64,000 nucleotides of DNA, taken from the NCBI GenBank assembly GCA_017525855.1, contig JAFXSE010000002.1, forward strand, positions 55,200 to 119,199, written 5' to 3'. The notes beneath the pieces were generated by a model, which was not told the DNA's origin, did not search any database, and saw only the letters and a list, made by a program, of their open reading frames with translations. Made by a program: the position numbers and the translations under genes. The stretch comes from Bacilli bacterium. GTDB lineage: Bacteria > Bacillota > Bacilli > RF39 > UBA660. Shown here piece after piece: positions 1 through 64,000 of this stretch (within the stretch, counting starts at the first letter, position 1; each line of letters opens with the position of its first letter).

Positions 1-279
1 TACAACACTATGTTCTTGTAAATTATGTCCAATTCCTGGAATATAAGTATCTACTTCTTTTCCGTTACTTAAACGTACACGAGCGTACTTTCTTAAAGCT
101 GAGTTTGGTTTTTTAGGTGTCTTAGTACCAACACGAGTACAAACTCCACGTTTTTGTGGTGACTTAACATCTGTAGTCTTTTTCTTAATTGTATTTAGTC
201 CAACTCCTAAAACCGGAGATTTACTTTTACGAACTTTATTTTTACGTTTTTTATTAACTAATTGGTTAATTGTAGGCAT
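1..279 (-). CDS. rpsL: 30S ribosomal protein S12 (partial, C-terminus beyond window)
   Basis: Ribosomal protein S12 lies at the decoding centre of the 30S subunit and affects translational accuracy. The frame begins MPTINQLV and carries the family core [11 protein letters not shown] and the [13 protein letters not shown] segment, so identity is certain. The gene runs leftward and is cut by the window edge, leaving 93 codons. The start at 277-279 follows a strong SD (GAAAGGAG). It is the first gene of what is normally the rpsL-rpsG-fusA-tuf operon and lies downstream of rpoBC as in B. subtilis. Confidence 0.97.
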
Positions 280-378
280 ATTTTATATATCTCCTTTCTT
301 GACACATATCCTGGTGTATCATTTTACCCTATAAATAAAATTTTGCAAAACTGCAAAACTCATTTAATCAGCAACAAT

Positions 379-407
379 AATATATCACCATAATGAAAAA
401 TAGTCAA
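379..407 (-). promoter_or_regulatory. Sigma-A promoter for rpsL
   Basis: TTGACT (402-407), a 17-bp spacer and TATATT (379-384), with a TGA extended -10, point at rpsL. The roughly 90-base leader that follows contains an inverted repeat with TTTTGCA/TGCAAAA arms at 341-358 and a second small hairpin at about 300-320. Either could be a regulatory leader structure. This is read by eye only. Confidence 0.7.
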
Positions 408-430
408 TAAAAATTTGTTGTTTTTATTAA

Positions 431-829
431 CTATTTCATTATTAAATACTGTTCAACGGTATTTACTACTATTTTATTATCAATATCGCTATTTATTCCA
501 CTAAATGTTTTAATTTCATAATTACCATCTCTATATAACTTAAAAATTACAAAGTTTCCTAAAGATTTATCACTTTTATATAAATCATACCAAAAATCAA
601 GTATCTCAAACATCAAATCTTCTACCTCAAAATTATCATCATAGTACCGAACTAAATCTATAATCTTATCTATACTATTCGATATACATTTGCATTGAAA
701 TTCCTTACTGATAGCCTTATTCCCATTTACTTCACAATTTCTAACTAACAGTGAAAAAACACATTTTTCCCAATCATTAGGTAAAAAAGAAACTAATTTT
801 TGTGCACACTCAGAATAGTTTCTAATCAT
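431..829 (-). CDS. Hypothetical protein, weakly YezG/DUF600-like
   Basis: This is a 132-residue soluble protein with no signal peptide or membrane segment. The N-terminal stretch (FLPNDWEK, then alternating hydrophobic residues) and the C-terminal pattern of an aromatic helix followed by a strand with DGNYEI recall the YezG/DUF600 family. That family includes immunity proteins for YeeF-type toxins. The match is by memory and weak, so no function is assigned. It starts 1 base after the stop of the 41-residue membrane peptide upstream, so the two are probably co-transcribed. They sit between rpoC and rpsL, where B. subtilis has the L7Ae-like gene rplGB. Confidence 0.6.
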   Translation of the reverse strand: MIRNYSECAQKLVSFLPNDWEKCVFSLLVRNCEVNGNKAISKEFQCKCISNSIDKIIDLVRYYDDNFEVEDLMFEILDFWYDLYKSDKSLGNFVIFKLYRDGNYEIKTFSGINSDIDNKIVVNTVEQYLIMK

Positions 830-830
830 A

Positions 831-956
831 TTATATTACCAATCCTAACCCTATATTTCTCGCAAAAAAATAAGCAAGAATTATTAATAAAATAAGTATA
901 ATCATAACGATTATCATTGTTGACATTCCAAACCCCTTATTACTCAATTTTCTCAT
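831..956 (-). CDS. Small 41-residue membrane peptide with a prepilin-like N-terminus
   Basis: The frame encodes a short basic N-terminus (MRKLSNKGF), about 25 very hydrophobic residues and a short tail (ARNIGLGLVI). A clear SD (GGTGAT, 4 bases from ATG) supports expression, and the stop nearly touches the start of the next gene. The NKGF followed by a hydrophobic helix resembles a type IV prepilin cleavage site, but the Glu expected at position +5 is absent. It could equally be a simple single-pass peptide. It lies just after the rpoC terminator. Its function is unknown. Confidence 0.65.
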   Translation of the reverse strand: MRKLSNKGFGMSTMIIVMIILILLIILAYFFARNIGLGLVI

Positions 957-1003
957 AGTAATCACCCATTAATATTCTAGTAAATATTTAAACAAAAGTA
1001 AAG

Positions 1004-1026
1004 AAAAAGGAATAGTTTCCTATTCC
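1004..1026 (-). terminator. Intrinsic terminator after rpoC
   Basis: The leftward transcript forms GGAATAG-GAAA-CTATTCC followed by TTTTTCTTT. The stem overlaps the last codons and stop of rpoC. Confidence 0.8.
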
Positions 1027-4000
1027 ATAAATTCATCTTCTAATTTTTCTAAAGGCTCTTCATCAATAAATTCCTTAGCCAATGTATAATCAACGTCTTG
1101 GTAATCCTTAATCCCAGTTCCAGCTGGAATAGTTTTACCAATAATTACATTTTCTTTTAATCCCTCTAAATCATCTACTTTGCCTTTTATAGCAGCATCA
1201 GTTAAGATTCTTGTAGTTTCCTGGAATGATGCGGCAGATAAGAATGAATCAGTTTCAAGGGAAGCTTTAGTAATACCAAGAAGTACTGGTTTACCAATAG
1301 CTGGCTTTTTACCTTGAATAACAGCATCACGGTTTCCACTTGTAAATTCATGGAAGTTAACAAGTGAACCAGGAAGGAACTTAGTATCACCACAATCCAT
1401 AATTCTCATGCGAGAAATCATTCTACGAGCAATAATTTCAATATGTTTATCTGAAATATCAACACCTTGAGAACGATAAGTATTTTGTACTTCTTTTAAA
1501 ATATACTCTTGTGTAGTAATAGGATCTGTAACGTCAAGTAATTCTTTAGGACTAATAGCACCTTCAGTTAATTTATCTCCACATTTAACTTTAGTACCCT
1601 TTTCCACCGTCAACTTAGAACCATAATTAGTAACATGTTCTTTAGTTTCTAGTTTATTAGTAATACTAATCTTATATTTTCCGTGATCCTCTTTAATTTT
1701 ACTAACCTCTCCATCAATTTCAGCAATAGTTGCTTTACCTTTAGGATTACGTGCTTCAAATAATTCTTGTACACGAGGAAGACCTTGTGTAATATCTTCT
1801 TCTCCAGCAACTCCACCAGTATGGAAAGTACGCATTGTAAGCTGAGTACCTGGCTCACCGATTGATTGAGCAGCCATAACACCAACTGCCTCACCTATTT
1901 CAACTAAATTACCAGTAGCCAAGTTACGACCATAACATTTTTGACAAACTCCATTTTGAACATTACATGTTAAAATAGTACGTATTTCAACCTCTTTAAT
2001 ACCTGCAGCTACAATCTTTTCAGCTATATTTTCAGTAATCATTTCTAATTTATCAACAATAACTTGTTTTGTTTCAGGATGAATAACTTTCTTATTGGCA
2101 AAACGACCAACAATACGATCATATAAACCTTCAATTACAGAACCAGTTTTATCATTTATGAAATCATGAACTACAACACCTTGGTCAGTTCCACAATCAC
2201 TACATCTAACAATCATATCTTGACTTACATCAACTAAACGCCTTGTTAAATATCCAGAGTCTGCAGTTTTCAAAGCAGTATCAGCTGATCCCTTACGAGC
2301 ACTATGTGTAGATAAGAAGAATTCAGCAACAGAAAGTCCTTCTTTGAAGTTTGAAAGAACTGGAATTTCAATTGGATCTCCATTTGGCTTCTGCATCAAA
2401 CCTCTCATACCAGCAACTTGTGTAAAGTTAGAGATATTACCACGAGCTTTAGAATGCATCATCATGAATATTGGATTATCAACTTCAGCCTTAGAGATCT
2501 CTTCAAGTTCAGCTTGAACTTTATCCTTAACACCATACCAAGTTTCAATAACCTTAGCATGTCTTTCATCTTCAGTGATTAAACCACGTTTATATTGCTT
2601 ATTAATTTTATCAACTGTAGCTTGACCTTCATTAATAAACTCTTGTTTTTTACTACTAGTTGCAACATCACTCATACTAACTGTTATACCAGCTAAAGTA
2701 GAATACTTAAATCCTAAATCTTTTAATTTATCAAGCATTGTTGAAGTTTCAGTAGTCTTATAACGTTTAAATACCTGAGCAATAATCTTCTCTAATGCAC
2801 CTTTAGCAAATGGTTTTACCAATTCCATATTTTTAATCTCTTCAACTACATTCTTACCACGCTCAATAAAATACTTATTAGGAGTTATTTGTTGAATATT
2901 TTCATCACTAGGCTCATTTACATAAGGGAATGAATCAGGTAATATTTCATTAAATTTAATTTTACCTACTGTAGTAACTAAATATTTATCTTTTTTATCA
3001 TCAGTAAACAACTTATGTTTAAATGAACTAACAGGTACTGCAATTCTAGTATGAAGAGTAATTTCACGTCTTTCATAAGCCATAAGAGCTTCATTAGTAT
3101 TTTTAAATAATCTACCTTCTCCTACTTCCCCAGCTTTTTCCATTGTTATATAATAATTACCTAAAACCATATCTTGTGATGGTGTAACAATTGGATCTCC
3201 AGATTTTGGATGTAGGATATTATTAGAACCAAGCATTAACATTCTAGCCTCAGCTTGAGCCTCTTCAGATAAAGGTACGTGAACAGCCATTTGATCACCA
3301 TCAAAGTCAGCATTAAATGCAGGACAAACAAGTGGATGAAGTCTAATAGCCTTTCCTCCAACCAAGATAGGTTCAAAAGCTTGAATTCCTAATCTATGTA
3401 AAGTTGGAGCACGGTTTAATAATACAGGATGTTCTTTAATAACATCTTCAACTACATCCCATACAAGTGGGTCACGATTATCAATAAGTCTCTTAGCCGC
3501 CTTAATATTATGAGCAATATCTCTATCAACTAAACCATTTATAACATGTGGTTTAAATAACTCTAATGCCATCTCTTTTGGAATACCACATTGATACATC
3601 TTAAGTGAAGGTCCAACAACTATAACACTACGACCAGAATAATCAACACGTTTTCCTAATAAATTTTGACGGAAACGTCCTTGTTTTCCCTTTAACATAC
3701 TGGACAAAGACTTTAATGGTCTATTTCCAGCACCAGTAACACTTCTACCACGACGTCCATTATCAAATAATGCATCAACTGCTTCTTGTAACATACGTTT
3801 TTCATTTTGAATTATAATTCCAGGAGCTCCTAGGTCGATTAATTTTTTTAAACGATTGTTACGATTAATAACACGACGATATAAGTCATTTAAATCAGAT
3901 GTTGCAAATCTACCACCATCTAACTGAATCATTGGTCTTAAATCAGGTGGAATAACTGGAATACAATCTAAAATCATCCATTCAGGTCTTTGATTAGATT

Positions 4001-4652
4001 TATAGAATGCATCCAAAACATCAAGTCTTTTAACTAATCTAATACGTTTTTGTCCTTGAGCAGTCTCAAGTTCTTCTTCTATTTCAGCAATTTCTTTACC
4101 TAAATCTACCTTTTTTAGCAATTCTTTTATTGCCTCGGCTCCCATACCTACTCTGAAACCATTACCATATTTCTCATAATAAGCACGGTATTCTTTTTCA
4201 GATAAAGTTTGCTTATCCTCTAAAGGTGCATTACCTTTATCAATTACAACATAACTAACAAAGTATAGTACCTCTTCCAAATCTCTTGGGCTCATATCAA
4301 GTACTAATCCCATTCTAGAAGGAACACCTTTAAAGAACCAAATATGTGAAACAGGAGAAGCAAGTTCAATATGTCCCATACGTTCACGACGTACCTTAGA
4401 ACGTGTAACTTCAACTCCACATCTATCACATACAATATTTTTATATCTTACCCTTTTATATTTTCCACATGAACATTCAAAATCTTTTGTTGGTCCAAAT
4501 ATTTTTTCACAGAACAATCCATCTCTTTCAGGTCTTAATGTTCTATAATTAATAGTCTCTGGTTTTTTTACCTCTCCATATGACCATTCTCTAATTTTTT
4601 CAGGAGAAGCTATACCAATTTTTAACGCTTTAATCTTATTTACTTCAATCAT
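1020..4652 (-). CDS. rpoC: DNA-directed RNA polymerase subunit beta'
   Basis: This is the large catalytic subunit of RNA polymerase, 1210 residues, the normal Firmicutes length. The active-site metal-binding motif [12 protein letters not shown] is present. So are the N-terminal zinc site (CSCGKYKR...CDRCG) and the second cysteine cluster (CSDCG...[13 protein letters not shown]). The bridge and trigger regions are intact ([22 protein letters not shown]). The start codon overlaps the rpoB stop by one base (TAATG), giving translational coupling. A terminator overlaps its 3' end. Confidence 0.99.
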
Positions 4653-7600
4653 TAGAAATCTTCTCCTTCCTCAAACTCATCTAAATCATCCATACTATCG
4701 AATTCGTCTTCGATATCCTCATCTATATCTTCTTCAACTTCTTCATCATCTTCAATAGTAGTATCGGAAATAGACTTAGCAGGAACATCCACTTCATCAA
4801 TAGATAGTTTTAATTCTTCTTTATCTTCTTGTTCTTCAATATCTTTTAGTTGTAGTGCTTCACCTTGATCATCAATTATTGATACATCAAGTCCTAAAGC
4901 TTGGAATTCTTTCATAAGTACTCTAAATGATTCTGGAACGCCAGCATCGTCAACTTGATTGCCTTTAACTATTGACTCATAAACTTTTACACGTCCAACA
5001 ACATCATCAGATTTTACTGTCATCATTTCTTGTAATGTATGAGCAGCACCATACGCATATAATGCCCAAACTTCCATTTCACCAAAACGCTGACCTCCAA
5101 ATTGAGCTTTACCTCCAAGTGGTTGTTGTGTAACTAATGAATAAGGTCCTGTACTACGTGCATGTAATTTATCATCAACCATGTGATGAAGTTTAATCAT
5201 ATACATAACACCAACAGAAATTCTATTATCAAATGGTTCACCTGTACGTCCATCATATAGAATAGTTTTTCCATCGGCATCCATACCAGCCTCTTTCATC
5301 ATATCTTCTATATCTTCAACATGTGCTCCATCAAATACTGGAGTAGCTACATGAACACCTAATTTCTTAGCAGCCATACCCATATGCAATTCTAGAACTT
5401 GTCCTAAATTCATACGTGAAGGAACACCTTGCGGATTAAGCATAATATCAACTGGAGTTCCATCTGGCATATATGGCATATCCTCTTGTGGAAGAATAAG
5501 TGAAATAACACCCTTATTACCATGACGTCCACTCATCTTATCTCCAACTTGAATCTTACGTTTTTGAATTATATAAACACGTATAACTTTACTAACACCA
5601 GCTGGTAATTCATCATTATCTTTACGTGAATATATCTTAATATCATGAACTATACCATCTCCACCATGTGGAACACGAAGAGATGTATCACGAACCTCAC
5701 GAGTCTTCTCTCCAAATATAGCATGTAATAGTTTTTCCTCTGAAGTAAGTTCAGCCATTCCTTTTGGAGTAACCTTACCAACAAGAATATCCCCTTCTTT
5801 TACCTCAGTACCAATAGCTATAATACCATTTTCATCTAAATTACGTCTTGCTTCCTCGCTAACATTTGGTATATCACGAGTAATTTCTTCAGGTCCTAAT
5901 TTAGTTTCACGACATTGCATCTCATAATCTTCCAAATGTAAAGAAGTATATGCATCATCTTTAACTAAATTTTCATTTAATATAACAGCATCCTCATAGT
6001 TATAACCATTAAATGTCATAAAAGCAACAGTCATATTTTTACCAAGAGCAAGTTCTCCCTTATCAGTACTGTTACCATCAGCAAGTATTGTAACATCTGC
6101 CTTTACTTTATCACCAGGTTTTACAATAGGTCTTTGATGAGAACAAATACTAGAGTTAGCAAGCTCAAAATTTGCTAAACGATATGTATCTTTTCCATCT
6201 TTTGTTTTAACAACAACCTTACGGGCATCTGCATATTCTACTACACCATCATTTTTAGCAACAATACAAACACCAGAATCTTTTGCAGCAATATGCTCAA
6301 CACCAGTTCCTATAAATGGAGCTTCTGTCTTAAGTAATGGCATAGCTTGACGCTGCATGTTTGCACCCATCAATGCACGTGTAGCATCATCATGTTCCAA
6401 GAATGGAATACAACTTGTTGTAACAGATACAACTTGTTGTGGACTTACATCAATATAATCTACTTGCTCAGGCTTTGCAAGAATATTCTCTCCATGGAAA
6501 CGCGCATTTACTAAATCATCAGTAATTGTATTATTCTTATCAGTTCCAACAGTTGATTGACTAATAATATAATCTTCTTCCTCGTCAGCTGTTAAATATA
6601 CTATCTCATCAATTATTTTAGAATTAATAACTTTACGATATGGAGTCATAATAAATCCATATTCATCAATTTTAGCATAACTAGCTAAACTTGTAATAAG
6701 ACCAATATTAGGTCCTTCAGGAGACTCAATAGGACAAATTCTACCATAATGTGAACTATTAACGTCACGAACTTCAACACCAGCACGATCACGTGAAAGA
6801 CCACCTGGTCCTAAAGCACTTAAACGACGTTTATTAGTAAGCTCAGCAATAGGGTTAGTTTGATCCATAAATTGTGAAAGTTGACTGCTTCCAAAGAATT
6901 CCTTCATAGCAGCAGTAACTGGTCTAATATTGATTAATGTTTTTGGAGTAACTTCTTCCATTTCTTGAGTAGTCATTCTTTCACGAATAACTCTTTCCAT
7001 TCTAGAAACACCAATACGGAATTGATTTTGTAATAGTTCTCCAACTTGACGAACACGACGATTACCTAAATGATCAATTTCATCAAAATTACCTACACCA
7101 TGTAGTAAATTTAAATAATAAGATACTGAAGCATATACATCAGAAATTGTTAATCTCTTAACATCGATACTCTGATCATTACCAATAACAAGCATTGTTT
7201 TTCTCTTATCACTTGGATCGTAAATCTTAACAATTTGAACCTTATTATAAGAATCTAGCTCATCATTAATTTTAACTTCTTTGACTCCAAAGCCAGTACT
7301 TAAAGCTTTTCTAACTTCATCAATATTAGCTTTAGTAACTTGAGTACCTTTCTCAAAAACAACTTTTGAGTCAATTATAATATCCTCTGCTAACGTCTGA
7401 TTTAATAATCTATCGCATACATTAAGTTTACGATTAAATTTATAACGTCCGACCTTAGCTAAATCGTATCTAAATTCATCAAAAAATCTTGTAATAATAT
7501 TATTTTTAGAAGAATCTAAAGTAGCAGGTTCGCCCGGTCTTAATTTTTCATAAATCTCAATTAAGGCTTCATCTGTATTTTTAGTAGAGTCTTTACTTAT

Positions 7601-8260
7601 AGTATTTTCTAAGTATTCATCCTTACCAAACATACTATAAATATCATCATCACTAGAAAGTCCAAAAGCACGAAGTAAAGTAGTTAAAGCAACTTTTCTT
7701 GTACGATCAATTCTGACATACAAAATATCCCTTGCATCAGTTTCAAATTCTAACCAAGTACCACGAGTAGGAATAATCTGTGAAGTGATTAATTCACGAC
7801 CATTTTTATCTATCTCATGATTAAAATAAACACTAGGACTACGTACCAATTGAGAAACAATAACACGTTCAGCACCATTAATAACAAAAGTACCAGAGTC
7901 AGTCATTATAGGCATATCACCCATAAAGATTTCTTGTTCTTTAACCTCCCCAGTCTCACAGTTAAACAACCTAACTTCTACTTTCAAAGGAGCAGAATAA
8001 GTAGTTTCTCTGTCCTTACTTTCTTTAATAGAAAATCTAGGTTCTTCAAAATGATAATTTCCAAACTCAATTCTGTAAGTACCAGAAAAATCTTCAACAG
8101 GAAATAAATCATCAAAAACCTCTTGAATACCCTTATCAATAAACCTTTGATAAGATTTCTTTTGAATTTCTAACAAATCCTTTAATTCGTATATATCACG
8201 AATTTTTGAGTAATTTCTTCTTTCGCGGTGGCCACCACAATTTACTATTTTATATGACAC
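4652..8260 (-). CDS. rpoB: DNA-directed RNA polymerase subunit beta
   Basis: RpoB forms the second half of the polymerase active cleft and contains the rifampicin pocket. The rifampicin cluster ([21 protein letters not shown]) and the conserved [10 protein letters not shown] segment are present. The C-terminus is an acidic tail rich in Asp and Glu. The longest frame reaches 8299, but the GTG at 8258-8260 fits best: an SD reading GGGGTG lies 6 bases upstream and the protein then begins [18 protein letters not shown]. That gives about 1202 residues. It is transcribed with rpoC, and a possible extra promoter lies just upstream. Confidence 0.98.
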
Positions 8261-8331
8261 ATATTTCACCCCAATACACATAATAAATTCAAAGAACATA
8301 TTTATAAAAAATAATACGTTGCCAATTTATA

Positions 8332-8360
8332 TTAATAACATAAATTTATCAATTAGTCAA
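8332..8360 (-). promoter_or_regulatory. Candidate promoter directly upstream of rpoB
   Basis: TTGACT (8355-8360), 17 bp and TATTAA (8332-8337) lie between the upstream methyltransferase and rpoB. This would allow rpoBC transcription independent of the promoter at about 9019-9047. The -10 is imperfect. Confidence 0.5.
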
Positions 8361-8948
8361 TCAAAAAGTACATTTTATTATAAAAAATCCTTTTTTTCGT
8401 TCTAACACTTCTACATTATATATTTGCTTCATGTCGGAAATAATCGATTTAGCTCCTTGCTCCTTCCGAACAACAAATAATAACATTCCCCCAGGCAGCA
8501 AATAATCTTTTGCTTTCTCTAGTATTTCATATACTACTTTTTTACCAGCCCTAATGGGAGGATTAGTTACAATTGTAGAAAATTTTCCTACAATATTCTG
8601 ATAACAATTACTTTCAATCACCTCACAATTACTACAAGAATTAGCATCAATATTCATCTGAGTTAAATGAAGAGCCCGCCTATTAACATCACACATCGTA
8701 ACCTTAACATCTAAAACTTTATTTAAAACAACACCAAAGACCCCATATCCACAACCTACATCTAATATGGAGTCCCCAAGACTATCTAACGGAATATTTT
8801 CAAGCAATAGCCTAGAACCAAAATCAACACCAGTTTTAGAAAAAACACCATTATCAGTATAAAAAGTAAAACCACGTTCTAAAATATGAGCATAAGTTTT
8901 AGTAATATTACTAGCAACTGATTTATCATTAATAAAGTACTGACTCAT
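8361..8948 (-). CDS. Class I SAM-dependent methyltransferase, RsmC/YbxB-like
   Basis: This 195-residue protein has the SAM-binding motif ILDVGCGYGVFG (about residues 62-73) and the NPPIRAGK motif typical of RsmC-type N2-guanine rRNA methyltransferases and B. subtilis YbxB. The likely substrate is 16S rRNA, inferred from the family. It lies between rplL and rpoB, exactly where B. subtilis has ybxB. An SD (GAGGTT) precedes the ATG. It is transcribed from its own strong promoter through a leader with a terminator-like hairpin. Confidence 0.9.
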   Translation of the reverse strand: MSQYFINDKSVASNITKTYAHILERGFTFYTDNGVFSKTGVDFGSRLLLENIPLDSLGDSILDVGCGYGVFGVVLNKVLDVKVTMCDVNRRALHLTQMNIDANSCSNCEVIESNCYQNIVGKFSTIVTNPPIRAGKKVVYEILEKAKDYLLPGGMLLFVVRKEQGAKSIISDMKQIYNVEVLERKKGFFIIKCTF

Positions 8949-8966
8949 AACATAACCTCGAAAACT

Positions 8967-9002
8967 AAAAAAGATAACTACTTACCAAAATAAATAGTTA
9001 TC
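8967..9002 (-). promoter_or_regulatory. Terminator-like leader hairpin before ybxB-rpoB-rpoC
   Basis: The leader RNA contains GATAACTA, a 14-base loop and TAGTTATC, followed at once by a T-run. It begins about 10 bases after the expected transcription start and ends about 20 bases before the methyltransferase ATG. Because it lies between a promoter and its gene, it looks like an attenuator and not a plain terminator. This is inference from layout. Confidence 0.6.
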
Positions 9003-9018
9003 TCCCTTCGTAAAATGA

Positions 9019-9047
9019 ATAATACTATATTTTTTAAGAAATGTCAA
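9019..9047 (-). promoter_or_regulatory. Strong sigma-A promoter for the ybxB-rpoB-rpoC unit
   Basis: A consensus TTGACA (9042-9047), 17 bp and TATTAT (9019-9024) lie downstream of the rplL terminator. The RNA polymerase genes therefore have a promoter separate from rplJL. Confidence 0.8.
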
Positions 9048-9096
9048 CAAAATAAGAAAATTTTTTAAAACTTTATATATATAACCTTTCATTCAC

Positions 9097-9120
9097 AAAA
9101 AAAGCAACTATTAAGTTGCT
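9097..9120 (-). terminator. Intrinsic terminator after rplL
   Basis: GCAACT-TAAT-AGTTGC followed by seven T residues on the leftward transcript, just after the rplL stop. Confidence 0.85.
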
Positions 9121-9131
9121 TAATAAGTTAA

Positions 9132-9500
9132 TTATTTAACTTCTACTGTTGCTCCAGCTTCTTCAAGCTTAGCTTTAATTTCATTAGCTTCATCAACTGA
9201 AATATTTTCTTTAACAACACCATTTTGATCAACAATATCTTTAGATTCTTTTAATCCTAAACCAGTAATTTCACGAACTACTTTAATAACTCCAACTTTT
9301 CCAGCTCCTGCATCAGTTATTGATACAGTTACAGTTGAAGGTGCAGCATCAACAGCTGCTCCAGCTACAGGTGCAGCTACAGCTACAGCTGAAGGATCAA
9401 CTCCAAATTCTTCTTTCATTGCATCTACTAATTCTTTAATTTCTAAAAGTGTCATTTCTTTTAATGAAGCTATAAAATCTTCTTTTGTTAATTTTGCCAT
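9132..9500 (-). CDS. rplL: 50S ribosomal protein L7/L12
   Basis: This is the mobile stalk protein that recruits translation factors. It has 122 residues with the usual N-terminal dimerisation helix, an Ala/Val-rich hinge (about residues 37-50) and the C-terminal factor-binding domain ([12 protein letters not shown]). The SD is AGGAGG. It follows rplJ after 28 bases and ends in a terminator, so rplJ-rplL form one unit under the L10 leader. Confidence 0.98.
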
Positions 9501-9528
9501 TTTATATTTCCTCCTATTTTTTAATTTA

Positions 9529-10023
9529 TTAATTTTCCTCTAATTGTTTTGCGTATAAATCTAAGCAGATAGATAAATCTTTTGCTATACCAATCATACC
9601 ACCAGCAAGCATAGTAAGTAATTGTTCTCTAGATGGTAATGCAGCATATTCTGCAAGCTTTGCCTTATCAGCAACTTCTCCATCAATAATACCTACTTTT
9701 AATTCTAGTGCTGGATGATCTTTAGCAAATTCAGTTAAAGTCTTGATCGGAGCAACTTGGTCATCACCACATAATAATGCGCTTGGTCCAGTTAATGCAT
9801 CTCCTAAATCAATACTTAAATCGTTAAAAGCACGACTCATCAAAGTATTTTTAAATACTTTATAGTAAGAACCTGATTCTTTTAATTTAGAACGAAGTTC
9901 CTTAGTCTCACAATCAGTAAGTCCACGATAATCAAATAATACAATACTAGTAGCACCTTCAACTTTTGATTTAATCTCATCAATTACTTCTTGCTTTTGC
10001 TTTAAGATTTTCTCACTTGCCAT
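9529..10023 (-). CDS. rplJ: 50S ribosomal protein L10
   Basis: L10 is the base of the ribosomal stalk and binds L7/L12 dimers and 23S rRNA. The 164 residues match the family throughout, including the early [13 protein letters not shown] segment and the GPSALL region. The SD AGGAGGTG lies just upstream. It is preceded by a recognisable L10 leader RNA, so L10 probably represses its own mRNA. Confidence 0.98.
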
Positions 10024-10035
10024 CTCTACACCTCC

Positions 10036-10155
10036 TCTTGATTCGAGTTGCCATAAAAAAGAGCTTCATTGCATAGACAAAGAAACTCTTTATTAGAAAG
10101 TAGTCCTCGGTAGGATTTACTAACAACCTACTGTCTATGGCACCAACAAATTAAA
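10036..10155 (-). ncRNA. Ribosomal protein L10 leader with intrinsic attenuator
   Basis: The leader upstream of rplJ has the conserved sequence of Firmicutes L10 leaders: GCCATAGACAGTAGG, then CCTACCGAGG, then GTCTATG pairing back. It ends with AGAGTTTC pairing to GAAGCTCT followed by TTTTTT, a terminator hairpin. In this family L10 (or L10 with L12) binding controls read-through. The sequence supports the leader directly; the regulatory mechanism comes from known relatives. Confidence 0.9.
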
Positions 10156-10158
10156 TTT

Positions 10159-10187
10159 ATAATACACTATATTCAACTATTTGTCAA
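10159..10187 (-). promoter_or_regulatory. Sigma-A promoter for rplJ-rplL
   Basis: TTGACA (10182-10187), 17 bp and TATTAT (10159-10164). The -35 overlaps the last codons of rplA, and the transcript would start at the L10 leader. Confidence 0.8.
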
Positions 10188-10875
10188 AACTATTTACAGA
10201 AATTTTAATTCCAGGTCCCATAGTTGAAGTAATAGATATATTCTTAATGTAATCACCCTTAACTGAAGTTGGGCGAATTTTTATAATATTTTGAACAAAT
10301 GCTTCCAAATTAGCTTTTAAATCTTCTTCACTAAATGATACCTTACCAATAACTGCATGAACATTACCAAAACTATCAGTTCTATATTCAACACGTCCAG
10401 CTTTAGCTTCTTCTACAGCCTTAGCAGGATCAATAGTAACTGTACCAGTTTTTGGATTTGGCATTAACCCTTTTGGTCCAAGTACACGTCCAAGTTTACC
10501 AAGAAGTGGCATCATATCAGGAGTTGCTATCATTGTATCAAAATCAAACCAATTTTCTTTTTCGATTTTTTCAAGTAAATCAACATCTCCAACATAATCT
10601 GCACCAGCTTCTTTAGCTTTAGCTGCTTGATCACCTTTAGCAACAACTAATACACGATTAGTTTTACCAGTTCCCTTTGGTAACACTATAGCTCCTCTTA
10701 ATTGTTGATCAGCCTTTTTAGTATCAAGATTAAGTCTCATAGCAACTTCAACTGTTCCATCAAATTTAGTAATTGAAGTTTCTTTTACTAACTTAATAGC
10801 CTCTTCTGTAGTATATACTTTACCCTTTTCTAATTTAGAAACAGCTTCTGTATATTTTTTACTTCTTTTTTTCAT
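10177..10875 (-). CDS. rplA: 50S ribosomal protein L1
   Basis: L1 forms the mobile L1 stalk that handles exit of deacylated tRNA. The 232 residues are full length, with the [10 protein letters not shown] and GRVEYR segments typical of L1. It follows rplK and is co-transcribed with it. In many bacteria L1 represses the rplK-rplA mRNA. Confidence 0.98.
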
Positions 10876-10942
10876 ATTTTTTCCTCCCTATTGTCTAAGT
10901 ACAAGCGGAAACGACATTTTAATTTCTATTGCGGATTAATTA

Positions 10943-11389
10943 TTATTTATTTGATGAAGTGTCGTAACCATCGATAACAATACCCATGTTACGAGCAGTT
11001 CCAGCAACTGTTTTCATAGCTGCCTCAATTGTATCGCAGTTTAAATCAGGTAATTTAATTTCTGCAACTTCACGTAATTGATCTACAGTAATTGTAGCAA
11101 CTGTTTCATTAGCACCTTTAACAGATCCTTTATTAATTTTAGCAATTTTCTTTAATAAGAAACCTGTAGGTGGAGTTTTGATTACAAAATCAAAACTTCT
11201 ATCATCATATATTGAAATTACTACTGGTAAAATGTCACCCATTTTATCACGAGTAGCATCATTATATTTTGTACAAAATTCTTGTAAGTTAATTCCTGCT
11301 GGTCCTAAAACAGTTCCAACTGGTGGAGCTGGTGTAGCTTTTCCTGCAGGTATTTGTAATTTTATTTGCTTAATTGCTTCTTTTGCCAC
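10943..11389 (-). CDS. rplK: 50S ribosomal protein L11
   Basis: L11 belongs to the GTPase-associated centre and binds 23S rRNA. The family core GKATPAPPVGTVLGPAGIN is present, and the length of about 148 residues is slightly above average. A frame starting at 11398 would place the start inside the SD, so the GTG at 11387-11389 is chosen; it lies 6 bases after GGAGGTG. It is first in the rplK-rplA unit. Confidence 0.97.
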   Translation of the reverse strand: MAKEAIKQIKLQIPAGKATPAPPVGTVLGPAGINLQEFCTKYNDATRDKMGDILPVVISIYDDRSFDFVIKTPPTGFLLKKIAKINKGSVKGANETVATITVDQLREVAEIKLPDLNCDTIEAAMKTVAGTARNMGIVIDGYDTSSNK

Positions 11390-11399
11390 GAAAAACACC

Positions 11400-11514
11400 T
11401 CCTATAATTTTTTATTTCGTTTTCGCGAGTGGTTCAAATAGCATTTATCCGCATTTAATAATTTTAATTAACTGCCTCCCACTAAATCTATATTAAAATA
11501 AATATAGCGACCTA
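11400..11514 (-). promoter_or_regulatory. Leader region of rplK-rplA (candidate L1 target)
   Basis: About 115 non-coding bases separate the promoter from rplK. The leader has a GTGGGAGG box followed by a pyrimidine-poor stretch and ACCACTCGCG. Because the first operon product pair includes L1, it may be an autoregulatory L1-binding leader. No recognised structure could be confirmed by eye. Confidence 0.4.
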
Positions 11515-11543
11515 ATAATATCATACTTTAATAATTTATGCAA
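11515..11543 (-). promoter_or_regulatory. Sigma-A promoter for rplK-rplA
   Basis: TTGCAT (11538-11543), 17 bp and TATTAT (11515-11520), lying immediately after the nusG stop. Confidence 0.75.
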
Positions 11544-11544
11544 G

Positions 11545-12078
11545 TTATATTTTTTGAATTTGACTAAGTTCTACCTCTACACTTGTCTCTTGACCAAATA
11601 AATCAACAAGTAAATTAACTTTGCTAGTTTCAAGATTAATAGAATCAACCTTACCAAGCATATCTTTAAATGGACCATCGATAATATTAACTTTAGTTCC
11701 AGGAACCAAATCCTTGTCAATATCCATTCTAGCAATTCCCATACTATTTAATATTTTATCAACTTCATATGGTTGCAAAGGTGTAGGTTTTGCTCCCTTA
11801 CCACTTGACCCAATAAATCCTGTTACACCAGGAGTATTACGAACTATATACCAAGCTTCATCACTCATAACCATTTCAACTAATATATATCCAGGAAACA
11901 TCTTTTTTTCTCTTTCTTTTTCTACTCCATTTTTTGTTTCCTTAACCTTTTCCATAGGAACAACAACTCTATAAATATAATCCTGCATTCCCATAGATTC
12001 AGCTCTCATTTCAAGCTTCTCTTTAACCTTATTTTCATGACCTGAATAAGTATTTACAACAAACCATTGTTTTTCCAT
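11545..12078 (-). CDS. nusG: Transcription termination/antitermination factor NusG
   Basis: NusG binds RNA polymerase and links it to Rho or to ribosomes. The N-terminal NGN domain (WFVVNTYSGHENKVKEKL) and the C-terminal KOW domain (VPGTKVNIIDGPFKDMLGKV) are both present. The longest frame uses an upstream TTG, but the ATG at 12076-12078 has AGGAGG six bases away and begins MEKQWFVV, giving 177 residues. It follows secE closely, as is general in bacteria. Confidence 0.98.
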   Translation of the reverse strand: MEKQWFVVNTYSGHENKVKEKLEMRAESMGMQDYIYRVVVPMEKVKETKNGVEKEREKKMFPGYILVEMVMSDEAWYIVRNTPGVTGFIGSSGKGAKPTPLQPYEVDKILNSMGIARMDIDKDLVPGTKVNIIDGPFKDMLGKVDSINLETSKVNLLVDLFGQETSVEVELSQIQKI

Positions 12079-12088
12079 AGTATTCCTC

Positions 12089-12316
12089 CTAACCAACTAA
12101 TGCATGAATTAAAGCATAAAGAGCATTTATTCCATAAAAGAATAACGAAAATACAATAACAAAAGTCAAAGTAGCAATAGAATATCTAGCTAAATCACTC
12201 TTTGTAGTCCAATGTACTCTCTTAAACTCAGTTTTAACTCCATGACAATAAGTCATAAAACTTCCCCATATACTTTTCTTTTTTTCTTCATTTTTAACTT
12301 GCTTCTTCTTCGCCAT
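12089..12316 (-). CDS. secE: Preprotein translocase subunit SecE
   Basis: SecE is the small essential clamp of the SecYEG channel. The 75-residue protein has a basic N-terminus, the conserved amphipathic segment (GVKTEFKRVHWTTKSDL) and one C-terminal membrane helix, the short single-pass form of Firmicutes. It is followed by nusG after 10 bases. Confidence 0.97.
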   Translation of the reverse strand: MAKKKQVKNEEKKKSIWGSFMTYCHGVKTEFKRVHWTTKSDLARYSIATLTFVIVFSLFFYGINALYALIHALVG

Positions 12317-12349
12317 AATTTCACCTTTTCCAAATTTTTGTAAAATAAA

Positions 12350-12401
12350 AACACTCTTTCGTGTTCACACATAAACTAACACAAACACAAAAGAATGTCA
12401 A
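12350..12401 (-). promoter_or_regulatory. Candidate promoter and leader hairpin for secE-nusG
   Basis: TTGACA (12396-12401), 17 bp and TAGTTT (12373-12378) with a TGT extended -10 overlap the end of the preceding gene. A short hairpin (AACAC-GAAAGA-GTGTT, then T-rich) at 12350-12365 follows. The weak -10 keeps confidence moderate. Confidence 0.45.
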
Positions 12402-13084
12402 GACATAAAACTAAATATTATAGGAATTATAACTCCAAGCAAAGCTATTAATATAGGAAATAAAGCAATTGAAGAAAAAGCAGCATCCCTAGTACCCCAA
12501 GTTTCATTTTTAACAGAAGCTCGCGGATCTTTCTTTATTTCACTTTTTTTAGCAAGCCTCTCCTCTTCAAATTCAGCCTCAGCCCTCATTCTATCTATTT
12601 CCTGTTTTTCCTTAGCTTCAATAAATTCACTTAAATAAACTGTAGCGCCTCTTTCGATAACTCCCCTATAATAAGGAACTACTTCTAAAGGCATGTTCTC
12701 AGCAAATAACGAAAAATTGTTTTTCAAAAATACAGGGTTTTCAGGATTGATATAACTAAGACAATTATTATAAATTCCAATCGCTAAACAAGCAGCATAA
12801 AATATATTATCATTTGCAGTGTAATTAGTAGACTCATTAGAAGAAACAACTTCTTTAAAATCTGTATCGTATTTAATTTCACCATTATTATCAATACTTT
12901 GATATATAACAATATCTTGGACCCTAAAACTATTAATTACATAATTATGTTCATGATATAGTTTTATCTTTTTATCCATACTTAAAAACATTTTTTTCAT
13001 TTCTGGAACATCTTTATCTCTACTAGAATCATACTTTTTAGCAAATTCTTCTAGAGTCATACTATTATATTTATTATTATCCAT
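12398..13084 (-). CDS. Hypothetical protein with C-terminal membrane anchor
   Basis: The protein is not recognised. About 228 residues form a soluble N-terminal region, then a charged coiled-coil-like stretch rich in Glu, Lys and Arg (about 155-195), and finally one strongly hydrophobic helix at the very C-terminus. This layout suits a tail-anchored protein facing the cytoplasm. The ATG at 13082-13084 lies 5 bases after GGTGAT; a longer GTG start would lie inside that SD. It sits between the SigH-like gene and secE, where B. subtilis carries rpmG. Confidence 0.75.
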   Translation of the reverse strand: MDNNKYNSMTLEEFAKKYDSSRDKDVPEMKKMFLSMDKKIKLYHEHNYVINSFRVQDIVIYQSIDNNGEIKYDTDFKEVVSSNESTNYTANDNIFYAACLAIGIYNNCLSYINPENPVFLKNNFSLFAENMPLEVVPYYRGVIERGATVYLSEFIEAKEKQEIDRMRAEAEFEEERLAKKSEIKKDPRASVKNETWGTRDAAFSSIALFPILIALLGVIIPIIFSFMS

Positions 13085-13129
13085 AAGTATCACCTATCTT
13101 AAGAATATTTTATTATAATTTAGAAAAAA

Positions 13130-13714
13130 TTACAATTGAAACCCGCTAATAACTAACTTATTTCTAATACTACACAAATAATAGTACACATTCTTTACAG
13201 TCATATCCAATAAAATACTGATATCTTTATTAGAAAAGCCATTATATTTTAATTCAAAAATCTGTCCTTGAACATTATTAAGAGAATTTTTAAATCTAAT
13301 AATTCTATCATAAAAACTTATATAATTATTATCAAAATTCACACTGCCAATATTTTCTAAATCAAATTCTTCACAAGAAAACAAACTCATACTCTCATTT
13401 AATATCCGATTATGAATGTTAGTCTGTTTATTTAAAAAAGAGCTTAATTTACTTTTAATACATAAGACTGCATAAGTATAAAATATACTATTCTTTTTAT
13501 CGCTAAAATGATCAATAGCATAATTTAGACCAATTAACGCCTCTTGATATACATCATCATATTCAACTCCATAATCTTTAAGTTTAGAAAAATATGAATA
13601 ACTAATACTCTTTAATATTGGCTTATATTTATCAAAAATTAAATTTTTTAAATCTGATTGATTCTCTTCTATAAGATATAAAACTTCAAAATCATTTATA
13701 TTCTTATAATCCAT
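13130..13714 (-). CDS. sigH: RNA polymerase sigma-70 family factor, probable SigH
   Basis: The 194-residue protein has a region 2 helix set (YDDVYQEALIGLNYAIDHF, then FYTYAVLCIKSKL) and a C-terminal region 4 helix-turn-helix (LKYNGFSNKDISILLDMTVKNVYYYL). Its position between rlmB and secE is the sigH position in B. subtilis. There SigH drives early sporulation and competence genes. Sequence divergence is high, so the SigH label rests mainly on synteny and on the sporulation genes nearby. Confidence 0.75.
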   Translation of the reverse strand: MDYKNINDFEVLYLIEENQSDLKNLIFDKYKPILKSISYSYFSKLKDYGVEYDDVYQEALIGLNYAIDHFSDKKNSIFYTYAVLCIKSKLSSFLNKQTNIHNRILNESMSLFSCEEFDLENIGSVNFDNNYISFYDRIIRFKNSLNNVQGQIFELKYNGFSNKDISILLDMTVKNVYYYLCSIRNKLVISGFQL

Positions 13715-13719
13715 TATTC

Positions 13720-14418
13720 CTACTTTCTATTACGGACAACTTCATATATCATAATACCTGCTGCAACACTTGCATTTAAACTGTTTACTTTTCCATACAT
13801 AGGAATTGTTGCATTAAAATCACATGACTCTCTAACTAGCCTACTCATACCATTACCTTCATTACCTATAACAAGTGCAATTTTTCCTGAATAATCAATA
13901 TTTTTAAAATCTTCGCCATCCATTACAGTACCAACTACCCAAAATCCTTTATCTTTTAATTTATTCATAGTCTGTACTAAATTACTAACTCTACAAATTT
14001 TCATTCTAGATAATGTCCCAACACTAGTTTTCATTACAGTAGCATTTATTTGAACCTCTCTATCATGAGGTATAATAATTGCATCTACACCAGCAGCTTC
14101 ACTAGTTCTAATTATAGCTCCAAAATTATGTGGATCCTCCAAATGATCCAAAATTAAAACAAATTGAATATCATGTTTCAAAATTTCATCCAAACTATAA
14201 TATTTGTAATCCGTAACATCTAATATTATACCCTGATGTAATCCATTTACAAGTTTATCCATTTCCTGCTTAGTTTTAAAAACAACAGATAAATTTAATT
14301 TTTCTAATAGTAAATTTATTTTTTTATCATTAAATCCATCTTGAATGATAATATTACGAATACTACTAACATCATTTTTTAAAATTTCCTCTGCCACATT
14401 TCTGCCATAAACTAACAT
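13720..14418 (-). CDS. rlmB: 23S rRNA (guanosine-2'-O-)-methyltransferase, TrmH/RlmB family
   Basis: This is a SPOUT-class enzyme that methylates ribose in 23S rRNA. The 232 residues have an N-terminal substrate-binding domain and the knotted C-terminal domain with LILDHLEDPHNFGAIIRTSEA, LVIGNEGNGMSRL and the final NSLNASVAAGIMIYE. It overlaps the end of mrnC by 7 bases; its SD lies inside mrnC. Confidence 0.93.
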   Translation of the reverse strand: MLVYGRNVAEEILKNDVSSIRNIIIQDGFNDKKINLLLEKLNLSVVFKTKQEMDKLVNGLHQGIILDVTDYKYYSLDEILKHDIQFVLILDHLEDPHNFGAIIRTSEAAGVDAIIIPHDREVQINATVMKTSVGTLSRMKICRVSNLVQTMNKLKDKGFWVVGTVMDGEDFKNIDYSGKIALVIGNEGNGMSRLVRESCDFNATIPMYGKVNSLNASVAAGIMIYEVVRNRK

Positions 14419-14795
14419 TTTTTTACCTCCAAAATAAGTGACATCAGTTCATTAATTCGAACATGATCACCTTTTAATTCTAAATAACCAATAACCGCCT
14501 CTAATGCAGTTGCATGTTTATACGTAATAATATCACAATTTTTTGGATGTGATCTATTCTTATAATTTCTTGCTCGTTTTACTATATCCATTTCTTCTTC
14601 AGTAAAAAAAGCTCTATCAATCAACATATTCAAAAAATTAGCTTGACTCTTGGCAGAAACATACTTAACTGACTCTTTTTGTAAAAGATCAACATATGCA
14701 ATACCTTTCAAAATTAAATGTTTCCTAATATAATCCTCATATATTGTATCTCCTAAATAAGCAAATACCAACACATTAACATTTCTTAAATCCAT
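14412..14795 (-). CDS. mrnC: Mini-ribonuclease III
   Basis: MrnC is a dimeric RNase III-like domain without a dsRNA-binding domain and matures 23S rRNA ends. The catalytic signature reads LGDTIYEDYIRKHL, and the C-terminal part contains EAVIGYLEL. The ATG at 14793-14795 is preferred over an upstream TTG. It lies between cysS and rlmB as in B. subtilis. Confidence 0.93.
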   Translation of the reverse strand: MDLRNVNVLVFAYLGDTIYEDYIRKHLILKGIAYVDLLQKESVKYVSAKSQANFLNMLIDRAFFTEEEMDIVKRARNYKNRSHPKNCDIITYKHATALEAVIGYLELKGDHVRINELMSLILEVKKC

Positions 14796-14804
14796 AAACA
14801 ACCA

Positions 14805-16196
14805 CTAAATAAGCTCGTATTTAGTTCCTTCCCTACTATCTATTAATTTAATGTTTTTTTCTAGCAATTCATCTCGAATCATATCAGCTAGTTTAAAATC
14901 TTTATCCTTTTTTGCCTTATTTCTTTCCTCAATCTTTTCAAGTATATATTTTTCTAAAACATTATCTATCTGTTTAGTGTTAATTAAATTAACCCCCAAA
15001 ACCAAATCAAAACTCTTAATTAATTCTAACTTAGTATTACCATTTACTTCACTATCCTTTAACAAATCATACAAAACAGTAATACAATTAGCAGTATTAA
15101 GATCATTACTTAATTCATCTTTAAATCTAACGTTATATAAATCAAATTTGTCATGTTGAATATCACCTGAAGCATCTAAGCTAGAAATTCTTTTTCTTAA
15201 TTTATTCAAAGTTATTTCCGCTTGTTCTAAAGCATTATATGAAAATACCAATTGTTTTCTATAATGGGAATTTAGACACATAAAACGATATGCTAACGGA
15301 TCATATCCTGCCTGTTTCAATGCTGTAACAGTAAGAATAGCACCTTTAGATTTACTCATTTTACCTGTTTCATCAAGTAAATGTTCATTATGGAACCAAT
15401 AGTTACACCACTTATGACCTAAATATGCCTCACTTTGAGCAATTTCATTTGTATGATGTGGAAAAATATTATCAACTCCACCACCATGTATATCTAAATA
15501 CTCACCTAAGTATTTTATTGATATTCCAGTACATTCAATATGCCAACCAGGATACCCTTTACCCCAAGGAGAATCCCATATTTGCTCATGGTTCTCAAAT
15601 TTACTTGTAGTAAACCACAAAGCAAAGTCAGCCTGATTTCTCTTCTTACTATCTTCTTCTACACCCTCACGAGCACCTACTACAAGTTCATCCTCTTGGT
15701 GATTAGTTAAAACATAATAATCAGATACTTTACTAATATCAAAATATACATTTCCTCCAGAAACATATGCATAGCTATCATTAATTAGTTTTGAGATTAT
15801 TTTAATATACATATCAATATTTTCAGTTGCAGGTGAAATAATATCTGGTTTTAAACAATTAACAAGATAAAAATCTTTAAAAAAGGCATCAGTATAAAAC
15901 TTAGCTATTTCCATTGCACTTTTATTTTCTCTCTTCCTAGCAACTTCCATTTTATCCAATCCAGAATCAGAGTCACTAGTCAAATGCCCAACATCTGTTA
16001 TATTCATAGCTCTTGTAACATCAAAGCCAAGATACAAAAGAGTTCTGTGTAATATATCATGACCAATATAATTACGGATGTTACCAATATGAGCATAATG
16101 ATACACAGTAGGACCACAAGTATATATTTTTACTTTACCCTTTTCATATGGTATAAAATCCTCAACTTTTCTAGTCATTGTATTAAACAGTTTCAT
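14805..16196 (-). CDS. cysS: Cysteinyl-tRNA synthetase
   Basis: This class I synthetase charges tRNA-Cys. HIGH-type signature GPTVYHYAHIGNIR and KMSKS (GKMSKSKGAILT) are both present, as are zinc ligands (Cys in YTCGPT, and GWHIECTG). The start is placed at 16194-16196, where AGAGGTGAT lies 3 bases away and the protein begins MKLFNTMTRK (463 residues). A good promoter lies just upstream, within the 3' end of clpC. It heads the cysS-mrnC-rlmB-sigH group. Confidence 0.97.
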   Translation of the reverse strand: MKLFNTMTRKVEDFIPYEKGKVKIYTCGPTVYHYAHIGNIRNYIGHDILHRTLLYLGFDVTRAMNITDVGHLTSDSDSGLDKMEVARKRENKSAMEIAKFYTDAFFKDFYLVNCLKPDIISPATENIDMYIKIISKLINDSYAYVSGGNVYFDISKVSDYYVLTNHQEDELVVGAREGVEEDSKKRNQADFALWFTTSKFENHEQIWDSPWGKGYPGWHIECTGISIKYLGEYLDIHGGGVDNIFPHHTNEIAQSEAYLGHKWCNYWFHNEHLLDETGKMSKSKGAILTVTALKQAGYDPLAYRFMCLNSHYRKQLVFSYNALEQAEITLNKLRKRISSLDASGDIQHDKFDLYNVRFKDELSNDLNTANCITVLYDLLKDSEVNGNTKLELIKSFDLVLGVNLINTKQIDNVLEKYILEKIEERNKAKKDKDFKLADMIRDELLEKNIKLIDSREGTKYELI

Positions 16197-16217
16197 ATAA
16201 TCACCTCTGCTGTCGTA

Positions 16218-16246
16218 ATTATAACACAATTAATCTAAATAGTAAA
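16218..16246 (-). promoter_or_regulatory. Sigma-A promoter for cysS operon
   Basis: TTTACT (16241-16246), 17 bp and TATAAT (16218-16223) with a TGT extended -10. The -35 lies inside the last codons of clpC. Confidence 0.75.
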
Positions 16247-18526
16247 AGAGCCCTCTTTATTTTCAAGCATATTATTCATTATTTTTACTTCAACATCATC
16301 TTCTATTATTTTATCTACTCTTCTAGCTCCAAAATCCTTATATTGTGACTTTTCAATAATTTCATCTATTATATTCTTAGAAAAACTTATATTTAAATTA
16401 AGCTTACTATATTGCTTTTTAGTGTTTTTTAATTTTTTTATTACTATCTTTTTTATAACATCATAATCAATATTTTTAAACTTAAACACTTTATCTATTC
16501 TATTAACAAATTCTATTGACAAAAAATCTTTTAAGCTTTGATTAATATTACTATTCTCATTAAATCCAATAGGATTTACAGAGCATCCTATATTAGAAGT
16601 CATAAAAATAATTACATTTTTAAAACTAATAGTTCTCCCAGCAGAATCATGAATAATACCATTATCAAAAACTTGTAAAAAGAGCTTTAAGACAGAAGGA
16701 TGAGCTTTTTCTATTTCATCGAGTAATAGAACACAATTTGGATGATTACGGACTTTTTCACAAATTGTTATATTATCATCATAACCAACATATCCAGGTG
16801 CAGATCCAACTATTTTACTAATAGAATATTCTTCCTTATATTCACTCATATCAACTCTAATAAAATTATCTTCTCCATACAATTCTTTAGCATATTCCTT
16901 AGCCAATAAAGTTTTACCAGTACCAGTTGAGCCAATCAATAAAAAAGAATAGGGCTTATTTTTACCAAAACCAAACTGAATTCTCCTTGTATAGTTTAAT
17001 AAAGAATCAATTATTTCATCCTGCCCAATTATTAAACTCTTTAAATTACTATTTAATTTTTTAAGAAGATACTTAGTTTGAGCATTTACTTCATAAATAG
17101 GTATCTTTGTTTTAATTTCTATTGTTTTAGACACCATTTTTTTAGTAATTACTACATTCCTTCTTTTTGAAATCTTTTTAAGACTATGACTGTTTAATTC
17201 TGACTCCAATCTATACTGTTCTTTTTTTAAAACAGATGCTTTTTTGAAGTCTTGCTCCTGTACAGCCCTATTCTTTTCCTCAACAATTCTTTTAATTTGA
17301 TTATTCTTTTCAGCATACAAAGAAGAACTATCCTTATATATTAAACCTGCCTTAGCACACACCTCATCCATTATGTCTATAGATTTATCTGGATTCTTTC
17401 TATTTTGAATATATCTATCAGACAGCTCTACAATATAATCAATAATAGAATCAGGAATAATGACATCATGAAAAGCTTCATATATAGGTTTCAATGATTG
17501 AAGCATCACTTTAGTTTTTTCAACACTAGGCTCATTAACAAATACTTTTTGAAATCTTCGATCCAAAGCTTTGTCTTTTTCAATAAACTGCTTATATTCC
17601 TCATTAGTAGTAGCCCCTATTATTTTAATTTTTCCACGAGCTAAACTAGGTTTTAAAATATTAGAAGCATCAATAGCGCCTTCAGCACCACCAGCACCAA
17701 CGATAGTATGTACCTCATCAATAAATAAAATAATGTTAGACTCTTCTTCGACTTCTTTAATAATCTTATTAATTCGTTCCTCAAATTCTCCTCTGTATTT
17801 AGTTCCAGAAACCAAGGACGCAATTGATATAGACAAAATTCTTTTATTTTGCAAAAATTTAGGGACCTTTCCTTCTACAATTCTTCTACTAAGTTCCTCA
17901 ACGATTGCAGTTTTACCAACACCTGCTTCACCTATTAATAAAGGATTATTCTTAGTTCTTCTAGATAATATTTCAATGACCCTTTCAACTTCTTCATCGC
18001 GATTAATAACAGGATCAATTTCTCCTGATACTACTCTTTTATTAAAATTAACCGAAAAATCATTTACTAATAGCTTTTTTTCCTTTTTACTTTTCTTAAT
18101 AATAAAACTATTACAAAAATCTTTATATATTGCATCAATATCTATATTCATACCAACTAACAACCTAATGGCAACTCCATCACCTTCTTCTAGTAGTGAC
18201 ACAAATAATTGTTCAACAGTAACTTCTTTTAAATTCTTCTCCTTAGTATCAAATATAGCATTTTGAATAATTCTCTTAAGTAACGGTGTATATAAGTACC
18301 ACATAGTAGGCTTACTTCCAGTTCCCATTATTTTAATTATTTCTTCATGAAACCTATTATAAGTAATATTATATTTATTTAATTTTTTTGTCACATTATT
18401 ATTCTCATTTGAAAGAATAGCTAGTAATAAATGTTCACTTCCAACATATGGATGATTCAACTTCATCATCTCTGATTTTGCTAATAATAAACTCTTTTGA
18501 GCTTCCTCACTAAATTTTGAAAACAT
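16235..18526 (-). CDS. clpC: ATP-dependent Clp protease ATPase subunit ClpC
   Basis: ClpC is a Hsp100 unfoldase that feeds proteins to ClpP. Order: Clp_N repeats (about 1-140), first AAA+ domain with GEAGVGKT, a middle region containing a UVR-type helix pair (EEKNRAVQEQDFKKASVLKKE), second AAA+ domain with GSTGTGKT, and a ClpB-D2-like tail. That makes it ClpC and not ClpB. The ATG at 18524-18526 is chosen because an upstream in-frame ATG touches the SD. Unlike B. subtilis there is no ctsR-mcsA-mcsB beside it. Confidence 0.95.
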   Translation of the reverse strand: MFSKFSEEAQKSLLLAKSEMMKLNHPYVGSEHLLLAILSNENNNVTKKLNKYNITYNRFHEEIIKIMGTGSKPTMWYLYTPLLKRIIQNAIFDTKEKNLKEVTVEQLFVSLLEEGDGVAIRLLVGMNIDIDAIYKDFCNSFIIKKSKKEKKLLVNDFSVNFNKRVVSGEIDPVINRDEEVERVIEILSRRTKNNPLLIGEAGVGKTAIVEELSRRIVEGKVPKFLQNKRILSISIASLVSGTKYRGEFEERINKIIKEVEEESNIILFIDEVHTIVGAGGAEGAIDASNILKPSLARGKIKIIGATTNEEYKQFIEKDKALDRRFQKVFVNEPSVEKTKVMLQSLKPIYEAFHDVIIPDSIIDYIVELSDRYIQNRKNPDKSIDIMDEVCAKAGLIYKDSSSLYAEKNNQIKRIVEEKNRAVQEQDFKKASVLKKEQYRLESELNSHSLKKISKRRNVVITKKMVSKTIEIKTKIPIYEVNAQTKYLLKKLNSNLKSLIIGQDEIIDSLLNYTRRIQFGFGKNKPYSFLLIGSTGTGKTLLAKEYAKELYGEDNFIRVDMSEYKEEYSISKIVGSAPGYVGYDDNITICEKVRNHPNCVLLLDEIEKAHPSVLKLFLQVFDNGIIHDSAGRTISFKNVIIFMTSNIGCSVNPIGFNENSNINQSLKDFLSIEFVNRIDKVFKFKNIDYDVIKKIVIKKLKNTKKQYSKLNLNISFSKNIIDEIIEKSQYKDFGARRVDKIIEDDVEVKIMNNMLENKEGSFTI

Positions 18527-18547
18527 ATTTCTCATCCCTTCTAGTCT

Positions 18548-18577
18548 ATTTTATGAATATTTTTTGCATATTGACAA
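18548..18577 (-). promoter_or_regulatory. Promoter for clpC
   Basis: TTGTCA (18572-18577) and TAAAAT (18548-18553) with an 18-bp spacer. I see no CtsR heptad repeat and no CIRCE element around it. Confidence 0.6.
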
Positions 18578-18611
18578 GAAATTATGTCCCCAAAAAAACG
18601 ACATCTTTGTA

Positions 18612-18637
18612 AAAAAAAAGATCTCAAAGAGATCTTT
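18612..18637 (-). terminator. Intrinsic terminator after the YfcC-like carrier gene
   Basis: AAAGATCTC-TTT-GAGATCTTT followed by a long T-run on the leftward transcript. Confidence 0.85.
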
Positions 18638-18644
18638 AATTCTA

Positions 18645-20246
18645 CTAAACAATTAAGAATGCTATTGTTGCAACAATTAATATTACCACCAATATTTCTA
18701 GAGCTAATTTCCAAACAGCTTTTAACCATTTGCCATAAGGAATATCTAGATAATATAAAGTAACAAGTAATACTAAACTAGTTGGTGCAACTAACATAGT
18801 AACTCCAGCTACAGCTTGGAACAATACCCAAATAACTGGATAAACACTAGTATTAGTAACTAAACTAATTAAATAAGGAATTGCACTGTTGAATATATAT
18901 AATGGATCACCATTAAATACTGTAGCAAGAATTGCAACAATAGTTGATGTGAACACATTGAATCCCTTAGTCATACCAAAAATTGCCTTATATATTGGTA
19001 ATTGGAATGGATGATATGTAACAATAACTAATCCAAAATAAACCAAAACTACTAATACTGCTGGAATTAATGCCTTTTTAGCACCTTCAACAACTCCATC
19101 AAATACATCGTCAGTTTTAACTTTATAAATCATAGCTAATATTACTGCACCAACAATTACTAATAGTGAAACATCAGTAAGAGTCCAACTACCAAATGCA
19201 TTAACATTTCCTAATAATTTACCAAATATAGGAAAGTCTACTGTTAAATTACTAACCATTGTTTTAAACACTTTAGCTTTTACTAAATATCTACCTATTA
19301 AAATAACGCTAGTAACAACAACAGCTGCTGCATCAATTATATATGCACGCTTGTTTTTCTTCTTAACAAACATTACAACATTAATTATTAATAGTAATAC
19401 TAAAAGTGCAATATAAGCAGGTACTGTGAAATCTTTAATAGCAGTAGTTGCATCATCAAATATAGTAATATTAAATACAGAACTCCATGCAGTAAAGCCT
19501 AAAATTGTACAAATAATTATTAAATCAATAACCAATACCAATGGCCATACTTTTGTATTCTTACTGTCTTTAGCATTAACTGCCTCAGGAATATATGCTT
19601 CCATCTCTTTAGTTTCTTCTTTTGTTCTCTTAGGCATCTTCTTATTTATATACCTAATAGTATTAAAAATAAGAATTGCTAGTCCTAGAACAAGAATTAT
19701 AATTTTATAAACTATTCCAGAAGTAACTTTTAAAGATAAATATGATACTAGAATACTAGTATTATTGTAAGCAAATGTTGTACCCATAAAACCTACAAGC
19801 ACACCACCTACAGTAGTTAAAGCTGCCACTATTTTATCGTAGCCCATAACTAAGACTAAAGATATAATAAATGGAAATACCAATAACAATGCTGTTTGTA
19901 ATCCACAGAATGAAGTAAAGACAGCTAAAATAATCATAATTGCAGATATAGCTAGTTTTTCTTTACCTTTGAAAGATTTTGCTAATTTATCAATTAACAA
20001 TCTATAAGCACTAATTTTATTAAGTACACCATAAAACATTCCAATTGCAAATACATATAATGCTATATATCCAAAATATGAAATAGCAGTTGTTGGATAT
20101 GAAAATATATCAAATAGTCCCATTTGAACACGTCCTTGATCAACATAACCACCAGAATAGTAAGCAGAAGTAAATAACCAACTAAGTACTAAAAAAGTAA
20201 GCAATGTTATAAGAACAACTTTTAATGTATTATGTTTCTTCATCAT
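18645..20246 (-). CDS. YfcC/DcuC-family membrane carrier
   Basis: This 533-residue protein has about 12-13 hydrophobic helices. The segment FPFIISLVLVMGYDKIVAA followed by a glycine-rich helix resembles the P-loop-free core of the YfcC/DcuC (IT superfamily) carriers. Those move dicarboxylates, amino acids or peptides with ions. The substrate cannot be read from sequence. A strong SD (GGGAGGAG) precedes two adjacent ATGs. The gene is single, flanked by its own terminator, and is not part of the conserved origin gene set, so it may be a later insertion. Confidence 0.75.
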   Translation of the reverse strand: MMKKHNTLKVVLITLLTFLVLSWLFTSAYYSGGYVDQGRVQMGLFDIFSYPTTAISYFGYIALYVFAIGMFYGVLNKISAYRLLIDKLAKSFKGKEKLAISAIMIILAVFTSFCGLQTALLLVFPFIISLVLVMGYDKIVAALTTVGGVLVGFMGTTFAYNNTSILVSYLSLKVTSGIVYKIIILVLGLAILIFNTIRYINKKMPKRTKEETKEMEAYIPEAVNAKDSKNTKVWPLVLVIDLIIICTILGFTAWSSVFNITIFDDATTAIKDFTVPAYIALLVLLLIINVVMFVKKKNKRAYIIDAAAVVVTSVILIGRYLVKAKVFKTMVSNLTVDFPIFGKLLGNVNAFGSWTLTDVSLLVIVGAVILAMIYKVKTDDVFDGVVEGAKKALIPAVLVVLVYFGLVIVTYHPFQLPIYKAIFGMTKGFNVFTSTIVAILATVFNGDPLYIFNSAIPYLISLVTNTSVYPVIWVLFQAVAGVTMLVAPTSLVLLVTLYYLDIPYGKWLKAVWKLALEILVVILIVATIAFLIV

Positions 20247-20312
20247 CTTCTCCTCCCAATATCATTATACTATAATCACCACATTTTACAAGAGTTTTGG
20301 CGCTTTTTACCA

Positions 20313-20346
20313 AAAAAAAGAAGATATTAATCCTTAATATCTTCTT
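20313..20346 (-). terminator. Intrinsic terminator overlapping the lysS 3' end
   Basis: AAGAAGATATTAA pairs with TTAATATCTTCTT around the lysS stop, followed by a T-run. Confidence 0.85.
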
Positions 20347-21799
20347 TATTTCTCATCAATGGAAATAGTACAACATCTTTAATATTGTCAGAATTAGTTA
20401 GCAATTGAACCATTCTATCAATACCCATACCCCATCCACTTATTGGTGGCATACCATATTCCATAGCTTCAATATAATCATAGTCCATTGGCATAGCCTC
20501 ATCATCACCATTTGCTTTAAGTCTAGCTTGTTCAATTAAGCGTTTCTCCTGCTCCTGTGGATCAACAAGTTCGGAATATGCATTAATAATTTCAGCGCCA
20601 TTAATAACTAATTGAAATCTATCAGTTAAAGAAGGATCTAAATCATTAGCGCGTGCCAAAGGAGAAAGGCTAATTGGATGTTCAGTTAAGAATATAGGAT
20701 TAATAACATAAGGGCGAGCAACTTTCTTATACAATTGGTCAACTAAATTACCATAGCCTAAATTCTCAAGTGGAGTTTCACTATCAATTTCAATTTTTTC
20801 TTCTCTTATTTTATTAAGCAAAGACTCTTTTGTATTATATACTTTAATATCAATATTAGAATATTTTAATATCAAATCTCTAAAACTAACTTCTTCCCAT
20901 TCACCACTTAAATCTACTTTTTGGTTTCCAACATTTATCTCTAAAGTACCAAAAATATTCATAATTATGGTCTGTAACATTTCCCTTAAAAACTTCATAT
21001 TATCTTTATAATTTAAATATGCACCATAACCTTCTATCATAGTAAAATCTTGCAAATGAGTAAGATCCATACCTTCATTCCTAAAACATCTAGCAATTTC
21101 AAACACCTTAGTATAACCACCTACTATAGCTCTTTTTAAATATGTTTCAGGGGCTATTCTTAAAAACAAATCAATATCTAAAGCATTATGGTGTGTAACA
21201 AAAGGCTTAGCAGTAGCTCCACTTGCTTTATTATTTAAAATTGGTGTTTCTATTTCAATATATCCCTTTGAATCTAAATAATTACGAAGTTCCCTAATAA
21301 ACTTACTTCTAAATAAGAATTTTGTTTTACTTTCATCATTAGTAATCAAATCCAAATAACGTTTTCTATAAATTGTCTCTATATCTTCAACACCATGAAA
21401 TTTCTCAGGTAAAGGTTTTAAAGCTTTACCCAAAAATTCTATACTACTAGCTCTAATTGTTTTCTCACCAGTATGAGTAGTAAAAATTTCACCCTCTACG
21501 CCAATAAAATCACCTAAATCATAATTGGCTTTAAAATCCTGATATGCTTCCTCACCTATCATATCAACTTTAACCGAAATTTGAATTTTTCCTAGAATAT
21601 CGCCAATAGTTAAAAAACTCATTTTTCCCATTTTACGCATCAAAATAATTCTTCCAGCAACTCTTACACCATCTACACCATCTTCCAACTTTGATGCATC
21701 AGCAATTTCATAATTAACTTCAAATCTTTCAGGATATGGATGAGTTATATTATTTAATTTTTCTCTTCTCACTAATTCTTGCTCAGTAAATTCTCTCAT
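20327..21799 (-). CDS. lysS: Lysyl-tRNA synthetase, class II
   Basis: LysS charges tRNA-Lys. The N-terminal OB-fold anticodon-binding domain (GRIILMRKMGKMSFLTIGD) is followed by the class II catalytic core. Motif 2 lies around IARCFRNEGMDLTHLQDFTMIE and motif 3 reads GWGMGIDRMVQLL. At 490 residues it is full length. It is last in the dusB-RDD-lysS unit; in B. subtilis dusB and lysS are also neighbours. Confidence 0.98.
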   Translation of the reverse strand: MREFTEQELVRREKLNNITHPYPERFEVNYEIADASKLEDGVDGVRVAGRIILMRKMGKMSFLTIGDILGKIQISVKVDMIGEEAYQDFKANYDLGDFIGVEGEIFTTHTGEKTIRASSIEFLGKALKPLPEKFHGVEDIETIYRKRYLDLITNDESKTKFLFRSKFIRELRNYLDSKGYIEIETPILNNKASGATAKPFVTHHNALDIDLFLRIAPETYLKRAIVGGYTKVFEIARCFRNEGMDLTHLQDFTMIEGYGAYLNYKDNMKFLREMLQTIIMNIFGTLEINVGNQKVDLSGEWEEVSFRDLILKYSNIDIKVYNTKESLLNKIREEKIEIDSETPLENLGYGNLVDQLYKKVARPYVINPIFLTEHPISLSPLARANDLDPSLTDRFQLVINGAEIINAYSELVDPQEQEKRLIEQARLKANGDDEAMPMDYDYIEAMEYGMPPISGWGMGIDRMVQLLTNSDNIKDVVLFPLMRNKEDIKD

Positions 21800-21801
21800 T
21801 T

Positions 21802-22416
21802 TTAATCCTCCTTCAAACTAATAACTTTAGTACCAGCTATAAAATCTGAAATACTTCTACCATCTTTTCTAATAATCACCATTAATACACTAGCAAATAT
21901 TATTACATATTGAATAAATTCTACTATTGCAGAACCATAAAAATATATGTTTTTACTAACCAAAGCCAATATAGCAATAATTATATCAAATACAATACCA
22001 TTATTAATAATATTTCGAACAACTAAATCATTCATAGATAAAACACTATCATCATTTTTAACAACTCTTATTTTGAGAATTCTTTTGCCAAGAGTTTGAC
22101 CTTTCATATAATACTGTAATACTATGAAATATAAAACATAAACAACAATTGTAACAACAGTAGATAAGCCATTAAGCTTTGCTAGTTGATATGTTATATC
22201 TATTGATTGATTCATATATGTTGTGGCACTAATTTCATGATTTATATAATTCTGCATAATATCAATAGATTGATCAGATAATTTAGCAACCGAATCATTA
22301 GTAAACGGTATCGTCAAAACAGTACAAATTAAACCTACAATAATAACATCAAGTAAAAATGCAGCTAATCTTTGCACAAAATAAGCTCTAACATTTTCTT
22401 TATTCTTTTTTTGCAT
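21802..22416 (-). CDS. RDD-family integral membrane protein
   Basis: This is a roughly 204-residue protein with an RDD-type first helix (AAFLLDVIIVGLI) and about four further helices. It includes GQTLGKRILKIRVV, the conserved loop of RDD proteins. Family members have been linked to ion transport or envelope functions, but most are unassigned. The start at 22414-22416 lies 8 bases after GGGAGG; the longest frame begins upstream of that SD. It sits between dusB and lysS. Confidence 0.85.
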   Translation of the reverse strand: MQKKNKENVRAYFVQRLAAFLLDVIIVGLICTVLTIPFTNDSVAKLSDQSIDIMQNYINHEISATTYMNQSIDITYQLAKLNGLSTVVTIVVYVLYFIVLQYYMKGQTLGKRILKIRVVKNDDSVLSMNDLVVRNIINNGIVFDIIIAILALVSKNIYFYGSAIVEFIQYVIIFASVLMVIIRKDGRSISDFIAGTKVISLKED

Positions 22417-22417
22417 C

Positions 22418-23386
<969 letters not shown>

Positions 23387-23407
23387 ACTGACCTCTTTGA
23401 CTCGACT

Positions 23408-23436
23408 ATTATAACAAAAAAACATGTAGAAAACAA
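23408..23436 (-). promoter_or_regulatory. Promoter for dusB-RDD-lysS
   Basis: TTGTTT (23431-23436), 17 bp and TATAAT (23408-23413) with a TGT extended -10. It is embedded in the ftsH terminator hairpin. Confidence 0.65.
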
Positions 23437-23448
23437 GCTACATGTTTT
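23415..23448 (-). terminator. Intrinsic terminator after ftsH
   Basis: AACATGTAG, a short loop and CTACATGTT, followed by TTTTTTT. Confidence 0.85.
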
Positions 23449-23451
23449 AAA

Positions 23452-25431
23452 TTAATCTTTAATTTTATCTAACTCATCAATTATTTCAGCTTTATTCATT
23501 TTTGAATAATTCTTAACACCTTTTTCTTTTGCCATTTTTCTTAAAGAAGTTAATGACATAGATTCTAAATTATCAGTATCTTCTTCAGGCATCTTCTTGT
23601 GTTCAACCAAATAATCAATTTGTTCTTTAGTTAGTGTTTCATATTCAAGTAATGTTTCAGCAATTAAATCTAATAAGTTTCTATTATCTTTAATTATCTT
23701 TTTAGCATCATCATAACACTTATTGATAATTTTTCTCATTTCTTGATCTATTTCATGAGCAACTATTTCTGAGAAATTACGACTCTTATTATAGTCCCTT
23801 CCTAAAAATGTAGCTCCTTCTTGTTGTTCTAATTGAAGTGGTCCTAAATCACTCATACCGTATTCAGTAACCATAGCTCTAACTATTTTAGTAGCTTTAG
23901 AAAAATCATTTTCAGCACCTGTAGTTATTTCTTTAAATACTATTTCTTCTGAAACACGTCCTCCAAGAAGACCTGTAATTTGTTCCAATAAATCTGTTTT
24001 TGTTGAACATAATTTTTCTTCACTTGGAACCATCATATTATATCCTCCTGCAGAACCACGAGGTATAATCGTTACTTTTTGTACATCTGATGCACTAGCA
24101 AGTTTTAATCCTATTACTGCATGACCTGCTTCATGATAAGCAACAAGTCTTCTATCTTTTTCGCTATATTTATGACTAACCTTTGCAGGTCCCATTAATA
24201 CTCTATCAGTTGCCTCATCTACTTCATGCATTGTAATTGCATTCTTATCACGTCTTACAGCAAGAAGCGCAGCTTCATTAAGTAAATTTTCAAGATCAGC
24301 TCCACTAAATCCTGGAGTTCTTTTAGCAAGATTTTTAAGTGTCACATCACTAGCTAACTTTTTATTTTTAGCATGAACACTAAGTATTTCTTCGCGTCCC
24401 TTTACATCTGGTAAACTAACAGTTACTTGTCTATCAAACCTACCAGGTCTTAAAAGCGCTGGATCTAAAACATCAGGTCTATTAGTAGCAGCAATAATAA
24501 TTATTCCTGTATTCTCCCCAAAACCATCCATTTCAGTTAATAATTGATTAAGTGTTTGCTCACGTTCATCATGGCCACCGCCAAGTCCAGTACCTCTTTG
24601 GCGCCCAACTGCATCAATCTCATCAATAAAAATTAAGCATGGAGCATTTCTTTTAGCTTGTTGAAACATATCTCTAACACGGCTAGCACCAACACCAACA
24701 AATAACTCTACAAAATCAGATCCACTTATAAAATAGAATGGAACATTAGCTTCACCTGCCACAGCACGAGCAAGCAAAGTTTTACCAGTACCAGGAGGAC
24801 CCATCAATAATACTCCCTTTGGAATCCTTGCACCAAGCTTTTGGAATTTTTTAGGATTCTTCAAGAAATCAATTAACTCTCTAACTTCTTCTTTTTCTTC
24901 CTTAAGTCCTGCTACATCTTTAAAAGTTACTTTGTTCTTATCATCAGATAATCTTGCTTTACTTTTACCAAAATCCATTGAACTTCTATTTCCAGCCATT
25001 TGTCTATTTAAAAAGAAAAATGCAAGAAGAAGTAACAAAATCATTGGTAATAAGTCTGCTAAAACTAAAAGTATTGTACTAGATTCAGGATCTGCTTTAG
25101 TCGTTAATACTATTTTATGCTGACTAGTAGCATCTGTTATCTTATCAACAACACTATCAGCCTTTGGCAACACAGCATAATACTCCTCATCTTTAGCATA
25201 ATCAGACAATCTACCAGTAACTTCATATGTCTGAGCTCTTTCTCTAGGAACTAGGTTAATTGTCTCAACCTTCCCATTATTTAAATTTTCCATAAATTCA
25301 TTATAAGTTAAAACATTAGTAGTATGATTTAAAAAATTAAATACATATAAAACACCAACAACAATAATTACAATAAATAAATATGGCAAAAGCCCTCTTT
25401 TAACTGTCTTTTTATTCATTTTTTTATTCAT
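23452..25431 (-). CDS. ftsH: ATP-dependent zinc metalloprotease FtsH
   Basis: FtsH is a membrane-anchored AAA+ protease that degrades membrane and regulatory proteins. Two membrane helices (about 15-33 and 119-141) flank an extracytoplasmic domain. The AAA+ module has GPPGTGKT and the SRH region, and the zinc site is HEAGH (about residue 433). The final 35 or so residues are unusual: [12 protein letters not shown]...[13 protein letters not shown] looks like a Rho_N/SAP-type helix-extended-loop-helix, not a usual FtsH tail. It follows tilS after 9 bases. Confidence 0.97.
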
Positions 25432-25440
25432 AATGCCTCC

Positions 25441-26760
25441 TTAATAATATTTCAATATTATATCATAACTTTCTTCTATTTTTTTGTCAAATTTAGATTT
25501 TTTCAATCCAGGAATCCAAACAACCCTATCCAAACTATCAACAACTATAGGCCACAAATCTCTACTTACCTTATTTATCTTATTATCAATAAAAATATCT
25601 TTAACTTTCTTTGAACCATTTAAGCCTTTAACATTAATTTTATCCCCAAATTTACGAGTTCTAACTATCAAAGGCAGTTGAACTTCTCTACTTGATAATC
25701 TACAAATATTATTACTATTATCACTACTTTCAAATATTTTTTTTATAGTATGATGATTAGGTAGTATAACACTATCATTAATTTCTATTTCATATGATGT
25801 AACCTCATCCATCTCTTTTTTTAAGAAAAAGTAATCATATTCTCTAACAGCAATCACTTCATTTGGTAAATTAACTGTAGTATTTTTTTTATTTCCACTT
25901 ATTAGTTTTATTAAAAGATCAATATGTCTATCGTTTAAAAGGATTAAATCATCGTGATAATAAACTTGCATTAAATAATATAGAATTTCTTTTTGAAGAA
26001 AAACATCTAACTTCAAAAATTTAGAAATAACTACTTTATCATCTTCTACAACTTGTGAAATAGCTATATCTCTTTCTTTCTCAATAAACTCATTGGCCAT
26101 TGATAAACTTTCACTAAATTTGTAAAACTTTTTATGAACATTTTCATCTTCAGTTTTTAAAAAAGGTAAAACTGTTTTTCTATACCTATTTCTAGTATAC
26201 TTAGTTTTTGTATTTGAACTGTCTATAAAGTAAGGAACATTATTTTTTTTATCATATTCTAACAGTTCATCTTTTGTAAATTCAATTAGTGGTCTTACCA
26301 ACTTATAAGTTCCCATATCTACTACTTTTTTAAAGCCTGAATAACCATTAAGATTTGATCCCCTTACAATACGCATTAAAATTGTTTCCATCAAATCATC
26401 ACCATGATGAGCTGTCATTAAATAATTAGCATTATATTTATTAACTACCTTTTCAAAAAAGTTGTATCTAATATTTCTAGCCTCATTATGGAAATTATCA
26501 TCTCCATAATTTTCTATAATCATAGTCTCAAATAAGACTTTGTTTTTTTCACAATACTCCTGCATAAATATAGCTTCATCATAACTTTCTTTTCTAACAT
26601 TGTGATTAACATGAGCACAAATTAAAGACAAATTATATTTACTTCTCACCTTTAAAAGCATATCCATAAGTGCCATAGAATCAGGGCCTGTAGAACAACC
26701 AACCACTATCACATCATTACAACAAAAATTAAAACTATTATCAATAACAATATCTTTCAT
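25441..26760 (-). CDS. tilS: tRNA(Ile)-lysidine synthetase
   Basis: TilS converts the wobble cytidine of tRNA-Ile(CAU) to lysidine. The PP-loop reads VGCSTGPDSMAL instead of the common SGGxDS, with the Asp-Ser retained. The AHVNHNVR segment and the TilS C-terminal substrate domain (around RTRKFGDKINVKG) are present. It directly precedes ftsH; in B. subtilis hprT lies between them. Confidence 0.93.
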   Translation of the reverse strand: MKDIVIDNSFNFCCNDVIVVGCSTGPDSMALMDMLLKVRSKYNLSLICAHVNHNVRKESYDEAIFMQEYCEKNKVLFETMIIENYGDDNFHNEARNIRYNFFEKVVNKYNANYLMTAHHGDDLMETILMRIVRGSNLNGYSGFKKVVDMGTYKLVRPLIEFTKDELLEYDKKNNVPYFIDSSNTKTKYTRNRYRKTVLPFLKTEDENVHKKFYKFSESLSMANEFIEKERDIAISQVVEDDKVVISKFLKLDVFLQKEILYYLMQVYYHDDLILLNDRHIDLLIKLISGNKKNTTVNLPNEVIAVREYDYFFLKKEMDEVTSYEIEINDSVILPNHHTIKKIFESSDNSNNICRLSSREVQLPLIVRTRKFGDKINVKGLNGSKKVKDIFIDNKINKVSRDLWPIVVDSLDRVVWIPGLKKSKFDKKIEESYDIILKYY

Positions 26761-26833
26761 ATTATCACATCCTAAATATACTTCCTTCTGTCACATTAAT
26801 ATTTTAACAGAAAAGATCAAAAATAAAAAGAAT

Positions 26834-27139
26834 TTATTCTGGTATTCTCAAAATAAACTCTCCATCCTTACTATATAAATATTTTTCTCTTGCATATCTT
26901 GCAATATATTCTTTATCCTGCATTTTATTAGCATCAGCCCTTAAGGACGATTCCTTCTTCTGTAACTGCTTTAATTCTTTTGTAAGTGAATTTTTTTCTT
27001 TTGACTTTTCATATATTTGTAACCAATACTTACCCATAGTATAAGTAGTAATACCAATCGTAACAAGCGAAAAAGTACCTAAAATAAGAATTCTACGTTT
27101 TCTTTTAGAACTAATTTTCTTTTCACTTCGACTAGACAC
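26834..27139 (-). CDS. divIC: Septum formation initiator DivIC/FtsB-like
   Basis: This is a 101-residue bitopic protein with a basic N-terminus, one membrane helix (about 18-38), a coiled coil (about 40-75) and the DivIC-type end with YIARYAREKYLYSKDGE. It acts with FtsL and DivIB at the division septum. A GTG start follows a GGTAGGT SD. Synteny yabP-yabQ-divIC-tilS supports the call. Confidence 0.92.
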   Translation of the reverse strand: MSSRSEKKISSKRKRRILILGTFSLVTIGITTYTMGKYWLQIYEKSKEKNSLTKELKQLQKKESSLRADANKMQDKEYIARYAREKYLYSKDGEFILRIPE

Positions 27140-27212
27140 AGTAATCTACCTACCCTTTCACCATAATTATAATTCCAAAAAACATCTTTAACAACAAATA
27201 GCATAAAATTAG

Positions 27213-27506
27213 TTATTTTTTGACATTATGTTTACGTATAATTCTCTTAAAAAAAGAAAAAGATAAGAAAAAACCACCAACTATAAAAGCAAAAAAATAT
27301 ATATGTATATAACCATAATCTAAAAACTGTAACAAATAAAAATAAAGTAAACCAAAATCTATAATAAATATAAAATCAAATAAAAGTCTAACTATTTTTT
27401 TATGAAAAAATAATAATCTATAGTTAATATTAAATAAAAAAGAAAGTAATATTCCATATAAAAAAGAAAAAGCTATTGTTTTTAATTGCATACTTAAATC
27501 AATCAT
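27213..27506 (-). CDS. yabQ: Spore cortex protein YabQ
   Basis: The 97-residue membrane protein has four hydrophobic helices and a basic C-terminus. Overall pattern and position between yabP and divIC match YabQ, a sporulation membrane protein needed for cortex formation in B. subtilis. Sequence similarity alone is modest. The start overlaps the yabP stop (ATGA). Confidence 0.8.
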   Translation of the reverse strand: MIDLSMQLKTIAFSFLYGILLSFLFNINYRLLFFHKKIVRLLFDFIFIIDFGLLYFYLLQFLDYGYIHIYFFAFIVGGFFLSFSFFKRIIRKHNVKK

Positions 27507-27796
27507 TTAAAAAGCCTGTTAAAAATACTATTCTCTTTTTCTTTTTTATTACTATCATCTAAATAAGTTAAACTGTTTATTAATCCCTTAATAGTAATCG
27601 TTCCTTGCAATGTATCAAGCTTTATCAACTCTAATTCTTCACCTTTTACAAGTAAAAAACCCATCACAGTATCCAGTAAAAACTGATTATCATCAAAATT
27701 TTCTATCTTTTTCACTCCACTTGTTACAAATGACTTACGTTCCACCATTGTAATAGTATGATTATAACTACTAAAACTGCTATCCTTCTTATCCAT
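27503..27796 (-). CDS. yabP: Sporulation protein YabP
   Basis: The 97-residue protein carries the YabP/YqfC pattern: ITMVERKSFVTSGVKKIENFD followed by FLLDTVMGFLLVKGEELEL and TITIKGLINSLTYLDD. YabP is a forespore or mother-cell envelope protein of spore formers. It is translated together with yabQ through overlapping stop and start codons. An SD GGTGAT precedes its ATG. Confidence 0.9.
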   Translation of the reverse strand: MDKKDSSFSSYNHTITMVERKSFVTSGVKKIENFDDNQFLLDTVMGFLLVKGEELELIKLDTLQGTITIKGLINSLTYLDDSNKKEKENSIFNRLFK

Positions 27797-27978
27797 ATAT
27801 TATCACCAATAAATTATATGAAAACAAGCATACAATTATAACTTAATATAAGACTTTTCTTTTATACTTTAAGTTTTACTATAAAAAACAATTTCATACC
27901 ATGACTAGAGAAAAATTTCTCCTTAAAAACATAAAATAGCATTAAAAGACAAATAAATTTAGTATTTAATAAAAAAGC
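27797..27978. other. AT-rich intergenic region between yabP and spoVG
   Basis: About 180 bases without a supported gene. It must hold the yabP promoter on the leftward strand, but no convincing sigma-A or sigma-E pair is well placed relative to the SD. Confidence 0.5.
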
Positions 27979-28000
27979 AAAAAAAAAGCCAAAAGGCTTT
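27979..28000 (-). terminator. Intrinsic terminator after spoVG
   Basis: AAAGCC-TTTT-GGCTTT with a following T-run on the leftward transcript. Confidence 0.88.
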
Positions 28001-28004
28001 AATA

Positions 28005-28286
28005 TTATTCCTCAGTATCTGATTCTACATCCTCAGTATTGTTATACTCTTCAATAATAGCATCTTCAAACATTTTTCTAGTTTCACTATTAATTGGATG
28101 AGCTACATCACGAGGCTCACCGTCAAGATTCTTTCTGCTAGGCATAGCTACAAATAGTTTATCTTCACCTTGAATAATACGAATATCTTTAACAACAAAG
28201 CAATCATCCAATACTACTGAAGCTTTTCCTTTCATACGAGATCCTTCTTTTTCAATTTTACGAACTTTTACAGATGTAATTTTCAC
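28005..28286 (-). CDS. spoVG: SpoVG RNA/DNA-binding regulator
   Basis: SpoVG is a small nucleic-acid-binding protein that affects sporulation, septation and virulence genes in Firmicutes. The 93 residues match the family closely (MKITSVKVRKI, MPSRK, DVAHPINSETRK) with an acidic tail. It starts with GTG after AGGGAGG. It lies between veg and yabP with its own promoter and terminator. Confidence 0.97.
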   Translation of the reverse strand: MKITSVKVRKIEKEGSRMKGKASVVLDDCFVVKDIRIIQGEDKLFVAMPSRKNLDGEPRDVAHPINSETRKMFEDAIIEEYNNTEDVESDTEE

Positions 28287-28325
28287 GCGTTTTCCTCCCT
28301 CTAAAGCCTTACACTTTATAAGTAT

Positions 28326-28354
28326 ATTTTATAATATATGATTACAAATTGCAA
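28326..28354 (-). promoter_or_regulatory. Promoter for spoVG
   Basis: TTGCAA (28349-28354), 17 bp and TAAAAT (28326-28331), in the gap between veg and spoVG. It looks like a sigma-A promoter; in B. subtilis spoVG is sigma-H dependent. Confidence 0.6.
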
Positions 28355-28364
28355 CTACTTTATT

Positions 28365-28586
28365 TTATTTTTCTCTTATCTCTAAATTAGAGGTAATTAA
28401 ATCATTATAAGAAAATGATCTAATCTTTGGAAATTCCTCAATTGTTTCAACGATAAACACTGATGGATATGTTGAAGTTATAGTCCCCTCAAATTCTTCA
28501 ACCTGATTTCTACTACCATTAAAAATAAAAAGATAATCATGTCCTTCTTTTTCCTTCATTTTTTCTCTTAGCAATTCCTTATTCAT
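28365..28586 (-). CDS. veg: Veg family protein
   Basis: The 73-residue protein matches Veg in its central FNGSRNQVEEFEGTITSTYPSVF and the C-terminal SFSYNDLITSNLEI. Veg stimulates biofilm formation and is located beside yabG in B. subtilis. Its start overlaps the yabG stop (ATGA). Confidence 0.88.
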   Translation of the reverse strand: MNKELLREKMKEKEGHDYLFIFNGSRNQVEEFEGTITSTYPSVFIVETIEEFPKIRSFSYNDLITSNLEIREK

Positions 28587-29371
28587 CTAGGAAACCCCAC
28601 GTACATTGTTCCATTAGTAATAATTCCTCCCATTCCATCCTCCTTATACTTTGTTTTTTCAAGCATAGATATTAAATCAATACTTTTATTTTTTTCAGAT
28701 AAAGATATACTAGAAGCAATAATAGCCGGATCCAACGCATGAATATTTACACGTTTAGGACTAGAAGCAAAGTTAGCTCCTGCCTTTATTAATTCTTCAT
28801 AATTGGATTGGCAAGCACCAGCAATGATTATTAGTTTTTCTTGACTAGCCTCATATTCACGAGCTTTCTTTACTGCATTTACAAAATTTTTACTATTTTG
28901 ATAATTTGATAAATCTTTAATACTACCCTTAGCTTTAAAATAAGCATCATGCCCCGTAATAACTAGAATATCAGGTTTATATTCTTCAAGTTTATGAATT
29001 ATATTATCCGCCATCTCATCTTCATCCAAATTAATACCATAAGCTTCTACTTTCAAATTCGTATAAAATTTAATACACCTTTCCAAATAGTTTTTATCTG
29101 CATCAATATGCAAAATCTTTCCAGGCAAATAAAAAAACTCTGCCCTATCTAAACTTAAAGAATCAACTACATTCTTAGTCAATTCTCTATCGCATTTATA
29201 CGGATCACTATCATCTAAAACTTTAACTAAATCATCAACACTACTATCTGCAAGTAATCTTACCTCAACGCCTTGTAATATAATATTATTCTTTTCAATA
29301 CTGATAATTTCAAAAATAATATCATTACCATGAGACTTTCTAGTAACTAAATCACCAATATCAAAATTCAT
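28583..29371 (-). CDS. yabG: Sporulation-specific protease YabG
   Basis: YabG is a cysteine protease made in the mother cell that trims spore coat proteins. The 262 residues show the YabG order: N-terminal SH3-like segment (IGDLVTRKSHGNDIIFEI), the DILVITGHDAYF motif, and IIAGACQSNYEELIKAGANFASSPKRVNIHALDP region with the catalytic Cys. It lies between rsmA and veg as in B. subtilis. Confidence 0.93.
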   Translation of the reverse strand: MNFDIGDLVTRKSHGNDIIFEIISIEKNNIILQGVEVRLLADSSVDDLVKVLDDSDPYKCDRELTKNVVDSLSLDRAEFFYLPGKILHIDADKNYLERCIKFYTNLKVEAYGINLDEDEMADNIIHKLEEYKPDILVITGHDAYFKAKGSIKDLSNYQNSKNFVNAVKKAREYEASQEKLIIIAGACQSNYEELIKAGANFASSPKRVNIHALDPAIIASSISLSEKNKSIDLISMLEKTKYKEDGMGGIITNGTMYVGFPR

Positions 29372-29416
29372 ATTCCCCTCCTCATAATAATATGAAAAAA
29401 ATAAAAAAAATATAAC

Positions 29417-29440
29417 AAAAAAAAAGCACTAACAAAGTGC
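29417..29440 (-). terminator. Intrinsic terminator after rsmA
   Basis: GCACT-TTGTT-AGTGC followed by nine T residues; overlaps the rsmA stop. Confidence 0.85.
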
Positions 29441-30220
29441 ATTACTAATCTTTACAAAAACTATAAAAGGTATTTGTTCAGCCCTACTATTTAAATCAAA
29501 ACCGTACTCATGTAATACTTGTTCAATAATTTGAAGATTATACTTTTTTAAATTATTTCTAATAGTCTTTCTTTTAAATTTGAAGCTATCTCTAACAAGT
29601 TGAAAAAATAATTTTTCATCTTTTAACATTTCTTTTTTTTCTTTCAAAGAGAAGGAAATGACTTCACTATCAACATTTGGAATAGGAACAAACTCATTTC
29701 TACTAACATTAAGTAGCTTTTTTATATCATAAAAATAGTTTAAAAATACAGTAATAGATGAGTATTCCCTATTTCCAGGCTTCGCAGAAAATCTATCACC
29801 AACTTCCTTTTGAACCATCATTACTATTTTCTCAAACTTCAAATTTGAAGACATAATTTTCATAAGTATTGGTGTGGTTATATAGTAAGGAACATTACTG
29901 ATAAAATATAAGTGATTATAATCATAATCTTTTAAATCATTTTCAATATCACTTTCTAAAAAATCACAAAAATGAATATAAACATTTTGATATTCTTTTT
30001 GTAACTTTATCAAAGGAACTTCAAGATCGGTGTCAATTTCGTAACAAATAACATTTTTAGCTACTTTAGCTAACTTTTTAGTTAACGCACCTTGTCCTGG
30101 GCCTACTTCTATAACTAAAGACTCTTCTTGAATATTACTTTTATCAACTATACTATTAACGATATTATCATTACGCAAAAAATTCTGTCCAAATTTTTTC
30201 TTAAAATTAAATTTATTCAC
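29429..30220 (-). CDS. rsmA: 16S rRNA adenine dimethyltransferase RsmA (KsgA)
   Basis: RsmA dimethylates A1518 and A1519 in the 16S rRNA 3' hairpin. The SAM motif reads VIEVGPGQGALT, the catalytic motif NVPYYITTPI, and the N-terminus is KKFGQNFLRND. A GTG at 30218-30220 is taken as start because GGTGAT lies 3 bases upstream, the spacing seen elsewhere in this window; the longest frame adds nine residues. Confidence 0.96.
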   Translation of the reverse strand: MNKFNFKKKFGQNFLRNDNIVNSIVDKSNIQEESLVIEVGPGQGALTKKLAKVAKNVICYEIDTDLEVPLIKLQKEYQNVYIHFCDFLESDIENDLKDYDYNHLYFISNVPYYITTPILMKIMSSNLKFEKIVMMVQKEVGDRFSAKPGNREYSSITVFLNYFYDIKKLLNVSRNEFVPIPNVDSEVISFSLKEKKEMLKDEKLFFQLVRDSFKFKRKTIRNNLKKYNLQIIEQVLHEYGFDLNSRAEQIPFIVFVKISNALC

Positions 30221-30305
30221 AATATCACCAATATAACTATAACACATAACTAAAAATTATTACATAAATAAAAACGTATATCTAAAAGATATACATTTCT
30301 AATTA

Positions 30306-31043
30306 TTATAATATTTGAATTTCGATATCAACTCCATTTTCATTAATAAATATTTTATTTTCACTATAACAATCCTCCTGAACTACTTCAACAACAATAT
30401 CACTATTATTGCTTAAATCTTTTTTATCACTAGCTTTTAAACGTTTTGCTATATTATAAATAATAAGCAAAATACAAGGTAAAACAAATAATAAGAATAT
30501 TGCAATTGGACTAATTAAAACATTTTGTAAAACTCCTAAATATGGCAACTTGACTACTACTTTACCATAAATATTTTTAGCAGGAACTAATGAATTATCA
30601 ATAGCATCATTGTTATCACCTTTAGTTCTAAACATTAATTCACCATTATCAGCTTTTATAATTTCATTTATTCTATGCGTAATAGTATACCCTTCATATC
30701 TAGGATCATTAGATTTAAAAGTAATAATATCTCCTACTTTTAAAGAAGTAGCCTTTGTTCTTGCTACAACAACTGCATCTTGAACTTTTATAGTAGGAAC
30801 CATGCTAGGGCTTACAACTACATAAGTATTTATTAAAGGAGGAAGATTGGTTTTCTTTAATTCATTTATTTTATTTTCTGCAAAAACAAATAAAAATAAG
30901 AAAGTTAATAAAACTATAAAACACATTACTATATTTAAAGTTAACTTGACAATAGTTTTTGTAACTATTGTTAATATTGACATGGCCTTTAAGCTAATTT
31001 TTTCATCATTGTTAACACCAGTTGACAGCAAAGCGTTATCCAT
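30306..31043 (-). CDS. Signal peptidase I, SipW/ER type
   Basis: This is a membrane serine protease for secreted proteins. An N-terminal helix (about 35-60) precedes the catalytic PSMVPT box, and the general-base region reads THRI, with His in place of Lys. That is the ER/archaeal or SipW-type hallmark. A second helix lies near the C-terminus, followed by a cytoplasmic acidic tail. The start is set at 31041-31043 after AAGGAAGG. The next gene upstream encodes an exported TasA-like protein, a likely substrate. This pair occupies the place of yabE-rnmV in B. subtilis. Confidence 0.88.
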   Translation of the reverse strand: MDNALLSTGVNNDEKISLKAMSILTIVTKTIVKLTLNIVMCFIVLLTFLFLFVFAENKINELKKTNLPPLINTYVVVSPSMVPTIKVQDAVVVARTKATSLKVGDIITFKSNDPRYEGYTITHRINEIIKADNGELMFRTKGDNNDAIDNSLVPAKNIYGKVVVKLPYLGVLQNVLISPIAIFLLFVLPCILLIIYNIAKRLKASDKKDLSNNSDIVVEVVQEDCYSENKIFINENGVDIEIQIL

Positions 31044-31107
31044 ATTATCAACCTTCCTTTCTAAAATCATCATAATACATAATTGAATATAATTAAATAC
31101 ATTAGTT

Positions 31108-31140
31108 AAAAAAAAGAAGTTACTTTACATAACTTCTTTA
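31108..31140 (-). terminator. Intrinsic terminator after the TasA-like gene
   Basis: AAAGAAGTTA, a short loop and TAACTTCTTT followed by eight T residues. Confidence 0.85.
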
Positions 31141-31160
31141 ATTATTTGACATATAGTATT

Positions 31161-31766
31161 TTACGCTTTAGCATATATATTAACTTTTATTTTAAAATAA
31201 TCATTTTGCGTTTTTGACGCATATGATGGATCAACCCATATTTTTAATCTATAATATGTAATTTTAGTTTTCTTATATGTTCCAGCATCCAAAATCATTC
31301 CACTTGAATCACTTAATTTAATATTATTAGAATTCTTGTAATTAGTAGGAAGTAAAATATCCTTAACTGATGCATAACTACTAACATCGGATTTTTGTAA
31401 ATATATTCTTACTTTATTATCGGGAATAGTAGACATACTATCCTTAATAGCAATAATTTCATAATCAACCTTTGTACCATTTTCTACTTTAGCATTAACA
31501 ACAAAGTCAAAAATATTTTCATCATTTTGTAAAAGTTTACCTGTAGCGTCATCAAAACTAGAAATAGGAGTTACACTAATACCATTAACATTTGAAGTAT
31601 AATTCATTGTTATAGTATTAGTAACAGTTTTAGTTTTTTGATTGTGCTGTTTCAAAAACGATAAAACACAAAAAGCCACAACTGCTGTAACAACTAAAAA
31701 TATTACAATTCCAAGCAACAACAAAATAAACTGTCCATTAGATTTTTTTTCCTTCTTACTAGTCAT
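31161..31766 (-). CDS. Exported TasA/camelysin-like protein
   Basis: This 201-residue protein has a basic N-terminus and one membrane helix (about 12-37), then an extracellular beta-rich domain. The end YYRLKIWVDPSYA...FKIKVNIYAKA resembles TasA/CalY-type fibre proteins of Bacilli. No motif proves the assignment. It lies next to the SipW-type signal peptidase, the usual partner of TasA. The start at 31764-31766 follows GGAGGGG. Confidence 0.65.
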   Translation of the reverse strand: MTSKKEKKSNGQFILLLLGIVIFLVVTAVVAFCVLSFLKQHNQKTKTVTNTITMNYTSNVNGISVTPISSFDDATGKLLQNDENIFDFVVNAKVENGTKVDYEIIAIKDSMSTIPDNKVRIYLQKSDVSSYASVKDILLPTNYKNSNNIKLSDSSGMILDAGTYKKTKITYYRLKIWVDPSYASKTQNDYFKIKVNIYAKA

Positions 31767-31820
31767 ATGCCCCTCCATCTTACAATTAATTATATCATGT
31801 AAAAAAATTTTTTCAAACAA

Positions 31821-32576
31821 TTATTTTAAACTAAATAATTCTATAGCATTTTGAGTAGTGTTTTTTTCAACAACTGATAAGCTAACATCAAAAGAATTAG
31901 CCACCTCCTGTGCTATTAATGGGATGTACTTAGAACTATTTAAAGTTCCCCTATAAGGGGCTGGAGTTAAATATGGGCTATCAGTTTCCAACAAAATATC
32001 ATTTAAAGAAATTCCTTTAATCGTTTCTCTTAACTTACTATTTTTAAATGTAACTACACCACCTATACCCAAATAATATCCCATTTTAATATATATCTTG
32101 GCAGTTTCTAAACTACCACTAAAACAATGTATATCTCCCTTCAAGTCATATTTTTTTAATATATTAATAGTATCTTCGCATGCATCTCTTGAATGAATTA
32201 CTACAGGTAAATTAAGCTCAGAAGCAAGTTTAAGTTGTTTTTCAAATACTTCTTTTTGAACTTCTTTATCAAAACCATCATAATGATAGTCTAAACCTAT
32301 TTCACCAATACCAACCACCTTAGGATTGCTTTTAATTATTTCCTTTAACCAATTAATGTCAGAATCTTTAACGGTTTCTGAAAATTCTGGATGAAATCCA
32401 ACTGTTAAATAAACATCATCATACATATGTGCATATTCCAAAACTTCTACTATTTCCTCTTTACTACATCCAGAAACAATAATTTTATAAACACCTGCTT
32501 TTCTATTTTCTTCAATTACATTATTAATATCACCATAAAATTCTTTTTCTAAGTGACAATGCGTATCTATAAACAT
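31821..32576 (-). CDS. tatD: TatD-family metal-dependent DNase
   Basis: The 251-residue TIM-barrel hydrolase has the metal-binding DTHCHLE, GEIGLDYHYD, HSRDA and ETDSPYLTP motifs. The family are 3'-5' exonucleases and D-aminoacyl hydrolase relatives. It corresponds to B. subtilis yabD in position. A good SD (AGGAGGT) precedes the ATG. Confidence 0.95.
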   Translation of the reverse strand: MFIDTHCHLEKEFYGDINNVIEENRKAGVYKIIVSGCSKEEIVEVLEYAHMYDDVYLTVGFHPEFSETVKDSDINWLKEIIKSNPKVVGIGEIGLDYHYDGFDKEVQKEVFEKQLKLASELNLPVVIHSRDACEDTINILKKYDLKGDIHCFSGSLETAKIYIKMGYYLGIGGVVTFKNSKLRETIKGISLNDILLETDSPYLTPAPYRGTLNSSKYIPLIAQEVANSFDVSLSVVEKNTTQNAIELFSLK

Positions 32577-32667
32577 GTTATTGTACCTCCTAAATCGTAT
32601 TTACTCTATAATATACCACAAGTAATAATAGATTAACACTATATTAAAACTATTATTTGATAAACTA

Positions 32668-32690
32668 AAAAAATATCATTTCTGATACTT
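32668..32690 (-). terminator. Intrinsic terminator after the 56-residue membrane protein gene
   Basis: AGTATCA-GAAA-TGATATT followed by a T-run, touching the stop codon. Confidence 0.75.
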
Positions 32691-32860
32691 TATTTTTTTC
32701 GCCTATGTAATTTTATCCTAATATAGTAAAATGTAACTACACCTAAATACAATATATCAAATATATTATGTCCTATTATTATAAGTACTAGCAAAAATAA
32801 AACCATAAATAGATATACTGTGTCCAAGCTAGATAAAACATTATCTTTCTTATTTAACAT
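32690..32860 (-). CDS. Small membrane protein (56 residues), unknown
   Basis: The protein has a short polar N-terminus, one or two hydrophobic helices (about 14-48) and a strongly basic tail (HRRKK). It is not recognised. The ATG at 32858-32860 lies 5 bases after GAAGGAG and a terminator follows immediately, which supports it as real. It sits between spoVT and tatD. Confidence 0.65.
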   Translation of the reverse strand: MLNKKDNVLSSLDTVYLFMVLFLLVLIIIGHNIFDILYLGVVTFYYIRIKLHRRKK

Positions 32861-32983
32861 AGTCTTCTCCTTCAAATTTTATTTTAACTACAATAACTAC
32901 CCTAAAAATATATCACAAATAAAAAATGTAAAAAACAATAAATGCTTATTTAATAAAAAGTTTACATAAATTTTACAATTATA

Positions 32984-33511
32984 CTAAGCTTCTATATGTT
33001 TACCAAGAAATTCTGCTACAACTTTAATTAATTGTTCTTCACTATCACTGATATTACTATCTTTAGATGCTACTACAACAGAGCCACTTGCATCTCCATT
33101 AGCTATAATTGGATAAACAACAAAATTTCCCTCAAGAATAACCCCTTCTATCAAACATTTACTACTATTGGAAAACTTAACGCCCTTTCTTTCATTTATT
33201 AATTCTCCAAGCTCATTAGAAATAGTTTTAAATAAAAACTTTTTTTTATCATCGCCACTAAACGCTATAACTCTATCCATATCAGTAATAAAAACTACTT
33301 TCTTAATCTCATTATTAATAGAATCTACAAGTAATTCAGATATATTAGTTAACTCATCAAGAGATGAATATTTTTTTAGAGTAATAAAGTCATTATCTAC
33401 AAAGATTTCCATAGATTCACCATCACGTATTCTTAAATTTCTGCGGATTTCTTTTGGAATAACAATTCTACCTAAGTCATCTATTCTTCTTACTACACCA
33501 GTTGTCTTCAT
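32984..33511 (-). CDS. spoVT: Stage V sporulation regulator SpoVT
   Basis: SpoVT is a forespore transcription regulator. The N-terminal AbrB-type swapped hairpin domain (TGVVRRIDDLGRIVIPKEIRR) is followed by a GAF-like domain (about 55-175). At 175 residues it matches SpoVT and is too long for AbrB. It lies downstream of mfd, as in B. subtilis. Confidence 0.95.
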   Translation of the reverse strand: MKTTGVVRRIDDLGRIVIPKEIRRNLRIRDGESMEIFVDNDFITLKKYSSLDELTNISELLVDSINNEIKKVVFITDMDRVIAFSGDDKKKFLFKTISNELGELINERKGVKFSNSSKCLIEGVILEGNFVVYPIIANGDASGSVVVASKDSNISDSEEQLIKVVAEFLGKHIEA

Positions 33512-33641
33512 ATATATTATCTCCTTTTAAACTTATTTTTTGCTAAAATTACAACTTTATACCTAAAAAAGTCTATATCTATATTATAATAACTATTCCC
33601 ATTAATTTCCTTGGTAAATATTTCCATTAAGTAAACTTTTA

Positions 33642-33672
33642 CAAAAAAAAAACTATAACGAAATGTTATAGT
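33642..33672 (-). terminator. Intrinsic terminator after the coiled-coil gene at 33677
   Basis: ACTATAAC-ATTTC-GTTATAGT followed by nine T residues. Confidence 0.88.
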
Positions 33673-33676
33673 ATTA

Positions 33677-34330
33677 CTAATTAAATATTCTAGAATTATT
33701 CAAAGTAAAAATATATCTATCAGCTTGCTCCTTTATCCCATTTATTAAAGTGGTATCTTTGACTAAAATTTTAAAATCAATACTTTCTAATAATTGCTTT
33801 TGATATATACCTCTAGAATTCAAATATTTAAAAATGTCAGATTTAATTTTATTAATTTTAATTTCCTTATCCTGCTCTACAAACAATTTATCTAAGTTAT
33901 TTATAATATTTTTTTGAACTAAATCATTCAATATATCTTTAATTTCCTTTTTAATTTGAGAATTTATAGAATTTAATTGTTTTTTTGTAATTTTTATAAT
34001 TTGTTCATCCTTTTTCTCTAATATTTTATCTATCTCTAAAAAAAGTCCATCTAACCTTATTTTCTTAATTATCTGAAACCTATTTTCCAACTTTTCTCTA
34101 AACTGAGAAACTATTAAATTTAATGTTTCAGTCTCTAAAACAAGATTTTCTTTTTTTGCAAGTGCTAGTAACTTACTTTTTACTTGATCCATGGAGTCTA
34201 ATGGAGGCTTTTTAATAAGTGGAGCTATATCACTATCAACCAATGCAATTGTGTTGTTATTAATAATTTCTTTTACCGCTTTAACATAAGCTTGGTAATG
34301 TTGTCTTTGTAAAGTCTCTAATTCTGTCAC
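33677..34330 (-). CDS. Hypothetical coiled-coil protein downstream of mfd
   Basis: The 217-residue protein is not recognised. It is rich in Lys, Ile, Leu and Glu, and its middle (about 85-165) predicts long amphipathic helices. No membrane segment or signal is visible. A GTG start follows GGAGG at 8 bases. It is co-directional with mfd, 58 bases away, and ends in a strong terminator, so pth-mfd and this gene may be one transcript. Confidence 0.7.
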   Translation of the reverse strand: MTELETLQRQHYQAYVKAVKEIINNNTIALVDSDIAPLIKKPPLDSMDQVKSKLLALAKKENLVLETETLNLIVSQFREKLENRFQIIKKIRLDGLFLEIDKILEKKDEQIIKITKKQLNSINSQIKKEIKDILNDLVQKNIINNLDKLFVEQDKEIKINKIKSDIFKYLNSRGIYQKQLLESIDFKILVKDTTLINGIKEQADRYIFTLNNSRIFN

Positions 34331-34388
34331 CGATTAAGCCTCCAATTCTATCTAACATATAAAGAATACATTAAATAAGAGAGCAAAG

Positions 34389-37300
34389 TCAAGAATTATT
34401 TCCCAATATTAATAAAAACAAATCAACTAAATAATATATTGGATGTTTATCCAATTTTATTATATCTAAAATAATTACCAGATTATTACCTTGTTGTTTA
34501 AATCTAAACATATTTGATATTTTAAAAGATTCAACAAATAAATCATCAATAGAAATATAGTTAACTATATTTCTATTAAAAATACACTCTATATAGTTTT
34601 TTGTCTGTCTAACATTAATTACATCCAATTTTTTAGCCAATTTTTCGAACCATTCTTCATACATATATATGATCATATCTTCGTCTAATTTACCGAATCT
34701 ATCTTCTAACTCATTTTTAACAGCTAAATATGTCTCTTTTGAAGAAATAGTATTAATTTTTCTATGAATTTCTATCTTTAAGTTTTCAGATGACACATAG
34801 GAATCTTTAATATGAGTAGTAACATTAATATAAGGTTTGACCTCTTCTTTTTCTTCTTCTAATTCTTCACCCTTGCGCCTTGCAATTTCATTATTAAGCA
34901 TTCTAAGATACATATCCATACCAACTGTATCAATAAAACCTGCCTGCTCACTTCCGAGAATATCACCAGCACCCCTAATAGACAAATCTCTAGTAGCAAT
35001 GGAAAATCCACTACCAAGCTCCGTAAATTCTTTAATAACATTAAGTCTTTTAACAGCAGTTTCAGTAAGTAATTTATTAGGTGAATACATTAAATACGCA
35101 TAAGCAAATTTATTACTTCTTCCTACCCTACCTCTAATTTGATATAACTGACTTAAACCAAAACGATCAGCATCTAATATGATTAATGTATTAACATTTG
35201 GTATATCTATACCCGTTTCAATTATTGTTGTGCAGACTAATATATCAAATTCTTTATTAATAAAACTAAGCATTCTACTTTCAAGCTCATCTTTATTCAT
35301 CCTACCATGAGCATAGTTAATTGTTGCATTAGGAACTAATCTTTGTATCTTTAACATTTTCAATTCAATATCTTCTATTTTATTATAAAGAATAAAAATC
35401 TGCCCATCCCTTGATAATTCCCTATATATAGCATCCTTTATTATTTGATCATTTTCTTCTAATACATAAGTCTGAACAGGATATCTATCATTTGGTGGTG
35501 TTTCAAGAAGTGACAAACTTCTAATGCCAGACATAGACATTTGCAAAGTCCTAGGTATTGGAGTTGCAGTAAGTGTCAAAACATCAATATTCGTCCTATA
35601 CTGTTTAATCTTTTCTTTATGCTTTACGCCAAATCTTTGCTCTTCATCAATAATTAATAATCCTAAATCATTTGGTTGAACATCTTCACTTAACAATCTA
35701 TGAGTACCAATTACCATATCAATTGTTTTATCTTTAAGTCCCTTAATAATCCTCATAACCTCTTTTTTTGTAGTAAACCTATTTAATAAAGCAATAGAAA
35801 CAGGAAAATTTTTAAATCTTTGTTTAGCACTTTCATAATGTTGATTAGACAAAATTGTTGTAGGGCATAAAAATAAAACTTGTTTAGAATCCATTATAGC
35901 CTTAAAACTAGCTACAAAAGCAACTTCTGTTTTTCCAAAGCCAACATCACCACAAAGTAATCTATCCATTGGAGAAATTGATTCCATATCTTTTTTTATT
36001 TGGGCAATAGCCTTTTTTTGATCCAACGTTAAATCATAAGAAAAATCAGCTTCAAAATCTTTTTGTAAATCTGTATCCTCTGAAAATCGAAAACCTTTTC
36101 TACTTTCACGTTCTGAATACAACTTTATCAATTCATCAGCCATATCGCAAACTCTTTGGCTAACTCTAGCTTTAGTTTTTTTCCACTCTGTACCTCCTAA
36201 CTTATTGATTTTAGGAATAGTACCTTCTTTTCCTGCAAATTTATTTAAATTATCAATTTTTTCTACAGGTATATATATTTTATCATTTCCTTGATATAAA
36301 ACTTCTATATAATCTTTCTCTAAATTATCAAAAGTAATTTTTTTTACACCATTATATATTCCTATACCATGGACAACATGAACCACATAGTCACCTATAT
36401 TTAACTTATTTATATCATTAATCTTAGAAGCATATTTAAAACTAGTTTTATATTTTTTCTTCTCGACTTTCTTCTTAAATATTTCCTTTTGCGTGATAAA
36501 AACATATTTATCATAAGAAAAACCTTCACTCATTGGAAAATCAACAAGATTAACTACATTATCCATAATTGAATCAAGACTAGTCTCTATAATTTTCATA
36601 TTCAGAACTTTAATAATACTTCTCATTTGCCTTTTTGGAAGAGCAACTACTACAGTTTTACCATTTGATATACAGTTATTTATATAATTATTTATTAATG
36701 TTTTATCCTCATTAAAAAATTCAATAGATCTAATATTGTAATTAATATTTCTCACATCTATATCTGTTATAATATTATTGATTTGCATATAATAAATTAT
36801 ATTATTAAATGATAAATCCTTAAAATCAAACATATAATTAGAAGAAAAATTAATATCTCTCGATGTTTTATAATCAAAAGACTCTTCAACAATTCTTTTA
36901 TAAGATATCATCATTTGATCATAATTAACAAAAACACCAATAGGATCATCTAAATATTCAGAAATATTAGTAATATTATTAGAATATAAAGGTAAATATT
37001 TTTGTTTTCCAAATATAAAATCATCACACTGTTTATCGATTAAAAATTCAAAAAAAGGATAAATTTTTATCTCATCAATATTTTTAATTGATTTTTGAGT
37101 ACTAGGATCAAAAATTCTAATTGAATCTATCTCATCTCCAAAAAACTCTATACGGCATGGATAATCAGAGCCAAGTGAAAAGACATCTATAACATAGCCC
37201 CTTAACCCAACATCACCAGTTTTAGTTACAAGAGTTTCAGAAACATACCCTATATTAACAAGTTTAGAAAACAAAATCTTAGGATCTACAGTATCGCCTA

Positions 37301-37688
37301 CTGCTAAATTCAAAATTGAATTTAAGTATTTCTTCTTTGTAGGCAAAAATCTTAAATATCCCATTAAATGTGTTACAATTATTCTATGTTCAAGGTTTAC
37401 TACCCCTTTTAATGTTTCCATCCTATTAATTAGCAAGTCAGGACTTATAGCTATAGCCTCACTAGTTAAAAAATCATCCATAGGAAACAAAAAAACATTA
37501 CTATTATAATTTGATAAACTTGAATAAATACTGTTTGCTTCATATAAAGAGTTGGTAACAACAATAATATCCTTATTTGTTTGTTCAAATAAATTATTTA
37601 AATAAACACAAAAAGATTCATTATTCATTCCTGATATAGCAATATTATTTATATCATTAATTTTTAACAAATCTTTTAAAATATTCAC
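34389..37688 (-). CDS. mfd: Transcription-repair coupling factor Mfd
   Basis: Mfd removes stalled RNA polymerase and recruits UvrA. The 1099 residues include the UvrB-like N-terminal domain, the RNA polymerase interaction domain (GDYVVHVVHGIGIYNGVKKI), the RecG-like translocase with LLCGDVGFGKTEVA and DEEQRFG, and the C-terminal TRCF domain. A GTG start lies 4 bases after AGGTGAT. It follows pth after 8 bases. The fin gene of B. subtilis, normally between the two, is absent. Confidence 0.97.
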   Translation of the reverse strand: MNILKDLLKINDINNIAISGMNNESFCVYLNNLFEQTNKDIIVVTNSLYEANSIYSSLSNYNSNVFLFPMDDFLTSEAIAISPDLLINRMETLKGVVNLEHRIIVTHLMGYLRFLPTKKKYLNSILNLAVGDTVDPKILFSKLVNIGYVSETLVTKTGDVGLRGYVIDVFSLGSDYPCRIEFFGDEIDSIRIFDPSTQKSIKNIDEIKIYPFFEFLIDKQCDDFIFGKQKYLPLYSNNITNISEYLDDPIGVFVNYDQMMISYKRIVEESFDYKTSRDINFSSNYMFDFKDLSFNNIIYYMQINNIITDIDVRNINYNIRSIEFFNEDKTLINNYINNCISNGKTVVVALPKRQMRSIIKVLNMKIIETSLDSIMDNVVNLVDFPMSEGFSYDKYVFITQKEIFKKKVEKKKYKTSFKYASKINDINKLNIGDYVVHVVHGIGIYNGVKKITFDNLEKDYIEVLYQGNDKIYIPVEKIDNLNKFAGKEGTIPKINKLGGTEWKKTKARVSQRVCDMADELIKLYSERESRKGFRFSEDTDLQKDFEADFSYDLTLDQKKAIAQIKKDMESISPMDRLLCGDVGFGKTEVAFVASFKAIMDSKQVLFLCPTTILSNQHYESAKQRFKNFPVSIALLNRFTTKKEVMRIIKGLKDKTIDMVIGTHRLLSEDVQPNDLGLLIIDEEQRFGVKHKEKIKQYRTNIDVLTLTATPIPRTLQMSMSGIRSLSLLETPPNDRYPVQTYVLEENDQIIKDAIYRELSRDGQIFILYNKIEDIELKMLKIQRLVPNATINYAHGRMNKDELESRMLSFINKEFDILVCTTIIETGIDIPNVNTLIILDADRFGLSQLYQIRGRVGRSNKFAYAYLMYSPNKLLTETAVKRLNVIKEFTELGSGFSIATRDLSIRGAGDILGSEQAGFIDTVGMDMYLRMLNNEIARRKGEELEEEKEEVKPYINVTTHIKDSYVSSENLKIEIHRKINTISSKETYLAVKNELEDRFGKLDEDMIIYMYEEWFEKLAKKLDVINVRQTKNYIECIFNRNIVNYISIDDLFVESFKISNMFRFKQQGNNLVIILDIIKLDKHPIYYLVDLFLLILGNNS

Positions 37689-37696
37689 AAGATCAC

Positions 37697-38254
37697 CTAC
37701 TTTTTATGATTATATTTATTCATAAGACTATTAAAATCTATTATAAAAAAATCATCTATTATATTTTTTACAGTTTTAAAAATATTATCTAATAACCTTT
37801 TTTCGTTTTCAGAAAAATGACCCAAAACATAATTTTTAGTATCAATACTTTTATCATTAGATATACCAATTTTTAAACGTTTATACTCGTTACTTCCAAT
37901 ATTTTTTTCAATATTTTTTAATCCATTATGACCACCACTACTACCGCTAGAACGCAGCCTATAAACACCAAGATTTAAATCCAAATCATCATGAATTATC
38001 AAAATATCATTAATATCTATATGAAAAAAATCCATATATTTTTTTACTACTTCACCAGATAGATTCATAAAAGAAAGAGGTTTTAAAAATATTACCTTTT
38101 CTTGGTTGATAAACCTTTCAATATATAACCCATTAAACTTCTCTTTCCAATTCTTATCATCTTTAATATAAGCATCTAACATTAAAAAGCCAACATTATG
38201 TCTCGTATTTTTATATTCATTACCAGGGTTACCTAATCCAACTATTAACTTCAT
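37697..38254 (-). CDS. pth: Peptidyl-tRNA hydrolase
   Basis: Pth releases tRNA from drop-off peptidyl-tRNA. Motifs GLGNPGNEYKNTRHNVGFLML with the catalytic His, IHDDLDL and GSSGGHNGLKNI are present. The ATG at 38252-38254 after TAGGTG gives the normal 185 residues. The longer frame would run into the rsmI 3' end. Confidence 0.96.
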   Translation of the reverse strand: MKLIVGLGNPGNEYKNTRHNVGFLMLDAYIKDDKNWKEKFNGLYIERFINQEKVIFLKPLSFMNLSGEVVKKYMDFFHIDINDILIIHDDLDLNLGVYRLRSSGSSGGHNGLKNIEKNIGSNEYKRLKIGISNDKSIDTKNYVLGHFSENEKRLLDNIFKTVKNIIDDFFIIDFNSLMNKYNHKK

Positions 38255-38261
38255 AAAACAC

Positions 38262-39104
38262 CTACTTATCATCTTTATTATATTCTTTATAAACAATAGA
38301 TTTAGCAATTCCACGTTCTTTTGCAACCATTTTTATAGCATCCATCTTCTTAAATCCATCTTCGATATACAGATTAACATGTGAAATAATATCTATTCCA
38401 TGAAAATCATTATCAAGGGTAGCTCCCTCAACAATCAAAACAAATTCACCTTTAATATTATCAAGATGATCAATGCATTCACTTATTTTTCCTCTTATAA
38501 CTTCTTCATGAATTTTAGAAATTTCGCGGCAAATAGCCATGCTTCTATCACCTAAAATATCCAACATAACTTCAAGTGTACTAATTAAATGATGAGGTGA
38601 TTCATAAAAAATTAACGTTTCTGTCTTCATTTTTATAGCATCTAACTCTTTTCTTTTTTTAGTAATCTTATTATCTAAAAAGCCATAAAATATAAAAGGA
38701 GATGGAAAAATACCAGAAACAGATAAAGCTGGAACAAAAGCAGTAGCACCAGGAAGCGCAACAACATTAAAAGATGCATCAATAACATACTTACTAATTA
38801 TAAAACCAGGATCACTAATTACTGGACTTCCAGCATCACTAACCAAACCAACATTTTTACCCTCACTTAATGCCTTAAGAACTTTATCTTTTACCTTCTT
38901 TTGTGAATACTCATCACATCTAACTAAAGACTTTTTTATTTTATATTTATTAAGTAAAATACTAGTCACTCTAGTATCTTCACACAAAAGAAAATCGACA
39001 TCATTTAATATTTTTAAACTTCGCATTGTAATATCTTCCAAATTACCAATTGGGGTTGGAATTAAATACAAAGTAGCCTTACCATCATAACTCTTTTGAA
39101 CCAT
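38262..39104 (-). CDS. rsmI: 16S rRNA 2'-O-ribose methyltransferase RsmI
   Basis: RsmI methylates the ribose of C1402 in 16S rRNA. The tetrapyrrole-methylase fold is seen in LIPTPIGNLEDITMRSLK, CEDTRVT, SDAGSPVISDPG and the FYESPHHL motif. Its length of 280 residues is normal. Its start overlaps the stop of the upstream methyltransferase gene by one base. Confidence 0.96.
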   Translation of the reverse strand: MVQKSYDGKATLYLIPTPIGNLEDITMRSLKILNDVDFLLCEDTRVTSILLNKYKIKKSLVRCDEYSQKKVKDKVLKALSEGKNVGLVSDAGSPVISDPGFIISKYVIDASFNVVALPGATAFVPALSVSGIFPSPFIFYGFLDNKITKKRKELDAIKMKTETLIFYESPHHLISTLEVMLDILGDRSMAICREISKIHEEVIRGKISECIDHLDNIKGEFVLIVEGATLDNDFHGIDIISHVNLYIEDGFKKMDAIKMVAKERGIAKSIVYKEYNKDDK

Positions 39105-39832
39105 TACAATACCTCCTTACATAAACTTTCATAAGATTTAGTAGGTGTACCATCACTATTGTAAATAATAAATGGAGAATCTACTTTTAAGTATGGCTTT
39201 CCAGATTTTATTCCTTCAACATATACCATATTTGAATTTGAAAGTATATCCTTGTAGACAAACCTAATACGTTTTGGCTCGATGCCATACTCTTTAAACA
39301 AGTTTAGTATTTCAACTAATCTATCAGTTCTATTAATAATCGAAAAAGTACCACCATCTTTTAATAAACGATTAGAAATAAGAAATATGTCTCTAAGAGA
39401 TATTTTAACCTCATGCCTAGCTATTGTTTTGTGAACATCATCATTCTTTTTAGTTAAATTAAAATCAGTAAAATATGGTGGATTTGATACAATTATATCA
39501 TAAGTATTATAAAGACTTTTTTTATTAAGGAGTTCCTTCATATCCATACAAAATAATTCAATTTGATTAGATAAGTTATTATAATCAACAGATTTCAAAG
39601 CCAAATCAATTAAATCTTGTTGAATATCAACCCCATATATTTTTGACTTAGTTCTAAGTGATAAAATTAAAGGTATTATGCCATTGCCTGTACCTAAATC
39701 TAAAATCTTTTTAGTAGTTTTTTTTACTGTTAAAAAATTCGCAAGCAAAACGCTATCCAACGAAAATGAAAACCAGTCACGTCTTTGATATATTTTCAAT
39801 TCATATCCAAGTACATCATCTAATTGTTCCAT
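39104..39832 (-). CDS. tRNA1(Val) (adenine-N6)-methyltransferase-like protein (YabB/TrmN6)
   Basis: The 242-residue class I methyltransferase has the SAM motif ILDLGTGNGIIPL and the adenine-specific NPPYF. The N-terminal SFSLDSVLLANF is typical of TrmN6/YabB, which modify A37 of tRNA-Val. It lies between ricT and rsmI; in B. subtilis yabA and yazA also lie here but are missing. Confidence 0.9.
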   Translation of the reverse strand: MEQLDDVLGYELKIYQRRDWFSFSLDSVLLANFLTVKKTTKKILDLGTGNGIIPLILSLRTKSKIYGVDIQQDLIDLALKSVDYNNLSNQIELFCMDMKELLNKKSLYNTYDIIVSNPPYFTDFNLTKKNDDVHKTIARHEVKISLRDIFLISNRLLKDGGTFSIINRTDRLVEILNLFKEYGIEPKRIRFVYKDILSNSNMVYVEGIKSGKPYLKVDSPFIIYNSDGTPTKSYESLCKEVL

Positions 39833-40604
39833 CTAAATCTCCAAACTCAACAGTAATAACACTCTTATTAGACAATTCGACTTTGCAAACCCTGTTCAAT
39901 ATATTAACATCAATAACTTTACCCATTTCGTGACTAGTTTGAATGAAATCGCCTACCTTAGGTAGATTTTTTCTATTTTCTTTGTATACTTCATTTTCAT
40001 AATTTAGACAACACTTTAATCTTCCACAAACTCCATTAATTTTATTAGGATTAAGAGCAAGCATTTGATTTTTAGCCATATTAATAGAAACACTATCAAA
40101 ATCATTTAAAAACTTATTACAACATAGCATTAAACCACATGGACCTATACCCCCAATTTTTTTTGCTTTATCCCTAACACCAATTTGTCTAAACTCAATA
40201 CGTGCATGATACTTTTGAGCAAGTCTTTTAGCTAACTCTCTAAAATCAATTCTATTATCAGATACAAATGACAAGTATAATCTTTTTTTATCAAGTGAAT
40301 AAACAGCGTCAACAAAATTCATATCTAGGTTCAACTTATCAGCAATTTTTTTAGTTTCAGCAAGTACATTATAAGCCGCTGTTTCATTTTTCGAAAAATT
40401 CTTAAGATCATCATTATTAGCTTTTCTAACTATATTAAATTCAATATCATCTATATTCTTATCAAATACATTTATAACTTGTCCTAAAAACAAACCTCTT
40501 TCAGATTCTATAACAACATAATCCATTTTTTGTACATTATATTCATTCTCCAAAGCATACACACTTCCAACAAATGAATTAGTAACTAAATTTACCACTT
40601 TCAT
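39816..40604 (-). CDS. ricT: PSP1-family Fe-S protein RicT (YaaT)
   Basis: RicT forms the RicA-RicF-RicT complex that promotes RNase Y-dependent mRNA maturation, competence and sporulation. The 262 residues contain the PSP1 domain with Cys clusters GPCGLMLCC and GVCGRLKCCL, which bind Fe-S clusters in the B. subtilis complex. It overlaps holB by 4 bases and the TrmN6-like gene by 17. Confidence 0.93.
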   Translation of the reverse strand: MKVVNLVTNSFVGSVYALENEYNVQKMDYVVIESERGLFLGQVINVFDKNIDDIEFNIVRKANNDDLKNFSKNETAAYNVLAETKKIADKLNLDMNFVDAVYSLDKKRLYLSFVSDNRIDFRELAKRLAQKYHARIEFRQIGVRDKAKKIGGIGPCGLMLCCNKFLNDFDSVSINMAKNQMLALNPNKINGVCGRLKCCLNYENEVYKENRKNLPKVGDFIQTSHEMGKVIDVNILNRVCKVELSNKSVITVEFGDLDGTIR

Positions 40605-41407
40605 CCAATAACAACCTCCATAATACTTGCTAATAAATTATCCAAAACCAATTTGTAATTAACATTATATTCTAATTTTTCTAAAATTTTTTCAATTATA
40701 GAAACAATATCTATTAATTTACTATCACTAAGATTTAAATAATTATTACCTATTTGAGAGAACAAAAATTGTTGAACCTTTTTTAAATAAATTGAAGCTT
40801 CCGTTCTATCAGGTAATAAATGTAATATTTCCTCATATTTCAAGAATCCCTTACCTTCTAAACACAACAGATCAGTTAAAAGTATTATATCATCTGAATT
40901 ACAATTATCAAATTCTCTACTAAGTGATACAATCTGACATCTAGAAACAATTGTATCAATAACTCTATATCTACTATCAGCAACTAAAACAGCAATAATA
41001 TCAGGCTCTGGTTCTTCCAAAAACTTCAACATAGTATTTGCAGAACTATTATTTAATTTAGTAGCATCTTTTATTACATATATCCTTTTATTATCATAAA
41101 CAGACTTATTTTTTAAATCTTCTTTTACATTAATTAATTGTTCTTTTTTTATAAAGGAACCATCTGGCTCAATATATTTTATATCTGGATATTTTTCTTC
41201 TTCTATCAATTTACAAAGTTTGCAATTACATTCACCATTATTTCTTTTTTCCTTACATAATAACATTTTAAGAAACTCTTTAATAACAAAATCACAATTA
41301 TTATATCCAGAAGTTTCTATTAAATAAGAATGTGAAACTCTATTGTTTTTTATCTCACTTACAATAAAATCAAAAAATTCTTTTTGCTCAATTAACACAT
41401 TACTCAT
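40601..41407 (-). CDS. holB: DNA polymerase III delta' subunit
   Basis: HolB is part of the clamp loader. The zinc-binding cluster (CNCKLC with an upstream Cys) and sensor regions (SANTMLKFLEEPEPDIIAVL and SRCQ) are seen, while the P-loop is not conserved, as expected for delta'. The ATG at 41405-41407 follows GAGG. It is translationally coupled with ricT. Confidence 0.93.
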   Translation of the reverse strand: MSNVLIEQKEFFDFIVSEIKNNRVSHSYLIETSGYNNCDFVIKEFLKMLLCKEKRNNGECNCKLCKLIEEEKYPDIKYIEPDGSFIKKEQLINVKEDLKNKSVYDNKRIYVIKDATKLNNSSANTMLKFLEEPEPDIIAVLVADSRYRVIDTIVSRCQIVSLSREFDNCNSDDIILLTDLLCLEGKGFLKYEEILHLLPDRTEASIYLKKVQQFLFSQIGNNYLNLSDSKLIDIVSIIEKILEKLEYNVNYKLVLDNLLASIMEVVIG

Positions 41408-41415
41408 ATAAAACC

Positions 41416-41601
41416 TCACATAATAATTAATTTAAATAAAACAAGTGAAAGCAAACCCGGGGCACCTAAAAACATTAATATTACAATATTTAAAAAATTA
41501 ATTGGGACAACTAAATTAAAATTAACAGCAATCAAATTGTAACCATATAACAAAAAAGTACTAAAAACAAATTTTTTTAAAATACTCCAAAATTTTTTCA
41601 T
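41416..41601 (-). CDS. bofA: BofA-family protein (pro-sigma-K processing inhibitor)
   Basis: The 61-residue membrane protein has two helices. The second carries VPINFLNIVILMFLGAPGLLSLVL, matching the BofA consensus (LPIN...LGxPG). BofA holds the SpoIVFB protease inactive until late sporulation. Its position after recR is the same as in B. subtilis. The start at 41599-41601 has a GGTGAT SD 3 bases away. Confidence 0.88.
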   Translation of the reverse strand: MKKFWSILKKFVFSTFLLYGYNLIAVNFNLVVPINFLNIVILMFLGAPGLLSLVLFKLIIM

Positions 41602-41639
41602 ATAATCACCCAAAAAAGATTATGAAAAAAATCAAATAA

Positions 41640-42233
41640 TTATTCTATTTCTTTTCTATCACTTAAAGCTCTTTGCAAAGTTAAACTATCTATATATTCC
41701 ATATTCGCTCCCATAGGAACTCCACTAGCAAGCCTAGTAAATACTATATTTGAATCAGAAAGGATCCTTTTGATATACATAGAGGTAGTCTCTGCTTCTA
41801 TACTAGGATTAAAAGCAAATACAATTTCGTTAAAACTATTATTTCTTATTCTTTCTAAAAGTTTTTCTAAACCTATATCCTCGGGATTAATACCATCCAT
41901 TGGGGAAATTAGTCCATCTAATACATGATAATAACCATCGAACATACCCATTTTTTCAAACAGAAAAACACTTTTAACATCATCAACAACACATAAAATT
42001 TTGTCATTTCTGGTAGGATCACTACAAATTGAGCATATATCATTTTCAGTTAAAGTATTACAACAGGAACACTTCTTCACTTTAGTATTAACATCAATAA
42101 TGCTTTTAGAAAAAAGTTCAATTTGCTCATCATCAAAATCTAAAATTGAAAAAGCTAATCGCTCTGCTGTTTTTTCACCTACACCTGGCAACATTTTAAA
42201 AGATTCAATCATTCTATTAATACTATCTGGCAT
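41640..42233 (-). CDS. recR: Recombination protein RecR
   Basis: RecR works with RecO and RecF to load RecA at gaps. The N-terminal HhH (MLPGVGEKTAERLA), the four-Cys zinc finger (CSCCNTLTENDICSIC) and the Toprim domain (LCVVDDVKSVF) are present. Its 197 residues are normal. It follows ybaB as in most bacteria. Confidence 0.97.
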   Translation of the reverse strand: MPDSINRMIESFKMLPGVGEKTAERLAFSILDFDDEQIELFSKSIIDVNTKVKKCSCCNTLTENDICSICSDPTRNDKILCVVDDVKSVFLFEKMGMFDGYYHVLDGLISPMDGINPEDIGLEKLLERIRNNSFNEIVFAFNPSIEAETTSMYIKRILSDSNIVFTRLASGVPMGANMEYIDSLTLQRALSDRKEIE

Positions 42234-42241
42234 TGTTACAC

Positions 42242-42535
42242 CTAAAACATACCTGGAATATTTCCAAATTTTGCCATTTTTTTCTCTGTAATATCATCGA
42301 CTTTTTTCATAGCATTATTTGTAGCAACAACAAATAAATCAGAAATCATATCTAAATCATCTTTATCAACCTCATCTGCATTTATAACAACATTAACTAT
42401 CTCTTTCTTTCCATTAACAGTTACAGTAACAAAAGAACTTTCACCTGTAAATTCAGTCTCATCAATTTCCTTTTTAATTTTCATCATATCACGTTGCATA
42501 TTTTGTGCTTGTTTTAACATTGCTTGCATATTCAT
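42242..42535 (-). CDS. ybaB: YbaB/EbfC nucleoid-associated protein
   Basis: The 97-residue dimeric DNA-binding protein has the typical Met- and Gln-rich N-terminal helix (LKQAQNMQRDMMKIKKEI), central strands and a C-terminal helix. It lies between dnaX and recR, the near-universal position. It is known to bind DNA broadly and organise the nucleoid. Confidence 0.95.
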   Translation of the reverse strand: MNMQAMLKQAQNMQRDMMKIKKEIDETEFTGESSFVTVTVNGKKEIVNVVINADEVDKDDLDMISDLFVVATNNAMKKVDDITEKKMAKFGNIPGMF

Positions 42536-42553
42536 ATATTATCTCTCCTTTTC

Positions 42554-44209
42554 TTACTCAACTTCTACTATATCACCAAAATCATCAAAAATACTACCAT
42601 TATTCTGATTTTTTTGTATTTCACCATCATTATATATTAAATCAGGCTCATCCATATATACATATTTATAATTTTTCTTAATTCTAGCTATATATTTTTC
42701 TTTTTCATTATTCCATTTTTCATCAGACATAATAACAATTTTTTTATTAATATTTAAAATCTTATTTAAAACTACTGACAATTCATCTAAATGTAATAAA
42801 TTTTCCTTTATTACAGAATCATACTCATAACTAAGTACTAAAACATCAGGGCTAGAAACTCTAATATTTCCATCTAATAAAGTACATACCAAATAGCCTA
42901 TATTTTGATCAAATGTATAATCATTTAATTTTTGAAATAGTAATTTGTCCTTATTCAGCTCATTCTTATCCGCTTTAGCAAATGCATTGTTTAGGCGAAT
43001 TTCAAGAATCTCCTCAATATTTGAATTAAGAGGCTCCTTTTGATTGCCTTTTACATTCGTTTTACTACTATTCTCTTCTTTTGATATTGATTCATTAATA
43101 TTAACAATTTTCGAAGAATTTTTTTCATTTTTAACTTTTTTTTCCTCCTGAGAAATTATTTCCCGGGAAATAATTTTACTATTTTTATTCATAAAATCTA
43201 AAAACATGATTTCAAGATAAATTTTCGGATTTCCACTTTTCTTTAATTCGAACATTTTTTCGTTAATAATATTAGAAAGTTCAATTAATCTATTAATATC
43301 ACTAAATTGACTATCTTTATCTTCAATACTTAAAACAATAATATTTTTTAAATTTAATAAAACATTTTCAGCAAGTTGAATTATATTAATACCATCACTA
43401 TTCCATGTATCAATTAAGTCAATAACATCCTTCATATTGTTATTATAAATATAATTAATTAACTTCAAAACGTCATCATCAGAAACAATTTTATTTAATT
43501 TAATATAGTCACTAAGTTTAATAGTATTATCACAATATGCATATAACTTATCCAACATACCAATAGAGTCTCTCATACCACCATTAGAAGCAGTTGCAAT
43601 TCTTAGTAAAACATCATCATCAACAACAATATTTTCAGCATTACATATATTTTTCAAATTTAAAACTATATCTTTCTCACTTATCCTATTAAAAGAAAAA
43701 CATTGACACCTAGAAACAATCGTTTCAGGTACTTTCTGTGGATCAGTAGTTGCTAAAATAAAAATTACGTGAGAAGGAGGTTCCTCTAATGTTTTTAATA
43801 ATGCATTAAAAGCTTGAAGTGTAAGCATGTGAACTTCATCAATAATGTATACTTTATATTTTAATTGACTAGGCACAAGATTAATCTTATCTCTAAGTTC
43901 TCTAATTTCATCAACGCCATTATTAGAAGCAGCATCAATTTCAATAATATCAAGGCATTCTTTACCAGAAGTAATATTGCAAATTTCACATTTTTGGCAT
44001 ATATCACCATCACCTTTAACGCAATTAACAGCACGAGCAAAAATTTTTGCTATAGACGTCTTACCAACACCACGAGGTCCAAAAAACATGTATGCATGAC
44101 TAATTTTATTATTTTTAATAGAATTACTTAAGGTCCTAACAATAACATCTTGTCCTACAACTTCACTAAACTTAGTTGGTCTATATTTTCTATATAAAGT
44201 TTGATACAT
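42554..44209 (-). CDS. dnaX: DNA polymerase III subunits gamma/tau
   Basis: DnaX is the clamp-loader ATPase. It begins YQTLYRKYRPTKFSEVVGQD, with the P-loop GPRGVGKTS, the four-Cys zinc site (CVKGDGDICQKCEIC) and the SRC sensor. The tau-like C-terminal part (about 350-551) is divergent and rich in Ser, Lys and Glu. Within that linker, codons for IISREIIS contain a perfect Noc-type palindrome. The ATG at 44207-44209 is chosen from the GAGGTG SD. Confidence 0.96.
   Translation of the reverse strand: MYQTLYRKYRPTKFSEVVGQDVIVRTLSNSIKNNKISHAYMFFGPRGVGKTSIAKIFARAVNCVKGDGDICQKCEICNITSGKECLDIIEIDAASNNGVDEIRELRDKINLVPSQLKYKVYIIDEVHMLTLQAFNALLKTLEEPPSHVIFILATTDPQKVPETIVSRCQCFSFNRISEKDIVLNLKNICNAENIVVDDDVLLRIATASNGGMRDSIGMLDKLYAYCDNTIKLSDYIKLNKIVSDDDVLKLINYIYNNNMKDVIDLIDTWNSDGINIIQLAENVLLNLKNIIVLSIEDKDSQFSDINRLIELSNIINEKMFELKKSGNPKIYLEIMFLDFMNKNSKIISREIISQEEKKVKNEKNSSKIVNINESISKEENSSKTNVKGNQKEPLNSNIEEILEIRLNNAFAKADKNELNKDKLLFQKLNDYTFDQNIGYLVCTLLDGNIRVSSPDVLVLSYEYDSVIKENLLHLDELSVVLNKILNINKKIVIMSDEKWNNEKEKYIARIKKNYKYVYMDEPDLIYNDGEIQKNQNNGSIFDDFGDIVEVE
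43153..43176. other. Noc-type binding site inside dnaX
   Basis: A perfect 24-bp palindrome centred on CCCGGG contains ATTTCCCGGGAAAT (43158-43171), identical to the B. subtilis Noc-binding consensus as I know it. The same 14-mer is repeated in the array at 45.0-45.3 kb. In this position it lies in the variable linker of DnaX, where the protein sequence is little constrained. Confidence 0.75.
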
Positions 44210-44233
44210 ATATAACACCTCATCAATATTATA

Positions 44234-44701
44234 TCATAATTCATTTATTTTTTTACTTGCTCGTTGCATTTGAAAAAATTTTTTCATCAATTTTTCTATT
44301 TCAAAAGAAAAATTTCCACAAGTAATTTTACATTCATTATTGTTTTTATCCTTATTTAATATACTTTCAATAATTTTAAAATTATTCTTATCTTGATTAC
44401 TTAACCCATAATATATATTTTTGATTCTGCTTTGTTTAATTGCACTAGCACACATTGGGCATGGTTCCAAAGTAACATAAATATCACAATCATTTAATCG
44501 CCAATTATTTAATTTTTTAGAAGCTTTTTCAACAGCAATAATTTCAGCATGTTTTGTAACACAATTTAGTTTTTCCTTTTTGTTATAAGCTTTAGCAATA
44601 ACTTTGTTATCTTTGACAATAACTGCACCAACAGGAACTTCACCCAATTTTAACGCTTTTTTTGCCTCGTTTATGGCAATAAGCATATATCTATCATTCA
44701 T
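44234..44701 (-). CDS. tadA: tRNA-specific adenosine deaminase
   Basis: TadA deaminates the wobble adenosine of tRNA-Arg(ACG) to inosine. The zinc-binding HAE (KHAEIIAVE) and PCPMCASAI motifs are intact. The ATG at 44699-44701 with GGAGG upstream gives 155 residues. The SD overlaps the T-tract that ends the SRP RNA gene, so the two are tightly packed. Position before dnaX matches B. subtilis. Confidence 0.95.
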   Translation of the reverse strand: MNDRYMLIAINEAKKALKLGEVPVGAVIVKDNKVIAKAYNKKEKLNCVTKHAEIIAVEKASKKLNNWRLNDCDIYVTLEPCPMCASAIKQSRIKNIYYGLSNQDKNNFKIIESILNKDKNNNECKITCGNFSFEIEKLMKKFFQMQRASKKINEL

Positions 44702-44712
44702 ATAATCCTCCA

Positions 44713-44797
44713 AAAAAAAGATGCACATAAGTAATAAATGTTAAGGCTGCTATCTTCCGATTCTGACCTGGTTCCATAATTACCTATTGCATCAAAC
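44713..44797 (-). ncRNA. ffs: Signal recognition particle RNA, small bacterial type
   Basis: The leftward RNA contains the conserved helix 8: CAGGTCAGAATCGGAAGATAGCAGCC split around the GGAA tetraloop. Outer helices pair GATGCA with TGCATC and ATAGGTAAT with ATTACTTAT, giving one rod of about 80 bases with a T-rich end. It lies between dnaX-tadA and gyrA, as scr does in B. subtilis, but is the short 4.5S form lacking an Alu domain. Confidence 0.9.
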
Positions 44798-44800
44798 ACA

Positions 44801-44829
44801 ATTATATACATTAATCTTTTATTTGTAAA
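44801..44829 (-). promoter_or_regulatory. Strong promoter for SRP RNA (and tadA)
   Basis: TTTACA (44824-44829), 17 bp and a perfect TATAAT (44801-44806). Expected transcription start is at about 44793-44795, at the first base of the SRP RNA stem. Confidence 0.85.
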
Positions 44830-44951
44830 TACAAATTAATATGTTTTATTAATTCACACAAGTTTATTATTTTTTTTAAAAACAATAGTAATTTTAATAA
44901 GCACTAAAAAAAGCAGTTTTTATATACATAAAAGTAAGATTATATCATACT
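44830..44951. other. AT-rich spacer between SRP RNA promoter and the parS/Noc array
   Basis: About 120 bases without an ORF of note. I see no hairpin terminator or further palindrome that I could support. Confidence 0.5.
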
Positions 44952-44998
44952 ATTTTTCAAGAAATAACATTAGTTAATATTACAATATTAATATCCTA

Positions 44999-45014
44999 TG
45001 TTCAACGTGGAACT
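44999..45014. other. parS-like site 1
   Basis: TGTTCAACGTGGAACT. It differs from the symmetric parS form TGTTCCACGTGGAACA at one inner and one outer base. Confidence 0.75.
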
Positions 45015-45025
45015 TTAATTTAATT

Positions 45026-45039
45026 ATTTCCCGGGAAAT
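45026..45039. other. Noc-type site 1
   Basis: ATTTCCCGGGAAAT, a perfect palindrome equal to the B. subtilis Noc-binding consensus. Confidence 0.8.
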
Positions 45040-45072
45040 ATTATCAGTTAATATTATAATATTAATATTCTA

Positions 45073-45088
45073 TGTTTCACGTGGAACT
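45073..45088. other. parS-like site 2
   Basis: TGTTTCACGTGGAACT. The core TTTCACGTGGAAC is a standard parS variant; only the last base departs from consensus. Confidence 0.85.
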
Positions 45089-45099
45089 ATAATCAAATT

Positions 45100-45113
45100 A
45101 TTTCCCGGGAAAT
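45100..45113. other. Noc-type site 2
   Basis: ATTTCCCGGGAAAT, perfect, 27 bp after the parS-like site start. Confidence 0.8.
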
Positions 45114-45146
45114 ATTATTGGTTAATATTACAATATTAATATTTTA

Positions 45147-45162
45147 TGTTCCACGTGAAACT
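45147..45162. other. parS-like site 3
   Basis: TGTTCCACGTGAAACT. It matches the B. subtilis parS consensus TGTTCCACGTGAAACA at 15 of 16 positions. Confidence 0.88.
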
Positions 45163-45173
45163 TTAATTTAATT

Positions 45174-45187
45174 ATTTCCCGGGAAAT
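45174..45187. other. Noc-type site 3
   Basis: ATTTCCCGGGAAAT, perfect palindrome. Confidence 0.8.
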
Positions 45188-45220
45188 ATTATTAGTTAAT
45201 ATTACAATATCAATATCTTA

Positions 45221-45236
45221 TGTTCAACGTGGAACT
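45221..45236. other. parS-like site 4
   Basis: TGTTCAACGTGGAACT, the same variant as site 1. Confidence 0.75.
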
Positions 45237-45247
45237 TTAATTTAATT

Positions 45248-45261
45248 ATTTCCCGGGAAAT
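45248..45261. other. Noc-type site 4
   Basis: ATTTCCCGGGAAAT, perfect palindrome. Confidence 0.8.
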
Positions 45262-45294
45262 ATTATTAGTTAATATTACAATATTAATATCTTA

Positions 45295-45310
45295 TGTTTC
45301 ACGTGGAACT
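45295..45310. other. parS-like site 5
   Basis: TGTTTCACGTGGAACT, identical to site 2. Confidence 0.85.
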
Positions 45311-45321
45311 TTAATTTAATT

Positions 45322-45335
45322 ATTTCCTGGGAAAT
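45322..45335. other. Noc-type site 5 (one mismatch)
   Basis: ATTTCCTGGGAAAT: the central CCCGGG has become CCTGGG, breaking perfect symmetry. Confidence 0.65.
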
Positions 45336-45368
45336 ATTATTAACTAATATTACAATATTAGTATCCTA

Positions 45369-45384
45369 CGTTCCACGTGGAACT
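45369..45384. other. parS-like site 6
   Basis: CGTTCCACGTGGAACT: the 14 inner bases form a nearly symmetric parS core; the first base is C instead of T. Confidence 0.82.
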
Positions 45385-45419
45385 TTAATTTAATTATTTC
45401 AAAAAATATATATTAAAAC

Positions 45420-45449
45420 AAAAAAAGTAGATTAAACTAATCTACTTTA
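45420..45449 (-). terminator. Intrinsic terminator after gyrA
   Basis: AAAGTAGATTA-GTT-TAATCTACTTT followed by a T-run on the leftward transcript. It separates gyrA from the array. Confidence 0.88.
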
Positions 45450-45454
45450 TATTG

Positions 45455-47989
45455 TTATGATTGCTCACTGATATCAATAATATCATCATTTTTATCTACT
45501 ATAGCTACATTTGCAACTAACTGATCATCACGTAATTTAATTAATCTAAGACCTTGAGTAGCTCTTTTTAATGTTGAAACTTGACTTAAAGGCATTCTCA
45601 TAACCATACCACTGTTAGTAATAATCATTAAATCTTTTTCACTATCGTCTTTTATGCACTTAAGTGCAACCATTGAACCATTTTTCTCAGTTAAATTCAA
45701 GGCCTTAACACCCTTGCTTCCTCTATGAGTAAGTCTATATTCATCGATTGGAGTTTGTTTACCATAACCTTTATCTGTAACAATTAATACTAAATCATCA
45801 GGATTGATTACCTCTGCTCCTACAACTATATTTTCATCTAAATCAATACCCTTTACACCAGAAGCTGTTCTTCCCATAGATCTAATTTCATTCTCATTAA
45901 ATCTAACTAATCTACCATTACTTGAACCAATAATGATTTCATCATCACCTGAAGCTTTTCTAACACTGATTAACTGATCATTGTCTTTTAAACTAATAGC
46001 AATTTTTCCACTACTTCTAATATTATCAAATTCACTAATTGAAGTTTTTTTCACAAGACCATCTTTAGTTACAAATATTAAATATTTTAAATTATCTTCA
46101 TCACTTGAGATATTAATAATAGAACGTATGTTCTCATCTTTTTCTAGTGATAGTAAATTTATTATAGGTAATCCCTTAGATTGACGACTAAACTCAGGAA
46201 TTTCATACCCTTTCATTCTATAGACTCTTCCTTTATTAGAAAAGAATAAAATATAATCATGCGTCTTAGTAGATATTAAGTGTTCTACAACATCTTCATC
46301 ATTAGTAGTCATTCCCTTAATACCAACGCCACCTCTATTTTGAGATTTATAAACATCAGATTTTAAACGTTTAATATAACCTCTATTAGTTAAAGTAATA
46401 ATAACATCTTCAACAGGAATTAAGGATTCATCCTCTATATAATCAATAGCAGTCATATCAATTGAAGTACGCCTTTCATCACCATATTTATTTTTAATTT
46501 CTAACAATTCATTCTTAATAATTTCTAGAACCTTATTTTCATCAGCTAAAATACCTTTCAAATCAGAAATTAATTTAAGTAAATCATTTAATTCATTTTC
46601 AATTTTTTCTCGTTCTAAGCCGGTTAAACGACGTAATCTAAGTTCTAGTATACTATCAGCTTGAATCTCTGTAAAATTAAACTTAGCAATTAATTTTTCT
46701 TTTGCCTCAACATCAGTTAAAGCATTTCTAATTATAGATATTACTTCATCTAAATTATCAAGAGCTTTTTTATAACCTTCTAATATATGAACTCTTTCTT
46801 CTGCTTTATTTAAATCAAATCTTGTTCTTCTTATAATAACTTCCTTTTGATGATCAATATATTTAGAAATAATATCTTTCAATCCTAAAGTCTTAGGCGT
46901 ACCCATATCAATTACTAAAAATATTATTCCATAATTAACTTGAAAATTAGTATGTTTATATAAATTATTTAAAACAACTTGAGGATTAGCTTCTTTTTTC
47001 AAAGTAATAGTAATTTTAACACCATCTTTTAAATCAGTGTGATAATCAGAAATACCATCAATAGTTTTATTATGAACAAGTTCAGCTACCTTATTTTTTA
47101 AATCCATTGTATTAACACCATAAGGAACCTCAGTAATAATAATTTGATGATGATTACCTACTTCCTCTATTTGTGCTCTACTTCTTATAGTGATACTACC
47201 TCTACCAGTTTCATAAGCTTGCTTAATACCAGAATTTCCCAATATTATACCACCAGTTGGAAAATCAGGCCCCTTAATATAATTCATAAGACCAAGGGTG
47301 TCAATATCAGGATTATCAATATAGGCAACGCATCCATCAATAACTTCACTTAAATTATGTGGAGGAATATTTGTAGCCATACCGACAGCAATTCCCATTG
47401 ACCCATTTACTAATACATTGGGTATCCTAGATGGTAAAACAGTAGGTTCAGGACTAGTTTCATCAAAGTTAGGCATCATATCGACAGTATTTTTTCTTAT
47501 ATCTCTTAACATTTCTAAAGAAATCTTTGATAATCTTGCTTCAGTATAACGATAAGCTGCTGCCCCATCGCCTTCTATATTACCAAAGTTACCATGACCA
47601 TCAATCATCATATATCTTTGATTAAAATCCTGTGCAAGTCTTACCATTGCCTCATATATAGAACTATCACCATGTGGATGATAATGTCCCATAACATAAC
47701 CTACTGTAGTAGCACTCTTTTTGTGAGGTTTATCTGGTGTATTTCCCTCCTCAAACATAGACCACAAAATTCTTCTATGAACAGGTTTTAATCCATCACG
47801 TAAATCGGGAATAGCACGAGAAGTTATAACACTCATTGAATAATCAAGAAATGAATCCCTTATTTCTTTAACAATATCATTAACATCATGAGTATCCCTT
47901 TCATGAAAAGTACCATTAAAATTATTATCCTCTTGAACTATTTTATCCCCAATATTTTCTTCCATATTACTTAATTTTTCATTATCCAT
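45455..47989 (-). CDS. gyrA: DNA gyrase subunit A
   Basis: GyrA cuts and rejoins DNA during negative supercoiling. The catalytic Tyr lies in AAAYRYTEARLS, and the QRDR region contains YHPHGDSSIYEAMVRLAQDF. The C-terminal beta-pinwheel has several repeats. The GyrA box, usually QRRGGRG, reads QNRGGVG. It is assigned GyrA and not ParC by its place next to gyrB near dnaA. The start at 47987-47989 follows AGGAGGTGA; a frame two codons longer would abut the SD. Confidence 0.96.
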   Translation of the reverse strand: MDNEKLSNMEENIGDKIVQEDNNFNGTFHERDTHDVNDIVKEIRDSFLDYSMSVITSRAIPDLRDGLKPVHRRILWSMFEEGNTPDKPHKKSATTVGYVMGHYHPHGDSSIYEAMVRLAQDFNQRYMMIDGHGNFGNIEGDGAAAYRYTEARLSKISLEMLRDIRKNTVDMMPNFDETSPEPTVLPSRIPNVLVNGSMGIAVGMATNIPPHNLSEVIDGCVAYIDNPDIDTLGLMNYIKGPDFPTGGIILGNSGIKQAYETGRGSITIRSRAQIEEVGNHHQIIITEVPYGVNTMDLKNKVAELVHNKTIDGISDYHTDLKDGVKITITLKKEANPQVVLNNLYKHTNFQVNYGIIFLVIDMGTPKTLGLKDIISKYIDHQKEVIIRRTRFDLNKAEERVHILEGYKKALDNLDEVISIIRNALTDVEAKEKLIAKFNFTEIQADSILELRLRRLTGLEREKIENELNDLLKLISDLKGILADENKVLEIIKNELLEIKNKYGDERRTSIDMTAIDYIEDESLIPVEDVIITLTNRGYIKRLKSDVYKSQNRGGVGIKGMTTNDEDVVEHLISTKTHDYILFFSNKGRVYRMKGYEIPEFSRQSKGLPIINLLSLEKDENIRSIINISSDEDNLKYLIFVTKDGLVKKTSISEFDNIRSSGKIAISLKDNDQLISVRKASGDDEIIIGSSNGRLVRFNENEIRSMGRTASGVKGIDLDENIVVGAEVINPDDLVLIVTDKGYGKQTPIDEYRLTHRGSKGVKALNLTEKNGSMVALKCIKDDSEKDLMIITNSGMVMRMPLSQVSTLKRATQGLRLIKLRDDQLVANVAIVDKNDDIIDISEQS

Positions 47990-48002
47990 CAACATTCACC
48001 TC

Positions 48003-49940
48003 CTAAATATCCAAATTTTTAACAAATCTTGCATTTTCCTCTATAAATTTTCTACGTGGTTCAACTTCTTCTCCCATCAATTTACTAAACATAGAATCTG
48101 CAAGCATACAATCACTAACAGTTATCTTACGCAAAGTACGCTTTTCAATATCCATAGTTGTCTCGTTTAATTCCTCTGCATCCATTTCACCAAGACCCTT
48201 CATACGAGCTATTTCCGCTCTTTGTCTAACATTTTCAGGCAAAGTAGCAAGGTATGCCTCTTTTTCTTCTTCATCAAGTACATATTTTCTAGTCTTTCCA
48301 TGCATAATTCTAAACAAAGGTGGTTGAGCAGCATATACATGTCCTGCCTCTACTATTGGTTTAAAGAAACGATAAAACAAAGTTAACAATAAAACTCGAA
48401 TATGAGAACCATCAACATCAGCATCTGTCATGATTATGATTTTGTCATATCTTAACTTATCCAAATTAAATTCTTCGCCTATACCAGTTCCAAAAGCCGT
48501 AATAATTGTTCTAATTTCTTCATTACCAAGAGCTCTATCAAGTCTATTCTTTTCAACATTAAGTATTTTTCCTCTTAAAGGTAAAATAGCTTGAGTCATA
48601 GAATCTCTTCCTTTTTTTGCAGATCCACCTGCTGAATCCCCCTCGACTATAAATATTTCTGATATCTTAGGATCTTTACTCTTGCAATCAGAAAGTTTTC
48701 CAAAAAAGTTAGTTACTGCTAAATCACTTTTTCTTGTAATTTCTCTCGCCTTTTTTGCAGCATTTCTAGCACGACATGCAAGCATTGCCTTCTCTACAAT
48801 TGCCCTTGCTTCATCAGGATTTTCAAGCAAAAATTTTTCAAATCCCTGAGAAAAAACATTATCAGCCAATTTTCTTACTTCAGAATTTCCAAGCCTACCT
48901 TTAGTCTGACCTTCAAATTGCGGATTAGGATGCTTACAAGAAACAATCATCGTTAATCCCTCTTTAACATCATCTCCTGTTAAAGATTCATCTTTTTCCT
49001 TTAAAATATTATTCTTTCTTGCATAATTATTAATAACTCTAGTCAAAGCCCTTTTAACGCCTTCTTCATGAGTTCCACCATCATGGGTATTAATATTATT
49101 AACAAAAGAATAAATATTTTCATTATATCCAGTATTATACTGCATAGCTACTTCAAACATAACATCATTTTCAGTACCTTCTAAATGAATAATATTCTCA
49201 TGAATTGGAGTTTTTCCTTGATTTATGAATCTAACATATTCAGATATACCACCTTCATAAATAAAAGTCTCACCTGTTGTGTCTTCCAAATCTCTATCAT
49301 CTCTTAACGTTAATCTTAAACCTTTATTTAAAAACGCTAATTCTCTTACTCTTACCATTAAAGTATTATAATCATATATATCAGTATCAAAAATTTCAGG
49401 ATCTGGTTTAAACGTAACATAAGTACCAGTCCTATTTTCTTCGCATGTATCAATCACTTTTAAAGGTTCAACTGTATGACCTCCATTTTCAAAACGAATA
49501 TAATGTACTTTACCATTTTTATATACTTTAACTTCAACCCATTTTGAAAGAGCATTAACAACACTAGCACCTACTCCATGAAGACCACCAGATACTTTAT
49601 ATCCGCCTCCACCAAATTTACCACCTGCATGTAATACTGTATATACTGTCTCTACTGTACTTTTTCCTGTTTTAGGATGAATATCTACAGGTATACCTCT
49701 ACCATCGTCTTTTACAGTTATACTATTATCTTTATTAATAATAATTTCAATATTTTTACAAAATCCTGCTAAAGCTTCATCAATAGAATTATCAACAATT
49801 TCCCAAACTAAATGATGTAAACCTTTAACATCAGTAGTACCAATATACATACCTGGTCTTTTTCTTACTGCTTCCAAACCTTCTAATACTTGAATCGCAG
49901 AAGAATCATATTCATTTTCTATTTTTTCTTCAATATCCAT
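48003..49940 (-). CDS. gyrB: DNA gyrase subunit B
   Basis: GyrB supplies ATPase activity to gyrase. The GHKL ATPase motifs ([34 protein letters not shown]), the Toprim motifs ([14 protein letters not shown] and [10 protein letters not shown]) and the C-terminal GyrA-binding region ([11 protein letters not shown]) are present. At 645 residues it is the standard size without the insertion seen in some proteobacteria. It is co-transcribed with recF and gyrA. Confidence 0.98.
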
Positions 49941-49947
49941 ACTATCC

Positions 49948-51060
49948 CTACTTTCTTATAACATTTCCTTGATTAACTTCATATATATAAGCATTTTCCA
50001 AAAACTTCTTTTGAATATTTTTTATATCTGTAGTTGTAATAATTGTTTGTATTCCTTCTTTTACATATTTCAAAATTCTATTTCTCTTCTTTATATCTAA
50101 CTCACTAAATATATCATCAAACAATAGAACTGGCTTTGTTTTAGTAATATTATAGAATATATTTATCTCAGATAGTTTATGAGATAAAACTGCTACTTTT
50201 TGTTGTCCTTGAGAACCATACATTTTTAAGTCTTTATCATCAATAATATAACTAAAATCATCTCTATGTGGTCCATACAAAGTCATACCACTGTTCAGCT
50301 CTTTTCTATAATTATCATGATATATCTTTTTTAAAGTATCCCTTATATTTTCAGAATCATAATCTTCTAATAAAATATTAGGTTGGTAAATAATAGACAA
50401 CTTATTATCTGAAGTACATATTTCAGAATAAATTTTACTAATATTTTCATTAATTTGGTCAATATACTCTCTTCTCATCTGATAAATAATTATAGCTTTT
50501 TCTATCAATTTATCTGTAATAACGTCCAAATAACTCTTATCAGCCAATGAGTTAGTAAATAATATTTTTAAATATTCATTTCTTGTTTTTAATATTTTAC
50601 TATATTGGTTATAAGTGTTTAAATATACTTTAGATAATTGACTTATTTGTATGTTAAGCATATTTCTTCTAACGCTAGGAGAACTTTTAATTATTTCTAA
50701 ATCATCTGGAGTAAAAGAAATTATCATTAAATTAGAAATATAATCAGCTGTTCTTCTAATTACAGTTTTATTTATTTTTAATGTTTTAATACCTTTTTCA
50801 ATACATATTTCTAATTCTTTTAAAGTATTATTATCTTTTACTCTACCTTTTACTATTGCTTTTTCTTTATTAAATTTTATCAAATCTGACTCACTTATTG
50901 CTCTATAAGACTTTGTAAGTGCAAGTAAATTTATTGATTCCAATATATTAGTCTTGCCTTGAGCATTATTTCCAATAAATATATTCATATTATCATTTAA
51001 AGAAATATATAATTTATCATAATTCCTAAAATTTAATAAATTCAATTTTGTTAATTTCAT
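49948..51060 (-). CDS. recF: DNA replication and repair protein RecF
   Basis: RecF is an SMC-like ATPase acting with RecO and RecR at gaps. It begins with the family pattern [12 protein letters not shown] and the P-loop [12 protein letters not shown], with the signature [13 protein letters not shown] and Walker [13 protein letters not shown]. At 370 residues it is normal. The SD of its ATG is weak (AGG), and a stronger SD 30 bases upstream precedes a tiny frame that ends at the recF start, suggesting translational coupling. Confidence 0.97.
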
Positions 51061-51093
51061 TAAAACCTAAATTTCAGCCCAATATAATCACCT

Positions 51094-51170
51094 ATTCCCC
51101 TAGACGGTATTCCTATACATACGTATATATTATACCATAGAAAGGCTTAAAAAACTATTTTTTTAACAAT
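51094..51170 (-). promoter_or_regulatory. Promoter for recF-gyrB-gyrA
   Basis: A perfect TATAAT with TGG extended -10 lies at about 51132-51140 on the leftward strand, in the 170-base gap between comK and recF; the -35 is poor. The leader then carries a GGTGAT SD before the mini-frame upstream of recF. Confidence 0.6.
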
Positions 51171-51186
51171 TTCTTGCTTTTTTTTA

Positions 51187-51225
51187 TAAAAAATAAAAGA
51201 AAGTTAAAATAATTAGCTTTCTTCT
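51187..51225 (-). terminator. Intrinsic terminator after comK
   Basis: AAGAAAG and CTTTCTT form the base of a longer stem with one mismatch, followed by a T-rich tail. Confidence 0.7.
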
Positions 51226-51232
51226 ATAAAAA

Positions 51233-51688
51233 TTATAAAAATTTTCTTTTTCTTTCATTTATTAAATAACTTAATCTCGTAGCTCTAAATATTTGGTTTT
51301 GAATTGATCTATACGAAATAGGTACAGTTATACAAATATCATTAATAAATGTAATGCATGTTGTATTAAACTCTTTTGGCTCATATTTTTTTATCTTATT
51401 TACAGCAATCCACATACAATTTGGATCTTCCGCAGCCAAAGTAGGAAAAAAAACTATATTTCTACCATCCTCTATTATTATCGGTAATTTATAATTAGCA
51501 CCTATTATTTCCTTAGAACCCTGTTTTCTACCTTCATAAGAACTACCAAAATATTTACAACTATGTTCCATCACATCAAATGGTTTTTGGTTGATAACAT
51601 AATCATTATTATCTTCAATAACCTTACTTTTTCCATTTTGTAAAGCCATAATTGCAAATGTCCCTTCATTTATTTCATATTCCTTCAT
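51233..51688 (-). CDS. comK: ComK-family competence transcription factor
   Basis: ComK activates late competence genes by binding paired AT-rich boxes. The 151-residue protein keeps the family pattern: YEINEGTFAIM, then a Cys-Tyr-Phe-Gly segment CKYFGSSYEGRKQGSKEIIGANYKLPI, and FFPTLAAEDPNCMWIAVN. It lies between dnaN and recF, where B. subtilis has yaaA. An SD (GGGGGA) precedes the ATG and a terminator follows, so it is a single transcript. Confidence 0.88.
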   Translation of the reverse strand: MKEYEINEGTFAIMALQNGKSKVIEDNNDYVINQKPFDVMEHSCKYFGSSYEGRKQGSKEIIGANYKLPIIIEDGRNIVFFPTLAAEDPNCMWIAVNKIKKYEPKEFNTTCITFINDICITVPISYRSIQNQIFRATRLSYLINERKRKFL

Positions 51689-51699
51689 ATTATATCCCC

Positions 51700-51819
51700 C
51701 TTAGAAAGCTTTTTTTCGCTTTCATCAACAATTTATCACAAAAAAAGTGCGAAATTTGTCGTTTTTTGTAGAAGAATATTTTTTTTAACAAAAAATGTTG
51801 AAAAAAAATATTTTTAATA
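51700..51819. other. AT-rich region upstream of comK
   Basis: About 120 bases hold several A-tracts and T-tracts, of the kind bound by ComK (AAAA-N5-TTTT), so autoregulation is possible. In DNA this AT-rich such matches arise easily by chance. Confidence 0.3.
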
Positions 51820-51850
51820 AAAAAATCCACAATTTCTGTGGTTTTTTTTT
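51820..51850. terminator. Terminator overlapping dnaN stop
   Basis: CCACA-GAAAT-TGTGG, with T-runs on both strands; on the leftward strand it ends dnaN. Confidence 0.85.
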
Positions 51851-52979
51851 AATAAGTTCTAATTGGTAAAACTAATTGAGTTAAAGTAGTATCTTCAGAA
51901 GATTTAATTATAATAGGTTTAACTTCACCTACATAATTGATTTCAACATTTTCTGAATTAAATGATTTTAAAGCATCCATCATATATTTAGCACTAAATG
52001 AAATCCTAATATCATCATTAACATTTTTAGATATCTTCATTTTTTCTTCAACCCTACCTATTTCTAAAGAGGAAGATTTTAAAATAAGTGTATCTCCATC
52101 AGTTTCTAGTGTAACAATATTTTTATCCTTATCACTAGTTAAAATACTAGCTCTATCAATAACACTATAAAATTCATTTAAATTAGCAGTAATTATAAGA
52201 TTAGCATCATTTGGCATTAAATTACTAGTATTTGGATAAGTACCATTTATTAGACGACTTTGAAATAATAAATTCATATATTTAAATAAAATCTTATTAT
52301 TAAATATATGAATTTCAACTATAGAATCTTCATCATCACCAATTAATCTAGAAAATTCTACAATATTATGACTAGGAATAACAATATTATAATTTTCTTC
52401 ACTAGCCCTATCTAAATTAACTACTTTTCTAGCTAATCTATAGCTATCTGTAGAATTACACTCTAAAACATTTCCAACAATATTAAAGTTAAGACCAGTC
52501 AATACAGGTTTAGTTTCCTCATTAGAAGCAGCAAAAGCTGTTTGATTAACTAAATCCCTAAAAATATTTGTTTTAACATCTATTTTTTTCTTACTTTCTT
52601 CTAAATTAACAGATGGATATTCACTTTCAGAAATACCATTTAAATTAAATTCACTATTTTCTGTGTAAATTAAAATTTTTAACTCATCTATTACTTCTAT
52701 ATTAATATACTTATTAGGTAATTTTCTTACTATATCTAATATATATTTACCTTGTATAATAATACTTCCTTCTTCTTCAACTATTACATCATCTTTATTA
52801 GTACAATCAATAGAGGTTTGTATAGTAATATCATTATCAGATGCTGTAAGAACTAATTTTTTCTTACTAAGTTCAAATTTTATACCAGCTAAAACTGGAA
52901 TTAAGTTTTTTGTAGAAATAGCCTTTGATACTTTATTTAATGCATCAAGTAAAATTTCTTTTTTTATTGTTAATTTCAT
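51849..52979 (-). CDS. dnaN: DNA polymerase III beta sliding clamp
   Basis: The clamp tethers replicative polymerase to DNA. The 376 residues have three topologically similar domains and end in LVLPIRTY, the usual clamp terminus. The SD GAAGGAA precedes the ATG. It follows dnaA across a 137-bp gap rich in DnaA boxes. Confidence 0.98.
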   Translation of the reverse strand: MKLTIKKEILLDALNKVSKAISTKNLIPVLAGIKFELSKKKLVLTASDNDITIQTSIDCTNKDDVIVEEEGSIIIQGKYILDIVRKLPNKYINIEVIDELKILIYTENSEFNLNGISESEYPSVNLEESKKKIDVKTNIFRDLVNQTAFAASNEETKPVLTGLNFNIVGNVLECNSTDSYRLARKVVNLDRASEENYNIVIPSHNIVEFSRLIGDDEDSIVEIHIFNNKILFKYMNLLFQSRLINGTYPNTSNLMPNDANLIITANLNEFYSVIDRASILTSDKDKNIVTLETDGDTLILKSSSLEIGRVEEKMKISKNVNDDIRISFSAKYMMDALKSFNSENVEINYVGEVKPIIIKSSEDTTLTQLVLPIRTY

Positions 52980-53116
52980 AATTATTCCTTCTTTCTTAAT
53001 TTATTATTGTTATTACTGTGGAAAAAGTTAATAACTTCCTTCATCTATATATAATATACCATTTTTATAAAATTTAACATGTGGAAAAAATATTAATTAT
53101 TCTAATTTATCAACAC
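52980..53116 (-). other. dnaA-dnaN intergenic region with DnaA boxes and a candidate DnaA-trio element
   Basis: Two identical DnaA-box-like 9-mers (TTTTCCACA on the leftward strand) lie at 53017-53025 and 53080-53088. Right after the first, with one G between, the same strand reads TAA TAA CAA TAA TAA (53015-53001). That is the layout of the basal unwinding element of B. subtilis oriC: a DnaA box, a short GC spacer, then DnaA-trios. A TATATTAT-type -10 for dnaN lies between the two boxes. Confidence 0.6.
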
Positions 53117-54490
53117 TCATTTTTGTATCTTCTCCTTTAACTTGTCAATTATCTTTGCTAAATCAGGATTAACCTTTATTTCATTTTCAATTTTCTCAAC
53201 TGAATGCATTACCGTGGAATGATCTTTTCCACCAAAGTCTGTTCCTATTTTAGGGAAAGATTCAGATGTTAGTTTTCTACATAAATACATAGCAATCTGT
53301 CTAGGAAATGAGATATTAGAACTTCTTTTCTTACTTCTTATATCCTCAACAGTTATTTGAAACTCTTCAGCCACTATTTTTTGAATTTTATGGATATCGT
53401 CTTTTTCACAAATACCACTACTAATAAAATCTTTAAGAGCTTCTATAGCTAGTTCCAAATTAATTTGAGCACCACCCATAATTGCGGAATAAGCAACAAG
53501 TCTTGTTATAGCCCCTTCTAAGTGCCTTACATCATTACCCATGTTAGAAGCTATATATTGTATTACATCATCAGTTATTTCTTGTTCAATATTTCCTGAC
53601 AAAACTTTCTTTTTCAATATTTCTACTTTTAAATTAAAATCAGGAGGAAATATATTAACAGTAAGTCCCCAACAAAATCTAGTTTTTAAACGATCCTCTA
53701 ATAGTTTTAAGTCATCAGGGGATTTATCTGATGAAATAATAATTTGTTTTGAATCACTATATAAAGTATTAAATGTATGAAAGAACTCTTGCTGAGTAGC
53801 ATTAGCTCCACCTAAATATTGTATATCATCAATAATTAAAACATCAATATCTCTATATTTTGATTTAAAAAAGTCCATATTATCAAAGTTATTATCATGT
53901 TGACTCTTTCTTTGTATCTTTATAAAATCATTAATAAAATCGTTACTAGTGACATATAATACCCGCCTATTACTATTTTCAGCTATGTAATTTCCTATAG
54001 CATGCATCAAATGTGTTTTTCCTAATCCACTATTACCGTATAAAAACAAAGGATTATACATTTTACCAGGATTTTCAGCAACAGATAAAGCAGCAGCTTG
54101 TGCAAACTTATTACTATTACCAACAATAAAGTTATCAAAAGTATATTTAGGATTTAAATTACTTTGTTCTTTACTCATATGAGGAATACCCTGCGGTAAA
54201 TCCTCCACTTTTTTTTCTTTTTCCTTATTTTCTAACTCTTTGATTTCATCCTCTAATAAAAATTCAATATCAAAATTAGTTCCAGTAATATTATTCAAAA
54301 TATCCTTTATTTTATCCAAATAGTTATCTTCCATATGCTTTTTATGTATTTGCATTGGAACAATAATAATAGCTTTACCATTATCTAACTTATACAATTT
54401 AGTGTCTAAAAACCAGGTATTGTAAGCTAAGGAAGACAGTTCTTCTTTGATTTGATTTAAAAAATTTTGCCATAAAACATCAACATTCAT
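53117..54490 (-). CDS. dnaA: Chromosomal replication initiator DnaA
   Basis: DnaA opens the origin. Domain I (about 1-80), a charged linker, the AAA+ domain with GNSGLGKTHL and LIIDDIQYLGG, and the C-terminal DNA-binding helix-turn-helix with GGKDHSTVMHSVEKIE are all present. The 457 residues are typical. It runs leftward, away from the box cluster at 54.7-54.9 kb. Confidence 0.99.
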   Translation of the reverse strand: MNVDVLWQNFLNQIKEELSSLAYNTWFLDTKLYKLDNGKAIIIVPMQIHKKHMEDNYLDKIKDILNNITGTNFDIEFLLEDEIKELENKEKEKKVEDLPQGIPHMSKEQSNLNPKYTFDNFIVGNSNKFAQAAALSVAENPGKMYNPLFLYGNSGLGKTHLMHAIGNYIAENSNRRVLYVTSNDFINDFIKIQRKSQHDNNFDNMDFFKSKYRDIDVLIIDDIQYLGGANATQQEFFHTFNTLYSDSKQIIISSDKSPDDLKLLEDRLKTRFCWGLTVNIFPPDFNLKVEILKKKVLSGNIEQEITDDVIQYIASNMGNDVRHLEGAITRLVAYSAIMGGAQINLELAIEALKDFISSGICEKDDIHKIQKIVAEEFQITVEDIRSKKRSSNISFPRQIAMYLCRKLTSESFPKIGTDFGGKDHSTVMHSVEKIENEIKVNPDLAKIIDKLKEKIQK

Positions 54491-54919
54491 CCGACCATCT
54501 CCCCAAAGTTCAAATTACAAGATTATAATAATGCAAAAACATAAAAAAAGAAACAAAAAAATAAAAAAAATTTTAACAATTAAAAAAAATATAGTATATT
54601 TACTATTTTATCAGAAAAATAAATATAAAAAACTTAAATTTTGTCATAAAATAAGTCATAAATTAAATATAAGAACATAATTTATAAAAATTCAAATAAA
54701 AAAGAAAAAATAACAAAATTTTCCACTAATAAATAATTTGAAATTATTAAAAAATTTTTATCAACAATATTTTCACAACAAAATCCACAAATAAAAATTA
54801 TATATATCAACAAAAAAATAGCTTTTCCACATTTTCCACAAAAATTAAATTAACATCTAAAAAAAAGTTATAAACAAATATGTGGATTTTGTGAATTATA
54901 AAATAATCTTTCTATTTTA
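54491..54919. other. Upstream part of oriC (rpmH-dnaA intergenic)
   Basis: An extremely AT-rich gap contains DnaA-box-like 9-mers. TTTTCCACA occurs twice in direct contact (54823-54831, 54832-54840), AAATCCACA at 54781-54789, TGTGGATTT (opposite strand) at 54881-54889, and weaker ones TTATCAACA (54758-54766) and TTATAAACA (54868-54876). Divergent gene directions meet here. A TATAAT at 54522-54527 could belong to the dnaA promoter. No ORF is present. Confidence 0.85.
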
Positions 54920-54949
54920 TTGACAAAAGTCTATTTTTCCTATTATAAT
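54920..54949 (+). promoter_or_regulatory. Sigma-A promoter for rpmH
   Basis: TTGACA (54920-54925) and TATAAT (54944-54949) with an 18-bp spacer, directed rightward. Confidence 0.8.
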
Positions 54950-54978
54950 AATGGGGATTTATGTCTGGAGGTGGAAAA

Positions 54979-55101
54979 ATGAAAAGAACATATCAACCAA
55001 ATAATCGTAATAAGAAAAAGAAATTAGGTTTTTTTGCACGTAAGAAAACAAATATATTAAATCGTCGTCGTCGCAAAGGTCGCAAAGCTCTTTGTAAATA
55101 A
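54979..55101 (+). CDS. rpmH: 50S ribosomal protein L34
   Basis: This is a very small basic ribosomal protein. It begins MKRTYQPNN and ends RRRRKGRKALCK, which identifies L34. It has 40 residues, four fewer than the common 44, with the shortening in the middle. The SD GGAGGTGG precedes the ATG. It is the first gene rightward of oriC, with its own promoter and terminator before rnpA. Confidence 0.95.
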   Translation: MKRTYQPNNRNKKKKLGFFARKKTNILNRRRRKGRKALCK

Positions 55102-55102
55102 T

Positions 55103-55128
55103 CCACTGTTTAAAATAGTGGTTTTTTT
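55103..55128 (+). terminator. Intrinsic terminator after rpmH
   Basis: CCACT, a 9-base loop and AGTGG, followed by seven T residues. It lies between rpmH and rnpA, so it may be partial. Confidence 0.75.
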
Positions 55129-55145
55129 GAATTTTAGGAGTTTAT

Positions 55146-55478
55146 ATGAAAAAAAAGAATATAGTAAAAACAAAAGAAGAATTTAATAATATAATAAATA
55201 CTGGATTTTGTAATAAAAATAAATATTTTGTTGTTTACAGCAAAGAAAATAAGAAAGAATATGATTGCTTTGGCATATCAGTAGGAAAAAAAATAGGAAA
55301 TGCTGTAACACGTAATAAATATAAAAGAAAAATAAGAAATATTATTGATATATACAGAAAAGACTATGTAAATTCAAAAGATTATATTATAATATTAAGG
55401 AGTAATGCACTAAGCATCACTTTTGAAGAAATGAAAGAAAATTTAATTATTCTATTAAATAAAGGAGCAAAACAATGA
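55146..55478 (+). CDS. rnpA: Ribonuclease P protein component
   Basis: RnpA supports the catalytic RNase P RNA in 5' maturation of tRNA. The RNR-type basic helix reads VTRNKYKRKIRNI. The 110 residues are normal. The SD is TTAGGAG. It overlaps yidC by four bases. Confidence 0.95.
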   Translation: MKKKNIVKTKEEFNNIINTGFCNKNKYFVVYSKENKKEYDCFGISVGKKIGNAVTRNKYKRKIRNIIDIYRKDYVNSKDYIIILRSNALSITFEEMKENLIILLNKGAKQ

Positions 55479-56434
55479 AAAAAATGAAAAAAATAACAAT
55501 ATTAATAACTTTAATAATATTATTATCAACTGGTTGTACTAAAACATTAGTTGATAAAAAGAAAAATCCAGTAAAAAATAATGAAACAGGTCAGAATTTA
55601 GTTCAAAACATTTTATGTCAACCAACAGATAAAAAAATAAGAGAACAATATATAAAAAACAAAGTAGATATAGATTCTTTACCAAAATGTGATGAATTTA
55701 AAATAACCTCAGGAGAATATGAAGGTATTTGGACAAGTGTTTTTGTAAAGCCTTTAGCATTTATAATATTAAAAATAGGACATGCAACTAAAAATTATGG
55801 AATAGCATTAATATTAGTATTATTAATTATAAGATTGATAACTTATCCTTTCACAAAAAAAACAGTTAGACAATCTCAATTAATGCAAGAAATAAATCCA
55901 GAGATTCAAAGAATTCAAAAAAAATATGCTGGCAAACAAGATGAAGAATCACTATCAAAACAGAGTCAAGAAATGATGATGATATACAAAAAATATAATA
56001 TAAACCCTATATCAGGATGTTTAGTATCATTCATTCAATTACCTATATTTATAGCTTTCTATGAAGCAGTACAACGTTTCCCAGCAATATTTGATGACTA
56101 TTTCCTTACATTACAATTAGGAACAACTCCACTAGTTGGATTTAGACAAAGTAATTTTTATGCATATATAATTTTAATGATTTTAATTGCAGCATCAACA
56201 TTCTATTCATTTAAAATGACAATGTCTAGTAATCAAATGGATCCTAATATGAAGCGTATGCCAATATTTATGAGCATAATGATTATTGTAACAGCTTTCT
56301 TCATGCCATCAGCTTTATGTATATACTGGTTCTTTAATAATATTTTTACAATAATTCAAAATAAACTAGTAAAAAAACCAGAAAACAAAAACAATTCATT
56401 GAAAGGAAGTAAACGTAATTATGGAAAAATATAA
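55475..56434 (+). CDS. yidC: Membrane protein insertase YidC (SpoIIIJ/OxaA type)
   Basis: YidC inserts membrane proteins. The N-terminus is a lipoprotein signal ending LSTGC. Five membrane helices follow, with the Arg in the first hydrophilic-groove helix (LIIRLITYPFTKK) and the conserved SGCLVSFIQLPIFIAFYEA loop. 319 residues. It overlaps both rnpA and jag, so the three are co-translated. Confidence 0.96.
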   Translation: MKKMKKITILITLIILLSTGCTKTLVDKKKNPVKNNETGQNLVQNILCQPTDKKIREQYIKNKVDIDSLPKCDEFKITSGEYEGIWTSVFVKPLAFIILKIGHATKNYGIALILVLLIIRLITYPFTKKTVRQSQLMQEINPEIQRIQKKYAGKQDEESLSKQSQEMMMIYKKYNINPISGCLVSFIQLPIFIAFYEAVQRFPAIFDDYFLTLQLGTTPLVGFRQSNFYAYIILMILIAASTFYSFKMTMSSNQMDPNMKRMPIFMSIMIIVTAFFMPSALCIYWFFNNIFTIIQNKLVKKPENKNNSLKGSKRNYGKI

Positions 56435-57032
56435 ATTTACAGGAAAAACAAAAGAAGAAGCGATACAAGAAGCAAAAATTAAACTAGAAGAACAAAACGA
56501 AGATAGTTTAATAATTAATGAATTAAGTACAAAAAAAAGTTTATTCTCAAAAAAAGTAGAAATAGAAGTTATTGAAAAAAGAGAAGTAGTAAAGTTTATA
56601 AAAGAATACTTACAATCAATATTAAAAAACATGGGATTTAGTTGCCAAATAGAAATATTTAATAAAAATGACACCCCAACTTATAGAATATATTCAGATA
56701 ATGACTCATTATTAATAGGAAAAAATGGTAAAAATTTGATGTCATTACAACATATAGTGTCACAAGCAATAAAAAAAGAAATAAGCAATAATTTTAAATT
56801 TGTATTAGATGTAAGTAACTATCAAGAAAAGAAAGAAAAAAATTTAATTTTTTTAGCAAAAAAAATAGCCAGAGAGGTCGCTACCACAAAAGTAGAAGTA
56901 AAATTAGATTCAATGAATTCATATCAAAGAAGAATTATACATAATGCTTTAACAAATAATAAAAAAGTATACACAGAGAGCATTGGAGAAGAACCAAACA
57001 GATGTGTAGTAATTAAACCAAAAGAAGATTAG
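56421..57032 (+). CDS. jag: RNA-binding protein Jag/KhpB
   Basis: Jag_N domain (YKFTGKTKEEAIQEA), a KH-type domain (LLIGKNGKNLMSLQHI) and a C-terminal R3H domain (SYQRRIIHNAL) follow in order in 203 residues. KhpB pairs with KhpA in RNA binding and affects cell division in Firmicutes. It follows yidC with overlap and ends in a terminator. Confidence 0.95.
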   Translation: MEKYKFTGKTKEEAIQEAKIKLEEQNEDSLIINELSTKKSLFSKKVEIEVIEKREVVKFIKEYLQSILKNMGFSCQIEIFNKNDTPTYRIYSDNDSLLIGKNGKNLMSLQHIVSQAIKKEISNNFKFVLDVSNYQEKKEKNLIFLAKKIAREVATTKVEVKLDSMNSYQRRIIHNALTNNKKVYTESIGEEPNRCVVIKPKED

Positions 57033-57046
57033 TCTTCTTTTTTTTT
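57021..57046 (+). terminator. Intrinsic terminator after jag
   Basis: AAGAAGA-TTAG-TCTTCTT followed by a T-run; overlaps the jag stop. Confidence 0.85.
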
Positions 57047-57054
57047 AAAATAAG

Positions 57055-57063
57055 TGATATAAT
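57055..57063 (+). promoter_or_regulatory. Extended -10 promoter for mnmE
   Basis: TGATATAAT lies after the jag terminator and about 40 bases before mnmE. The -35 is poor, which suits an extended -10 type. Confidence 0.6.
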
Positions 57064-57103
57064 AACCACAGTTTATGGCTCAGAAAGGAAAGAATGTGAA
57101 TTT

Positions 57104-58456
57104 ATGAATGATACAATAGTGGCTATTTCAACCGCATTAGGTAAAGGGGCAATATCAATTGTAAGATTAAGTGGGGACAAAGCAATAGATATAGTGAATA
57201 ATTGCTTTAAAGGAAAAGATTTAAAGAAAGTAGATACAAATACTATAAATTATGGTCATATATATGATAATGAAGAAATAATTGATGAAGTTTTAGTTTC
57301 AATCATGAAAGCACCAAAAACGTATACAACAGAAGATGTTGTAGAAATTAACTGTCATGGAGGAATAATATCAACTAATAGAATATTAGAAACTATGTTA
57401 AATAATGGTGCTAGATTAGCTGAACCAGGAGAATTTACTAAAAGAGCTTTCCTAAATGGTAGAATTGATTTAATAGAAAGTGAATCAGTTATGGATATCA
57501 TAGACAGTAAAAGTGAAGAAGCAAGAAAACTAGCATTACAAGCACTAACTGGTAATACATCCAATCTAATAAATAAATTTAGAACAAAACTAAAAAATCT
57601 TCTTTCTCAAATAGAAGTAAACATTGATTATCCAGAATATAAAGATATAGAAGTAGTAACAATAGAAAAAATAAAAAAAGAATTAAATGAAATGAAAGAA
57701 GAAATTAATCTTTTAATAAAAGAGTCAGAAAACACCGCAATAATAAAAAATGGAATAAAGACAGTAATAATAGGAAAACCAAATGTAGGCAAAAGCAGTA
57801 TTTTAAATAGACTTTTACAAAAGGAAAAAGCGATAGTCACGGATGTAGCAGGAACAACAAGAGACATAGTAGAAGGAGAAATATATTTGGATGGAATTCT
57901 TCTAAATATAATTGATACAGCTGGAATAAGAAAGTCAAATGATATTGTTGAACAAATTGGTGTAGAAAAATCACTATCAATGATAAATGAAGCTGATCTT
58001 ATAATAGTTGTACTAAGTAATAATCAAAAATTGACAAAAGAAGATAAAGAAATATTAGAAAGAACTAAAAATTATCAAAGAATAATCACTATAAATAAAA
58101 ATGATTTAGATAAGAAAATAGATATAGAGAAAAACTTTGAAAATATAGTTTATACTAATACAAAAGACTATAATGGAATTGAACCATTAAAAAATAAAAT
58201 AAAAGAATTATTTAATTTAGAAAAAATAAATACAAAAGATTATAATTATCTAACTAATACTAGACAAATATCATTAGCTAAGCAAGCATATAAATCACTA
58301 TTAGAAGCAGAACAATCATTATTAATGAATATGCCTATTGATATGGTAGAAATAGATTTAATGAACACATTTAATCTTTTAGGAGAAATAACAGGAGAAA
58401 CTTATACAGATGAAATAATAGATAATTTATTTGAAAACTTCTGTGTTGGAAAATAA
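57104..58456 (+). CDS. mnmE: tRNA modification GTPase MnmE
   Basis: MnmE acts with MnmG to add carboxymethylaminomethyl groups to wobble uridines. N-terminal tetrahydrofolate-binding domain, G1 GKPNVGKS, DTAG, NKND, and the C-terminal FCVGK with the essential Cys are present. 450 residues. It is followed by mnmG after 13 bases. Confidence 0.97.
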   Translation: MNDTIVAISTALGKGAISIVRLSGDKAIDIVNNCFKGKDLKKVDTNTINYGHIYDNEEIIDEVLVSIMKAPKTYTTEDVVEINCHGGIISTNRILETMLNNGARLAEPGEFTKRAFLNGRIDLIESESVMDIIDSKSEEARKLALQALTGNTSNLINKFRTKLKNLLSQIEVNIDYPEYKDIEVVTIEKIKKELNEMKEEINLLIKESENTAIIKNGIKTVIIGKPNVGKSSILNRLLQKEKAIVTDVAGTTRDIVEGEIYLDGILLNIIDTAGIRKSNDIVEQIGVEKSLSMINEADLIIVVLSNNQKLTKEDKEILERTKNYQRIITINKNDLDKKIDIEKNFENIVYTNTKDYNGIEPLKNKIKELFNLEKINTKDYNYLTNTRQISLAKQAYKSLLEAEQSLLMNMPIDMVEIDLMNTFNLLGEITGETYTDEIIDNLFENFCVGK

Positions 58457-58469
58457 AGGTGGTAATAAA

Positions 58470-60332
58470 ATGAAATACGAAATAATTGTAGTAGGTGGTG
58501 GTCACGCTGGTTGTGAAGCCGCCCTAGCCAGTGCTCGCAAAGGGCATAAAACACTTCTAATAACTGGAAATATAAAAAATATTGCTGACATGCCATGTAA
58601 TCCATCAATTGGAGGCCCTGCTAAAGGAATAGTTGTAAGAGAAATAGATGCATTAGGTGGAGAAATGGGAAAAAATGCAGATAAAAGCACCTTACAAATG
58701 AAAATGCTAAATACAAAAAAAGGACCTGCAGTCCAGGCACTAAGGGCTCAAGGTGATAAAATAATTTACCCAAAAGAGATGCTAAAAACATTAAATACTA
58801 CTAAAAACCTAGATATAAAAGAAGCAATGGTTGAACACTTAGAAATAGATAATAATAAGATTAAAGGTGTAGTTTTAGAAGATGGTATTAAAATAGAAAC
58901 AGATATTGTTATTCTTACAACAGGAACATATTTAAAAGGACAAATACTAGTAGGAAGTAAAAAAACATCAGGTGGACCACATGGAGAAAAGCCAAGTAAG
59001 TTTTTAAGTGATGACTTAAGAAAATTAGGATTTACAATACTAAGATTAAAAACAGGAACACCACCAAGAATAGAAAAAAACAGCATTGATTATACTAAAG
59101 CTCAACTAGAAACAGGCGATAAAGAAGTACATACATTCTCATTTGATAATAAAATATATTACGATGTTAATAAACAAGAACCGTGCTATTTAATATATAC
59201 AACAGAAAAAACACATCAAATAATAAAAGAAAACTTAAAAAAATCTAGTATGTATGGAGGATACGTTGAAGGAATAGGACCAAGATACTGTCCTTCAATA
59301 GAAGATAAAGTAGTAAGATTTAGTGATAAAGAGCGTCATCAGCTATTTTTAGAACCAGAAAGCATTTACTATGATGACATATATTTACAAGGTTTTTCAA
59401 CCAGCATGCCCCATGACATTCAAGAAAAAATGGTTCATTCTCTACCTGGCCTTGAAAAAGCAAAAATATTAAAATATGCTTATGCTATAGAATATGATGC
59501 CATTGATCCAAGGCAATTAAAGCAAAGTTTAGAAACCAAAATAATAGAAAATCTTTTTACAGCAGGACAAATCAATGGAACAAGCGGATATGAAGAAGCA
59601 GCTGGGCAAGGATTAATAGCGGGAATAAATGCCTCTTTAAAATTAGAAGGAAAAGACCCACTAATATTAAAAAGAAATGAAGCATATATTGGAGTATTAA
59701 TTGATGACTTAGTTACAAAAGGTATAAAAGATCCATACAGATTATTAACTTCACGTGCTGAATATCGCTTACTTCTAAGACATGATAATGCTGATTTAAG
59801 ATTAAGAGATTATGGATATCAAGTAGGTTTGATAGACGAAGAAACGTATAAAAAATTTAAAAATAAAAAAAATGAAATAGAAACACTTACTAAACTACTT
59901 AAAGAGAACAAAATAACCCCCAAAAAAGAAATAAATAAGTATTTAACAAGTATTAATTCTACTCCATTAAAAGATGGAATATCTTTATATAATTTACTAA
60001 AAAGGCCAGAAATAAGCATGAAAGACATAGAAAATTTTATTACTTTTGATTATAGCAAAGAAGTAAAAGAACAAGTATCTATAAATATAAAATATGGTGG
60101 ATATATATCAAAAGCAGAAAGAGAATCTCAAAAAATGCTAAGTTTAGAATCAAAAAAAATTCCGGCAGATATAGATTATTCAAAAATACCAAACATTGCA
60201 AGCGAAGCAAGAGAAAAACTAGAAAAAATAAGACCAACATCTATTAGACAAGCATCAATGATAAGTGGAGTAAATCCAGCGGACATCTCAATATTAATGG
60301 TATATTTAAAAAGAGGAGAAAAAAATGTCTAA
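58470..60332 (+). CDS. mnmG: tRNA uridine 5-carboxymethylaminomethyl modification enzyme MnmG
   Basis: MnmG is the FAD-dependent partner of MnmE. It starts with the dinucleotide fold EIIVVGGGHAGCEAA and contains the PSIGGPAKG and GPRYCPSIEDKV motifs. The ATG at 58470-58472 follows AAAGGTGG and gives 620 residues; the longest frame begins inside mnmE. It overlaps rsmG by eight bases. Confidence 0.97.
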   Translation: MKYEIIVVGGGHAGCEAALASARKGHKTLLITGNIKNIADMPCNPSIGGPAKGIVVREIDALGGEMGKNADKSTLQMKMLNTKKGPAVQALRAQGDKIIYPKEMLKTLNTTKNLDIKEAMVEHLEIDNNKIKGVVLEDGIKIETDIVILTTGTYLKGQILVGSKKTSGGPHGEKPSKFLSDDLRKLGFTILRLKTGTPPRIEKNSIDYTKAQLETGDKEVHTFSFDNKIYYDVNKQEPCYLIYTTEKTHQIIKENLKKSSMYGGYVEGIGPRYCPSIEDKVVRFSDKERHQLFLEPESIYYDDIYLQGFSTSMPHDIQEKMVHSLPGLEKAKILKYAYAIEYDAIDPRQLKQSLETKIIENLFTAGQINGTSGYEEAAGQGLIAGINASLKLEGKDPLILKRNEAYIGVLIDDLVTKGIKDPYRLLTSRAEYRLLLRHDNADLRLRDYGYQVGLIDEETYKKFKNKKNEIETLTKLLKENKITPKKEINKYLTSINSTPLKDGISLYNLLKRPEISMKDIENFITFDYSKEVKEQVSINIKYGGYISKAERESQKMLSLESKKIPADIDYSKIPNIASEAREKLEKIRPTSIRQASMISGVNPADISILMVYLKRGEKNV

Positions 60333-60963
60333 AGAAGAATTTTTAGAAGAATTACAAAAAATAGGTATAATTCCAACTAAAGAACAATTAGAAAAATTAG
60401 ATATTTATTATAAATTATTAATTGAATATAACCAACATATAAATTTAACAAGAATAACAGAAGAAAAAGAAGTATATTTAAAACATTATTATGATAGTTT
60501 AACAATTGTAAAAGTTATAGATTTAAATAAAATATCTACATTGCTTGATTTTGGTACAGGAGCTGGTTTTCCTGGAATTGTTTTAAAAATAATGTATCCA
60601 AATTTAAATATCACATTAGTAGATTCACTACAAAAAAGAGTAAAATTTCTAAATATAGTAATAGAAAAATTAAATTTAAAAAATATAGAAGCAATACATG
60701 AAAGAGTAGAAAATATTAAACTAAAACATTACGATATCATAACAACAAGAGCAGTAGCAAATCTTTCAAAACTATTAGATTATACCCATAACTTAATTGA
60801 TTCAACTACCCTATTTATACCATTAAAAGGAAACGTTGAAGAAGAATTAATTGATGCCGAAAAAAAGCTAAAAAAATACAAACTTAAAATAAATAAAAAA
60901 GAGAAATTTTATCTTCCTAATGAAAATAGTGCTAGAAATATATTAGTAATTACAAAATGCTAA
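60325..60963 (+). CDS. rsmG: 16S rRNA (guanine-N7) methyltransferase RsmG
   Basis: RsmG methylates G527 of 16S rRNA. The SAM motif reads LDFGTGAGFPGIVL and the TTRAVANL segment is present. 212 residues. It ends the mnmE-mnmG-rsmG unit. In B. subtilis noc and parAB follow; here they do not. Confidence 0.96.
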   Translation: MSKEEFLEELQKIGIIPTKEQLEKLDIYYKLLIEYNQHINLTRITEEKEVYLKHYYDSLTIVKVIDLNKISTLLDFGTGAGFPGIVLKIMYPNLNITLVDSLQKRVKFLNIVIEKLNLKNIEAIHERVENIKLKHYDIITTRAVANLSKLLDYTHNLIDSTTLFIPLKGNVEEELIDAEKKLKKYKLKINKKEKFYLPNENSARNILVITKC

Positions 60964-60999
60964 AAAAGTATAGAAAAACAAAACATTCTATACTTTTTA
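60962..60999 (+). terminator. Intrinsic terminator after rsmG
   Basis: AAAAGTATAGAA and TTCTATACTTTT flank a short loop; a T-rich tail follows. Confidence 0.85.
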
Positions 61000-61047
61000 T
61001 ATTTAATAAAAAAATAACAAATATTAATAGATAAAGAAAAAACCATA

Positions 61048-61056
61048 TGATATAAT
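61048..61056 (+). promoter_or_regulatory. Extended -10 promoter for the prepilin/InlB-repeat gene
   Basis: TGATATAAT lies about 23 bases before the start codon, with no clear -35. Confidence 0.55.
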
Positions 61057-61078
61057 AAATAAAGATAGGTGTGATGGT

Positions 61079-63868
61079 ATGAAAAAGAATAATAAAGGTT
61101 TTACTCTGATTGAAATAATTGCTGCTGTTACAATTTTAGGTATTATATCAGCAACTATAATTATGGCAGTTTCAAAATACAGAAAAAGAGCAGAACAAGC
61201 AGTGTATAATACTTATGAAAAAAATATGATTTCTGGTGCTACATCTTATTTATCACAAAATGATTCAGAAATACCTTTAGAGCAAAATTCTATTTTATTA
61301 GATAGTGATACGCTAACTATTGAAGGATTTTTAGATGGTATGGCTGATCCAAGTTATAATGGGCAACTATGCTATGGATATGTAACAGTTAAAAATAATA
61401 AAAAACTATCATCAAATTCAACCCCAGCTGAATATGAAGTAGATCCAACAGGAAAAATTATTTGGAAAGATAGTAATACAGAAAACCTTGATTTAAATTA
61501 TACAGCATGTTTGATGTGCAAAAACTATACTTCAAAAGGATGTGACTACATTTCCCCAGAACTTCAAGGTGAAGTAAAAATAACATTTGATGTTAATGGA
61601 GGAGATGCGTGGACTTCAGAAACATGCACAACTCCGTCAATACTAAATGAAAAAACCTGTAGTAAAAATGTAAAAACGTATTCAAATTATGGAAAACTAC
61701 CAACACCAACAAAATATGGATATACCTTTAATAATTGGTATTCAACCGGAGAATTAAATGATTTATCAATTAGCCCAAAAACCCCAAAAAGTAAAGTAAT
61801 AACTACGTCTGATCAAATACTATTTGCTAATTGGCAAGGAAATGAATATAAAATTAAATATAATAAAAACTCATCCGCAGCCAAGGGAAATATGAATGAA
61901 CAGACAATGAGATATGGAACTTCAAAAGCACTACTCGCAAATAAATATACACGAGCAGATTACAGCTTTGATGGATGGAATACTAAAGCAGACGGAACAG
62001 GGACAGCGTATGGGGATAAGCATGTAGTAACTAATTTAGCAACGGGAGGCACAGTCAATTTATATGCACAATGGAGAGAAGCATTAAAACCCACCTATAA
62101 AATAAAGTTTAATAAGAATAATAGCAATGCAACTGGCACTATGTCAGAGCAAACACTTGCAATTGGAGAAAAAAAGTCGTTGTTAGAAAATACATTTACT
62201 TTAAAAGGATATGATTTTATTGGTTGGAATACTAATTCAACAGCCACAGAAGCAGAATATGCAAATAAAGCACAAGTAGTAGATTTAGGTGAAAACAATA
62301 CAACAGTAAATTTATATGCTGTATGGAAACCAAGAGTTTATACTCTAACATATGATGGACAAGGTGGAACATACCAATCTAAATCTACATGGACAGATAA
62401 TAGTAATAAAGCAATATATGACCAAAACTATAAAGTTTGGGACAATACAAATTTCTTTGTAAGAAAAGGATATAATTTCAAAGGCTTCTATGCGACCACT
62501 GGTGGAAATTGGGCAGGTTGGGAAGGCAAATGGAAATATGATAATGGAGAATATGGAATAACAAATAATAAACTAACATTATATGCAAAATGGACTGCTA
62601 AACAATATACAGTAAGTTATAATTGCGATGGAGGAAGTGGAGCTCCATCAAATCAAACAATCACATATGGAAATACTTTTACCACTAGCACAAAAACATG
62701 TACAAAAAAAGGATATACTTTCAAAGGATGGTATGATTCAACAGGATCAAATTGGGCAAATTGGAGTGGCACATGGAAATATGATAATGGAGAATACGGA
62801 ATATCAGGCAATGTATTAAATTTAAAGGCTAAGTGGGAAGCAAAAAAATATAGCGTGACATATAATTGTAATGGAGGAAGTGGAGCTCCATCAAATCAAA
62901 CAGTAACATATGGTACAACATTTACTACTAGCACTACAAAATGTACTAGATCTGGATATACATTTAATGGTTGGTATGATTCAACAGGATCAAATTGGGC
63001 AAATTGGAGTGGCACATGGAAATATGATAATGGAGAATATGGAATAACAGGCAATTTATTAAGTTTAAAGGCAACTTGGACCGCAAACAATTCAGGATCA
63101 TCTTCAGGATCATCATCGGGATCATCATCAGGATCATCAGGAACAACCACAAAAACTCCAAGTGTATCATGTAGTACTCCATCAGCATGGAGTAAATCAA
63201 CAAACACAATAAAAATAACAGGAACAAATACAACAGTATTATTATATGCTAAATATAATGAATCTGTTTATTCTAGCACTACTGCAAATCCATTTAACTT
63301 TACAACAAACTACCATGCTAACTATGTTAGAGGTAGAAATAGTACTTCAGACACAGCTGATAAAACTTGTTATGCTTATATAGATAAGAAAGCACCATAC
63401 ACACCTTATGTAGATTGGTCAACAATGAGAATAAATGGTGAATATAAAGAAAAAGCATGGAATGTATGCTATGTTATGAGAGATGGAAAAGTTACAACAG
63501 CATCAGCCTCAGCAGAAAATGAAGAATATACTGGAGATTATGGATGTACATTAGCAAATATTGGCCAATCAGGATGGACAGCTCAGACAAAAATACGTTT
63601 TTCTTATGGAGCCAATGATCAGCTTGGTAATAATGAATCTGCATCCTCAGGTATCTACAAATATAATTTAAAAGGATGGTGTTCACCAAACTCATCATCA
63701 ACAGGACAATTAGCCCAATACAATCATTGTCAATGCGATAGTTCAGGCCTAGTTTTTAGAAAATGTGAAGTAACATCGCAAGATTATGCTGGAAACATTT
63801 CTGGAAAATTAACAATATTTGCATCAGCAAATGATATGACTTGCTTTAACAACGGAAAGTGTTGGTAG
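61079..63868 (+). CDS. Surface protein with type IV prepilin signal and six InlB-type repeats
   Basis: The 929-residue protein begins MKKNNKGFTLIEIIAAVTILG, a textbook prepilin cleavage site with Glu at +5 and a long hydrophobic helix. After a linker, six Listeria-Bacteroides (InlB B-type) repeats run from about residue 164 to 669, each ending in a Trp such as AKW or ANW. Repeats 5 and 6 are almost identical and 81 residues apart. A Gly-Ser linker (about 669-690) leads to a Cys-rich C-terminal domain. It is probably a cell-surface adhesin assembled as a pilin-like subunit; that role is inferred. It has its own promoter and an SD (AGGTGTGAT). Confidence 0.9.
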   Translation: MKKNNKGFTLIEIIAAVTILGIISATIIMAVSKYRKRAEQAVYNTYEKNMISGATSYLSQNDSEIPLEQNSILLDSDTLTIEGFLDGMADPSYNGQLCYGYVTVKNNKKLSSNSTPAEYEVDPTGKIIWKDSNTENLDLNYTACLMCKNYTSKGCDYISPELQGEVKITFDVNGGDAWTSETCTTPSILNEKTCSKNVKTYSNYGKLPTPTKYGYTFNNWYSTGELNDLSISPKTPKSKVITTSDQILFANWQGNEYKIKYNKNSSAAKGNMNEQTMRYGTSKALLANKYTRADYSFDGWNTKADGTGTAYGDKHVVTNLATGGTVNLYAQWREALKPTYKIKFNKNNSNATGTMSEQTLAIGEKKSLLENTFTLKGYDFIGWNTNSTATEAEYANKAQVVDLGENNTTVNLYAVWKPRVYTLTYDGQGGTYQSKSTWTDNSNKAIYDQNYKVWDNTNFFVRKGYNFKGFYATTGGNWAGWEGKWKYDNGEYGITNNKLTLYAKWTAKQYTVSYNCDGGSGAPSNQTITYGNTFTTSTKTCTKKGYTFKGWYDSTGSNWANWSGTWKYDNGEYGISGNVLNLKAKWEAKKYSVTYNCNGGSGAPSNQTVTYGTTFTTSTTKCTRSGYTFNGWYDSTGSNWANWSGTWKYDNGEYGITGNLLSLKATWTANNSGSSSGSSSGSSSGSSGTTTKTPSVSCSTPSAWSKSTNTIKITGTNTTVLLYAKYNESVYSSTTANPFNFTTNYHANYVRGRNSTSDTADKTCYAYIDKKAPYTPYVDWSTMRINGEYKEKAWNVCYVMRDGKVTTASASAENEEYTGDYGCTLANIGQSGWTAQTKIRFSYGANDQLGNNESASSGIYKYNLKGWCSPNSSSTGQLAQYNHCQCDSSGLVFRKCEVTSQDYAGNISGKLTIFASANDMTCFNNGKCW

Positions 63869-63886
63869 TTTTAGAAAGGAGCAAAA

Positions 63887-64000
63887 ATGAATAAAAAATA
63901 CTTAATCTCAATAACACTATTATTAATTGCGATATTATTAATAGTATTTGGAATAGTTATAAAAGATAAAACACAAAAAGAAAAACCAGTTACAACTCCA
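63887..64000 (+). CDS. Membrane-anchored protein (partial, runs past window end)
   Basis: Only 38 codons are visible. The frame begins MNKKYLISITLLLIAILLIVFG, a signal-anchor helix, and continues with a Lys-rich polar segment. The SD AAAGGAG is good. It follows the prepilin-like gene by 18 bases and is likely co-transcribed. No function can be assigned. Confidence 0.8.
   Translation, partial: MNKKYLISITLLLIAILLIVFGIVIKDKTQKEKPVTTP

What the first reader, a model, noticed from the sequence alone, without database searches (positions are those of the whole stretch)
44952..45407. Interleaved parS and Noc-type sites in an exact 74-bp tandem array near oriC
Seen directly: six parS-like 16-mers (starts 44999, 45073, 45147, 45221, 45295, 45369) alternate with Noc-type 14-mers (starts 45026, 45100, 45174, 45248, 45322), every class exactly 74 bp apart. 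Established knowledge: TGTTCCACGTGAAACA is the parS consensus bound by ParB/Spo0J, and ATTTCCCGGGAAAT is the binding sequence of Noc, the ParB paralogue for nucleoid occlusion; in B. subtilis parS sites are single and Noc sites are scattered. Inference: ParB and Noc clamps would load a few tens of bp apart on the same DNA, or one protein with relaxed specificity reads both. I know of no described interleaved parS/Noc array.
Basis: partly seen in the sequence, partly recalled or inferred. Interest (0 to 1): 0.95.

Follow-up and report, generated by a model that had tools for sequence, protein, structure and literature searches.

The report
Bacterial centromere with two interleaved clamp sites
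Near the replication origin of an uncultured bacterium, six parS-like sites alternate with five Noc-type sites every 74 bases, and many sampled relatives keep both kinds of site close together in that same region, which likely makes it one shared loading platform for two related DNA-clamp proteins, ParB and an unusually long Noc.

Summary
The array is real: 5.9 copies of a 74-bp unit (44961-45400) between gyrA and the SRP RNA gene, with six parS-like and five NBS motifs (4 exact, 1 with one mismatch). It is not a curiosity of one genome. In a draw of 58 genomes from the relatives' family, 51 carry exact NBS (reversed control 0); 74 of 75 listed sites lie on stretches with oriC-region or noc-soj-parB genes. 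A genome with one 1.26-Mb contig has all seven of its parS and NBS matches within 6.5 kb. Exact parS-NBS pairs at most 62 bp apart occur in 80 of 291 family genomes. Tandem units with both motifs were found in 17 genomes, with 16 periods. Relatives encode ParB (R-x-x-G/S, 26 of 26) and a Noc-clade protein (Q-K-x-R, 33 of 33) of 339-620 aa that mostly lacks room for the N-terminal membrane helix and has a long low-complexity linker. So Noc sites, scattered in Bacillus, are here gathered at the centromere. Most likely ParB and Noc clamps load side by side on one satellite-like centromere; what Noc does there is inferred. The window shows neither gene, binding is untested, and some ParB quartets (the nearest relative's included) were reported promiscuous in another ParB.

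The parts
44961..45400 (.). 74-bp tandem array, 5.9 copies, carrying both site types
   Evidence: TRF
44999..45014 (+). parS-like site 1 (TGTTCAACGTGGAACT)
45026..45039 (+). NBS 1, exact ATTTCCCGGGAAAT
45073..45088 (+). parS-like site 2 (TGTTTCACGTGGAACT)
45100..45113 (+). NBS 2, exact
45147..45162 (+). parS-like site 3 (TGTTCCACGTGAAACT)
45174..45187 (+). NBS 3, exact
45221..45236 (+). parS-like site 4 (TGTTCAACGTGGAACT)
45248..45261 (+). NBS 4, exact
45295..45310 (+). parS-like site 5 (TGTTTCACGTGGAACT)
45322..45335 (+). NBS 5, one mismatch (ATTTCCTGGGAAAT)
45369..45384 (+). parS-like site 6 (CGTTCCACGTGGAACT)
43158..43171 (+). outlying exact NBS inside dnaX; an NBS (up to 1 mismatch) lies inside dnaX in 24 of 46 loci that hold dnaX
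45455..47995 (-). gyrA, upstream neighbour of the array
   Evidence: Pfam
44712..44798 (-). small SRP RNA gene (ffs), downstream neighbour
   Evidence: Rfam RF00169
42554..44218 (-). dnaX (DNA polymerase III clamp-loader subunit)
   Evidence: Pfam
53117..54490 (-). dnaA, marks the oriC region
   Evidence: Pfam
60325..60963 (+). rsmG; in several relatives a noc-like gene follows it, here a List_Bact-repeat gene follows

Best explanation
The array is likely the chromosome's centromere: a satellite-like tandem repeat whose units each offer one loading site predicted for ParB (parS) and one predicted for a Noc-type ParB paralogue (NBS), so that two CTP-dependent DNA clamps would load side by side and spread over the same origin DNA. 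Shown: the array, both motifs, their joint presence in the gyrA-dnaX stretch of many relatives, the scarcity of either site elsewhere in the genomes searched, and two proteins in relatives with different specificity residues. Inferred: that the window's organism has both proteins, that each binds its motif, and that they spread as clamps. Also inferred: ParB does the usual work (ParA-driven origin segregation, SMC loading), while the Noc-type protein, which in 30 of 33 cases starts too close to its fold to carry the N-terminal membrane helix and has instead a long linker, acts only at the origin, as a local division or initiation checkpoint rather than a chromosome-wide occlusion factor. Because the period differs between genomes while exact motifs recur, the unit appears to turn over by repeat duplication under selection for the sites.
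For: Array and sites. Five relatives fetched with the window's RecF-type protein: parS after gyrA in 5 of 5, NBS in 4 of 5; the fifth contig ends within 50 bp of its parS. Whole-genome counts in these five at up to 1 mismatch: 17 of 18 NBS and 18 of 21 parS lie in the gyrA-dnaX region. Family draw: 51 of 58 genomes with exact NBS, reversed control 0 in 58; 74 of the 75 sites listed (21 genomes; the list was cut) lie on stretches bearing oriC-region or noc-soj-parB genes. 26 of 34 genome labels, picked for NBS or nearness and not for pairs, have parS and NBS within 3 kb. G397 (contig of 1,256,952 bp, genome about 1.3 Mb): all 7 matches within 6.5 kb; G376: all 7, one of them mixed, within 300 bp. 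Exact parS and NBS 1-31 bp apart in 57 of 291 and 32-62 bp apart in 48 of 291 family genomes, reversed control 0; union 80, counted by hand. Alternation: 223 label switches, 156.3 expected, sd 7.7 (biased sample). ParB R-x-x-G/S 26 of 26, Noc-like Q-K-x-R 33 of 33; a 100/100 branch puts the Noc-like rows with the two solved Nocs and the ParB rows with three solved ParBs. Lysine at 179 or 184 suffices with Q173 and R201 for NBS (PMC7383237 passages).
Against: No ParB, Noc or Soj match is in the window (tblastn) and its genome is not held. All six parS copies deviate from the 16-bp consensus, two inside a half-site. ParB quartets are not all of the strict kind: G001, the nearest relative by gyrA and gyrB, has RTKG, which made Caulobacter ParB promiscuous; 8 of 26 have K or R at 184 and 5 of 26 have S at 201, frequent in dual-specificity variants; the same paper allows both in parS-specific proteins. 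7 of 58 family genomes have a Noc-like protein but no exact NBS, and G016 and G030 have one exact NBS each but no Noc-like match; draft gaps were not checked. 8 of 34 labels show no parS-NBS pair within 3 kb, some because contigs end. G140 has 17 NBS-like sites (up to 1 mismatch) but no ParB or Noc match. Short Noc-like proteins without the helix but with spread sites exist (G086, G168, G198), so helix loss and confinement are not tied one to one. One exact NBS (G020:C1:104579) lies far from the cluster. No binding, localisation or genetics was possible.
Confidence: 0.68

Rival explanations
1. Ordinary nucleoid occlusion in miniature: the Noc-type protein still blocks division over the nucleoid as in B. 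subtilis, and the sites merely crowd near the origin because the chromosome is small. Interleaving with parS would then be an accident of sharing the same safe intergenic gap.
For: Noc sites are origin-biased elsewhere too: about 70 around most of the B. subtilis chromosome but not the terminus, and all but one of 41 loci in S. aureus within 700 kb of the origin (passages of PMC4331003 and PMC5540599). The protein is in the Noc clade.
Against: Confinement to a few kb of a chromosome of about 1.3 Mb, or to some tens of kb in other genomes, leaves most of the nucleoid unmarked. The N-terminal helix needed for membrane recruitment and division inhibition in B. subtilis has no room in 30 of 33 Noc-like proteins, whose first in-frame start is 18-28 residues before QPR; it is 34 in G004 and 42 in G008 and G015. 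Alternation exceeds random order within clusters.
Confidence: 0.3
2. One protein of relaxed specificity (ParB) reads both motifs, and NBS is just a variant parS.
For: NBS differs from parS at only two positions per half-site. G001 ParB has RTKG, promiscuous in the Caulobacter background; 8 of 26 ParBs have K or R at 184 and 5 of 26 have S at 201.
Against: A second, Noc-clade protein with Q-K-x-R is present in relatives (33 of 33 aligned). With a pattern admitting all mixtures, 73 of 75 listed sites are pure parS or pure NBS; the two mixed ones are GTTCCACGTGGAAT and GTTCCACGTGAAAT. About 28% of ParBs at large have K or R at 184.
Confidence: 0.12
3. A neutral or selfish minisatellite that happened to amplify a stretch holding one parS and one NBS, with no function of its own beyond single sites.
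For: Spacer (mean conservation 0.94) is about as conserved between the first five copies as parS (0.93), NBS a little more (0.99), as recent duplication predicts. Most periods are not shared between genomes. Contigs often end inside arrays.
Against: Tandem units with both motifs were seen with 16 periods in 17 genomes, each between gyrA and dnaX or running off a contig there (seven of the 17 have only about two copies). Non-tandem genomes (G217, G019, G248) also alternate. Exact motifs persist while spacers differ.
Confidence: 0.15
4. The sites regulate transcription of gyrA, ffs or dnaX rather than segregation.
For: The cluster lies between gyrA and ffs, and an NBS lies in dnaX in 24 of 46 loci with dnaX.
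Against: parS with ParB is the established chromosome-partition pair, and a ParA-type gene stands before parB (Pfam in G002; tblastn in others). Copy number and spacing vary too much for promoter control.
Confidence: 0.06

Closest known systems
Chromosomal ParABS of Bacillota (Soj-Spo0J-parS)
   Same: parB next to a ParA-type gene, parS near gyrA/dnaA, G002 ParB closest among solved chains to Spo0J 6sdk, residues R-x-x-G/S
   Different: parS copies sit beside, and often in tandem units with, the site of a second clamp
Noc-NBS nucleoid occlusion system (B. subtilis, S. aureus)
   Same: Noc clade, Q-K-x-R residues, exact NBS sequence, rsmG-noc order in several relatives
   Different: Sites gathered near the origin instead of scattered; protein 339-620 aa; no room for the N-terminal helix in 30 of 33; long linker; position 184 is not lysine in 33 of 33
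F-plasmid sopC centromere (tandem 43-bp repeats; recalled, plus a reference title seen)
   Same: Tandem array of centromere sites for a ParB-type protein
   Different: Plasmid, one site type and one protein; here chromosomal and two site types
mParSpot, an engineered ParB-parS plus Noc-NBS labelling system (PMC11109969; search listing and abstract start only)
   Same: Uses both pairs together
   Different: Artificial; not a natural interleaved array

Membership tests
Chromosomal parS centromere | Cluster of GTTYCACGTGRAAC-type palindromes near dnaA/gyrA | tested here: met
   the window's own copies deviate from the 16-bp consensus at one or more positions
Chromosomal parS centromere | ParB with parS-type residues and a ParA in the genome | tested here: inconclusive
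   Met in relatives (ParA-type by Pfam in G002); no match in the window and its genome is not held
Chromosomal parS centromere | ParB binds and spreads; SMC loaded | not testable with these tools
   needs ChIP-seq; SMC genes were not searched
Noc-NBS system | NBS motif ATTTCCCGGGAAAT | tested here: met
Noc-NBS system | Noc-clade protein with Q173, R201 and K at 179 or 184 | tested here: met
   33 of 33 aligned relatives: the 30 best-scoring plus G002, G004, G005; not seen for the window
Noc-NBS system | N-terminal amphipathic membrane helix | tested here: not met
   First in-frame start lies 18-28 residues before QPR in 30 of 33, 34 in G004, 42 (TTG) in G008 and G015; judged from length and by eye, no helix predictor was run
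Noc-NBS system | Sites scattered over much of the chromosome | tested here: not met
Noc-NBS system | Inhibits division over the nucleoid | not testable with these tools
   no experiment possible

The most novel reading that the evidence does not exclude
A bacterial satellite centromere run by two paralogous CTP clamps: ParB and a membrane-helix-free Noc co-load on alternating sites, form one mixed clamp domain at the origin, and the array turns over like eukaryotic centromeric satellites. Noc's centromeric use may even be older than its chromosome-wide nucleoid-occlusion role.
Probability: 0.4. Interest if true: 0.93.

Novelty: new variant of a known kind. Interest (0 to 1): 0.82.

Why it matters
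ParB and Noc are the textbook case of a duplicated DNA-binding protein that split in specificity and job: one marks the origin, the other is spread over the chromosome. Here a whole family appears to keep the split specificity but puts both sites on one locus. That makes testable whether Noc needs scattered sites or a membrane helix at all, how two sliding clamps share one DNA track, and whether bacterial centromeres can evolve as fast-turnover tandem satellites.

Tried and rejected
Similarity of the array to phage and plasmid records: no match. A fixed parS-NBS spacing: distances of 22-31 bp occur in 10 genome labels against 6.2 expected by random placement within clusters, 188 of 5000 trials as high, with a range chosen after looking; the larger count (57 versus 48 of 291 for gaps 1-31 and 32-62 bp) shows no strong rule, so I dropped it. 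Helical phasing: periods from 62 to 338 bp give no common phase. Protein constraint as cause of the dnaX NBS: its position ranges over residues 308-502 of a part judged variable by eye, mostly read as ISREI, so a DNA-level reason seems more likely. Structure prediction and a homologous-protein search were not run; SMC genes were not searched. Taxonomy beyond the record titles could not be had (paper search for UBA7476: none); RF39-like Bacilli is my recollection only.

Full report
Observation. The window holds a 74-bp tandem array at 44961-45400 (5.9 copies, 90% matches, no indels) between gyrA (45455-47995, minus; Pfam) and the small SRP RNA gene (44712-44798, minus). Units carry a parS-like 14-mer and, 26 bp on, an NBS. 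Four NBS are exact and one has one mismatch; the sixth unit ends before its NBS is complete. Another exact NBS lies at 43158 inside dnaX. The parS copies are imperfect: all six lack the last A of the 16-bp consensus and two have A in place of C inside the left half-site. The array lies about 8 kb from dnaA. tblastn with a relative's ParB, Noc and ParA-type proteins finds nothing in the window; rsmG (60325-60963) is followed by a List_Bact-repeat gene.

Relatives. A search of the species-genome collection with the window's RecF-type protein (SMC_N family by Pfam; recF by position) gave five loci, titled Bacillales bacterium UBA7476, uncultured Firmicutes (one) and uncultured Bacilli (three). 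parS lies after gyrA in 5 of 5 and NBS in 4 of 5; L002 ends within 50 bp of its parS. Over these five whole genomes, at up to one mismatch, 17 of 18 NBS and 18 of 21 parS lie in the gyrA-dnaX region; the three other parS-like sites each have one mismatch.

Family level. In a draw of 58 genomes from the collection's family of G003, 51 have exact NBS, one to eight in 50 of them and 20 in G027; the reversed pattern has none in any of the 58. The listing was cut and showed 75 sites in 21 genomes. I fetched stretches around all of them: 74 lie on stretches with genes of the oriC region or noc-soj-parB, one (G020:C1:104579) does not. Of 34 genome labels looked at, picked for NBS or nearness and not for pairs, 26 (the window included) have parS and NBS within 3 kb; in some of these the NBS is the dnaX one, not one in the gap. 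In a class draw of 198, 29 genomes have exact NBS; by handle overlap at least 25 of the 198 belong to the family and 22 of those match, leaving 7 matches among the rest. Exact parS and exact NBS 1-31 bp apart occur in 57 of 291 family genomes and 32-62 bp apart in 48 of 291, 80 in union by my hand count, control 0. In a phylum draw, 4 of 392 genomes match the 1-31 bp pattern, and all four handles are family members; by handle overlap at least 19 family members were in that draw. It has no genome above 3.6 Mb, so classical Bacillus is probably not in it; the comparison with Bacillus and Staphylococcus rests on papers.

Whole chromosomes. A pattern that admits parS, NBS and every mixture was run on ten genomes. 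It found 80 sites, 75 listed: 73 are pure parS or pure NBS. G397, whose main contig is 1,256,952 bp of a genome of about 1.3 Mb, has all seven of its sites within 6.5 kb; G376 has all seven, one of them mixed, within 300 bp. Others have an outlier: G061 one mixed site on another contig, G384 an NBS about 31 kb off, G217 NBS 7 and 13 kb off. For contrast, G116, not in any family draw, has a Noc-like protein in a 292-aa frame, whose likely start reads MFNLFTRD, and 19 NBS (up to one mismatch) on 18 contigs.

Tandem units. Among 28 loci given to TRF (27 genomes, all picked because close pairs or repeats had been seen), 17 genomes, the window included, have tandem units with both motifs, with periods 62, 66, 70, 74, 79-80, 83, 108, 118, 125 (two genomes), 186, 198, 209, 232, 235, 296 and 338 bp. 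Ten of them have 2.7 to 12.8 copies, seven only about two; the unit NBS of G018 and G463 has one mismatch. Several contigs end inside the array (G027:C1, G009:C24 and C2, G203:C2, G365:C1), so copy numbers are lower bounds. Across 45 clusters from 54 genome labels, the number of parS/NBS switches is 223 against 156.3 expected (sd 7.7); of 37 clusters with at least four sites, 27 switch more than expected, 7 less and 3 exactly as expected. This count left out L052 (a copy of L001), L053, the loci fetched only for proteins or single matches (L006-L018, L054-L083, L104-L183) and the loci L096-L103 from genomes outside the family draws. It is biased: 20 genomes were picked for close pairs and tandem copies are not independent.

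Proteins. All five relatives have a parB of about 300 aa and a longer noc-like gene; in four of them the two lie on one contig a few kb apart, in G005 on different contigs. In G002 Pfam confirms rsmG before the noc-like gene and a ParA-type gene before parB; other relatives show the same neighbours by size or tblastn. In the 58-genome draw, 56 have a Noc-like match with an open frame of 343-728 aa. I aligned 33 Noc-like proteins (the 30 best plus G002, G004, G005; the lower-scoring ones were not read, and G001 was left out for an assembly gap) and 26 ParBs. All 33 carry Q-K-x-R at the four specificity positions, with x never lysine; all 26 ParBs carry R-x-x-G or S. Jalal 2020 (PMC7383237, passages) reports that Q173 and R201 with lysine at 179 or 184 give NBS binding and R-T-A-G gives parS binding. 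It also reports that RTKG and other single-lysine RxxG variants of Caulobacter ParB were promiscuous and that dual-specificity variants mostly have T or S at 201, while parS-specific ones tolerate S at 201 and any residue at 184. G001 ParB is RTKG, 8 of 26 have K or R at 184 and 5 of 26 have S at 201. So ParB might touch NBS in some members; I raised that rival from 0.05 to 0.12 and lowered the main reading from 0.72 to 0.68. The scripts that picked the rows required the QPR, GERR and EN.QR motifs, so conservation of those is not an independent result. In the tree the Noc-like rows share a side with 7nfu and 7ol9 (solved Noc) behind a 100/100 branch, and the ParB rows with 6sdk, 1vz0 and 7bnk; the bootstrap had not fully settled.

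What is odd about this Noc. B. subtilis Noc needs an N-terminal amphipathic helix for membrane binding and function, and all homologues examined there were predicted to have it (PMC4331003 passages). The family's Noc-like proteins mostly begin just before the ParB_N fold: 18-28 residues before QPR in 30 of 33. They carry about 160-260 residues of linker rich in P, S, T, N, Q, G, D and E in the nine genomes measured, then, in most rows whose end I saw, a YQ..I-type C-terminus. S. aureus Noc also restrains replication initiation (PMC5540599 passages), which is why I keep an initiation role open.

Mechanism. Most likely ParB and Noc clamps load at neighbouring sites and spread over one origin domain. 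Partition by ParB and the local action of Noc are inferred. In print: searches for Noc with ParB, parS, NBS and nucleoid occlusion, Noc binding sites with origin-proximal, three of parS, Noc, tandem, RF39, sopC with 43-bp, tandem and parS, Noc-binding sites with parS sites and interspersed, and parS with tandem array, oriC and ParB listed no paper whose title or abstract start describes a natural interleaved array. I saw listings, abstract starts and passages, not whole texts, and the library lacks most subscription papers.

Against. The window's genome is not held; binding is untested; ParB quartets allow cross-binding in some members; 7 of 58 family genomes have a Noc-like protein but no exact NBS, two have an NBS but no Noc-like match; G140 has NBS-like sites without a found Noc; short Nocs without room for the helix but with spread sites occur in G086, G168 and G198.

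Noticed in passing
window 43158-43171: An exact NBS inside the dnaX coding sequence; an NBS (up to 1 mismatch) lies inside dnaX in 24 of 46 loci with dnaX, at varying positions, mostly read as ISREI.
   Followed up: partly
window 61079-63868: Where several relatives have noc right after rsmG, the window has a 929-aa protein with List_Bact repeats and an N-terminal methylation motif, holding a 243-bp repeat (62464-63074).
   Followed up: no
L086, L087 (G203): Separate arrays in one genome: NBS-only units of 71-74 bp and parS-only units of 42-44 bp in the same stretch.
   Followed up: no
L038, L048 (G027): Two different gyrA-linked clusters in one draft genome, probably a mixed bin.
   Followed up: no
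G026, G020, G031: parB appears to lie apart from noc in some members (ParB and Noc matches tens of kb apart or on other contigs).
   Followed up: no
L135 (G090): A Noc-like protein in a 681-aa frame, beginning MALFNRKD and ending in GFWNLFK, in a genome not in the family draws, with its NBS within about 40 kb around rsmG-noc.
   Followed up: no
window 10048-10158: Ribosomal protein L10 leader, just over Rfam's threshold.
   Followed up: no
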